A DNA stretch of 48,159 nt, taken from positions 1-48,159 of the forward strand of contig CABXST010000004.1 of NCBI GenBank assembly GCA_902514885.1, in the 5' to 3' direction. Source of the DNA: an uncultured Alphaproteobacteria bacterium. Lineage in GTDB: Bacteria; Pseudomonadota; Alphaproteobacteria; HIMB59. The translations under genes were made by a program, and so were the position numbers. Under the pieces are notes generated by a model. The model was given only the letters and a program-made list of their open reading frames with translations, was not told the DNA's origin and ran no database searches. Positions 1-48,159 of the stretch are shown here, piece by piece. Each line of letters begins with the position of its first letter. Within the stretch, counting starts at the first letter, position 1.

Positions 1-977
1 TTTTTAGATAGTTGTTTAAGCAATTTAATTGGTTCATCCATTGGTTCATCAGTAAGTTGAAAAGTTCCCCAATGCATTGCTATAGATTTTTTTGAATTAA
101 CATCTCTATGAATTTGAATTGCCTCTTCCACATTGCAATGTGAGTCTTTCATAAACCATCTTGGAGCATATGCTCCAATGGGTATTGTAGATAAATCAAA
201 TTCGCCAAACTTCTTTTGAATGTCTCGAAAATCTTTTGAGTAGCCAGTATCACCTACAAAAAAATATTTAAATTTATTCGTCAATACAACCCAACCACAC
301 CACAATGTTTTGTTTGTATCGCTAAATGTTCTTTTACTCCAATGTTGAACTGGAACAGAGTGGATTTCTAAATTTTTATATTTAGACATTTGCCACCACT
401 CATGTTCAATCACATTACTTGCACCTAGTTTTGAAATAGTTTCTTTTAATTTTAGGGGTACAAAAAAAATAGGTTGGTTAATATTCTGTTTTTTTAATAA
501 TATCTTAATAGTTTGAGCATCAAGATGATCATAGTGATTGTGAGAAATTAAAACTAAATCTATAAACGGCAAGTCATCGATATTTAAACCTGGTGGTGTC
601 GTTCTTGAGGGACCCATGAAACTTAAAGGAGAGGCTCTTTTAGTAAAATGAGGGTCCGTAAGTATATTAATCCCATCAATCTGTATTAAAAAAGTTGAAT
701 GCCCTACCCAAGTAATTGTTTTTTCAGATTTGTTGGATTTTAAATAATCTGGATTATTTTTGACTACTGGAAACTCAACAGGGATTGGTTTATTAGACTC
801 TTTTCTCCATTTCCAAAAATCTTTGAAACTACTTTTATGCAACTTATAGTTGTTAAGAAATATACCATCTTCCATATTGAATGGTTTGTATAGAGAATTT
901 GCCATAATTTTTGTTTTAAAAGATAAAAAAGCTAATGAAAATGATAAAATTTTTTTTATAAAATTTCTTCTAAGCAT
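1..977 (-). CDS. MBL-fold metallo-hydrolase with Tat signal (3' end outside window)
   Basis: This is a metallo-beta-lactamase-fold hydrolase of the NAPE-PLD/RomA-like type. The N-terminus (MLRRNFIKK followed by a hydrophobic stretch) matches a twin-arginine signal, so the folded protein is probably exported to the periplasm. The metal-binding motif SHNHYDHLD is present, with downstream DTGYSKDF and AMHWGTF segments typical of the family's later metal ligands. The C-terminus is cut by the left window edge, about 325 codons being visible. The start is ATG at 977, and no other start fits the signal peptide. The substrate cannot be told from sequence; a phospholipase D-like or lactonase-like activity is family-level inference only. 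Confidence 0.85.
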   Translation of the reverse strand, partial: MLRRNFIKKILSFSLAFLSFKTKIMANSLYKPFNMEDGIFLNNYKLHKSSFKDFWKWRKESNKPIPVEFPVVKNNPDYLKSNKSEKTITWVGHSTFLIQIDGINILTDPHFTKRASPLSFMGPSRTTPPGLNIDDLPFIDLVLISHNHYDHLDAQTIKILLKKQNINQPIFFVPLKLKETISKLGASNVIEHEWWQMSKYKNLEIHSVPVQHWSKRTFSDTNKTLWCGWVVLTNKFKYFFVGDTGYSKDFRDIQKKFGEFDLSTIPIGAYAPRWFMKDSHCNVEEAIQIHRDVNSKKSIAMHWGTFQLTDEPMDEPIKLLKQLSK

Positions 978-999
978 CTAAATCAAGTAACTAAAAAAA

Positions 1000-1725
1000 T
1001 TAACTTCTTATAATATTAACGAAGTTTTTATACATTTGGTTGCACTGTTGCATCATCGTATCAATCTCTTTTTCTACCATGTCTTTCATTTGAGGTAAGG
1101 CATCTGCTCCAAGAGACTTTTCTAGGGCATTTTTATATTCAGGAACCTTTGACCAATCATCAACTGTGGTCTTTCGAATTTCTAAATGAAATTGAATTCC
1201 ATAGGCATAGTTTTCATAACCAAAAATTTGATACCTAGTCGAGGGTGAAGTGCCAATAACTTGTATCTTAGAATTATTGTCTAATCCAATTACTTCATAA
1301 GAGTGCCATTGAAGAGCTTTAATCTTTTTTGGAAGAAAATTAAAGACGTGATCATCTTTAGCATTTGTTTCTATATCAATTTCTAATACGCCAATTTCTG
1401 GTGGTATTGACTCTACAACTTTACCTCCTAGTACTTCACCTAAAAGTTGACATCCCAAGCAAAACCCCAAAAATGGTTTTTTAAGATTTAAGACATATTC
1501 TGCAATTGCTTTTTTTTCTTCAATTAACCAAGGATATTCATTTTCCATAAAAGTATCCATTGGACCCCCCATGCAAAGCATTGCATCATAGTTATAAAGA
1601 TTTGTAGGAATCATATCTCCCTGATCTAGTTGTATGGTTGTGATTTCATGACCATCTGCTAAAAGATAATCTTTAAAAGTTCCAGGATCTTCAATGTCAA
1701 TGTGTTGAAGAGATAAAAATTTCAT
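1000..1725 (-). CDS. Class I glutamine amidotransferase (GMP synthase-like domain)
   Basis: A stand-alone class I glutamine amidotransferase of 241 residues. The nucleophile elbow GFCLGCQLLG gives Cys89, and QFHLEI near residue 180 gives the His and Glu of the triad. An N-terminal MGGPMD oxyanion segment is also present. Such proteins resemble the GATase domain of GMP synthase but lack a synthetase domain; several hydrolyse glutamine or gamma-glutamyl compounds. It is followed 22 bases later on the same strand by the exported MBL hydrolase, with which it may be co-transcribed. No acceptor enzyme is adjacent, so the true substrate is unknown. Confidence 0.85.
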   Translation of the reverse strand: MKFLSLQHIDIEDPGTFKDYLLADGHEITTIQLDQGDMIPTNLYNYDAMLCMGGPMDTFMENEYPWLIEEKKAIAEYVLNLKKPFLGFCLGCQLLGEVLGGKVVESIPPEIGVLEIDIETNAKDDHVFNFLPKKIKALQWHSYEVIGLDNNSKIQVIGTSPSTRYQIFGYENYAYGIQFHLEIRKTTVDDWSKVPEYKNALEKSLGADALPQMKDMVEKEIDTMMQQCNQMYKNFVNIIRS

Positions 1726-1782
1726 AAAATGATTAGATTATTCGAATTTAATTCAAGAATTTCAAATAGATACTTATTTATT

Positions 1783-1941
1783 TTAGTCGTCGCCAGTAAC
1801 GGTATCTTTAACTTTATTGTAACCTGAAGATACTGCCCCTACAACTGTGTCGTAGGCGTCATTTGCCTTTTCACTAACAGTTGCACAACTTGTAGTAAAA
1901 AATAATGATGAGATTAGTATTAATAAGAGTTTTTTTGACAT
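1783..1941 (-). CDS. Small lipoprotein, entericidin-like
   Basis: A 52-codon ORF starting ATG at 1941. It has a short basic N-terminus, a hydrophobic stretch (LLLILISSLFF) and a lipobox-like TTSC ending at Cys19, followed by a short hydrophilic tail rich in Lys, Asp and Val (KANDAYDTVVGAV). This layout matches the entericidin A/B family of small outer-membrane lipoproteins. Entericidin-like lipoproteins are common in alphaproteobacteria, but the role here, whether stress-related or structural, is unknown. The assignment rests on lipobox and size rather than strong sequence identity. Confidence 0.7.
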   Translation of the reverse strand: MSKKLLLILISSLFFTTSCATVSEKANDAYDTVVGAVSSGYNKVKDTVTGDD

Positions 1942-2015
1942 AATCCGGATTATGAAAAAATCATGTTAAAAGTCAATTTATTTAAACTAAAAATTAAAAT
2001 ATATTAAAATTAAGA

Positions 2016-2195
2016 ATGTTTGATGAGGAAGAGCCTATAAAAAAACCGAAGCCATTAGATTTGGATGACTTGAGTGTTAAGGAAATTGAGGGAATGATTA
2101 ATGATCATAAATCTGAAATTAGTAACCTCGAAGCATTGTTAAAGAGGAAAAAAGACAAACTTAAGTTAGCTGATGCCTTTTTCAAAAAAAATTAA
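2016..2195 (+). CDS. DUF1192 family small protein
   Basis: A 59-residue ORF of the DUF1192 type, a short, mostly alphaproteobacterial family of unknown function. It begins MFDEEEP, has a proline/lysine linker and then a leucine-rich helix: LSVKEIEGMINDHKSEIS followed by NLEALLKRKKDKL, likely a coiled coil. Its stop codon overlaps the last 4 bases of the convergent DUF1330 gene. Recognition rests on the acidic start, the LDLDDLSV motif and the charged helix. Confidence 0.75.
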   Translation: MFDEEEPIKKPKPLDLDDLSVKEIEGMINDHKSEISNLEALLKRKKDKLKLADAFFKKN

Positions 2196-2482
2196 TATCC
2201 CTCTATTAGAATTAGGTCACTTTTTGTACTTTTTTGTCTAATGTCCATAGCTTTTGAATAATCAATTGACTCATAGCACTTTTTAGCACTTTCAAAGCTC
2301 TCAAATTCTACGACAGTAGTTCGATCAACAGGCCACTCTCCTTCGACAACTTCAAATTTGCCACCCCTTATTATGTACTTTCCTCCATATTTCTTCATCA
2401 CTTCTGTGGATAAAACAGGATATTTTTGAAATAATTCGGGGTCATGTATGGAAACCCGAACAATAATGTATCCTTTTTTCAT
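2192..2482 (-). CDS. DUF1330 domain protein
   Basis: A 96-residue single-domain protein of the DUF1330 family, a ferredoxin-like dimeric alpha/beta-barrel fold. Typical features are the start GYIIVRVSIHDPELFQKY, a central GGKYIIRGG turn, the segment VVEFESFESAKKCYES and the C-terminal SDLILIEG. No enzymatic function is established for this family. The coding region contains a perfect DnaA box (2405-2413) and lies next to the candidate origin segment. The start at 2482 has no competing start nearby. Confidence 0.85.
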   Translation of the reverse strand: MKKGYIIVRVSIHDPELFQKYPVLSTEVMKKYGGKYIIRGGKFEVVEGEWPVDRTTVVEFESFESAKKCYESIDYSKAMDIRQKSTKSDLILIEGY

Positions 2483-2701
2483 AATTGGAAAATAAGTTAA
2501 TACTTTTAAACAGAGTTATCCACAGTAATTTGATAGGTATCTAGTTTATTAATAAATATGTGATAATTTCATTTTTAATTTAACAACAAAAAAACTAAAT
2601 ATATCAAGTTTTTTTTGTATTTTGTTCTTTTTAAAACAAAACCCTCAATTTGCATGTGTAATTATTGAGAAAAAATATTAATCTTTTAAAAGTTATGCAC
2701 A
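2405..2701. other. DnaA-box cluster, candidate replication origin
   Basis: Two perfect DnaA boxes (TTATCCACA at 2516-2524 on plus; the same on minus at 2405-2413) and one TTATGCACA at 2693-2701 flank a roughly 170-base very AT-rich stretch. The second box sits in the context ACAGAGTTATCCACAGTA, which matches, from memory, the context of box R4 in E. coli oriC. Chance expectation for a perfect box in this base composition is about one per 48 kb. No dnaA, hemE or parAB is in the window, and no strand asymmetry switches clearly here, so this remains a candidate. Confidence 0.4.
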
Positions 2702-3138
2702 GGCAATTCCCTACTTTATTTAAAGTTACATTTTATATTATTTTTCAGGCTTTTTTTGTAATAAATTTGTCATATTCCGATCACCTCATAGCAAAAGTTA
2801 CTGGATTTGTTGATGCAACTAGTCCAATTCATGTGTTTGGATATGATAGGAAATATTTCTTTGAAAAGAGTTCTGCACCATTATTTATCGTCATTGAGCC
2901 AGATATAAATAAATTCAATAAAATTAATTTAAAGGCATTTCCTCATACAAATATTGGTTTGTTTGCATTTCAAGACACTGACGGAGATGGGCAATTCACA
3001 ACAAATTTTAAAGGACAGCCCTTAGAACCATTTGGTTTTTCTTTAAACCCTAACTATAAGTTTGAAGACGTTGTCTTTGAAAATATAGTTTTTGATATGA
3101 CTAAGCTTACTCAAGTTGAAATTCAACTTAAACAATAA
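2695..3138 (+). CDS. DUF2141 family secreted protein
   Basis: A 147-residue protein with an N-terminal hydrophobic segment ([20 protein letters not shown]) that looks like a signal peptide. The mature part has the DUF2141 signature: [15 protein letters not shown], then [12 protein letters not shown] and an N-rich turn. The family has a predicted beta-sandwich fold, and the DTDGDG loop could bind calcium; function is unknown. The ATG at 2695 is preferred over an upstream TTG at 2665 because it leaves a compact signal peptide. The ATG overlaps a DnaA-box-like site. The 3' end overlaps the convergent cysNC stop by 11 bases. Confidence 0.8.
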
Positions 3139-4993
3139 TATTCAATATTTTTTTTACCGCTTCACCCAAAGAAATCTTAGATGTATCAATTTCTAAATCT
3201 GGATTTATTGGTTTTTCATACACACTGTCAATACCTGTAAAGTTTGGTATTTTTCCTTGCCTAGCTTTTTTATATAAACCCTTAGGGTCTCTTTTTTCAG
3301 CTACTTTTAAAGGAGTAGAAATAAAAATTTCTTTGAAATCACTTTTGTCAAAAAGTGATCGAGCCATTTCTCTTTCTAATCTGAATGGCGATATAAAAGC
3401 AGTAATAACTATAAGTCCAGCATCACACATAAGCTTTGCTACCTCTGCTACTCTTCTTATGTTTTCTACTCGATCTTTATCTGTAAAACCTAAATCTTTA
3501 TTTAATCCATATCTAATATTGTCCCCATCAAGAATGTAGGTTTTTTTTCCTTGAGAGTATAATTTTTTTTCAAGTTCATTAGCTAGAGTAGATTTTCCAG
3601 AGCCAGACAGGCCGGTCATCCAAAGTACTTGACCCTTATGTCCATTAATTTTCTCTCTAAGATTTTTATTTATGGATAAATTTTGAAGTTGGATATTTTG
3701 GGATCTTCGAAGAGCAAAATTTATCATACCCATCCCAATAGTTTGATTGCTTATGGGGTCAATAATTATTAAAGAACCTAGAGTTTTATTTTCTTTAAAA
3801 GTTGAATAGGGAATGTCTTTATTAAATGAGACAGAAATTTCTGCAACATCATTAAGTTTTAACTCATCCCCACCATCAAATTCAAGTGTATTTACATTAT
3901 ATATTTTTTTAATACTCATAATTTTAATACTGGTAGAAATATTATGAATTTTGGCTAAGTACGTTCTTCCATTAAAACATTTCTCCTCTGACATCCAAAT
4001 AACATTCAAATTAAATTGATCAGCCATTTCTATGACAGATTTTTTTGAACAAAGAACATCGCCCCTCGAGGTATCTATTTCTTTATTTAAAGTAAGGGTA
4101 ACACTTTGCTTTAAACCTGCTGATTTTATTGATTTTTCTCCAATTAGAATATCTTTTACTTTAGCTTTTTGATTAGATGGAAGAGATGTTAGTTCATCGC
4201 CTTTTTTAATTTTCCCACGAGTAATAGTCCCAGAATATCCCCTGAAATTTAAATCAGGTCGATTAACCCTTTGTACAGGAAATACGAAACCGTCTTTACT
4301 AGTGATTTGAGATTTTGTAGTTTCTAAATAATCAAATAAAGTTTTATCAGAATACCATTTCATATTTTTCGATTTTTTATGAATATTATCTCCTTTAAGA
4401 GCGGATATAGGTATACTTTGAATTTTCTTAAAATTTAATTTTTTTGAAAATGATATGTATTCAGAACTTAACTTTTCATAAATACTTTTATCATAGTCAA
4501 CTAAATCCATTTTATTAATTGCCAAGACAATATTTTGAATTCCAAGCAGAGAGACAATAAAAGAATGTCTCTTCGTCTGTGTGAGTATACCATTTCGAGC
4601 ATCAACTAGTAAGATAGCCATATCAGCTGTTGAGGCTCCGGTAGCCATATTTCTTGTGTATTGTTCGTGTCCAGGTGTATCTGCAACAATGAACTTTCTT
4701 TTACTACTAGAGAAAAATCGATAGGCTACATCAATTGTAATACCTTGTTCTCTCTCAGCTGATAAACCATCAACTAGTAATGCAAAATCAATATCCTCAC
4801 CTTGTGTTCCATATTTTTTTGAGTCATTTTTTAGAGAGGCAACTTGATCATCAAAGATCATCTGAGATTCATAAAGCATTCTCCCAATGAGTGTACTTTT
4901 TCCATCATCAACAGATCCACAGGTAATAAACCTCAATAAGTCAAGAGAGGCTTGATTTCTTAAATAAGTTTTTATGGAATTTGATTTGATCAT
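3128..4993 (-). CDS. cysNC: Sulfate adenylyltransferase subunit 1 / APS kinase fusion (CysNC)
   Basis: A bifunctional enzyme of sulfate activation, 621 residues. Residues 1 to about 430 are the EF-Tu-like GTPase subunit of ATP sulfurylase: G1 GSVDDGKST at 26-34, DTPGHEQY near 105 and NKMD at 160-163. Residues about 450-621 are APS kinase: Walker [10 protein letters not shown] at 461-469, then [16 protein letters not shown] and the KGLYKKAR and [10 protein letters not shown] motifs. With CysD it makes APS from sulfate and ATP driven by GTP, and the kinase domain phosphorylates APS to PAPS. The start follows the cysD stop immediately. No APS/PAPS reductase or sulfite reductase is nearby. Confidence 0.95.
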
Positions 4994-6466
4994 TTAAAAA
5001 TATCCATCGATTTTTTTCATTTCCATAGAACTACCGGAGTCAGAGTCGATAGCCCTTCCTTGTCTTTCAGATGTCTTAGACTGAAGGAGCTCAAGTACAA
5101 TATCTTCAAGTGTATTTGCTTCAGATTCAATAGCGCCAGTTAAGGGATAACACCCAAGTGTTCTAAATCTAATATTTTTTAATTCTATCTTTTCATTGGA
5201 TTGAAGATTAAATCGATCATCGTCGATCATAACAATCATTCCATCTCTAATAACCACGGGTCTAACTTTTGCAAAATATAAGGGGACAATTGGTATTTGT
5301 TCTTGGTAAATATATTGCCAAATATCTAGCTCTGTCCAATTTGATAATGGAAAAACCCTGGTACTTTCGCCCTTATTAACTCTAGAATTATATAAAGACC
5401 AAAGCTCCGGACGTTGATTTTTAGGATCCCATTGATGAGAGGGAGTTCTAAATGAAAAAATTCTTTCTTTGGCTCTTGATTTTTCTTCATCTCTTCTAGC
5501 GCCCCCAAAGGCAGCATCATACTTATGCTTGTTTAAAATTTGCTTTAAGCCCTGCGTCTTCATAATATCGGTATGAATGACAGACCCATGATCAAAAGGA
5601 TTAATATTTGATATAATACCCTCAGGATTTATGTGAGTAATTAACTTCATACCACTATTTTTTGCAATCCAATTTCTAAATAAATACATTTCATGAAATT
5701 TCCACCGAGTATCTACATGTACCAAAGGAAAGGGAGGAGGACTGGGATAAAAAGCTTTTTGCGCAAGTCTTAACATCACTGAACTATCTTTTCCTATAGA
5801 ATAAAGCATGACAGGATTTTTAGTTTCACTAACAACCTCTCTTATAATGTGGATACTTTCTGCTTCTAGATCAGAGAGATAGCTGTTTTGAGGTAAGTTA
5901 AATTTTTTTAATAATTTTGTATCTTTGATATTTAATTTATTTATTTTAAATAAATAATCAGGAAAATGAATAGGGTGCTTTAATTTATAATTTACAAGCT
6001 TTGCATTAATCTTCTCTTCAACAAAAGAATTTAGAAGATTAATATCTGGAAAAATAATAATTTTTTTTTTTCTAAGCTTTGAAAAGTATTTTAGTCCATC
6101 AGATATATCATTAATTTTTTTAGATTTTACTTTTACCCATAATCTTCCGTTACGTCTATCGTTAGCAAATAAAAATTTTGTATTATTTGCTTCAATATAT
6201 TGAACAAATAAAATCAGTGATCTTTGTTTTTCAAACTTTTTTATAAAATAATCATGGATTAATTTATTTACTCGCGATTTGTGTATTTCTAAATAATTAT
6301 TTAGATTTAGATTTTCTGGAAAAATAGATAACTTTTCCAGCCACCTTTCATATGTCCTCTTTGTTTTAAATAATTTTTGACCTAGAAGAAATTTATAGTG
6401 ACTATCGCTATCCCATGCGGGATATTTAATTGATGGGTTAATTTTAAAAAATAAAGTATGATTCAT
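4994..6466 (-). CDS. cysD: Sulfate adenylyltransferase subunit 2 (CysD) with N-terminal extension
   Basis: Residues about 195-490 are a standard Cys[14 protein letters not shown], the PP-loop [41 protein letters not shown], and the [15 protein letters not shown]-terminal region. It is the catalytic subunit forming APS, partnered with the downstream CysNC. Residues 1-194 are extra: they are rich in Lys, Asn and Ile, have no recognisable domain, and CysD is usually about 300 residues. No ATG, GTG or TTG codon lies near residue 195, so the extension seems genuinely translated. The gene is divergent to cysQ, with an 82-base spacer. Confidence 0.92.
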
Positions 6467-6548
6467 TATAATAAACTATCTGTCGTATTTATGGAAAAAT
6501 ACAAAAAATATTTAAAATGTACATAAAAAAAATCCTTTTTTTAATAAA

Positions 6549-7313
6549 ATGCTAATTAATGACAAAATACGACAATTTGAATTTTACAATGAAATTAGTG
6601 TATGTCTTGAGCAATGTTCACAAAAAATAATTGAAATTTATGAGAGTTTTGATGAAAATGTTGAGTATAAAGATGATAAAAGTCCCTTAACTCATGCAGA
6701 TTTAGAGTCACACGAACATATTTCTGCTTTGCTATCATCTATTTCAAATTATCCCATCATTTCAGAGGAGGGCAATTTAAAGTATACAAATGAGCCTAAA
6801 TATTGGCTGGTTGATCCTTTGGATGGCACTAAAGAATTTATTAACAAGAATGGAGAATTTACAGTCAATATTGCTCTTATCGAAAATAATTATCCTATTC
6901 AAGGTTTTGTCTATGTTCCTAAAGATAAAACATTATTTTTTGGGGGACATAACAAAGGATCATTTAAGTTAAGTCATAATAATATCAAAGAAATTTTTGC
7001 CAAGTCACCCACTGATAAATTAAAGATTGTTACCAGTAGAAGCCATCTTAACGAAACTACAAGAAACTATTTATCTCAATTTAATGACTTTGATATATTA
7101 CATGCAGGTAGTTCGTTAAAATTTTGTATGATCGCTGAGGGTCTTGCAGATTTATATCCTAGACTTGGACCTACCTCTGAATGGGATACAGCAGCAGCGC
7201 AGGCAGTGGTAGAGGGAGCAGGAGGTAGTGTTAAAGATCTTAGCGGTGTTAGATTACAATATTCAAAAAAAGAAATACTCAATCCTCATTTTATTGTAAG
7301 AGGAAAAATCTAA
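6549..7313 (+). CDS. cysQ: 3'(2'),5'-bisphosphate nucleotidase (CysQ)
   Basis: An inositol-monophosphatase-superfamily enzyme of 254 residues, predicted to hydrolyse PAP to AMP and phosphate. Metal-site motifs are SPLTHADLESH, then DPLDGTKEFINKNGEFTVNIAL, and near the C-terminus GPTSEWDTAAAQAVVEGAGG. PAP is released when PAPS is used, so this gene fits functionally with the divergent cysD-cysNC pair. PAP recycling is needed whether PAPS feeds assimilation or sulfotransferases. The start ATG at 6549 leaves a normal-length protein, and the stop lies 2 bases from the convergent xerC stop. Confidence 0.93.
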   Translation: MLINDKIRQFEFYNEISVCLEQCSQKIIEIYESFDENVEYKDDKSPLTHADLESHEHISALLSSISNYPIISEEGNLKYTNEPKYWLVDPLDGTKEFINKNGEFTVNIALIENNYPIQGFVYVPKDKTLFFGGHNKGSFKLSHNNIKEIFAKSPTDKLKIVTSRSHLNETTRNYLSQFNDFDILHAGSSLKFCMIAEGLADLYPRLGPTSEWDTAAAQAVVEGAGGSVKDLSGVRLQYSKKEILNPHFIVRGKI

Positions 7314-7315
7314 AT

Positions 7316-8296
7316 TTATTTACTTGGATTTTTTTCCTTGTATGTCTTCTCTAAACTTATGTCATCGACTTCAGTGTATAATTGAGTTGTAGATAAAGAG
7401 CTATGACCTAATAATTCTTGAATAATTCTCAAATCCCCTCCATTTTTTAACAAATGTGTTGCAAAACTATGTCTTAAAGAGTGTGGTGTTGCTGTTTTCG
7501 GAAGACCTAAATTAACTCTGGCGTTTTTTAAATCCCTTTGAAAAGATGAAGCCTTAAGAGGACTCCCTCTGTCTCCAACAAATATCGAAACATTTTTAGG
7601 TAATTCATAAGGTATTTCGTTTAGATAATTTTCTATTGAGTGTGCAACAATATCTAGAACTGGCACTAATCTTTCCTTGTTTCCTTTTCCCAAAATTGTA
7701 AGAGAATTTTTATCAACCAAATGATTCTTTGTAATAGATAAAGCCTCATTTATGCGCAGACCACACCCATATAAAAGATAGAGCAATGCAAGATTTCTTT
7801 TTTGAATCCAAGTTTTTTTTGAAATTTTTTTTAACTCATTAATTAAAAGTTCTATATCTCCCTCTGATATAGGTTTTGGCAAAGACCTTGGAATTTTTGG
7901 ATTTTTTAATAATTGAACCTCACTATAAGCAATTTTATATAAGTCATTTTTAAAAGATGAATACTTAAAATAATTCTTAATAGAACTAATAGCTCTTCTT
8001 CTAGATCTAGCTGACAAAGGTTTTTTATAAACATTTTCATATTCCCTATTTCCACCAAGGTCTGCTAACCATGCTCTAAATGTTTGTAAATTTAAATCTT
8101 TTAAACTGGATAATGATACGGAATATCCATTATAGAACTTAAAAAAAATTAAAAAATCGCATACATCAAAACAGTATGATCTATAAGTATTTTCAGAATG
8201 TCCTTTTATGTCTTTTAAATGTATGGCCCATTTATCAAAGTCTTGTATTGAGGATTTATCTATTTTTGACCTTTCTAGCAGTTCAATAAAATTCAT
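7316..8296 (-). CDS. xerC: Tyrosine recombinase XerC
   Basis: A 326-residue tyrosine recombinase. The N-terminal SAM-like core-binding domain is followed by the catalytic domain, with Arg181 in YGCGLRINEAL, Lys204 in GKGNKERLVPV, His272 and Arg275 in PHSLRHSFATHLL, His298 in LGHSSLSTTQLYT and nucleophile Tyr307. The XerC/XerD pair resolves chromosome dimers at dif. XerC rather than XerD is chosen because xerC lies next to priA and the atp genes in many alphaproteobacteria. It is divergent to priA with only 35 bases between starts. No mobile-element context is seen, so this is the housekeeping recombinase. Confidence 0.9.
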   Translation of the reverse strand: MNFIELLERSKIDKSSIQDFDKWAIHLKDIKGHSENTYRSYCFDVCDFLIFFKFYNGYSVSLSSLKDLNLQTFRAWLADLGGNREYENVYKKPLSARSRRRAISSIKNYFKYSSFKNDLYKIAYSEVQLLKNPKIPRSLPKPISEGDIELLINELKKISKKTWIQKRNLALLYLLYGCGLRINEALSITKNHLVDKNSLTILGKGNKERLVPVLDIVAHSIENYLNEIPYELPKNVSIFVGDRGSPLKASSFQRDLKNARVNLGLPKTATPHSLRHSFATHLLKNGGDLRIIQELLGHSSLSTTQLYTEVDDISLEKTYKEKNPSK

Positions 8297-8331
8297 TACA
8301 TTATATTATAAATTAGAATCAAAATTTAAAA

Positions 8332-10404
8332 ATGGATTATTATTACCAAGTCATGCCATTAGGGCAAATTAATGAGGGATTGACTTATAAGCTATCTAAT
8401 TCCATCCAGATTGGTTCTATTGTTGAAATACCCCTTAGAAAAAAAAAATCAACTGGGGTAATTATATCTCAAATAAATATCAAAGATCTAAAATTTAATA
8501 TTAATAAGGTTCTTTCAATAACTAACGTGCACCATTTTGCTATTAGTGCAGAAAATTTAGATTTCTATAAGTATGTGTCAAAACATTGTTTCATTGATTT
8601 AGGTATGATTTTGAAAATGGCAGTGCAGCGCTTTCCTGATACACAATTAAAGAGTTATTATCTTTTTAAAAATAAAATATATGAAACTCAAAAAAGTTTA
8701 ATTAATAAATTGAGTCTTTCTAAAAAAGATTGGCAAAAATTATCAGAAGAAAAAAAAATTTCTCAAACTACTAAAAGTTTTATTTTCGATCAAATGGCAC
8801 AAAATATTTCATTAAACTCTGATCAAGAAAAAATTTTCAAATCATTTGAATTTAATCAAAAAAATAATTTTCAAGTTCATCTAGTGGATGGTGTTACGGG
8901 CTCAGGGAAAACAGAGTTATATTTGAAAGCAGTTGAATCTAATTTAGACAATGGTAATCAGTCTTTAATACTATTGCCAGAAATAGCCTTAACTGAGGAG
9001 TGGTCAAAGAGATTTTTTAAATATTTTGGCTGCCGACCTTTTATATGGCATTCAAAACAATCAATAATTCAAAAAGCTAGAATAATGAGATCTTTGTTAT
9101 CGGGTGAGCCATGCGTTTTAGTTGGCGCTAGGTCATCTGTTCTCCTTCCTTTTAAAAATTTAAAATTAATAATTTGTGATGAAGAGCATGACTCTTCTTA
9201 CAAACAAGAGGATGGACCAAAATATCAAGCAAGAGATATGGCTATATATAAAGCAAAATGTTCAAAAGCATTGTGTCTCTTAATTAGTGCATCCCCCTCA
9301 TTAGAGAGCCTTCATAATTCTAATCAGGATAAATTTAAAATTCATAACTTATCAAATCAATTTCATAAAACTCAATTACCCTTAGTGGAAATTGTTGACA
9401 TGAACCAATCAAAACCTAGTTCAAAGGCTTGGATTTCAAAACAAGTATTCGATGAAACAAATAAGATCTTAAAACAAAAAGGACAAGTATTATTTTTTCT
9501 AAATAGAAGGGGCTATGCTCCATCTAAAATATGTGCAAGTTGTCATACACCAATACAATGCCAAAATTGTGCAGCAAATTTAGTTTACCATAAAAAAATT
9601 GATAGGCTTGTTTGTCATCATTGTTCAAATTTTTTTGAACCTGATCAAATATGCAAGATGTGTTCATCTGAAAAGTTTGTGTCAATTGGAATAGGATTAG
9701 AGAGACTTCAAGAGGAAGTAGCACGTCTTTTTCCCGGAAATTCAAATCAACTAATTTCTAGTGATACTTTGAAATCCAAAAAAAATAAAAAAGATATCAT
9801 AGAAAATATATATAATTTAAAGACTAGTCTTTTAATAGGGTCTCAAATAATTGGTAAGTCTTTTCATTTTCCAAATTTGAAATTAGTAAATATAATCGAT
9901 GCAGACTCAAGCCTATATAGCCCTGATTTTAGGGCTATGGAAAAAACCTATCAACTTTTACAACAAGTTGCAGGAAGGTCTGGTAGAGAGGGGGAAAGGG
10001 GAAAAGTTTTAATACAAACTTATAGCCCGCAGCATTCAATTTACAATTCACTAAAAAACCAGAGTAGAGATCAATTCATAAAATTAGAACTCCAAAGAAG
10101 AGAGGAAAATAACCTCCCTCCCTTTTATAAAATAGCTCAGATTCAATTAATTCATCCTAACGTCTCAGCTTTAAGAGAGGTTTGCCAAGAAATTCTAAAT
10201 ATATCAAAAAATAGTAAACTTGATATTTTAGGCCCTGTTCCCTCATTGATTCCTTACAAAATGAGACATTTTCATGAGAATTTCTATTTCAAGGAGAGGT
10301 CGTATCAGGCTTTAAGAAAAAAAACTGATATATTAATGACAAAAATAACGCCTAAATACAGGCGTTTTTTGAATATTGATATTGATCCACTATCAATTGC
10401 TTGA
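8332..10404 (+). CDS. priA: Primosomal protein N' helicase PriA
   Basis: A 690-residue replication-restart helicase. An N-terminal DNA-binding region is followed by superfamily 2 helicase motifs: Walker A GVTGSGKT at 187-194, Walker B DEEH at 283-286 and the motif ASPSLESL in place of the usual ATPSLES. Eight zinc-ligand cysteines sit at 401, 404, 410, 413, 428, 431, 441 and 444, inserted between helicase motifs as in other PriA proteins. QQVAGRSGREG and a C-terminal domain complete it. It reloads DnaB at stalled forks. A terminator-like hairpin lies inside the last 60 coding bases. Confidence 0.96.
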   Translation: MDYYYQVMPLGQINEGLTYKLSNSIQIGSIVEIPLRKKKSTGVIISQINIKDLKFNINKVLSITNVHHFAISAENLDFYKYVSKHCFIDLGMILKMAVQRFPDTQLKSYYLFKNKIYETQKSLINKLSLSKKDWQKLSEEKKISQTTKSFIFDQMAQNISLNSDQEKIFKSFEFNQKNNFQVHLVDGVTGSGKTELYLKAVESNLDNGNQSLILLPEIALTEEWSKRFFKYFGCRPFIWHSKQSIIQKARIMRSLLSGEPCVLVGARSSVLLPFKNLKLIICDEEHDSSYKQEDGPKYQARDMAIYKAKCSKALCLLISASPSLESLHNSNQDKFKIHNLSNQFHKTQLPLVEIVDMNQSKPSSKAWISKQVFDETNKILKQKGQVLFFLNRRGYAPSKICASCHTPIQCQNCAANLVYHKKIDRLVCHHCSNFFEPDQICKMCSSEKFVSIGIGLERLQEEVARLFPGNSNQLISSDTLKSKKNKKDIIENIYNLKTSLLIGSQIIGKSFHFPNLKLVNIIDADSSLYSPDFRAMEKTYQLLQQVAGRSGREGERGKVLIQTYSPQHSIYNSLKNQSRDQFIKLELQRREENNLPPFYKIAQIQLIHPNVSALREVCQEILNISKNSKLDILGPVPSLIPYKMRHFHENFYFKERSYQALRKKTDILMTKITPKYRRFLNIDIDPLSIA
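10347..10370 (+). terminator. Rho-independent-like hairpin inside priA 3' coding end
   Basis: A 7-base stem AACGCCT (10347-10353) and AGGCGTT (10360-10366) with a 6-base loop is followed by a T run to 10370. This is a standard intrinsic-terminator shape on the plus strand. It lies 32-34 bases before the priA stop codon, so termination here would remove the stop codon from the message. It may separate priA from the strongly expressed atp operon, or be a coding coincidence. Confidence 0.5.
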
Positions 10405-10469
10405 TGCGTCATTTGTATGATGCCCGTAAGGCTAGTGATGTGATAAAAAATCTTGGTTAACAACACAAA

Positions 10470-14864
<4,395 letters not shown>

Positions 14865-14866
14865 AC

Positions 14867-15232
14867 ATGATCAATTTGAAGGTCGTATCTCCTCAAAAAG
14901 TCATTTTTGAAAAAGAAGTTGAAATGGCAGTGTTGCCAGGTGCGGAGGGTGATTTTGCTGCAATGCCCAACCATTCTCCGTTCATCAGCTCCCTTCGACC
15001 AGGCCAAATGGTAATTATGTCTGCAAACAAAGTAGACGAGAGTTTCTTTGTTTCTGGCGGTCTAGTAATGCTGAAAGAAAAAGTTTGTGAAGTCTTAGTT
15101 GATCAAATCGAGTCACTATCTGACGTCAATAGTTCTAACTACCAACAATCCAAAACCTTCCAAGAATTAGAGGGGAATGAAACTGCTCTTGGTACTTTTG
15201 AGCAGGTAGTAAACAACCCTCCTTATAAATAG
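14867..15232 (+). CDS. atpC: F1 ATP synthase subunit epsilon
   Basis: The epsilon subunit that couples the central stalk to the c-ring, 121 residues. The N-terminal beta-sandwich is clear: LKVVSPQKVIFEKEVEMAVLPGAEGDFAAMPNHSPFI, then SGGLVMLKEKVCEVLVDQIES. The C-terminal helical region is shorter than in the 139-residue E. coli protein, so the inhibitory helical arm may be reduced. The last 10 bases overlap the convergent rppH gene. Confidence 0.93.
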   Translation: MINLKVVSPQKVIFEKEVEMAVLPGAEGDFAAMPNHSPFISSLRPGQMVIMSANKVDESFFVSGGLVMLKEKVCEVLVDQIESLSDVNSSNYQQSKTFQELEGNETALGTFEQVVNNPPYK

Positions 15233-15696
15233 TCTTTAAATTCTATTAATAATTTTTTGTATATAGCCTTTTTAAAAGGAACGATATTGGGTACAAGAAA
15301 ATTTTGTCTAACCCACTTGTAGTCGGAGAATTCAGGGTGAGCTGTATGAATGTTTATATCTTTCTCACTTCCTTTGAACTCATATAAAAACCATTTCTGG
15401 CGTTGACCCTTGTATTTACCTTTCCATAAAGTTTTTGATAAATCTTTAGGTAAAGAATAGTAATACCACTCTTTACTTTGAGAGATTAATTTAACTTTAC
15501 TCTTTTTTATTCCAACCTCTTCTTCCATTTCTCTTAAGGCTGCAACTTCAGATTTTTCTTTTGAGTCTATCCCCCCTTGAGGCATTTGCCAAAATTCGGA
15601 GGGATGATCAATTCTTTTGCCAACAAAGATTTCTTTATGATGATTTAAAATCATCATACCAACATTTGGGCGATAATCCTTAGGATTAATTTTCAT
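15223..15696 (-). CDS. rppH: RNA pyrophosphohydrolase (Nudix), RppH
   Basis: A 157-residue Nudix hydrolase. The Nudix box is GGIDSKEKSEVAALREMEEEVGI in form, with all conserved Gly, Glu and Arg residues present. The start YRPNVGMMILNHHKEIFVGKRI and the WQMPQGGID segment are specific to RppH, which removes pyrophosphate from the 5' end of mRNAs and triggers decay. It follows ctpA with a one-base overlap (TAATG), an order common in alphaproteobacteria. The 3' end overlaps atpC on the other strand. Confidence 0.93.
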   Translation of the reverse strand: MKINPKDYRPNVGMMILNHHKEIFVGKRIDHPSEFWQMPQGGIDSKEKSEVAALREMEEEVGIKKSKVKLISQSKEWYYYSLPKDLSKTLWKGKYKGQRQKWFLYEFKGSEKDINIHTAHPEFSDYKWVRQNFLVPNIVPFKKAIYKKLLIEFKDYL

Positions 15697-16922
15697 TAAT
15701 TTAAAACGGCAATTGTTTTCACTGCATCTACGGCACGAGACAGTTGATAATCTTTTTCAAGAATTTCACTTGGTGAGATTTCCTCTTCACTTTCTTCATT
15801 GGTTTCGTTATCTAAAGCTTCACGGTAATCTGACTCTCTAAATGTAAAATTATTATCAATAACATTAAGCTCCGCTCTTGGAACCACAACATCTGGTTCG
15901 ATTCCTATTGCTTGTATAGAGTCTCCACTTGGGGTGTAATATTTGGCTATGGTCAGTCTGATAGCACCACTGTCAATGGGAATTATAGTTTGAACAGACC
16001 CTTTACCAAATGATTTGATACCCATTATAACTGCTCTATCATGATCTTGTAATGCACCTGCAACAATTTCAGACGCCGACGCAGAACCTTCATTAATCAG
16101 TATTATCAAGGGTTTCCCATTAATAAGATCTCCTTTTTTAGCTGAGTAAACTTGAACATCTTTTTTCTCCCTGCCTCTGATTGAAACAATTTCTCCTTGA
16201 TCAAGAAATATATCTGTCACAGAAACAGACTCGTTCAATAGTCCGCCAGGATTATTTCTTAAATCCAAAACATAACCAATCGGAGGGTTATCACTCTCTT
16301 CAAGTTCTTTGATACTTTTTTTTAATCCACTTGTTGTCTGTTCGTTAAATTGAATGATTCTGATATATCCCACATCATTAATAAGACGATGTTTCACAGA
16401 TGCAACTTTAATGATATCTCTTTTAATGCTTACATCGAATGGCTCCTCGCTAGATCTAAAAATCGTCAAAACTATAGTTGTTCCAGGTTCGCCTTTCATA
16501 ATGTCGATTGCCTCTTTTAAAGTCATATCAACAACTGATGTACCATCTAAGTGCGTAATATAATCTCCAGCTAAAATTCCAGCATTGTAGGCGGGTGTGT
16601 CGTCAATTGGGGATACTACTTTTATAAAACCTTTATCAGTTGTAATTTCTATACCCAATCCTCCAAAGGCACCTGAGGTATCCATTTGCATCTCTTTATA
16701 AATCTCTTCACTCATAAAGCTTGAATGCGGGTCTAGGGCCTGAAGCATTCCATTCAAAGCCTTCTCTATTAACTCTTTATCAGTTACTTCTTCAACATAT
16801 TGATTTTTTACTCGGTTATATACCTCGTTAAAAATACTGAGTTGTTTATATGTTTCTTTTGTGTCAGATAAACTGACATTTGTATTAAAAACTAAAATGA
16901 GAATAAGAAGAATTCTTTGCAT
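15696..16922 (-). CDS. ctpA: Carboxyl-terminal processing protease (S41), CtpA
   Basis: A periplasmic serine protease of the S41 family, 408 residues from the chosen start. A signal peptide (MQRILLILILVFNTNVSLSD) is followed by a PDZ domain around GGLGIEITTDKGFIKVVSPI. The catalytic Ser lies in NEGSASASEIVAGALQDHDRA and the Lys in IKSFGKGSVQTI. The ATG at 16922 is preferred to one at 17006 because it puts the signal peptide at the N-terminus and leaves a 10-base gap after rsfS. It probably trims or degrades envelope proteins. The usual alphaproteobacterial neighbours rlmH and an EnvC-like gene are not between it and rsfS. Confidence 0.94.
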   Translation of the reverse strand: MQRILLILILVFNTNVSLSDTKETYKQLSIFNEVYNRVKNQYVEEVTDKELIEKALNGMLQALDPHSSFMSEEIYKEMQMDTSGAFGGLGIEITTDKGFIKVVSPIDDTPAYNAGILAGDYITHLDGTSVVDMTLKEAIDIMKGEPGTTIVLTIFRSSEEPFDVSIKRDIIKVASVKHRLINDVGYIRIIQFNEQTTSGLKKSIKELEESDNPPIGYVLDLRNNPGGLLNESVSVTDIFLDQGEIVSIRGREKKDVQVYSAKKGDLINGKPLIILINEGSASASEIVAGALQDHDRAVIMGIKSFGKGSVQTIIPIDSGAIRLTIAKYYTPSGDSIQAIGIEPDVVVPRAELNVIDNNFTFRESDYREALDNETNEESEEEISPSEILEKDYQLSRAVDAVKTIAVLN

Positions 16923-16932
16923 AAGTGACTTT

Positions 16933-17289
16933 TTAAGAGGCTGTGTTAATGCTATTAAAGTCTTCGGACCATAATTTTTCCAAATCATAGATTTCACGTA
17001 CTTCATTTCTAAAAATATGCACTAAAACGTGCCCCGCATCAATGACCGTCCAGTCGCAAAGGGGTTTTCCTTCAGGTTTGTTGCAATAAAGTTTATGTTT
17101 TTTAAGGTCTCGGTAAACTTTATCTGAAACTGAGTCCACATGCTTGTTTGACCGTCCAGATGCAACAACCATAAATTCTGCAAACTCTGCTTTACCTTTA
17201 AGAGAAATAACTGAGATATTTTCTGCCTTATTGTCTTCAAGACAGTCAACTATCGCTTTTACTGAGATATCTTTATCGTGATTAGGAAT
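16933..17289 (-). CDS. rsfS: Ribosomal silencing factor RsfS, probable non-canonical start
   Basis: The ribosomal silencing factor, which binds L14 and blocks subunit joining. The family core reads VSVKAIVDCLEDNKA-like, then ENISVISLKGKAEFAEFMVVA, SGRSNKHVDSVSDKVYRDL, WTVIDAGHVLVHIFRNEVREIYDLEKLW. The conserved N-terminal helix lies upstream of the first canonical start (ATG 17172). Between the in-frame TAG upstream and that ATG there is no ATG, GTG or TTG; ATT at 17289, overlapping the nadD stop, is the best-fitting start and gives 118 residues. The function call is firm; the start is inferred. Confidence 0.78.
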   Translation of the reverse strand: MPNHDKDISVKAIVDCLEDNKAENISVISLKGKAEFAEFMVVASGRSNKHVDSVSDKVYRDLKKHKLYCNKPEGKPLCDWTVIDAGHVLVHIFRNEVREIYDLEKLWSEDFNSINTAS

Positions 17290-17839
17290 TTCGTAACTCG
17301 CTTGATGATATTTCTACTCCTGAAACGTTAAGGATATGTGAACAGGGAGTAGAATTATTGATAAATGTTTCTAAATTAGGCATAAATAAATGGGGAAATT
17401 GTTTTTGGACTGTTGAATTTTCAATAAATTCATCATATCTCGGTCTATAAATAACGCAAATACTAATATTTTTTAATATCCATTCATATTCTTTCCATTT
17501 ATGAAAATGACCAAGCTGATCAAGTCCCATTATTAAATAAAAAGAGTTAAGGTCACATTTCGTGCTAATCTTTTGAAGTACATCGTACGTGCATTTCATT
17601 TGATAGCGATGTTCAAAATCTGATACTTTGACTAAAGGCTCTTTGATTTGAGAGCGAATATTCGATAATTGAGATTTTATTGGTTTAGAGTTTTGGTTTG
17701 ACTTAAGGGGGTTTTGATAAGTAGGAAGGACTATCAGTTTTTGAAGATTTAAATTTGCAATAGAACTTTTTATTACATGAAGATGGCCTTTGTGAAAGGG
17801 ATTAAAAAATCCACCATACAATCCAATCTTCTTAGACAT
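17282..17839 (-). CDS. nadD: Nicotinate-nucleotide adenylyltransferase NadD
   Basis: Adenylyltransferase of NAD biosynthesis, 185 residues, converting nicotinate mononucleotide and ATP to deamido-NAD. The nucleotide-binding motif GLYGGFFNPFHKGHLHV at the N-terminus contains the (H/T)xGH signature, and the C-terminal ISSSELRNS matches the conserved ISSTxIR motif. The N-terminus overlaps the preceding ORF by 8 bases. The stop codon overlaps the proposed rsfS start, so expression of the two is probably coupled. Confidence 0.94.
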   Translation of the reverse strand: MSKKIGLYGGFFNPFHKGHLHVIKSSIANLNLQKLIVLPTYQNPLKSNQNSKPIKSQLSNIRSQIKEPLVKVSDFEHRYQMKCTYDVLQKISTKCDLNSFYLIMGLDQLGHFHKWKEYEWILKNISICVIYRPRYDEFIENSTVQKQFPHLFMPNLETFINNSTPCSHILNVSGVEISSSELRNS

Positions 17840-18245
17840 TTATTCCCATCAAAATTTTTTTAGAGACACCATTTTCTTCAAGAAATTTGAATAAGATGTC
17901 GATAGACTGTAATTGTAACTTTGAATTAGTATGAAACAAAATTGGCACCCTTTGTTTAAAGAAATAAAATAATGAAATGATAAAGTGAAGATCATTTTCT
18001 TCCTCTAGATAAACGACACCTTTGCTAACTAAACGTTCTTTATTATATTTAAAGAAAAGATTATTAAAGGGTTCACTGGTAAGAGTCACTTTATTGATTT
18101 CATTTAATTCTTCCTCATTAAAAATTTTTAAATTTTCTATTTCATAAATTGACGATTTAATAATATGAGTAACATCCTCTTTTTTTAAAGAGCCAAGATA
18201 ATCAATCTGAGATTTTAATTTTTGTAAATTTTGACGAAATTCCAT
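17832..18245 (-). CDS. Unknown protein between proA and nadD
   Basis: A 137-residue ORF embedded in the operon: it overlaps the proA stop by one base and the nadD start by 8 bases, which argues strongly that it is translated. I do not recognise a named family. By eye it resembles a shortened N-terminal part of the adjacent ProA: a helical N-terminus, a shared LTSE motif (residues 50-53 here, 71-74 in ProA), and a segment RLVSKGVVYLEE that sits where ProA has its cofactor-binding start. The catalytic half of ProA is missing. It could be a degenerate aldehyde-dehydrogenase-like partner protein. Confidence 0.7.
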   Translation of the reverse strand: MEFRQNLQKLKSQIDYLGSLKKEDVTHIIKSSIYEIENLKIFNEEELNEINKVTLTSEPFNNLFFKYNKERLVSKGVVYLEEENDLHFIISLFYFFKQRVPILFHTNSKLQLQSIDILFKFLEENGVSKKILMGINV

Positions 18246-19498
18246 TAAGGCCGGGTGGTGTGATTGCCTGTTACTTGATATTTAAAAGTTGTTAAATGCT
18301 TTGCACCGACAGGTCCCCTGACATGGAGTTTATCAGTGGATATACCAATCTCTGCTCCAAATCCAAATTCACCCCCATCAGCAAATTGAGTTGAGGCATT
18401 ATTCATTAGAATGGCACTTTTACAATTTTGAAAAAAATACTGGATGGACTCTTGATTGTCACTCAAGCAACTCTCTGTATGACCACTAGAGTATTTATTA
18501 ATATGTTCGACAGATTCCTCAATATTATCAACTATTTTAACAGTTATTTTTTTATCTAAATATTCTGTAGACCAATCATCTTCTGTAGCAGCACGGTCAA
18601 TTGAGTACATCTCTTTGAGTCGAGTACATCCTATGATTTCACATCCTTGTGACCTTAAGTTATCTAAGACATGAGAAATATCCTCTGCTGAATTACCAGA
18701 ATGTATGAGTAATGTTTCTGTTGCACCACAAATTTCAGGCCTTCTCAGTTTGGCATTTGCAACTATCTCAGCGGCTTTCTCTTTGTCATAGCCAATATCC
18801 CAAAAAGTATGGCATAGACCTTCTAAATGTTTAATTGTTGGAACACGAGAATTCTGAGAGATTGTTTCGATTAAAGATTTTCCTCCTCGAGGAATGATGA
18901 CATCAATATCTCCCTCGGCTTTTAATAGTTCCTCAACAAAACTACGATCAGTGTTCTGAATGAAACAGACAAGATAAGGATCAAATTGCAAATCTTTTAG
19001 AGCTTCTTGAATACATTCATAAAGTTTTTTATTAGTTTCAATACATTCAGAACCCCCCCTTAGAATAGAAACATTTCCAGATCTAAGACAAAGACATGCA
19101 GCATCTATTGTGACATTAGGTCGAGACTCATAAATAATTCCAATCACACCAATAGCAACAGAGACTTTTGTAAACTGTAATCCATTTGAGGGATTGGTCC
19201 AGTTTTCTAAAGTTTGATTGAGGGGATCTTCCATTTGAGCTATTTTCTCTACATCGCGTGATAGCTGATCTATTTTTTCAGAAGTCAGCACTAGTCTATT
19301 GATCATTGGTGTAGAAATATTATTTGACTTAGCTCTATCGATGTCAATTCGATTAGCCTCTAAAATCCCGTCCTTTTTAGATAAAAGGAACCCACTAATA
19401 TTCATTAAGATTCTACTTCTATCCCCAGCAGAGAGTTTAGACATAGCACTCAAAGCTTTTTTAGAGTGATTTAAAATTTCTTTGAAATAATCACTCAT
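18245..19498 (-). CDS. proA: Gamma-glutamyl phosphate reductase ProA
   Basis: Second enzyme of proline synthesis, 417 residues, reducing gamma-glutamyl phosphate to glutamate semialdehyde with NADPH. It has the aldehyde-dehydrogenase fold with the cofactor region VAIGVIGIIYESRPNVTIDA, LCLRSGNVSILRGGSE, IIPRGGKSLI and the catalytic Cys257 in KLRRPEICGATETLLIH. The C-terminal GAEIGISTDKLHVRGPVG is typical. It overlaps proB by 4 bases. Confidence 0.96.
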   Translation of the reverse strand: MSDYFKEILNHSKKALSAMSKLSAGDRSRILMNISGFLLSKKDGILEANRIDIDRAKSNNISTPMINRLVLTSEKIDQLSRDVEKIAQMEDPLNQTLENWTNPSNGLQFTKVSVAIGVIGIIYESRPNVTIDAACLCLRSGNVSILRGGSECIETNKKLYECIQEALKDLQFDPYLVCFIQNTDRSFVEELLKAEGDIDVIIPRGGKSLIETISQNSRVPTIKHLEGLCHTFWDIGYDKEKAAEIVANAKLRRPEICGATETLLIHSGNSAEDISHVLDNLRSQGCEIIGCTRLKEMYSIDRAATEDDWSTEYLDKKITVKIVDNIEESVEHINKYSSGHTESCLSDNQESIQYFFQNCKSAILMNNASTQFADGGEFGFGAEIGISTDKLHVRGPVGAKHLTTFKYQVTGNHTTRP

Positions 19499-20613
19499 CT
19501 TGAGTTCACCAAGTTATCTTTATGTACAATCTCATCTTCACGAACAAAACCCAGAATTTTGCTAAATTCCTTTGATTTTCTCCCTTTAATCTTATCCATT
19601 TCCTTAAAATCGTAATTAATCATACCTCTGGCCAATTCTTTTCTATTGTAATGGATCGAAACAGTATCGCCACGATAAAACTTTCCATCAATAGACTTCA
19701 CACCGATTGCTAATAGACTTGAATTCTTCTTCAGTGCTTTTGAGGCACCTTCATCAATATGAACAATTGCTTTTTGAATTGGTCTATTCCAAATCCATTG
19801 CTGCCGACTCGTGAGAATATTTTTAGAAGGATGAAACCATGTTGAGGATGTTGGATGAATGTTACCTAGTGGATTATTGACTAGTCCATTTGATATTATC
19901 ATTGTGGATCCAGACTGAATACAAAGCTTAGCAGCATTTACTTTTGCTAACATTCCACCAGAACCAAATTCACTCAAATCTTTATCTATATACTTTTCTA
20001 TTTCTTGATCCACTTCTTCAACAGATGTAATCAACTTAGCATCTGTTGATTTTTTTGGATTGGCTGTATAAAGCCCATTCACATCAGATAATAAAATTAA
20101 TAATTCAGCAGATAGTGCATTCGCAATCATTGCTGAAAGTTTATCATTGTCACCAAATCGAATTTCTTCTGTTGAGGTAGTGTCGTTCTCATTTATAATT
20201 GGAACAACATTTAAATCCATTAAAGAGTAAATTGTATTTCGTATGTTGAGATATTTTCTTCTTTCATTTAAATCTTCAGCTGTAATTAATATCTGTGAAC
20301 TTTGAATATTGAATTTAGCAAAAGCTTTTTGCCATTGCTGTGAGAGTTGTATTTGACCTATAGATGCAGCAGCTTGCTTTTCATGCAAATTAGTTAACTT
20401 TTTTTTGGAGAGAATATTTCTCCCAAGAGCGATAGCACCAGAGGAGACGATGATAATTTTAGATCCTTTTTTTTGGAGTTTCTGAACATCCTCAATTAAG
20501 GAGGTGAGCCATTTTTTTCTGAGCACATGCTTTTCGTTAACTAAAATATTAGAGCCAACTTTGATGACAATAACTTTTGATTTTTTGGCTAATTCTGTGA
20601 ATTTTTTATTCAT
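19495..20613 (-). CDS. proB: Glutamate 5-kinase ProB
   Basis: First enzyme of proline synthesis, 372 residues, phosphorylating glutamate. The kinase domain carries VIKVGSNILV, IIIVSSGAIALGRN, INENDTTSTEEIRFGDND and GSGGMLAKVNAAKL. The C-terminal third (KKNSSLLAIGVKSIDGKFYRGD and on) is a PUA domain, as in E. coli ProB. It overlaps obgE by 8 bases upstream and proA by 4 bases downstream, so all three are likely translated from one message. Confidence 0.95.
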   Translation of the reverse strand: MNKKFTELAKKSKVIVIKVGSNILVNEKHVLRKKWLTSLIEDVQKLQKKGSKIIIVSSGAIALGRNILSKKKLTNLHEKQAAASIGQIQLSQQWQKAFAKFNIQSSQILITAEDLNERRKYLNIRNTIYSLMDLNVVPIINENDTTSTEEIRFGDNDKLSAMIANALSAELLILLSDVNGLYTANPKKSTDAKLITSVEEVDQEIEKYIDKDLSEFGSGGMLAKVNAAKLCIQSGSTMIISNGLVNNPLGNIHPTSSTWFHPSKNILTSRQQWIWNRPIQKAIVHIDEGASKALKKNSSLLAIGVKSIDGKFYRGDTVSIHYNRKELARGMINYDFKEMDKIKGRKSKEFSKILGFVREDEIVHKDNLVNSR

Positions 20614-21595
20614 CTTGTAAGTATTCTAAACATAAATTTGTTAATTGATCGAGTTGATATCCCGTAGCAGCAGAGATTAATTTTACTTCTTGCTTTAAAG
20701 ATGACTCAAATTCCTTTTGAATTTCTGCAACCCTTTGCTTATCAGCAATTTCTATCTTGTTTAGCGCAATAATCTCTTTTTTTTGTTCTATTTTAGCACC
20801 ATAATTTAAAAGCTCTTGACGAATGATTTTATAATTATGAAAAGGTTTATCTTCAGTGATATCTACTACATGAATTAAGATTTTACATCTTTCCACATGA
20901 GATAAAAAATCATGACCAAGACCTTTTCCATCACTTGCATGTTCTATTAGCCCAGGAATATCAGCTAATACAAATTCCAAATCTTCTTTTTGAACCATCC
21001 CGATATGTGGATGAAGAGTGGTAAAAGCGTAATCAGCAACTTTTGATTTTGCATTTGTAACAAAATTTAAAATGGAGGATTTGCCAGCATTTGGCATACC
21101 TACTAAACCCACATCAGCTAATATTTTTAGCTTTAATCGAATAGTAGACTCTTGTCCTTTTTCTCCTTGTTGAAATTTACGAGGGGCTCTATTAGTAGAG
21201 CTTTTAAAATGAGCGTTACCTTTTCCACCCTGCCCACCTCTTAAGAAATGATAAGTTTCATCATCTTTTAAAATTTCATGAATTTTAATACTCATATCTT
21301 CGGTATAAATTTCTGTGCCACAAGGAACATCTAAGATGAGATCTTTTCCACTTGCACCTGTTTTTAATTGACCAGCGCCACCTGTACCATTTTGAGCATT
21401 ATGATGCTGGTTAAAACGATATCGTTGTAAGGTATTAATCCCTTTGTTTCCCCGAAAAATTACATCTCCACCTTTACCACCGTTACCACCATTAGGTCCT
21501 CCATACTCTACAAATTTTTCTCGACGAAAACTTAGAGCCCCATGGCCACCATTTCCTGATTTAATATATATTTTTGCTTTATCAATAAATGCCAT
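20606..21595 (-). CDS. obgE: GTPase Obg/CgtA
   Basis: A ribosome-associated GTPase of 329 residues, involved in 50S maturation and stringent response. The glycine-rich Obg fold is clear (KSGNGGHGALSFRREKFVEY, GPNGGNGGKGGDV), followed by the G domain with GLVGMPNAGKSSILNFV, DIPGLIEHASDGKGLGHDFL and ALNKIEIAD. The C-terminal domain found in some Obg proteins is absent. The rplU-rpmA-obgE order is conserved across bacteria and fits a ribosome-assembly role. Confidence 0.96.
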   Translation of the reverse strand: MAFIDKAKIYIKSGNGGHGALSFRREKFVEYGGPNGGNGGKGGDVIFRGNKGINTLQRYRFNQHHNAQNGTGGAGQLKTGASGKDLILDVPCGTEIYTEDMSIKIHEILKDDETYHFLRGGQGGKGNAHFKSSTNRAPRKFQQGEKGQESTIRLKLKILADVGLVGMPNAGKSSILNFVTNAKSKVADYAFTTLHPHIGMVQKEDLEFVLADIPGLIEHASDGKGLGHDFLSHVERCKILIHVVDITEDKPFHNYKIIRQELLNYGAKIEQKKEIIALNKIEIADKQRVAEIQKEFESSLKQEVKLISAATGYQLDQLTNLCLEYLQDE

Positions 21596-21628
21596 AACAG
21601 TTTAATTTGAAGTTTTTTTTAAGTGGGA

Positions 21629-21874
21629 TTAATTAACGCAAACAAACTGTCTGTTACGTGATTTTTTGAACAGAACTTTGCCTTCTACTAAAGAGAAAAG
21701 AGTGTGGTCTTTTCCAATCCCTACATTATCGCCCGGGTAAAATTTAGTACCACGCTGACGAACAATAATATTTCCAGGAATTACGTGTTCTCCACCAAAC
21801 TTTTTAACTCCAAGCCTTCTACCAGCCGAGTCTCTTCCGTTTTTGGAACTTCCACCTGCTTTTTTTGTTGCCAT
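21629..21874 (-). CDS. rpmA: 50S ribosomal protein L27
   Basis: Ribosomal protein L27, 81 residues, with its N-terminus near the peptidyl transferase centre. The sequence [27 protein letters not shown] is diagnostic, as are [15 protein letters not shown] and the GIGKDHTLF segment. It lies 4 bases after rplU. The N-terminal Met-Ala start without a FLKLDLQ-type prefix shows it is not of the cleaved Firmicute type. Confidence 0.97.
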
Positions 21875-21878
21875 AGTT

Positions 21879-22403
21879 TTACTTTTTTACCTCAGTTGTT
21901 TCTTTTTTCACAGTCTTTTTTTCTGTAGCCTCAACCTTTTTAGGTTTTTCAGCTTTAGCTTCAACTTTTTTTGTTTCAGTAGCTTTTACTTCAGTTTTTT
22001 TTGGAGTTTCTGCCTTTTTTTCAACTTTTTTTGGGGCCTCTGCTTTTGGAGTAGCCTTCTTAACTGGCTCTTTAAAGCTTTCTTCTCCTATGGCGGACTT
22101 GATTGCCATGACCTTTAATATAGAGATATATTGACGATGACCTTTAGTTCTTTGAAAGTGTTTTCTTCTATTCTTTCTAAAAACTCTAATCTTATCGTCT
22201 CTGGTTTGGTACAATAATTTTGCAGATACTTCCGCACCTTTTACAGCTGGAGATCCAAGTTCAAACTTATCGCCATTTCCAACTGCCACGATATCTTTAA
22301 AAGATATGGTATCGCCAACGTTGCCCTCTATTTTATCAATCTTTAAAACATCTCCTGGAGACACTTTAAATTGCTTACCAACTGATTTAAGAACTGCGTA
22401 CAT
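21879..22403 (-). CDS. rplU: 50S ribosomal protein L21 with long Lys/Ala/Glu-rich tail
   Basis: Residues 1-104 are standard L21: [31 protein letters not shown], and the basic [21 protein letters not shown]. Residues 105-174 (about 21882-22091) are an extra tail made of loosely repeated KKVE/KAE/APKK units, low complexity and probably disordered. L21 is normally about 103 residues; similar Lys/Ala tails occur in some alphaproteobacteria. The first gene of the ribosomal/obg/pro run, it has a promoter-like sequence just upstream. Confidence 0.96.
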
Positions 22404-22415
22404 AATAAGTCGGTC

Positions 22416-22443
22416 AATATATATAGGTCTTTATTTATGTCAA
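22416..22443 (-). promoter_or_regulatory. Candidate rplU promoter
   Basis: On the minus strand TTGACA (22438-22443) is followed after 16 bases by TATATT (22416-22421). The -10 lies only 12 bases before the rplU ATG at 22403, implying a very short leader. The match to a sigma-70 promoter is good but the spacing to the start is tight, so a second upstream promoter is possible. Confidence 0.4.
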
Positions 22444-22492
22444 TAGTCAAAAATGCAATAAAATAGCGATTTATTTGGAGATTAGTTTTTGA

Positions 22493-22906
22493 TTAATTTA
22501 TTTTGCAAGACTTACACAAAACATAAAATTCAAGGTTATACCTTGTAATTTCTAATTGATTATCCTTAACTAGATCGCTGACACCATCCGTTAAATATTT
22601 ATTTTTAATCTCTTTTACCTTTCCACATCTCTCGCAAATGGTAAAAGCGGTGTTACTCGCACAATTTGAGTTATTACATATTATAAAGGAGTTAATACTC
22701 TCAATTTTGTGAATTTTTCCTAATTCAACCAATTTATCTAAAGCTCTGTAAACTTGAAGAGGTGAGTTTAAGCCCTCTTTCTTCAGACTATCTAATATAA
22801 AGTATGCCTTTAAAGGCTCTCCGCTGTTTTGTAAGAGATCAAGAACAATTCTTTGATTTTTGGTTAAACTTTGACTTTTTTTAGAGTGTGTATGTGTTGA
22901 ACTCAT
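22493..22906 (-). CDS. zur: Fur-family zinc regulator Zur
   Basis: A 137-residue Fur-family repressor. An N-terminal winged helix (TKNQRIVLDLLQNSGEPLKAYFILD, then SPLQVYRALDKLVELGKIHKI) precedes a dimerisation domain with CERCGKVKE and C-terminal CKSC cysteine pairs that form the structural zinc site. The identity as Zur rather than Fur comes from its place in an operon with znuB and znuC (4-base overlap with znuB) and from the palindromic operator upstream of znuC/znuA. An N-terminal STHTHS stretch may add metal contacts. It likely autoregulates through the operon promoter. Confidence 0.92.
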   Translation of the reverse strand: MSSTHTHSKKSQSLTKNQRIVLDLLQNSGEPLKAYFILDSLKKEGLNSPLQVYRALDKLVELGKIHKIESINSFIICNNSNCASNTAFTICERCGKVKEIKNKYLTDGVSDLVKDNQLEITRYNLEFYVLCKSCKIN

Positions 22907-23733
22907 TTTTTATTATCTAACAATTCTATTTTTTTTTTCGAGATAAGCAATTTTTTCAGTGGCAACAGAGTTAATATAAAGACACCCAGAGTAATTGTTA
23001 AAATAGTAGGACCAGTAGGTGTGTTCCAAATCATCGAGGTTTGAATACCAAGAACTACTGAAGCGACACCTATAATTGAGGATATGATTGCCATTTGAAT
23101 TGGTGTGGAGGACAAGTTTCTTGAAGCAGATGCGGGGATGATTAGAAGACCAGTTATTAATAATATCCCGACAATTTTTATAGATATTGCAATGACACTA
23201 GCTATTAGCAAAGTAAAGATTGCATTAGCTAGATCTGGATTTAATCCTTCTGCTTTGGCTAATTCTAAGTTAACTGTTCCAGCAAAAAGAGGTCTCCAAA
23301 TTAATATCAATACAATTAAAACAATACCTCCTCCAATCCAGACAAATAATAAGTCGGTGGTATTGACAGAGAGAATATCTCCAAAAAGCAAACCCATGAG
23401 ATCAATTCTTATGAATGAAAGTATACCTAATAGAACTAATCCTATCGCTAGCACAGAGTGAGCTAACAGACCTAATAAAGCATCATCTGGAAGATTGGTT
23501 CTCCTTTGTAAAAACAGTAAAGACAGGGCAAGTAAGCAAGAAACTACAAATACGGCTATGATCAAGTTGAAATCCAAAGCATAAGCAATAACAACTCCTA
23601 ATAAGGCAGAGTGTGCAATGGTATCACCAAAATAAGATAGCCTTCTCCAAACTATAAAGCATCCCAGTGGTCCTGTAATAAATGCTAAACCAATTCCTGC
23701 TGCAAAAGCTCTAACAATAAAATCATCAAACAT
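22903..23733 (-). CDS. znuB: Zinc ABC transporter permease ZnuB
   Basis: An inner-membrane permease of the ABC-3 family, 276 residues, with about eight hydrophobic segments. FITGPLGCFIVWRRLSYFGDTIAHSALLG is the conserved N-terminal region and ALLITGLLIIPASASRN the conserved late segment. It imports zinc with ZnuC and the binding protein ZnuA. znuC lies 2 bases upstream and zur overlaps its 3' end by 4 bases. Confidence 0.94.
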   Translation of the reverse strand: MFDDFIVRAFAAGIGLAFITGPLGCFIVWRRLSYFGDTIAHSALLGVVIAYALDFNLIIAVFVVSCLLALSLLFLQRRTNLPDDALLGLLAHSVLAIGLVLLGILSFIRIDLMGLLFGDILSVNTTDLLFVWIGGGIVLIVLILIWRPLFAGTVNLELAKAEGLNPDLANAIFTLLIASVIAISIKIVGILLITGLLIIPASASRNLSSTPIQMAIISSIIGVASVVLGIQTSMIWNTPTGPTILTITLGVFILTLLPLKKLLISKKKIELLDNKK

Positions 23734-23735
23734 TA

Positions 23736-24485
23736 TTAGTCTTTCTTCGAGTCATCTATACTCCCATCAGGTAAGTGTTCGTGATCGTGGTCATGTTGAT
23801 AAAAAGCTAAGGTGGGATCAATATTCTTTCCAAATAATTTAACATATTCTGGCTCCTTTATGACAGTGTTGGGAGCTCCAGAACAACAAACATGCCCATT
23901 AAGACAAATAACGTAATCAGTTTGTGACATCACCACATGTAAGTTATGTGAAATAAGTAATATTCCGCAGTTTATTTTTTTTACAATTTCTTGGATTGTC
24001 TTATATAAAGCAATTTCTCCAGGATAGTCGACACCTTGAACAGGTTCATCTAAAACCAGAAAATGAGGTTCTTTAGCTATTGCGCGAGCCATGAGTAATC
24101 TTTGAAATTCTCCTCCAGACAAATTTCTAACATCTTCATAAATAAGATGTTTGATTCCAGTGATACTGAGGGCATCATTAATCTCACTGGTCTTATGTTT
24201 TTTTACTAAATTAACGAAATCTATTGCCCTTAATGGGAGGGACCAATCAATTGAAATTTTTTGTGGCACATATGAAATTCGCATTCCTTTTTTGATATTA
24301 TTTGTGCCTTCGTCAGGTTTTAAAATATCCAATGACATTTTTGCAGTTGTTGATTTGCCAGATCCGTTAGGTCCAATCAATGTTACAATTTCTCCTTGGG
24401 AAACTTTTAATGAGACACCTCTAACCAACCATTTATGGTTTCTTAAAACTCCACAGTTATTTAATTCAACTAAATAATTATTCAT
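23736..24485 (-). CDS. znuC: Zinc ABC transporter ATPase ZnuC
   Basis: The ATP-binding subunit, 249 residues. Walker A is GPNGSGKST, the signature is LSGGEFQRLLMARA and Walker B is FLVLDEPVQGVD, followed by the switch His in LISHNLHVV. The C-terminal tail (YQHDHDHEHLPDG) is His-rich and probably binds zinc, as in some other ZnuC proteins. It is the first gene of znuC-znuB-zur and divergent to znuA across the Zur-box spacer. Confidence 0.94.
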   Translation of the reverse strand: MNNYLVELNNCGVLRNHKWLVRGVSLKVSQGEIVTLIGPNGSGKSTTAKMSLDILKPDEGTNNIKKGMRISYVPQKISIDWSLPLRAIDFVNLVKKHKTSEINDALSITGIKHLIYEDVRNLSGGEFQRLLMARAIAKEPHFLVLDEPVQGVDYPGEIALYKTIQEIVKKINCGILLISHNLHVVMSQTDYVICLNGHVCCSGAPNTVIKEPEYVKLFGKNIDPTLAFYQHDHDHEHLPDGSIDDSKKD

Positions 24486-24510
24486 TTTTTAATATTGACA
24501 TATTTTTATG

Positions 24511-24540
24511 GTTATAATATTACGTATGTAATAATATAAC
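24511..24540. promoter_or_regulatory. Zur operator between znuC and znuA
   Basis: A 30-base inverted repeat starting GTTATAATATTAC, with 13 of 15 base pairs complementary around the centre. The half-site resembles the alphaproteobacterial Zur motif (GTTATAwTATAAC type). It lies in the 76-base spacer and is positioned to repress both the znuC-znuB-zur and znuA promoters; a TTGACA at 24495-24500 upstream of it may be the -35 of znuA. Confidence 0.85.
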
Positions 24541-24561
24541 ACTTAGAGGTAGGTAATAGAC

Positions 24562-25716
24562 ATGAATTTCTTTCAAAAATCAATTATTTTTGGACTTTCT
24601 ATTTTATTTAGTAGTTTTTCTGCTCACGCAGACGTAAGCACAGACATCAAAGTAGTAACCACAATAAAGCCATTACATTCATTAATATCTAGAATTATGG
24701 AAACAAGAGGAGAACCACAATTAATTATTGAGGGCACAAATAATCCTCACACTTTTGTCTTTAAACCATCACATGCAAAAATGATTGAAGAGGCAGATAT
24801 TGTTTTTTGGATTGGAGAGGATTTGGAGGCATTTATGGAAAAACCTTTAAACTCTCTAGCAAAAGACACAAAAAAAATTGCATTTATGGACTCCGAGTCC
24901 ATTGAAAAACTAAAATTTAGAGAAGAAAACATTTTTGATGATCACGACGACCATGATGATCACGATGATCATGACGATCACGATGATCATGATGGCCATG
25001 ACGACGAACATGAAGGACACGATGATCATGACGATCACGATGGTCACAAAGATGATGATCATGACAATCACGATGATCATGATGGCCATGACGACGAACA
25101 TGAAGGACACGATGGTCACAAAGATGATGATCATGACGATCACGATGATCATGATGGCCATGACGACGAACATGACGATCATGCAGGACATCACGACGGT
25201 CACAATCACGGAGAGTTTGATGCTCACATATGGTTGGACCCAGAGAACGCTAAAGAGATGGTTAAAATTATCCGTGATGAATTAATAAAAATTGATCCAG
25301 AGGGTCAAAGGCAATATTCAGTAAATGCAGCAGGAGCTACTTTGGAACTAGATAATCTGATTAATAATGTTGAAAAAGAATTATCTAAAGACATTAGTTA
25401 CATTGTATTCCATGATGCCTACCAATATTTTGAAACAAGATTTGGTGTGAAATCTGCAGGAGCGTTAACTTTAAATCCTGACGTCCTACCTGGTGCTAAA
25501 CAAATAGCTGATATACAAGATTTAATTAGTGACAAGGGTATTAAGTGTATCTTCTCTGAGCCTCAATATAATCCAAAGATAATTGAGACACTCGGCAACG
25601 ATATGAATATCTCTACTGGTGTTATGGATCCTTTAGGAGCTTTCATAGATGCTGGACCTACAATGTATGTTGAACTAATTAATGGAATTGCAAATTCTAT
25701 TAAAGAGTGTCACTAA
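24562..25716 (+). CDS. znuA: Zinc ABC transporter binding protein ZnuA with long His/Asp loop
   Basis: The periplasmic zinc-binding protein, 384 residues, with a cleavable signal peptide (IIFGLSILFSSFSAHADV). Expected zinc ligands are in KPLHSLI, NNPHTFVFKPS, FDAHIWLDPENA and VFHDAYQYFET. Residues 126-217 form an exceptionally long DDH/DGH-rich insertion (the E. coli loop is far shorter), tandemly repeated at DNA level. Such loops capture zinc and hand it to the main site. It is single-gene and divergent from znuC under Zur. Confidence 0.95.
   Translation: MNFFQKSIIFGLSILFSSFSAHADVSTDIKVVTTIKPLHSLISRIMETRGEPQLIIEGTNNPHTFVFKPSHAKMIEEADIVFWIGEDLEAFMEKPLNSLAKDTKKIAFMDSESIEKLKFREENIFDDHDDHDDHDDHDDHDDHDGHDDEHEGHDDHDDHDGHKDDDHDNHDDHDGHDDEHEGHDGHKDDDHDDHDDHDGHDDEHDDHAGHHDGHNHGEFDAHIWLDPENAKEMVKIIRDELIKIDPEGQRQYSVNAAGATLELDNLINNVEKELSKDISYIVFHDAYQYFETRFGVKSAGALTLNPDVLPGAKQIADIQDLISDKGIKCIFSEPQYNPKIIETLGNDMNISTGVMDPLGAFIDAGPTMYVELINGIANSIKECH
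24937..25212 (+). repeat. Tandem repeats coding the ZnuA His/Asp loop
   Basis: Imperfect tandem repeats with a base unit of 9 bases (GATCAYGAY-type codons) nested in larger copies: GATGGCCATGACGACGAACA occurs at 24991, 25081 and 25153, giving spacings of 90 and 72 bases, and GGTCACAAAGATGATGATCA at 25042 and 25114 (72 bases). All lengths are multiples of 3, so copy changes keep the frame. This suggests recent slippage or unequal recombination. Confidence 0.85.
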
Positions 25717-25790
25717 GGAATTTTGAAATAAGTTTCAGATAATTTCAATAATCTAAGAAACTTAAAGTCAAAAAAAAAACTAATTTACAA

Positions 25791-25828
25791 TTTTCTCATA
25801 TAGGCATTTTATATGCCTTATGAGAAAA
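25791..25828. other. Strong hairpin / inverted repeat downstream of znuA
   Basis: Arms 25791-25807 and 25813-25828 pair over 16 bases with one bulged T at 25801 and a 5-base loop (TTTAT); the core is AGGCAT/ATGCCT and outer ends are TTTTCTC/GAGAAAA. There is no downstream T run on either strand, so a canonical intrinsic terminator is not supported, but the symmetry is high. It may terminate or stabilise the znuA message, or be an operator. Confidence 0.5.
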
Positions 25829-25990
25829 ACTAAAAACAAGGTTTGTAATCACAAAATAAAAAGAATCGTTGAAGAGAAGTATTATCCCATATCATTTATT
25901 GAAAGAGTGAATGTTATGTATCAATTAAATTCTCAAAAAAAGGTTAATGAGAATTTGCCTAGTTTATCAGCTAACTTAAATAAAACCTGA
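25820..25990 (+). CDS. Possible small basic protein, 56 residues
   Basis: An ORF of 57 codons (MRKTKNKVCNHKIKRIVEEK at the start) within the 392-base gap between znuA and the Irr-like gene. It is rich in Lys, has no membrane segment, and its start codon lies in the right arm of the hairpin above, with no good ribosome binding site. I do not recognise it. It may be a chance ORF; the remainder of the gap (25717-25790 and 25991-26108) holds no convincing gene. Confidence 0.25.
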   Translation: MRKTKNKVCNHKIKRIVEEKYYPISFIERVNVMYQLNSQKKVNENLPSLSANLNKT

Positions 25991-26108
25991 TTTACTTGTT
26001 AACTCATCGTTTAATGGAATACATTACATTCTAGCTAGTGCTGTTTTGTCTTAATATAATATGCCAGATGCTATTGAATAATAACCATTTTTAGCCTATT
26101 TTGGAACA

Positions 26109-26528
26109 ATGAATTTATCAGATGCTAGTAAAAAAGAGATTGATGTAGTTCTAGAGAAGTGTGGATGGAGACAAACTAAACAAAGAGTGGTTCTCCTAAA
26201 ATCAATTTTTGATGGGAAAGACAAACACTTTTCAATTAATCAAATGAATGAAACTTTGAAAGATAACAGAAGTTATTTCTCTTTAACAACACTATATGAA
26301 AATCTGAATACTTTAGTTGATAAAGGATATTTAAAGCAAATTGTTGTTGATAAACAATCATTCTACGATACTAACACAACTAATCATATTCATGTTTATC
26401 ATCAAGAAGAGAATAAAATATACGATTACGACGATTGCATAGAGCTTCACAAAGATTTGCCGATACCAGCTTGCCTTTCGTTACTCGAGGAATATTCCTT
26501 AGTAATTAACCTCAAAAAAAAGAAGTAA
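26109..26528 (+). CDS. Irr-like Fur-family regulator
   Basis: A 139-residue Fur-family protein resembling the iron response regulator Irr of alphaproteobacteria. The winged helix reads CGWRQTKQRVVLLKSIFDGKDKHFSI and SLTTLYENLNTLVDKGYL, and DTNTTNHIHVYHQEE aligns with Irr's DTN..THHHYY segment. The classical Fur C-terminal CxxC zinc sites are missing, as in Irr. The heme regulatory motif (GCP) of rhizobial Irr is not present. A perfect TATAAT -10 lies at 26055-26060. The neighbouring iron-linked genes support an iron or heme sensing role. Confidence 0.8.
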   Translation: MNLSDASKKEIDVVLEKCGWRQTKQRVVLLKSIFDGKDKHFSINQMNETLKDNRSYFSLTTLYENLNTLVDKGYLKQIVVDKQSFYDTNTTNHIHVYHQEENKIYDYDDCIELHKDLPIPACLSLLEEYSLVINLKKKK

Positions 26529-26635
26529 TTCATTATTTGTAACTTATTTCAGTAAACTATGTCAATTCAGGTCTAGCAATACCTAAATTTTTTTTTATTT
26601 TTTTATAGTTTTTTTTCAATATTTTCTCTGACACT

Positions 26636-28054
26636 ATGAAAAAACTACAAATAAAAACAAAAATTTTGGCATCTATAACATTTTTAAGTTTCGGTTTAGC
26701 AGGTTTTGCTAATGCCGGAGCACACAGTGAAGATGTCTATGGCCCATTCCCAGTAACTTTAAAAGGTTATTCTGGTGATTGCACAAACACTGTTTCTTAC
26801 AGTGGCCAAATAGCAAGACATGCTCAACATGACAGTCTTAAAGCAGCTTCTACAAAAGGAAGCTATGATGATATGAATGCATATTATATTGGAGCTGATG
26901 GCGACCAAGCTCTTTTAGCCCCTTCATCCAAAGATGGCTTTCCTATTATGCAAACATTAGTAAACGAAATATCATCGGGTAAGAACTTATCTGGAAAGAC
27001 ATATAAAGGTACCATTACAGCATGGCCAAATAATATGACAGCTCCAGAGGTTATTGATTTCTGGATGATGAAAGCTGCAGATAACCCTAAGGACGTATCT
27101 GTAGGTCTTAACTATCAACAACTTTTATCAAAGTTTATCATGGGAGCAGTCTTTTACAATCAAGCTGTAGATAACTATCTTGATGAAAAAATGGGCGCTG
27201 ACTCTAAACCAAATGATAAGCCTTACAAAGATGGTGCTTGTTATACTGGTAAAGAACATAGTTGGGACGAAGCATTTGGGTATTGGGGAGCTGCAGCTCA
27301 CTCACTATTACTTTCAGCAGAAGATAATTACAATGTAGCTAAGAGAAAAGATCTAGCCGCAGCTGATTATAATGGAGACGGTGTTGTAGACTTAAAATCT
27401 GAGTATGTTTTTGCTCATGCCTATTATGCTTCTAGTTTTGATAAGGGCGGTAAGACATCATATTTAGAGGATATCACAAGAGCCTTTCTTGATGGTAGAA
27501 AACTCATTACCTCTGCAAATGGTGAGAAACTATCTGATGCTCAAAGATCAGAGCTGATGGGACATGTAAATGTCATTAATGAAAACTGGCAGAAGGTTAT
27601 TGCTGAGTCTGTATTCAAATATGCAGGTTCAACATACAAATCTTTAGTAGCACTTGAGTCTGTAGGTAACGCTGATTTAGCCAAGGAATTCGATAAATAT
27701 ATGAAGTACTGGGGAGAGCTAAAAGGTTTCTCAATGGCGCTTCAAGTCGGAAAAGAAAATATTGGTGAAACAGCAACAAAACTTAATCGTATGGTTGGTT
27801 TTGGACCTATGCTTTTAGATGAGACCCAAATTGTTGGAATTAAAGGTATGAGCGGTAGCGATGGTAAATACATTACCTCAGAATACGAAATGGGTAAGAT
27901 TTACTCTATGCATGATGCTAAGCTTCATATGTTAAAAATACAAAAACTTATGATTGATCAATTTGGTGTTGAGGCAAGAGGAAATGATATGCTTGCTGAG
28001 ATGTCAGATCTTGCATCAAAAATTGGAACATCTGATTCAGCAGAAAACGACTAG
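26636..28054 (+). CDS. DUF4856 secreted protein, possibly iron-related
   Basis: A 472-residue protein with a signal peptide (ILASITFLSFGLAGFANA). The DUF4856 features are VSYSGQIARHAQHDSLK near the mature N-terminus and a central EHSWDEAFGYWGAA with a preceding KFIMGAVFYNQAVDNYL. The all-helical fold is related to imelysin/IrpA-type proteins in organisation, and members sit near iron-regulated genes. An acidic DYNGDGVVD loop may bind calcium. Function is not known; it lies 107 bases after the Irr-like gene, whose product may control it. Confidence 0.8.
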   Translation: MKKLQIKTKILASITFLSFGLAGFANAGAHSEDVYGPFPVTLKGYSGDCTNTVSYSGQIARHAQHDSLKAASTKGSYDDMNAYYIGADGDQALLAPSSKDGFPIMQTLVNEISSGKNLSGKTYKGTITAWPNNMTAPEVIDFWMMKAADNPKDVSVGLNYQQLLSKFIMGAVFYNQAVDNYLDEKMGADSKPNDKPYKDGACYTGKEHSWDEAFGYWGAAAHSLLLSAEDNYNVAKRKDLAAADYNGDGVVDLKSEYVFAHAYYASSFDKGGKTSYLEDITRAFLDGRKLITSANGEKLSDAQRSELMGHVNVINENWQKVIAESVFKYAGSTYKSLVALESVGNADLAKEFDKYMKYWGELKGFSMALQVGKENIGETATKLNRMVGFGPMLLDETQIVGIKGMSGSDGKYITSEYEMGKIYSMHDAKLHMLKIQKLMIDQFGVEARGNDMLAEMSDLASKIGTSDSAEND

Positions 28055-28102
28055 ATAAAAAGTTTGTCTCTTCTCCTACACTGACACATAAAGAGACGAT
28101 TT

Positions 28103-28126
28103 CATGGCCTTCTTCGGGAGGCCATG
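28103..28126. terminator. Terminator-like hairpin after the DUF4856 gene
   Basis: An 8-base stem CATGGCCT (28103-28110) and AGGCCATG (28119-28126) with an 8-base loop containing TTCGGG. It is followed by TTATAG rather than a clean T run, so efficiency is uncertain. It lies between the DUF4856 stop (28054) and the hydroxylase start (28145). Confidence 0.5.
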
Positions 28127-28144
28127 TTATAGTAATTTAATTAT

Positions 28145-29164
28145 ATGGAATTCTTTTTTGATATAATCCAAAATTTGGTTGATCAATTTACCAATCCAAA
28201 AAAAAGAGTATTTGTTCTTTACTTATTTTTATCTATTTTAATTGCAGGAGCTTGGCTCATTTTCCATAAAAAGAAATCACTGAAAGAGTCAATTAAATTT
28301 ATCTTCAATCCAAAAGTCTTTTTCTCAAAATCAGCAACAAGTGACTATAAAGTATTTTTCATTAATCAGATTATAATGTTATTAATTTCTCCACATCTCC
28401 TTACTCAGATAACAATAGCAACTGCGTTATATTTTTTCTTTTTTGAAATAAATTTTATTGAAATAGGCCTATTTGCTTCCTCTCCTAAATATTTAATTGT
28501 AAGCTTATTCACTCTAACTCACTTTATAGTAGATGATTTTTCTAAATATATTGTTCATCGATGGATGCATAATTGGCCATTTTTATGGGCATTACATAAA
28601 GTTCATCATTCAGCAACAAACCTCACTCCTATGACTGTTTTTAGAACCCATCCTCTTGAGGGTTTAGTATTTACATTAAGGTCAGCTTTTGCTCAGGGCG
28701 TAACAATATCAACTTTTGTTTATTTATTTGGTGGTGGTGTTGACTTATACACCATACTTGGTGCAAATTTGTTTGTATTTTTTTTCAATGTCTTTGGATC
28801 TAATCTAAGACATTCTCACATTGGTATTCGTTACTGGAAATGGTTAGAGTATGTTCTTATTTCACCCGCACAGCATCACTTACATCATTCAATAGCAAAA
28901 GAGCACTATAATAAAAACTATGGTGCAGCACTTGCTATTTGGGATTGGATATTTGGATCCTTACACCATTCTGAAGATACTGATAACCTCACACTAGGTT
29001 TAGGCACCAAAGATGATCAAAAAAAACATACTTTAAAAGAACTTTATCAAACTCCATTTATCGAGTCTTTTAAGTTTTTAAAGAAGAATTTCATAAAAGT
29101 ATTCCTATTTAAAAAAATTAATAAAAATAAATCTGAAATATACTACAAAAAATCACCACAATAG
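28145..29164 (+). CDS. Membrane di-iron fatty acid/sterol hydroxylase family protein
   Basis: A 339-residue integral membrane enzyme of the fatty acid hydroxylase/sterol desaturase superfamily. The N-terminal part has hydrophobic segments (YLFLSILIAGAWLIF and others). The eight-histidine di-iron signature is present: HRWMH, ALHKVHHSA and SPAQHHLHHS plus a further His in HYNKNYG. The substrate, lipid or carotenoid, cannot be told. The enzyme needs iron, which fits its position in this iron-linked block. Confidence 0.85.
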   Translation: MEFFFDIIQNLVDQFTNPKKRVFVLYLFLSILIAGAWLIFHKKKSLKESIKFIFNPKVFFSKSATSDYKVFFINQIIMLLISPHLLTQITIATALYFFFFEINFIEIGLFASSPKYLIVSLFTLTHFIVDDFSKYIVHRWMHNWPFLWALHKVHHSATNLTPMTVFRTHPLEGLVFTLRSAFAQGVTISTFVYLFGGGVDLYTILGANLFVFFFNVFGSNLRHSHIGIRYWKWLEYVLISPAQHHLHHSIAKEHYNKNYGAALAIWDWIFGSLHHSEDTDNLTLGLGTKDDQKKHTLKELYQTPFIESFKFLKKNFIKVFLFKKINKNKSEIYYKKSPQ

Positions 29165-29228
29165 TTGTTATTAAGCTATTAAAAATTTATTCATTTCAAT
29201 AATTACTGTCTCCTTTATAAAGAGTCCT

Positions 29229-30242
29229 GTGAAAAATAAATCAATAATACTTTTAACTATTTCTATACTCATAAGTCTGTCATCAATGTACATTGCTCTC
29301 ACAAAAGCATATGCATCAGAAACTATAAAAGTCTATTCTGAAAGACAGCCCTTTTTAATCGAGCCCTTAATTAATCAATACGAAGAACAAACTGGAAATA
29401 AAATAGAATGGATCTTTTCAAAAAAAGGATTAGTTCAAAAAACAATTCTTGAAAAAGATAGACCTGTTGCAGATATCTTTTTATCCTCTGATATAGCAAG
29501 ATTAATCGATATTACAGAGGCAGGTGCAAATATAGAAATACCTTTACAAAAGAATGTGCCTTCAAATCTACAAACTAATGACTGGACAAGCTTAACAATG
29601 CGAGCAAGAGTAATTTATGCTCACAATGATCTTCAATTAGAAAATATTTCTTATGAAGATCTTATTCTTCCAAAGTACAAAGACAGAGTTTGTACTAGAT
29701 CTGGGTATCATCCCTATAATATTTCACTATTTTCAGCTTTAATTGCCCATCATGGAGTGGAATGGTTCGAAGATTATATAGTCAAATTGAAAGCTAATCT
29801 CTCTAGAAGACCGCAAGGAAATGACAGGGATCAAGTAAAAGCAATTTATGCAGGAGTTTGCGATGTTAGCATTGGTAACCATTACTATTATTTTAAAATG
29901 ATGGATGATCCTAACCAAATTATCTGGCTTGAAAAAGTGTCCCCAATTTTTCCAAATCAAGACAGTTATGGCAGTCATGTAAATATTTCAGGAATCGCTA
30001 TTATCAACAATAAAAATTATGACGCCTCTATAGACTTTTTGGAATTTTTATTGAGTGAGGAAGCTCAAAAAATATATGCAAATGATAACAATGAGTTTCC
30101 GGTCAACATCAATGTCAAAGCTTCAGAAAGAGTACAAGCACTAGCAAATAATGCAAAATTTGACTCTATAGATTTACAAGAAATTGCCTCAAATAGAAAA
30201 GCCGTTTTAGATATCTTAAATAAAATTAATTTTGACGGTTAA
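29229..30242 (+). CDS. Ferric iron ABC transporter substrate-binding protein
   Basis: A 337-residue periplasmic iron-binding protein of the FbpA/FutA/IdiA type, starting GTG at 29229 with an N-terminal signal segment. The mature start IKVYSERQPFLIEPLINQYEEQTG, RPVADIFLSSD, CTRSGYHPYNISLFSALI, RRPQGNDRDQVKAI and VSIGNHYYYFKMM contain the conserved tyrosine iron ligands (the YYY stretch). No permease or ATPase follows it, so a transporter encoded elsewhere must serve it. Confidence 0.9.
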   Translation: MKNKSIILLTISILISLSSMYIALTKAYASETIKVYSERQPFLIEPLINQYEEQTGNKIEWIFSKKGLVQKTILEKDRPVADIFLSSDIARLIDITEAGANIEIPLQKNVPSNLQTNDWTSLTMRARVIYAHNDLQLENISYEDLILPKYKDRVCTRSGYHPYNISLFSALIAHHGVEWFEDYIVKLKANLSRRPQGNDRDQVKAIYAGVCDVSIGNHYYYFKMMDDPNQIIWLEKVSPIFPNQDSYGSHVNISGIAIINNKNYDASIDFLEFLLSEEAQKIYANDNNEFPVNINVKASERVQALANNAKFDSIDLQEIASNRKAVLDILNKINFDG

Positions 30243-30270
30243 ATAGGTTGGTCGCTTCAAATAGATCCGC

Positions 30271-30293
30271 AGCACCCCAAAGGTCAGGGTGCT
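30271..30293 (+). terminator. Terminator-like hairpin after the iron-binding protein gene
   Basis: A 7-base stem AGCACCC (30271-30277) and GGGTGCT (30287-30293) with a 9-base loop follows the stop at 30242. The trailing TATATAA is only weakly T-rich. It plausibly ends the message before the folate operon. Confidence 0.5.
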
Positions 30294-30370
30294 TATATAA
30301 TGCGTGTTCAAAGTAAAATTGTAGCAATCGCTTCAGTTGAATAAATAATCTTTATAACTAAAATTTGTTT

Positions 30371-31576
30371 ATGAATAATTCTGAAATACTCAGTGTTTTG
30401 TTAAAATCTGATAAAGAATTAATAATTTATAGAAACTCAGAAAAAAATAATTTTGAAATTTATACAGATTTTGTTGAAAAGGTTAATTTAAATACAATTA
30501 ATTTAGATAAGTTCTTAAATAAACTAGAGCGATTTAAATCAAAAAAACTATACGATTGTTATATTGGTTTCTTTGGATACGAATTACTTTGTAAAAATAT
30601 AAATTTAAAAGTAAATAAAGATAGTTCATCTTTTCCAGAGGGTGTTTTTTTTCGACCTCAAACTAAAATTATTTTAGATAAAAAAATTAAGGTCATAACA
30701 AAATCTAAAACTGATTTATTGAAAGATCTGAACGTCTTAAAAAAAACTAATAATTCAAATCATAATAAAGTGACTGTAAGTCCAAATGTCCAAGTCTATG
30801 AAAAAATCTTCAATAAATTTAAAAAAAATATAAGGGCAGGTGAAACCTATCAAATAAAAATTGCTCAAAAATATTCAAATAAAAAAGAGTTAGATATTGT
30901 TAATTTATTTTTTGACTTGATGAAAAAAAATCTAAGCCCTGAGTCTTTTTGTGTAAGAACAAAAGACTTTAATATAATTAGCTGCTCTCCTGAAAACTTA
31001 TTTAAAGTAAGAGGAAAAAAAATAGTCACATCACCAATAGCAGGAACTGTGAGTAGGGATAAAATTAAATCAACAAAAGAGGCGAGGCGCTTTTTTGAAA
31101 ATAATCAAAAAGAGGATAAAGAGCACAATATGATTGTTGATTTAGAGAGAAATGATCTTAGTCGCATTACAAAACCAAATTCTGTCAAAATACAAAATTT
31201 AAAATTTGTACAAAAATACCAATATATTTTTCATAATGTTTCTGAGATTTCAGGAACCCTTCTTGATAATGTAAGACTATCAGCAATAATTAAGGCAATG
31301 ATGCCTGGAGGTTCAGTTATCGGATGTCCCAAAATCAACACCTTAAAATTACTTAACAAAGAGGAAAAAGAGCCCAGAAGAATTTATACCGGCTCTTTTG
31401 GTTACTTTCGCTCTAAAGAAGATATGAGCTTTAATATCATCATAAGGTCTATTTTAAATTTTAAAAAAAATAATGAAGTCTTCGCAGCTAGTGGAGTAAT
31501 CTTAGATAGCACTGCTAAAAATGAGTATCATGAAAATTATTTAAAAGCTAAATCACTATTGGATTTATTAAAATGA
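30371..31576 (+). CDS. pabB: Aminodeoxychorismate/anthranilate synthase component I, probable PabB
   Basis: A chorismate-binding enzyme of 401 residues. C-terminal motifs are clear: AGETYQIKIAQKY, SCSPENLFKV, SPIAGTVSRDK, EHNMIVDLERNDLSR, MMPGGSVIGCPKIN and RRIYTGSFGYF. PabB makes 4-amino-4-deoxychorismate for pABA. Ala in SPIAGT is the anthranilate-synthase-type residue, where PabB usually has Lys, whereas PGGSVIGCPK is closer to PabB. The protein is shorter at the N-terminus than TrpE. The ATG at 30371 is preferred to the TTG at 30365. The context of pabA, pabC and fol genes favours PabB. Confidence 0.85.
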   Translation: MNNSEILSVLLKSDKELIIYRNSEKNNFEIYTDFVEKVNLNTINLDKFLNKLERFKSKKLYDCYIGFFGYELLCKNINLKVNKDSSSFPEGVFFRPQTKIILDKKIKVITKSKTDLLKDLNVLKKTNNSNHNKVTVSPNVQVYEKIFNKFKKNIRAGETYQIKIAQKYSNKKELDIVNLFFDLMKKNLSPESFCVRTKDFNIISCSPENLFKVRGKKIVTSPIAGTVSRDKIKSTKEARRFFENNQKEDKEHNMIVDLERNDLSRITKPNSVKIQNLKFVQKYQYIFHNVSEISGTLLDNVRLSAIIKAMMPGGSVIGCPKINTLKLLNKEEKEPRRIYTGSFGYFRSKEDMSFNIIIRSILNFKKNNEVFAASGVILDSTAKNEYHENYLKAKSLLDLLK

Positions 31577-32139
31577 ATTTATTACTTATAGATCATGAGG
31601 ACTCCTTTACTTATAATCTTGCGCATTTGCTATCTGGTTTTGGCAACCTTGAAGTTACAAATTTTTATGATGTAAAAGAAAATTCTGTAAAAAAGTCAGA
31701 TGTAATAATTTTTTCTCCTGGGCCTGGAAAGCCCTTAGATTATCCAATATCATTAGATATTTATAATAATTATAAATCGAAGAAGAAAATTATTGGTATC
31801 TGCCTTGGATTTCAACTTATTGCTAACGGAGAAGGGGGAATTATATCTAAACAGGAAAAAATATTTCATGGTTATCAAACGTATATACGAACAAATTCTC
31901 AAAGTTTAAGATTTCCTAATAATACTTTATATCAAGTAGGGAGATACCATTCTTTGAAACTAAAAGAGCCATTTAATTCTTCTTCAATGCATATTACAAT
32001 GAGATGTGAGGAAACTAATGTAGCAATGTGTTTGGAAAGCCATAAATATGACATTTGTGGTTTACAATTTCACCCGGACTCATTTTTAACTCCAAATGGC
32101 AAACAATTTATTCGAAAAATCATTCAATTTAAAAAATAA
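31573..32139 (+). CDS. pabA: Glutamine amidotransferase component, PabA/TrpG type
   Basis: The glutaminase partner of PabB, 188 residues. The start LLLIDHEDSFTYNLAHLL and FSPGPGKP are typical; Cys77 lies in GICLGFQLIA and His167 in LQFHPDS. The acidic triad partner is Asp169 where PabA/TrpG normally has Glu (HPES), an unusual change. It overlaps the pabB stop by 4 bases (ATGA). Ammonia from glutamine is passed to PabB for aminodeoxychorismate synthesis. Confidence 0.87.
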   Translation: MNLLLIDHEDSFTYNLAHLLSGFGNLEVTNFYDVKENSVKKSDVIIFSPGPGKPLDYPISLDIYNNYKSKKKIIGICLGFQLIANGEGGIISKQEKIFHGYQTYIRTNSQSLRFPNNTLYQVGRYHSLKLKEPFNSSSMHITMRCEETNVAMCLESHKYDICGLQFHPDSFLTPNGKQFIRKIIQFKK

Positions 32140-32878
32140 CTCCTACTTATCCTCTAAATTTAAACCACTTTGGGGTCAGAAGGGTGTTTTTACGTCTATA
32201 CCTGTCATAGGAAAAAAACCAAGATTTATAGGCTTAAACCGCTATTTAAGCACTTTTAATAATACATGCCGTGATTATAAATTTGATGCCAAACTAAATC
32301 CAAAAATGATCAGTGAATTAATTGGAGAAGATATTAAGCAAATTAAAATTTTTAACCACTTGCTAAGAATTGCTACTAATGGAACAACTTTATCAATATC
32401 ACTTAGAAAAAGAACAACGACAAAGAGCAGTGTAATTGGATTTATAAAAAAATATAAAAGAAAAGACTTTAGAAATAAAAATTTATATTACAAAAAAATA
32501 TTAAAATTTATGAGTGAGATAAATTACTCTGAAAATGAAATTATACTATCAAGAGATGGTGAAATCACAGAGGGCGCAGTAACAAATTTAATTTTTATTA
32601 AAGAAGGAAAAGTATATATTCCAAAAATAGGATACTATTATGGTAATACTTTGAAACTTGTAGAGAAAATATCTAAATTTAAGTTTATTAAAAAAACAAT
32701 TTTTGAAAAAGACCTTAACCAATTTAGTGAAATATTATCAATAGGTTCTGGAAGAGGTATTACGTCTATAAAAAGTATTCAAAGTATTTTTTGGAAAAGA
32801 AAATCTACGACATATTTTCAAAAATTAAAAAAAGACTATGAAACTATGGTAAAAAATAATTACTATGAAATTCAATAA
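32096..32878 (+). CDS. pabC: Aminodeoxychorismate lyase-like class IV aminotransferase (PabC)
   Basis: A PLP-dependent fold type IV protein, 260 residues. The motifs GVFTSIPVIGKKPRFIGLNRYLSTFNNT and GEITEGAVTNLIFIKEGKVYIPK are typical of the family; the PLP lysine is probably in RNKNLYYKKILKFMSE. The position between pabA and folP supports aminodeoxychorismate lyase, which releases pABA and pyruvate. The sequence is divergent from characterised PabC. The start at 32096 lies 44 bases inside pabA, and the exact N-terminus is uncertain as no later canonical start precedes the conserved region well. Confidence 0.75.
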   Translation: MANNLFEKSFNLKNNSYLSSKFKPLWGQKGVFTSIPVIGKKPRFIGLNRYLSTFNNTCRDYKFDAKLNPKMISELIGEDIKQIKIFNHLLRIATNGTTLSISLRKRTTTKSSVIGFIKKYKRKDFRNKNLYYKKILKFMSEINYSENEIILSRDGEITEGAVTNLIFIKEGKVYIPKIGYYYGNTLKLVEKISKFKFIKKTIFEKDLNQFSEILSIGSGRGITSIKSIQSIFWKRKSTTYFQKLKKDYETMVKNNYYEIQ

Positions 32879-33680
32879 AAATTTATTTACTTTAAAAAAA
32901 CCATTATTAGTGGGTATTTGTAATTTTACTCCTGACTCCTTCAGTGATGGGGGCAAAACCTTTTCTCGCTCTTCTGCACTTAATCATATTAACTCAATGA
33001 TTAAAGATGGAGCACAAATTATCGATATTGGAGCTGAGAGCACTAGACCAAATAGTGAACCAATTACATACAAAGAAGAAATACGTCGGCTTTCAAAAAT
33101 TCTACCGTATTTGAACTATAAGAAATATCTTGTTTCATTAGACTCTTATAAACCTGAGACTCAAGAATATGCCCTTAAAAAAGGAGTGCATATTATTAAT
33201 GATATAAATGGCGGTTCAGAGGAATTGTTCAAACTTACAAAAAAGTACAATGCTGGATTATTCTTAATGCACAAAAGAGGAATACCAAAAGATATGCAAA
33301 AAAAACTAAATCCAAGAGCTAATATGGTAAAAGAGTTTGATGAATTTATTGAAAAAAGACTGAAAATACTAAAAAAAATGAAATTTAATCTTAAAAAAGT
33401 ATGGTTTGATCCAGGAATAGGTTTTGGCAAAACATTAAACCAAAACTTACAATTAATGAGATCTCTATCAAAATATAGTCACAAAAATCTACAAATACTT
33501 TTAGGTTCATCACGAAAAAGTTGGATAAACTTCATTGATCCTTCAAATGCTGATCAAAGAATAGGAGGATCTTTAGCTTCTATTACTCATGCCTTACAAC
33601 AAAATGTCAATACGTTTCGAATTCATGATGTCCAAGAGACAAATCAAATGATAAAAGTTTTGAAAGCTTTAAATAAATGA
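32865..33680 (+). CDS. folP: Dihydropteroate synthase FolP
   Basis: Dihydropteroate synthase, 271 residues, condensing pABA with hydroxymethyl-dihydropterin pyrophosphate. The TIM-barrel motifs are all present: VGICNFTPDSFSDGG, IIDIGAESTRPNSEPI, SLDSYKPE, INDINGG, WFDPGIGFGKTLNQNLQLM, LLGSSRKSWI and RIHDVQ. It overlaps pabC by 14 bases and folB by 4, tying it to the preceding pABA genes. Confidence 0.95.
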   Translation: MKFNKNLFTLKKPLLVGICNFTPDSFSDGGKTFSRSSALNHINSMIKDGAQIIDIGAESTRPNSEPITYKEEIRRLSKILPYLNYKKYLVSLDSYKPETQEYALKKGVHIINDINGGSEELFKLTKKYNAGLFLMHKRGIPKDMQKKLNPRANMVKEFDEFIEKRLKILKKMKFNLKKVWFDPGIGFGKTLNQNLQLMRSLSKYSHKNLQILLGSSRKSWINFIDPSNADQRIGGSLASITHALQQNVNTFRIHDVQETNQMIKVLKALNK

Positions 33681-34024
33681 ATTTTTTTATAGAGATAGAG
33701 GACTTAAAGGTCGACACAATCATTGGAGTGTTTGATGAAGAAAGGTTAAAACCACAAACAATATTAATTAGTATTAAATGCCAATTAGATCTTGATCACA
33801 ATCAAGATCTTGACAATATTGAAAATGTTACAAGTTATTCTGACATTAAAAAAGAAATAGTAACATTTGTTTCAGCATCTCAATACAAAACACTGGAAAA
33901 ATTAATTACAGAATTAAAAAAACAATTGGATAATCAATTTCCAATTAAAATAGAAAAGTTGGAAATAAATAAAATTGAGATTGCCAAAAAATATAATGCA
34001 AAAAAAGTCAGCGTATCGATATAA
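33677..34024 (+). CDS. folB: Dihydroneopterin aldolase-like FolB
   Basis: A 115-residue protein of the dihydroneopterin aldolase/epimerase family: IEDLKVDTIIGVFDEERLKPQTILISIKCQ at the N-terminus, TSYSDIKKEIV in the middle and KYNAKKVSVSI at the C-terminus. It converts dihydroneopterin to hydroxymethyl-dihydropterin. It is coupled to folP by ATGA overlap and its 3' end contains the start of folK. Confidence 0.9.
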   Translation: MNFFIEIEDLKVDTIIGVFDEERLKPQTILISIKCQLDLDHNQDLDNIENVTSYSDIKKEIVTFVSASQYKTLEKLITELKKQLDNQFPIKIEKLEINKIEIAKKYNAKKVSVSI

Positions 34025-34523
34025 ATCATATATCGCTATTGGATCAAATATTGGCAACTGGAAAAGTAATTTTAATTTAGCATTAAAGCTAATGAATAAA
34101 TTCGGACATGTCGAAAAGGTTAGTAGAGTCTATTTTACTAAACCTTTTGGGATAACTAACCAAAAATATTTTCACAATGCTGCCTTTTTATTTACTACAA
34201 ATCTATACTTCAACGAATTATTTATAAAAATGTGTTTTGTGGAAAAACAAATTAAAAAAAATAAAATTGTAACTAATGGGCCAAGAAAAATAGATCTCGA
34301 TCTTATTCAATTTGAAAACTTGAAAATCAAAAACCACCTAATAACTATTCCTCATACATCCTCTCATTTAAGAGATTTTGTGATACAACCTATCCTAGAT
34401 TTAAACCCAGATTTCATAGATTTAAAAACCCATAACTCTTATAAAAGCCTTTTAAATAATTTAGAGGAGAGGTTTATCGTTAAGAAATCTCGTCAAACCC
34501 AAGATTATCAAGAATTTTTTTAA
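33996..34523 (+). CDS. folK: Hydroxymethyl-dihydropterin pyrophosphokinase FolK
   Basis: HPPK, 175 residues, activating the pterin for FolP. It has YIAIGSNIGNW at the N-terminus, SRVYFTKPFG and the catalytic-loop motif GPRKIDLDLIQFE, followed by TIPHTSSHLRDFVIQPILDL. The ATG at 33996 is preferred over a TTG at 33975. It overlaps folB by 29 bases, and the convergent TrpF-like gene by 44 bases. It ends the pABA/folate operon. Confidence 0.92.
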   Translation: MQKKSAYRYKSYIAIGSNIGNWKSNFNLALKLMNKFGHVEKVSRVYFTKPFGITNQKYFHNAAFLFTTNLYFNELFIKMCFVEKQIKKNKIVTNGPRKIDLDLIQFENLKIKNHLITIPHTSSHLRDFVIQPILDLNPDFIDLKTHNSYKSLLNNLEERFIVKKSRQTQDYQEFF

Positions 34524-35142
34524 GCTTTTCTTCATCTACGCTGTTTGATTTTTTTAACCCTGTCGATATATCAATTCCGTGTGGAGATATAGTTTTAATT
34601 GCCTCTTTGACATTACTAATATTAATACCTCCACCAAGATATAAAGGCTTTGCAAAACTCTTAAGTTGATTAATTTGACTCTCACATTCCATTAGAGATT
34701 TTTTCTCAATTACATCTTTTCTGTAAAGATTAAGATCATAATAAAAACTACTAACATTATTTTTGATTTGCTCAAAAAAATTATAATCAAAATTTTCGTA
34801 ATTTATTGAAATTGATATTTTTGAATTTGTTGAATTATTTAGTAATTCGATATCCTCAATCTTGTATTGATTAGATACACATACTTCCTTTATCTCTACT
34901 TGTTTTATAATGTCGATTATTTTTGGCATATGAATATTGCCAATCAATAGAATTGGATTTAATTTTAAATTGTAGGAAGCAATTGTAAGGTTATGAATTT
35001 CTTCAGTAGATAGTGTATTGGGGCCGTATAAGTAATTACTTACAAGGCCCACTGTTCTTACTGAATACTTTTGTATTACCTCTAACGATTTTTGATCTGT
35101 AATACCACAAACCTTGAGCTGGATATTACCATAATTGAACAT
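34480..35142 (-). CDS. Phosphoribosylanthranilate isomerase-like protein (TrpF family)
   Basis: A 220-residue probable TIM barrel of the TrpF type. The catalytic-type Cys lies in LKVCGITDQKSLE, a candidate catalytic Asp in FYYDLNLY, and the phosphate-binding end reads LGGGINISNVKEAI and GIDISTGLKK. Central regions are divergent: the usual phosphate-binding and SPR loops are not recognisable. No other trp gene is in the window. It may be TrpF for tryptophan synthesis or a related isomerase; it lies 3 bases from the katG stop on the same strand. Confidence 0.65.
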   Translation of the reverse strand: MFNYGNIQLKVCGITDQKSLEVIQKYSVRTVGLVSNYLYGPNTLSTEEIHNLTIASYNLKLNPILLIGNIHMPKIIDIIKQVEIKEVCVSNQYKIEDIELLNNSTNSKISISINYENFDYNFFEQIKNNVSSFYYDLNLYRKDVIEKKSLMECESQINQLKSFAKPLYLGGGINISNVKEAIKTISPHGIDISTGLKKSNSVDEEKLKKILDNLGFDEIS

Positions 35143-35145
35143 TAA

Positions 35146-37308
<2,163 letters not shown>

Positions 37309-37328
37309 CTACTTAAATAAATTTAAAG

Positions 37329-37358
37329 CTATTAAAATTTAACCTGTTAGTAAGTCAA
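37329..37358 (-). promoter_or_regulatory. Candidate katG promoter
   Basis: Minus strand TTGACT (37353-37358) is followed after 18 bases by TAATAG (37329-37334), about 30 bases before the katG start. The -35 is good and the -10 weak. No OxyR-like site was recognised. Confidence 0.35.
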
Positions 37359-37400
37359 CATAACGAATTGTCTCTGTTAATAATTAAAAAAAGCTTGATA

Positions 37401-38046
37401 TTATTTAGTTTTAAACAGGCGGTTATATAAAAAGTATGCCCCAAACATACCTATTACTTGGGAGCCAATAAAAAATATTACGGTTGAGGGATTAATCCCT
37501 GCAAATGACTCAGTAAAAATTCTAGCAATCGATACGGCAGGATTTGCGAAACTAGCTGAGGATGTAAAAATTATTGCAGCTGTGATGTAAATACCAACAT
37601 TAAAAGCAACAATATTTTTACCACCTACTTTTGATAGCAAAATAACCATCAGTAGTCCAAAGGAAGCAAAAACCTCTGAAATATAAATATTTGTTCCACT
37701 TCTAATATTTGAGGAGATTTCTACAATGCTTAAACCAAAAATATAATTTGCAAAAATTGTTCCTAGTATAGCTGCAGTAATTTGTATTGAAATGAATAGA
37801 CATAGATCTTTTTTGCTTAGCTCTTTTTGTAAGCAAAACAAAATTGAAACAATTAGGATTAAAATGTGCTCCAGAAAAATTAGCAAATATTCCAATTATA
37901 AAAATAAGTGTTAAACCTATGACAACAGCATGACTAACCAAAATAACCATTTGATCATTTGTATATTGTTGACCTGCAATTCCAGAACCTACGATGGATA
38001 CTAATAAAATAAATGTTCCTATAAACTCTGATATGTATTTTTGCAT
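37401..38046 (-). pseudogene. AqpS-type aquaporin (MIP family), frameshifted
   Basis: The first part (frame from 38046) reads SEFIGTFILLVSIVGSGIA and then SGAHFNP, the first NPA box. The frame then fails: continuing in the other frame gives NPIVSILFCLQKELSKKD, followed by the second half with SASFANPAVSIARIFTESFAG, which matches arsenic-operon AqpS-like aquaporins. One extra A at 37853-37854 explains the break. Without it the gene would be about 215 codons with six membrane segments. Either a real pseudogene, a strain polymorphism or a sequencing error. No arsenic genes are adjacent. Confidence 0.8.
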
Positions 38047-38085
38047 TTTAAAAGGCTTACTGTATTATTGCTTTAATTTAAAGCG

Positions 38086-38391
38086 ATGTATTATGAATTT
38101 TTAGTTACACACTTAGACGCCCCATTTTTATTACTTTCAGCAGTAACTACAGGCTTAATAATTCGTATCTTTTATAAACAATACATGAGTACAAACCTTA
38201 CAATGAGGGTTGTGATTTCAGTAGCTCTTTTTCTTATTAATGCAATTATCATTGTTCCAGGAATAGTCTTTATATATAGATGGATTATGTTGTGTGGTTT
38301 TTATCAAACAAGTGGTATTTTTGAAACTGGGTATGGCTGTAGCGGAGATGTCTTTAGTCTACGTGTTCCAAGGCTTTTTTTACTTTCGTAA
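38086..38391 (+). CDS. Small hypothetical membrane protein
   Basis: A 101-residue ORF with two or three hydrophobic segments: FLLLSAVTTGLIIRIF and VVISVALFLINAIIIVPGIVFIY, then a C-terminal stretch with Cys pairs (LCGFYQTSGIFETGYGCSG). I recognise no family. It is divergent from the broken aquaporin (39 bases between starts) and its 3' 38 bases overlap the convergent transaminase gene. The overlap leaves some doubt that the C-terminal part is real, but the hydrophobic core is coherent. Confidence 0.5.
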   Translation: MYYEFLVTHLDAPFLLLSAVTTGLIIRIFYKQYMSTNLTMRVVISVALFLINAIIIVPGIVFIYRWIMLCGFYQTSGIFETGYGCSGDVFSLRVPRLFLLS

Positions 38392-39667
38392 ACATTTCAT
38401 CAACTTGACTATCGTTAATGATTAAAGGGGGAGAAAATGCAAGAGTATCTCCATTGGCTCTAACCATAAGACCAAGATCCCAAGCCTTCTTCATCGTCTC
38501 AAAGCCTCTGACACCTACGGCACCTTTTTTAGGTTCTAGTTCTAGAGCGGCAATAACACCTAAATTTCTTATATCGATAATATGTTTAGTGCCTTTGAGA
38601 CTATGGGCAGCTTCTTCAATAACAGGAGCTATATGAGCTGCATTATCAAAAAGCCCTTCTTCTTTGTAAATATCTAGTGTTGCCAAAGCTGCTGCGCACG
38701 CAACAGGATGACCAGAATAAGTGTATCCGTGAAATAATTCTATTGGAGCATCTGCATTCTCCATCATCGACTCATAGATAAAGTCTTGAACAATCGTGGC
38801 ACCCATTGGAATAGTCGCGTTCGTGATGCCCTTAGCACATGAAATTATATCAGGAGTTACACCAAAAAATTCTGATCCAGTAGCTTTTCCCATACGACCA
38901 AAAGCTGTTACCACTTCATCAAAGATTAATAAAATGTCATGCTTCGTGCATAGTTCTCTGAGTCTTTTGAGGTAACCTTTTGGAGGTGGAAGCGCACCAG
39001 TTGATCCAGCAATTGGCTCAACGATTACAGCAGCAATAGTTGATGCATCATGTAATTGGACAAGACGTTCTAAGTCGTCTGCAAGTTCAGCGCCATGTTC
39101 AGGTTCACCTTTTGAAAAAGCATTCAGTTCCAGATTATGAGTATGACGTAAATGATCAACACCATTGAGCATTGAGCCAAAGTACATTCTATTTTTCACC
39201 ATACCCCCGACAGATATTCCACCGAAGCCAACACCGTGATATCCTCTCTCACGGCCAATCAATCTTGTTTTAGAAGAGTGTCCTCGTGCTCGTTGATAAG
39301 CAAGAGCAATTTTTAAGGCACTATCTACCGCCTCTGATCCTGAGTTAGAAAAGAAAACATGATTCATTCCTTCAGGAAATATTTCAGCTAAGCGATTAGC
39401 CAGTTCAAATTGTTTAGGGTGTCCAAATTGGAACGGAGGAGAATAATCCAGATTTTCAATTTGTTCATTTACCGCTTCTTGAATTTTCTTTCGACCATGG
39501 CCAGCGTTTACACACCACAGTCCTGCAGTGCCATCTAAAATTTCTCTATTATCATCACTGATAAAATGCATATCCTTGGCTCCAACAATAATTCGAGGGT
39601 CTTTTTTGAATGTCTTGTTGGGAGTAAAAGGCATCCATAGCGGTTCTAAGTTATTAGGTTTATTCAT
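38354..39667 (-). CDS. Omega-amino acid:pyruvate class III aminotransferase
   Basis: A PLP enzyme of 437 residues in the class III group. The pattern WMPFTPNKTFKKDPRIIV, then DYSPPFQFGHP, GRERGYHGV, FDEVVTAFGRMG and the PLP lysine region SCAKGITNATIPMGA matches omega-amino acid (beta-alanine):pyruvate transaminases such as the Pseudomonas enzyme. Beta-alanine, GABA, taurine or similar compounds are plausible donors. The 95-residue ORF upstream on the same strand may be co-transcribed. Confidence 0.88.
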   Translation of the reverse strand: MNKPNNLEPLWMPFTPNKTFKKDPRIIVGAKDMHFISDDNREILDGTAGLWCVNAGHGRKKIQEAVNEQIENLDYSPPFQFGHPKQFELANRLAEIFPEGMNHVFFSNSGSEAVDSALKIALAYQRARGHSSKTRLIGRERGYHGVGFGGISVGGMVKNRMYFGSMLNGVDHLRHTHNLELNAFSKGEPEHGAELADDLERLVQLHDASTIAAVIVEPIAGSTGALPPPKGYLKRLRELCTKHDILLIFDEVVTAFGRMGKATGSEFFGVTPDIISCAKGITNATIPMGATIVQDFIYESMMENADAPIELFHGYTYSGHPVACAAALATLDIYKEEGLFDNAAHIAPVIEEAAHSLKGTKHIIDIRNLGVIAALELEPKKGAVGVRGFETMKKAWDLGLMVRANGDTLAFSPPLIINDSQVDEMFTKVKKALEHVD

Positions 39668-39717
39668 ATACTATTAAAAATCTTATTCCTGAATTTGCAT
39701 TCTGTCTATGATTGTTT

Positions 39718-40005
39718 TTAGGACTTATAGCCCGACAAATAAATATCAACCATTACAGATATCATTACTTTAGAATATTCATTTTTATAGAACTCAGGAT
39801 AATGACTGTCCTCTTTTAAGATGCCTTCATAATCCCATTCTAGGCCAAATGCTTTGTATTCACCGTTTTGAAGTAATTTATAAAAATACTCTTCGTTTAT
39901 TTTTGAAAAACTATCCTCCTTGATTTTATGTTTCTTGTTCCTTAGTAAAAAATACAGATAAAGTGCGAATATATTAGTTTTTTCTCTATCCAAATTAGAT
40001 TTCAT
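39718..40005 (-). CDS. Hypothetical protein, 95 residues
   Basis: An ORF of 95 residues, predicted mostly helical, rich in Lys, Tyr and Glu (YLYFLLRNKKHKIKEDSFSK). It has no signal peptide or clear membrane segment, and I recognise no domain. It lies 50 bases upstream of the transaminase on the same strand and is divergent to osmC with 48 bases between starts. Consistent codon use and a clean ORF in an AT-rich genome support it moderately. Confidence 0.55.
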   Translation of the reverse strand: MKSNLDREKTNIFALYLYFLLRNKKHKIKEDSFSKINEEYFYKLLQNGEYKAFGLEWDYEGILKEDSHYPEFYKNEYSKVMISVMVDIYLSGYKS

Positions 40006-40053
40006 TCTTAGATTTTATGATGGCGTTTATAAATTTCCATACTATTTTTAACT

Positions 40054-40506
40054 ATGTCTGAATTATCTATAAACTTAAAATGGAAACTTGGAGAGGGTGA
40101 ATTAGCACCAGGCAAATTCTCCAATTCTCATGAAATTTCTTTCAATGATAATTATAATATTACTGCAGATGCTGCCCCTGACTGGGGAGGGAACCCAGAT
40201 TATACAAATCCAGAACAAGCCTTGGCAGCCTCAGTTAGCAGTTGCCACATGATGACTTTTTTAGCATTAGCAGCCAAAATGAAATGGCCAGTAAATTCCT
40301 ATGAAGATAAGGCTGACGCTTATTTAGGCAAAAATTCCAAAGGGCAGATGGCTGTGACTAAGATAGTCCTTCATCCTGTTGTGACATTTAGTGGAGAATT
40401 TACGATTAGTGACCAAGATATGAAGGACATGCATGATAGATCCCATCGATATTGTTTTGTTGCTAACTCGTTGGCTGATGAAGTTGTATTTGAAGTTAGT
40501 TTATGA
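40054..40506 (+). CDS. OsmC family protein
   Basis: A 150-residue OsmC/Ohr-superfamily protein. The first redox Cys is in NPEQALAASVSSCHMMTFLALAAKM and the second in HDRSHRYCFVANSL. OsmC-like proteins reduce organic hydroperoxides using these two cysteines. It is the first of three overlapping or closely spaced genes with an enoyl-CoA hydratase and an acyl-CoA synthetase (4-base overlap with the next). Confidence 0.88.
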   Translation: MSELSINLKWKLGEGELAPGKFSNSHEISFNDNYNITADAAPDWGGNPDYTNPEQALAASVSSCHMMTFLALAAKMKWPVNSYEDKADAYLGKNSKGQMAVTKIVLHPVVTFSGEFTISDQDMKDMHDRSHRYCFVANSLADEVVFEVSL

Positions 40507-41306
40507 GCACAGATAGACAATCATCACTTGTAAAAATCACGGAACTGGAAAACGGGATATTTAAAATCATCCTCAGCGATCCAAGTCATCAAAACACCTT
40601 ATCAGAAAAAATGATTGATGAGCTACAATCTGCATTTGACCATTTCAATTCTAGTCCTAGTAGGGTTATCATTTTATCCTCTACAGGAAAAGTTTTCTCA
40701 GCTGGTCATGATTTAAAAGAACTTAAAGCTGCTCGGTCTCATCCTGATAAGGGCAAAGAGTATTTTCAATCAATTTTAAAAAAATGCTCAAGATTAATGC
40801 AAACAATAGTCAACCATTCGAAACCTGTCATAGCCCAAGTAGATGGAGTTGCTACAGCTGCAGGATGCCAATTGGCACTAAGTTGTGATTTGGTTTATGC
40901 CTCTTCTAACTCAAGGTTTGCTACACCAGGAGTAAACATTGGCCTTTTTTGTTCAACTCCAATGGTAGCCCTTTCTCGAAATACAACCTCAAAAAACTCC
41001 ATGGAAATGCTTCTTACAGGGGAGCTAATATCTGCTGATGAGGCAGAGAAAAAAGGTCTTATTAATAAGAGTGTAAATGAGGAAGAGCTAGAAAACCTAA
41101 TATTAGAAAAAGCCACTAAAATCAGCTCAAAATCTGGTACCACATTAAAAATTGGTAAAAAAGCATTTTATCAACAAATTGAAATGCCTTTAGCTGAAGC
41201 ATATGACTATGCTTCAAAAGTAATGCTTGAAAACATGTTGGACCAAGATGCTAAAGAGGGAATAGAAGCTTTTTTAGAAAAACGATCTCCAAATTGGAAA
41301 GAATAA
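40503..41306 (+). CDS. Enoyl-CoA hydratase/isomerase family protein
   Basis: A crotonase-fold protein, 267 residues. The CoA/oxyanion segments are KVFSAGHDLKEL and VDGVATAAGCQLALSCDLVYASSNSRF, then GVNIGLFCSTPMVALSRN, typical of the ECHDC3-like subgroup. The catalytic Glu pair of true short-chain enoyl-CoA hydratases is not obvious, so the exact reaction is uncertain. It overlaps osmC by 4 bases and precedes the acyl-CoA synthetase by 9. Confidence 0.88.
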   Translation: MSTDRQSSLVKITELENGIFKIILSDPSHQNTLSEKMIDELQSAFDHFNSSPSRVIILSSTGKVFSAGHDLKELKAARSHPDKGKEYFQSILKKCSRLMQTIVNHSKPVIAQVDGVATAAGCQLALSCDLVYASSNSRFATPGVNIGLFCSTPMVALSRNTTSKNSMEMLLTGELISADEAEKKGLINKSVNEEELENLILEKATKISSKSGTTLKIGKKAFYQQIEMPLAEAYDYASKVMLENMLDQDAKEGIEAFLEKRSPNWKE

Positions 41307-41315
41307 AACCTTAAA

Positions 41316-42962
41316 ATGGTCAATCCCTATAATCAGGATTTGGATGCAAATTCTGCTAACTATCAACCTCTCACCCCATTATCATTTCTAGAAAGAGCAG
41401 CAGATGTATTTCCAGAGTTTACTGCAATTGTTCATGGTAATCTTCGAAGATCCTATGCTGAATTTTATCTTCGCTCTAAAAAATTAGCCTCAGCTTTATC
41501 TCAGCAGGGCATGACAAGAGGAAGTACAATATCAACTTTGTTGTTGAATACACCTCCAATGCTCGAAGCTCATTATGGTATCCCAATGTGTGGAGGAGTA
41601 ATCCATGCCATCAACACCCGTCTTGATTCCGCGACTATTGCCTTTCAACTTGAGCACGCTGACTCACAGTTTTTATTATATGATCGAGAGTTATCAGCAA
41701 CTGTAAAAGAAGTTTTGAGTCAATGCAAAGTCAAACCCCAATTAATCGAATTTATAGATAAAGAACATTCCTATGAATCTCTCGATAATTTTGATCTAGA
41801 TGTAATAGATTATGAGGAATTTTTGGATCGAGGAGATAGTAATTATAAATGGCTTATGCCAGAAAATGAGTGGGATGCAATTTCTGTTGGATACACTTCT
41901 GGTACTACCGGTGATCCCAAAGGGGTAGTCTCTCATCATCGTGGGGCTTATTTATTAGCTCAAGGTAATGCAATGGTTGCCTCAATGCCTAAACATTCAG
42001 TGTATCTTTGGACACTCCCGATGTTTCATTGTAACGGCTGGTGTTTTCCATGGACTATGTCAGCAATTATTGGAACTCATGTTTGTCTGCGCCAAGTTAG
42101 GGCAGAACCAATATGGAATAGCATAAAAAACCATAAAGTTAGCCATTTATGTGGGGCACCCATCGTAATGTCAGTTATTTTATCACAAGACCAAAAAAAC
42201 AGATTTAATATAACTCATGAGGTTCAATTTTTTACTGCAGCTGCACCACCACCAGAAAATATTCTTAGAGAAATGCAAGAGTCAGGATTTTTAGTAACCC
42301 ATCTTTATGGTTTGACTGAAACATATGGACCAGCTGTCATCAATGAGTGGCATCAAGAATGGAATTCATTAGACATGAATGCACAAGCATCACTTAAAGC
42401 AAGGCAGGGTGTACGATACCTACCTCTGGAACATCTCAAAGTTCTTGACCCAGGTACTATGAAGCAGGTTCCTGCCGATGGCAAAACAATTGGTGAAGTT
42501 ATGCTTCAAGGAAATATTGTGATGAAGGGTTATTTAAAAAATAAATCTGCAAATCAAAAAGCTTTTGAAGGTGGTTGGTTTCACTCAGGAGATTTAGCAG
42601 TGATGCACCCTGACGGTTATCTCCAGCTAAAAGATCGATCAAAAGATATTATAATATCTGGTGGAGAAAACATTTCATCGATTGAAATTGAGGAAGTATT
42701 CTTAAAAAATGATTGTGTCAGTGCTGCAGCAGTCATTGCTATTCCTGATCAAAAGTGGGGCGAAGTCCCCTGTGCTTTTATTGAACTAAAGAAAGATCAA
42801 AATTGGAATGAGATACATGCAAAACAGTGGTGCGAAGAAAACTTGGCATCATTTAAAGTTCCTAAATATTATTTTTTTGAAAACATTCCTCGAACTTCTA
42901 CTGGCAAAATTCAAAAATTTGTATTGAGAGAAAAAGGAAAGAGTCTTACTGGAACAAATTGA
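41316..42962 (+). CDS. Acyl-CoA synthetase, AMP-forming
   Basis: An ANL-superfamily ligase, 548 residues. The AMP-binding motif is VGYTSGTTGDPKGVVSHHRG, with LYGLTETYGPAV and a C-terminal domain with GWFHSGDLAV, KDRSKDIIISGGENISSIEIE and the catalytic Lys in RTSTGKIQKF. It resembles medium-chain acyl-CoA ligases related to plant AAE1-type proteins. Substrate is unknown; with the OsmC and crotonase genes it may serve an acid degradation step. Confidence 0.93.
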   Translation: MVNPYNQDLDANSANYQPLTPLSFLERAADVFPEFTAIVHGNLRRSYAEFYLRSKKLASALSQQGMTRGSTISTLLLNTPPMLEAHYGIPMCGGVIHAINTRLDSATIAFQLEHADSQFLLYDRELSATVKEVLSQCKVKPQLIEFIDKEHSYESLDNFDLDVIDYEEFLDRGDSNYKWLMPENEWDAISVGYTSGTTGDPKGVVSHHRGAYLLAQGNAMVASMPKHSVYLWTLPMFHCNGWCFPWTMSAIIGTHVCLRQVRAEPIWNSIKNHKVSHLCGAPIVMSVILSQDQKNRFNITHEVQFFTAAAPPPENILREMQESGFLVTHLYGLTETYGPAVINEWHQEWNSLDMNAQASLKARQGVRYLPLEHLKVLDPGTMKQVPADGKTIGEVMLQGNIVMKGYLKNKSANQKAFEGGWFHSGDLAVMHPDGYLQLKDRSKDIIISGGENISSIEIEEVFLKNDCVSAAAVIAIPDQKWGEVPCAFIELKKDQNWNEIHAKQWCEENLASFKVPKYYFFENIPRTSTGKIQKFVLREKGKSLTGTN

Positions 42963-42980
42963 GGGTGGCTCTCACCACCC
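42963..42980. other. Hairpin between convergent genes
   Basis: The stem GGGTGG (42963-42968) and CCACCC (42975-42980) with a 6-base loop follows the acyl-CoA synthetase stop directly and lies just past the small ORF on the other strand. Flanking A and T runs are on the wrong side for a canonical intrinsic terminator, so the role as a bidirectional terminator is only suggested. Confidence 0.4.
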
Positions 42981-42990
42981 CCAAAAAAAC

Positions 42991-43074
42991 TTATAATTTT
43001 GAACCCACGATCCCGGCTATTAACCAAATAATCATTATTATAAAAGGGTAGTGTCCTGTGAACATTTCAGCCAT
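42991..43074 (-). CDS. Possible 27-residue membrane peptide
   Basis: An ORF with the start ATG at 43074 preceded by a perfect AGGAGG ribosome binding site 6 bases upstream. The product begins MAEMFTGHYPF and continues with a hydrophobic helix (IIMIIWLIAGIVGS) and a short C-terminus ending KL. This single-span layout is typical of small membrane proteins. I recognise no family. Two perfect palindromes lie just upstream (43089-43100 and 43122-43140). The strong ribosome binding site in an otherwise empty 300-base gap argues for translation. Confidence 0.55.
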   Translation of the reverse strand: MAEMFTGHYPFIIMIIWLIAGIVGSKL

Positions 43075-43088
43075 TTAAAACCTCCTAG

Positions 43089-43100
43089 ATTCCATGGAAT
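43089..43100. repeat. Perfect 12-base palindrome upstream of the small membrane ORF
   Basis: ATTCCATGGAAT reads the same on both strands. It lies 15 bases before the 27-codon ORF start, next to the AGGAGG site. It could be chance in AT-rich DNA. Confidence 0.4.
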
Positions 43101-43121
43101 AAGATTAAAGTTTTATAAGTA

Positions 43122-43140
43122 ATATGCAATAATTGCATAT
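43122..43140. promoter_or_regulatory. Perfect 19-base palindrome, possible operator
   Basis: Arms ATATGCAAT (43122-43130) and ATTGCATAT (43132-43140) are perfect inverted repeats around one base, in the intergenic region between the 27-codon ORF and pncC. The site lies about 48 bases upstream of the ORF start, close to its expected promoter. It could bind a dimeric regulator. Confidence 0.5.
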
Positions 43141-43265
43141 ATTATTTTTAAAATTGTTGATTTTTCTATTGATAATCAGAGTAAAAATCATTTTTTTATG
43201 CAATTTTTAGATACCTATAAGTACCATTGTTATTTTGTAGTCCTTATAATAAGTATATCTAGTTG

Positions 43266-43745
43266 ATGACAGTAGAATCAAAGATAATCAAATATCTCTT
43301 AAATGAAAATATTACCCTATCTACAGCGGAGTCTTGTACGGGTGGTTTGTTGGCAGCGAAATTTACATCTAAACCAGGTATATCTAAAATTTATAAGAGC
43401 GGATTTATTACATATTCAAATGACTCAAAAATTAAACATCTAAAAATCTCTCCCAATACTCTCAAAAGATATGGTGCTGTCAGTCGCCAAGTCTGTGCTC
43501 AGATGTGTTTTCAATTACATAAAATTACAAAAAGCCAACTAACGTTTTCGACAACAGGTGTGGCTGGCCCAGATGGAGGAACTAAATTAAAACCAGTAGG
43601 TCTAGTTTTCATAGGGGTATATTTTAAAAAAAAAATTTATGTTGAACAATTAAAGTTTGGTCCAAGACTCTCAAGAGCACAAATTCAAAAGGGTACAGTT
43701 AAGGAATGTTTTCAAATGGTAAGCGAGATACTAAATGGGATATAA
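43266..43745 (+). CDS. pncC: Nicotinamide-nucleotide amidohydrolase PncC (CinA C-terminal domain)
   Basis: A 159-residue stand-alone CinA C-terminal domain that deamidates NMN to NaMN. TAESCTGGLLAAKF contains the catalytic-type Ser and Thr, followed by YKSGFITYSNDSKIKHL, GAVSRQVCAQMC and STTGVAGPDGGTKLKPVGLVFIG. The ATG at 43266 is preferred to the TTG just before it. The 3' end overlaps the helicase start by 11 bases. Confidence 0.92.
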   Translation: MTVESKIIKYLLNENITLSTAESCTGGLLAAKFTSKPGISKIYKSGFITYSNDSKIKHLKISPNTLKRYGAVSRQVCAQMCFQLHKITKSQLTFSTTGVAGPDGGTKLKPVGLVFIGVYFKKKIYVEQLKFGPRLSRAQIQKGTVKECFQMVSEILNGI

Positions 43746-45036
43746 GCGAAATTATAATAGTTTGCTACCTGATGATTTTGTGTTGAGTGAGGAATTTGAG
43801 ACAATTATCGAACAGTTAGAAAATACAAAAGATCATTTTTATATTACAGGAAAAGCAGGAAGTGGTAAGTCAACTTTGTTAGCATATTTTCGATCCATCA
43901 CAAAAAAAAATACTGCTGTTCTTGCTCCTACAGGTGTCGCTGCAATCCGTGTCAAGGGACAAACTATTCATTCATTTTTTGGCTTCCCTCCCAAGGTTAT
44001 TCAGACAAGGCACATTAAGAAAGTAAGACAAATTGAAGTGCTCCAAAATTTAGAAACTCTCATTATAGATGAAGTATCAATGGTGCGTGCTGATGTCTTT
44101 GATGCAATTGATTATAGTCTTCGTGTTCATCGTAAAAAACTTACTCAGCCTTTTGGAGGAGTTCAGTTGGTTGTATTTGGGGACTTATTTCAACTCCCAC
44201 CAGTCGTCAACATGGATGAGTCTGGTCTTCTACAGCGTATTTACTCGAAAGGTCATTTCTTCTTTCACTCAAATATTTTTCAAGATGCTCAATTTAAAAC
44301 CCTTGAATTATATAGTATATATCGTCAAAAAGATGATCACTTTATTCATTTACTTAACTCTGTTCGAGATGGTTCTATAACTCACTCACAAATAGATAAT
44401 ATCAATGACTCTTTAATTGATCATATTAAGATGGACGAGGGAAAAATAATACTTACTACTACCAACGCTCGAGCAAGTAGTATTAATCAAAAATACCTAA
44501 GTCAGTTGAATGAAGAAGAGTTTTCCTACCGAGGACAGGCGACAGGTCAGTTTTACAAAGAATTATTTCCCACAGATGAAATTTTGAAATTAAAAAAAGG
44601 GGCTCAAGTAATTATGATCAAAAATGATCCTGAAAAAAGATGGGTTAATGGATCAATAGGTATTATTCACGATATTGCACAAAAAAAAATCAAAGTAAAA
44701 ATCGATAACAAAATCTTTGAAGTCAAAAAAGAAAAATGGGATCGCATCCAGTATACTTATGATGATGATCAACAAGAAGTTCAAGAAGAGATAACAGGAT
44801 CTTTTAAACAGTATCCAATGCGATTAGCTTGGGCAATTACTATTCACAAAAGCCAAGGACAAACCTTTGAAAAAGTAATAATAGACATGAGCCAAGGTTC
44901 CTTTGCTCCAGGACAGCTTTATGTTGCATTAAGTCGATGTATAAGTTTAGAGGGTATAGAACTTCTAAGACCTATTAAAAAATCTGATATCATTGTTAAC
45001 AATCAGTTGATAGGTTTCCAGGATAGATTAATTTAA
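43735..45036 (+). CDS. PIF1-like AAA ATPase/helicase
   Basis: A superfamily 1 helicase of 433 residues resembling PIF1/RecD. Walker A is GKAGSGKST; PTGVAAIRVKGQTIHSFFG, LIIDEVSMVRADVFDAID (Walker B), FGDLFQLPPVV, and the C-terminal AWAITIHKSQGQTFEKVII and LYVALSRC motifs are all present. The enzyme likely unwinds DNA 5' to 3', as in the family, but the substrate is unknown. It overlaps pncC by 11 bases. Confidence 0.9.
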   Translation: MGYKRNYNSLLPDDFVLSEEFETIIEQLENTKDHFYITGKAGSGKSTLLAYFRSITKKNTAVLAPTGVAAIRVKGQTIHSFFGFPPKVIQTRHIKKVRQIEVLQNLETLIIDEVSMVRADVFDAIDYSLRVHRKKLTQPFGGVQLVVFGDLFQLPPVVNMDESGLLQRIYSKGHFFFHSNIFQDAQFKTLELYSIYRQKDDHFIHLLNSVRDGSITHSQIDNINDSLIDHIKMDEGKIILTTTNARASSINQKYLSQLNEEEFSYRGQATGQFYKELFPTDEILKLKKGAQVIMIKNDPEKRWVNGSIGIIHDIAQKKIKVKIDNKIFEVKKEKWDRIQYTYDDDQQEVQEEITGSFKQYPMRLAWAITIHKSQGQTFEKVIIDMSQGSFAPGQLYVALSRCISLEGIELLRPIKKSDIIVNNQLIGFQDRLI

Positions 45037-45037
45037 G

Positions 45038-45211
45038 ATGAGTAAGAAAATTTTATATAGTATTGCAGTCTTTAGCATTATTGGTATTGGTTTATATATT
45101 TCCTCAACTTTTGAATACCATGAATACTATGAGGAATGTGAAAAACAAAGTAATACCCAAGGAGGTATCGAGTCCTGTGTTGATTTTAAGATACAAGAAG
45201 CAAAAAAATGA
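45038..45211 (+). CDS. Small single-span membrane protein
   Basis: A 57-residue ORF starting one base after the helicase stop and overlapping the next gene by 4 bases (ATGA). It has an N-terminal signal-anchor (KILYSIAVFSIIGIGLYISS), then an acidic stretch (YHEYYEECEKQ) and a second Cys near residue 47. I recognise no family. The tight coupling to both neighbours supports translation. Confidence 0.65.
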   Translation: MSKKILYSIAVFSIIGIGLYISSTFEYHEYYEECEKQSNTQGGIESCVDFKIQEAKK

Positions 45212-45891
45212 TTTACCTTAAAGATAGTTACATCAAGAATTTTGAACAGAAAATTGTATTAATTGAGGAAGACAAAATCATCACTCAAGATAGCTCTTTT
45301 TATGCCCAAAGCGGCGGGCAACCTGGAGATAAAGGAATATTAGAATTTAATGATCAAAAATTCAACGTTATCAATACAATTAAGCATGAATTAGGTATAG
45401 CCCATGTTGTTGATACAGAAATTAGTGATCTTTCGGGGGATATCAAAGGGCATATTGATTGGGATCATCGTTATCGTTTAATGAAGATGCACACCACTAT
45501 GCATCTTTTGTGTGCAGCATTACCTTATTATGTTACTGGAGGTTCAATTGGTATAGAAAAAAGCCGATTGGATTTTGATTTAGGAGAAGAAACATTTGAA
45601 TTTGAAATGTTAAACAAAATTATTAATGAATTTATTCAACAATCCCACTCGATTTTGTATCGGTGGATTACAAATGAAGAGCTTGATCAAAAACCTGAAT
45701 TGGTTAGAACACTTTCTGTCAAACCTCCAAGAACAAATGATAAAATTCGTTTAGTTAAAATTGGAGATATTGACTTACAGCCATGTGGGGGGACTCATGT
45801 AGCCAATACTAGTGAGATTGGAGAATTTAAATTTATTAAATATGAGAGTAAAGGAAAAATGAATAAGCGTGTTCAGTTTACTCTTGTATAA
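45208..45891 (+). CDS. alaX: Alanyl-tRNA editing protein AlaX
   Basis: A 227-residue stand-alone editing domain related to the AlaRS editing domain. The zinc-site motifs are HTTMH in LMKMHTTMHLLCAAL and CGGTH in LQPCGGTHVANT; the N-terminal SSFYAQSGGQPGDKG is typical of AlaX. It hydrolyses mischarged Ser- or Gly-tRNA(Ala). It is coupled by ATGA overlap with the preceding small ORF and overlaps the next gene by one base. Confidence 0.9.
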   Translation: MIYLKDSYIKNFEQKIVLIEEDKIITQDSSFYAQSGGQPGDKGILEFNDQKFNVINTIKHELGIAHVVDTEISDLSGDIKGHIDWDHRYRLMKMHTTMHLLCAALPYYVTGGSIGIEKSRLDFDLGEETFEFEMLNKIINEFIQQSHSILYRWITNEELDQKPELVRTLSVKPPRTNDKIRLVKIGDIDLQPCGGTHVANTSEIGEFKFIKYESKGKMNKRVQFTLV

Positions 45892-46790
45892 TGCATAAAG
45901 CGTCACTTAAAGATTTTTTACTATTATTTGTATTAGCTGGTATATGGGGCAGCGCCTTCTTTAATATAAAAATCGCCTCAGAAAGTTATACCCCAATGGC
46001 TCTTGCTTTTGGTAGAATTTTTTTTGCTGCAATCGTAATGCTTATTTACTGCTGGATTAGAAAAATTTCTATTGAAGCATTTGGAGAAAACTGGCTATGG
46101 TATGCAACTATAGGATTTGTAAATTTAGTTCTACCTTTTTTTTTTATTTCATTTGGAATAGTAAAAGTTCAAAGCAATCTAGCTGCTATCTTGATGTCCA
46201 CAGCCCCTATCGCAGCAACAATATTGGGTCATCTGTTTATTCAAAATGAAAAAATTAATCTTTTAAAATTTCTAGGAATCCTAATTGGCTTTCTAGGGAT
46301 TGTTTATCTGTTCTCTGATAATATTTTAATTAATCAATCAAATATCTTCTATGCATTCATGGTAATTTTAGGTCCAGTTTGTTACACCATTGGTGGTCTG
46401 TTTTCACTTAAGCTAAAACATATAAAAAATGAAGTACTCACCTCTAGTATTCTAATTTGGGCTGTAATTATCTTACTCCCTATTATGTTTATCTTTGAAA
46501 ATCCAACTGAATTAAGACCCTCTTTCAATGCTACAATTTCTCTTATTTATCTGGGAATTGTTGCTACTGCGATTGCGTGGCTAATGAGATTTTATATTCT
46601 TAAAAATAATGGGTTAGTATTTCAATCTCAAGTTGCCTACATCATCCCAATATTTGGCCTAATATTTGGCTATCTCTTTTTAGATGAAAAAATAACTTAT
46701 AAAATAATAGTGGCATTGATTGCTGTTTTGATAAGTACATATCTAATTGAAAAAAGTAAAAAAGTAAAAGTTACAGATAAACTATCTTGA
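45891..46790 (+). CDS. EamA-family (DMT) transporter
   Basis: A 299-residue membrane protein with about ten hydrophobic segments in two EamA repeats (LLLFVLAGIWGSAFFNIKIA at the start, and the second half from NIFYAFMVILGP). EamA proteins export amino acids, metabolites or drugs. The substrate cannot be told from sequence. It overlaps alaX by one base (TAATG), suggesting coupled expression. Confidence 0.88.
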   Translation: MHKASLKDFLLLFVLAGIWGSAFFNIKIASESYTPMALAFGRIFFAAIVMLIYCWIRKISIEAFGENWLWYATIGFVNLVLPFFFISFGIVKVQSNLAAILMSTAPIAATILGHLFIQNEKINLLKFLGILIGFLGIVYLFSDNILINQSNIFYAFMVILGPVCYTIGGLFSLKLKHIKNEVLTSSILIWAVIILLPIMFIFENPTELRPSFNATISLIYLGIVATAIAWLMRFYILKNNGLVFQSQVAYIIPIFGLIFGYLFLDEKITYKIIVALIAVLISTYLIEKSKKVKVTDKLS

Positions 46791-46827
46791 TGTTATTTAC
46801 TTATAATATACTGTACGCAATCTAATT

Positions 46828-47757
46828 ATGTCAGCAGATATTCTTATTAAAATTGAGAATTTAAAAAAATCATTTCAGGGAGGCCTAGAGGCTCTCAAGG
46901 GAGTTAATTTAGAAATTCAAAGAGGTGAAATTTTAGCACTCTTGGGCCCCAATGGTGCTGGAAAAACTACACTCATTAATGCGATATGCGGAATAGTCTT
47001 GCCAACCTCGGGTAGCATTACAGTTGACGGTTACGATGTAGTAAAAGATTATAGAAGAACAAGGTCTATGATTGGACTTGTGCCCCAAGAACTTCATTTA
47101 GAGGCTTTTGAAAAAGTTTTTCAAAACGTATCTTACACCAGAGGCCTTTATGGTAAGAAAAAAGATCCAGCTTTTATTGAAAAAATTTTAAGAGATCTCA
47201 GCCTTTGGGATAAAAAAGATAGTAAACTTCGAGAGCTTTCCGGGGGTATGAAGAAAAGAGCTTTGATCGCGAAAGCCCTAAGTCATGAACCAAAAATATT
47301 ATTTTTAGATGAACCCACTGCAGGTGTTGATATTAATTTGCGAAGAGACATGTGGAGAGCAGTTAGAGAATTAAAAGAAAAGGGCGTAACAATAATCCTT
47401 ACAACACATTACATCGAAGAGGCAGAGGCAATTTCTGATAGAGTTTCTGTGATAAATAATGGTGAAATTATAATTACAGATAATAAAAATGATTTAATGC
47501 AGAAAATGGGCCAAAAGAATTTAACCATAGAATTCCAAGAGCCTTTTAATGAAATCCCTTCTTCTCTTGGAACGTACAATCTTAAAATGAATAATAACAT
47601 TTCATTAACTTATACTTATGACTCACAGGGGTCTTCAACAGGTATTACCGCACTGCTCCAAGATATAAAATCAGCTGGCCTTAAACTAAAAGATTTAAAC
47701 TCCTCTCAGACATCTTTAGAGACAATATTTGAAAAATTATTGGAGGAAAGCGCATGA
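46828..47757 (+). CDS. ABC-2 exporter ATP-binding protein
   Basis: An ABC ATPase of 309 residues. Walker A is GPNGAGKT, the signature LSGGMKKR and Walker B LFLDEPTAGVD, followed by TTHYIEEAEAI. A C-terminal domain follows the ATPase core. It resembles YadG-type ATPases of ABC-2 exporters and overlaps the permease gene by 4 bases. The exported substrate is unknown. Confidence 0.92.
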   Translation: MSADILIKIENLKKSFQGGLEALKGVNLEIQRGEILALLGPNGAGKTTLINAICGIVLPTSGSITVDGYDVVKDYRRTRSMIGLVPQELHLEAFEKVFQNVSYTRGLYGKKKDPAFIEKILRDLSLWDKKDSKLRELSGGMKKRALIAKALSHEPKILFLDEPTAGVDINLRRDMWRAVRELKEKGVTIILTTHYIEEAEAISDRVSVINNGEIIITDNKNDLMQKMGQKNLTIEFQEPFNEIPSSLGTYNLKMNNNISLTYTYDSQGSSTGITALLQDIKSAGLKLKDLNSSQTSLETIFEKLLEESA

Positions 47758-48159
47758 ATTGGACAGGTATCATATCAATTTACTTGCACGAAATGGACCG
47801 TATGAGAAGGACAACAGTTCAAAGTATATTTTCTCCTGTTATCTCCTCCTCTTTATATTTTGTTGTATTTGGTGCAGCAATTGGTAGCCGAATACCTGTA
47901 ATTGAGGATATCTCATATGGATCTTTTATAGTTCCGGGAATGATAATGTTAGCCCTACTTACTCAGAGTGTTTCAAACGCTTCGTCAGGAATTTTCTTTC
48001 CTAAATTTTTAGGAACTATTAATGAAATTTATGCCGCACCTTTATCAACTACAGAAATCGTTATTGGTTTTGTCGGGGCAGCTACCACTAAATCTATAAT
48101 ACTGGGGAGCTTAATTTTGGCAACAGGTTTATTTTTTGTAGATATCTATATTATGCATC
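47754..48159 (+). CDS. ABC-2 type permease (3' end outside window)
   Basis: The start of an ABC-2 permease, about 135 codons visible. MNWTGIISIYLHEMDRMRR is the typical cytoplasmic N-terminus, followed by several hydrophobic segments (SPVISSSLYFVVFGAAIG, IVPGMIMLALLTQ) and the conserved ISYGSFIVPG region of YadH-like proteins. The ATG at 47754 overlaps the ATPase stop (ATGA). It probably forms an exporter with the preceding ATPase. Confidence 0.88.
   Translation, partial: MNWTGIISIYLHEMDRMRRTTVQSIFSPVISSSLYFVVFGAAIGSRIPVIEDISYGSFIVPGMIMLALLTQSVSNASSGIFFPKFLGTINEIYAAPLSTTEIVIGFVGAATTKSIILGSLILATGLFFVDIYIMH

Follow-up and report, generated by a model that had tools for sequence, protein, structure and literature searches.

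Between cinA and an acyl-CoA synthetase gene of an uncultured HIMB59 bacterium lies an open reading frame of 27 codons, preceded by AGGAGG and by two palindromes. It raises the question of whether so short a frame is a gene at all and, if it is, what controls it and what its product does. The window, that is, the whole stretch of 48,159 nucleotides analysed here, forms contig C4 of an incomplete genome of 836 kb (58% completeness). The relatives with which it was compared are single-cell and metagenome assemblies, the single-cell genomes being incomplete.

A short reading frame under selection

The frame lies on the minus strand, divergent from cinA and convergent with the acyl-CoA synthetase gene. 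Its immediate features are the following:

42991-43074, minus strand: ORF of a 27-amino-acid single-pass membrane peptide, MAEMFTGHYPFIIMIIWLIAGIVGSKL, identified by genus conservation, eight invariant residues and pN/pS
43081-43086, minus strand: Shine-Dalgarno sequence AGGAGG, 6 nt before the ATG, with the same sequence or a variant in homologues
42959-42984, minus strand: terminator-like hairpin 3' of the stop codon and flanked by the convergent genes, from folding and a terminator scan

A preliminary description of this DNA had proposed a 27-codon ORF with AGGAGG six bases before its ATG, likely translated and encoding a single hydrophobic helix. The ORF is indeed there, running from 43074 to 42991 on the minus strand, and Kyte-Doolittle analysis finds one hydrophobic segment, with a 17-residue mean of 1.8-2.4 among seven homologues. 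AGGAGG occurs 13 times on the two strands of the window, and only at the peptide ORF does an ATG follow 4-10 bases downstream. Among the 1228 ORFs of 150 amino acids or more in the complete relative G029, only 34 have AGGAGG within 20 nt upstream, by crude start calls.

The homologues are 24-27 residues long with one predicted membrane pass, and those read have GGAGG, AGGAGG or a close variant as ribosome site (GAGGG in G012, GGAG in G002). Eight residues are invariant (G7, Y9, P10, F11, M14, W17, G21 and G24), and the diverged copies share the pattern G-[HY]-Y-P-F-x-[IV]-M-x-[IV]-W-[LF]-x-x-G-x-x-G-[SA]-[KR]. The peptide is under purifying selection, with pN/pS of 0.08-0.34 among the pairs listed, and the variable columns number 17, 6 and 22 of 24 at the first, second and third codon positions, second positions being the least variable. 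Because pN/pS is low and the ribosome site is conserved, translation of the ORF is strongly supported, as had been anticipated. Loss of the peptide or of its ribosome site in relatives had been named as the observation that would speak against the gene; both are kept. At the level of sequence comparison, the ORF is thus shown to be a genuine stand-alone small gene. In most homologues GAATC stands just 5' of the ribosome site (43088-43104 in the window); GANTC is the methylation site of CcrM.

The hairpin 3' of the stop codon, also noted beforehand as GC-rich, is found both by folding (11 bp, -18.9 kcal/mol, z -4.9) and by the terminator scan, which calls it at 42984-42959 with 0.1 expected. 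A hairpin follows the peptide gene in all seven relatives folded, with a varying stem sequence. Situated between two convergent genes and reaching as far as the acyl-CoA synthetase stop codon, it can serve both.

A short stand-alone transcription unit with a stable terminal hairpin would also suit a regulatory RNA or a leader, whose short ORF would be a by-product or would serve only to control the transcript. We consider this very unlikely: it is the amino acids that are under selection, no gene in the same direction lies downstream, and no Rfam family matches the locus.

Distribution of the peptide

Of 150 relatives searched, 39 genomes belonging to a single genus have the peptide. By profile search these are 39 of the 52 genomes of the HIMB59 genus, and 9 of the 10 well-assembled ones. 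Most of the 13 apparent absences are assembly gaps, because in ten of these genomes the adjacent cinA is missing too, and in two more a contig end cuts through cinA. The remaining one, G037, is the sole genome of the genus with an intact cinA locus and no peptide, and the palindrome is missing there as well. In G012 and G023 the peptide gene stands in other surroundings, with its ribosome site and palindrome kept.

The peptide was not found in the sister family, or in about 380 other alphaproteobacterial genomes. That the carriers form the HIMB59 genus, and that the sister family is AEGEAN-169, is how we read record titles and the literature (PMC10308909). Weak matches in the sister family and the class (L078-L085, L206, L208) lay out of frame or within genes, or lacked a start, and were dismissed as chance. 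One match came from a contig filed as an uncultured Flavobacteriaceae MAG (L071, CAJWGK010000063.1); it carries HIMB59 genes in HIMB59 order and, because of this synteny, is apparently mis-binned.

No match to the peptide was found in Pfam or NCBIfam. PHROGs gave only a chance-level hit (E 0.08, one member), and a PDB match to a copper ATPase (E 2.7) was discarded as chance. In size and hydrophobicity the peptide does resemble a type I toxin or another selfish small hydrophobic peptide. Yet it is present in one copy per genome, at a locus mostly stable across the genus, is strongly constrained and was not found in viral contigs, so that such an origin seems most improbable.

A putative operator upstream of the gene

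Three further elements lie upstream of the ribosome site:

43089-43100, no strand: palindrome ATTCCATGGAAT beside the ribosome site, clade-specific
43122-43140, no strand: operator-like palindrome ATATGCAATAATTGCATAT (ATATGCA-N5-TGCATAT), conserved upstream of the gene and common to glutamine synthetase/amt regions
43194-43216, no strand: possible second, weak operator copy TTTTATGCAATTTTTAGATACCT, at 7.8 bits the second best in the window

Both perfect palindromes that the preliminary description had placed upstream of the ORF are thus located. It had further suggested a stress peptide under regulation, the palindromes serving as operators, and here the two part company. ATATGCAATAATTGCATAT is a perfect 19-mer with no other match in the window at fewer than three mismatches, its centre lies 57 nt 5' of the ATG, and ATATGCA-N5-TGCATAT stands upstream of every peptide homologue read with at most one or two changes. 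That it is a putative regulatory element of the peptide gene is strongly supported, and its recurrence at glutamine synthetase and amt genes (see below) fits an operator. ATTCCATGGAAT, in contrast, occurs at one place in the window's genome and otherwise in its close clade only, which rules it out as a general operator; a close relative (L003) has the doubly changed ATTTCATGAAAT instead, palindrome retained. The putative second operator copy is stronger in G008 and G038 (ATATCCACAAAATGCATAT). Another recurrent sequence, ATTTGCAAACTTTGCATAT, was set aside: in G031 it falls within a permease gene and is probably conserved coding sequence.

In the window, as in most relatives, the palindrome has cinA on one side and the peptide gene on the other, and could in principle belong to the divergent cinA, the peptide being merely nearby. 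However, G012 and G023 keep it 5' of the peptide gene next to other neighbours, and in G037 an intact cinA has neither peptide nor palindrome adjoining, which leaves ownership by cinA with hardly any probability. Upstream of cinA itself (43220-43265), strongly conserved TATACTTATTATA and GAAATAACAATGG (minus-strand reading) occupy the same place in most relatives and are missing from the relocated peptide loci; this stretch is probably the cinA promoter or leader.

The palindrome at nitrogen genes

A wider search for the 19-base palindrome had been proposed, and a genus-wide pattern search turned up a second recurrent site, about 30 nt 5' of a type III glutamine synthetase (TIGR03105) and beside a divergent ammonium-transporter gene. 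The window's own genome has it (palindrome at G000:C8:10582, amt at C8:10780), and the region with its palindrome was read in 11 genomes. At the synthetase of eight others (G002, G012, G014, G023, G025, G030, G037 and G044) the palindrome was not found, which makes the peptide the more constant target of the two.

A first scoring matrix, which contained the synthetase/amt and peptide sites, gave more than 16 bits at only two sites of the complete genome G029, with 25.6 in the intergenic region of synthetase and amt and 20.8 at the peptide; the maxima in two null genomes were 15.5 and 17.5. Because this matrix contained the tested sites, a second was built exclusively from 17 intergenic sites of the sister family. 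It again ranked synthetase/amt first (22.9) and the peptide second (19.4) in G029, the third site reaching 13.8, and in the window it gave 29.2 at the peptide palindrome versus 7.8 for the runner-up. The maximum over ten null genomes was 20.6, so that the G029 peptide site is not significant by score alone; the case for it is carried by its intergenic position, by orthology and by the 29.2 of the window copy. The third-best G029 site (1024302) lies 44 nt 5' of a gene for a TAXI-type solute-binding protein, a possible weak member of the regulon.

Across the order, the motif with at most one mismatch is present in 146 of 162 genomes, and a reversed-pattern control came out near zero. In the sister family, 20 places were hand-picked among the matches listed. 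Most are intergenic, and they belong mainly to amt, to circularly permuted ATP-grasp genes, to acyltransferase genes and to a pair encoding a glycosyltransferase and a 60-aa protein; the sites precede Ammonium_transp and CP_ATPgrasp genes. Genes of the CP_ATPgrasp kind occur together with Anbu, whose induction has been described in Pseudomonas putida under nitrogen limitation (PMC5666114). Because the palindrome is common to the glutamine synthetase III/amt region and to amt of the sister family, the peptide is probably co-regulated with nitrogen acquisition, as a member of a small nitrogen regulon switched on with the genes of ammonium uptake and assimilation.

Two of the sister-family targets deserve separate mention. 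The roughly 60-aa protein (MIKNILNFF..., unannotated, no Pfam match) and the glycosyltransferase have the palindrome either between their genes or 5' of them (L214 2927-3106 and 3311-4417; also L210, L215, L222, L224 and L227), so that this is a second small protein at the same putative operator. The acyltransferase gene lies about 80 nt from the palindrome (L212 3084-3929; also L209, L216 and L217), which suggests that lipid remodelling could be under the same control in that family.

Candidate regulators

In other Alphaproteobacteria, the NtrC/NtrX regulons have amt and glutamine synthetase as targets. The target genes are alike here, but a pattern search of the crude G029 gene calls detected neither a GESGTGKE-type sigma-54 activator nor an rpoN box; it did detect one PII protein. 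The sites differ as well: in the NtrC site TGCAC-N7-GTGCA the two GC pairs stand 11 bases apart, versus 7 in the HIMB59 palindrome. TetR and CRP proteins were rejected as candidates, since nothing in G029 exceeded the cut-off: TetR_N had no match and HTH_Crp_2 a sub-threshold one, belonging to a GntR-like protein. These searches make a sigma-54-type NtrC/NtrX, TetR or CRP protein an unlikely regulator of the palindrome.

One possible candidate is an IclR-type regulator, whose gene stands at the end of the synthetase cluster. Besides this gene the cluster (L116, L186; G029 1.199-1.212 Mb) holds glxBCD/mgs-like genes and another gene resembling glutamine synthetase, and it resembles methylamine-utilisation clusters (compare PMC7948447), of which it may be one. 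Because of this resemblance, the transported substrate may be methylated amines.

Possible function of the peptide

The explanation that we favour, and hold to be probable, is a stand-alone small gene under an operator common to nitrogen genes, whose peptide would pack against a larger membrane protein, most likely Amt. The peptide would probably lie in the inner membrane with its N-terminus out and C-terminus in, because most members have an acidic residue near the N-terminus and K/R near the C-terminus. Its larger partner would be made under the same conditions, and contact may be made through the conserved YPF..M..W face and the small-residue patch G21..G24-[SA]. An ammonium/methylammonium transporter is the first candidate because the peptide appears to be regulated together with ammonium uptake, and the peptide might stabilise or modulate it in the manner of AcrZ, MgtS and MgtU.

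AcrZ, MgtS and MgtU/MgtR are short inner-membrane proteins that modulate transporters, several of them produced when stress calls for the partner transporter (PMC10710835). The HIMB59 peptide would likewise be a short inner-membrane protein, of 27 aa versus 49 in AcrZ and 31 in MgtS, and has no sequence match to a described family. A functional likeness, implying no homology, is offered by sP36 of Methanosarcina mazei, which is induced under nitrogen limitation and binds AmtB1 and GlnK1 (PMC10714827); sP36, however, has 61 aa, no transmembrane helix and a mostly archaeal distribution.

The preliminary description had also suggested a small subunit of a membrane complex. Instead of modulating Amt, the peptide could be such a structural subunit in a different complex of the inner membrane (like CydX or CcoQ, or in a non-Amt transporter), in which case the palindrome might respond to a wider signal of growth or nutrients. 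Small oxidase subunits of the CydX/CcoQ type are in a similar size class and have a single transmembrane helix, and a subunit would be in keeping with the invariance of Y-P-F, W and G and with the conservation of the gene in single copy. The HIMB59 peptide, however, is not linked to oxidase genes, no membrane-complex gene adjoins it, and Pfam/NCBIfam profiles of known small-subunit families (CydX, CcoQ, KdpF, AcrZ and others) gave no match, with PDB and PHROGs at chance level. As for the signal, it could exceed nitrogen because several sister-family targets, the acyltransferase and glycosyltransferase genes among them, are lipid or sugar genes; against this, the two strongest operator-like sites of G029 are precisely the peptide gene and glutamine synthetase/amt. 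We regard this alternative as possible though doubtful.

Within the favoured explanation, the proposal that the peptide acts on ammonium transport is itself tentative. Still more speculative is its full form, in which the peptide is a membrane micro-subunit or modulator dedicated to ammonium/methylammonium transport, under an undescribed nitrogen regulator (ATATGCA-N5-TGCATAT) in the HIMB59 order, which we would call rather unlikely as a whole. G037 lacks the peptide and also differs in the amt next to its synthetase, which is another gene with 48% identity; this coincidence is one event and only suggestive.

HIMB59 are globally abundant, streamlined marine bacteria. The present analysis gives this clade one more strongly conserved protein, of a length below the reach of the usual gene finders, together with a putative operator and what may be a small nitrogen-control regulon in marine bacteria where NtrC-type regulators were not detected.
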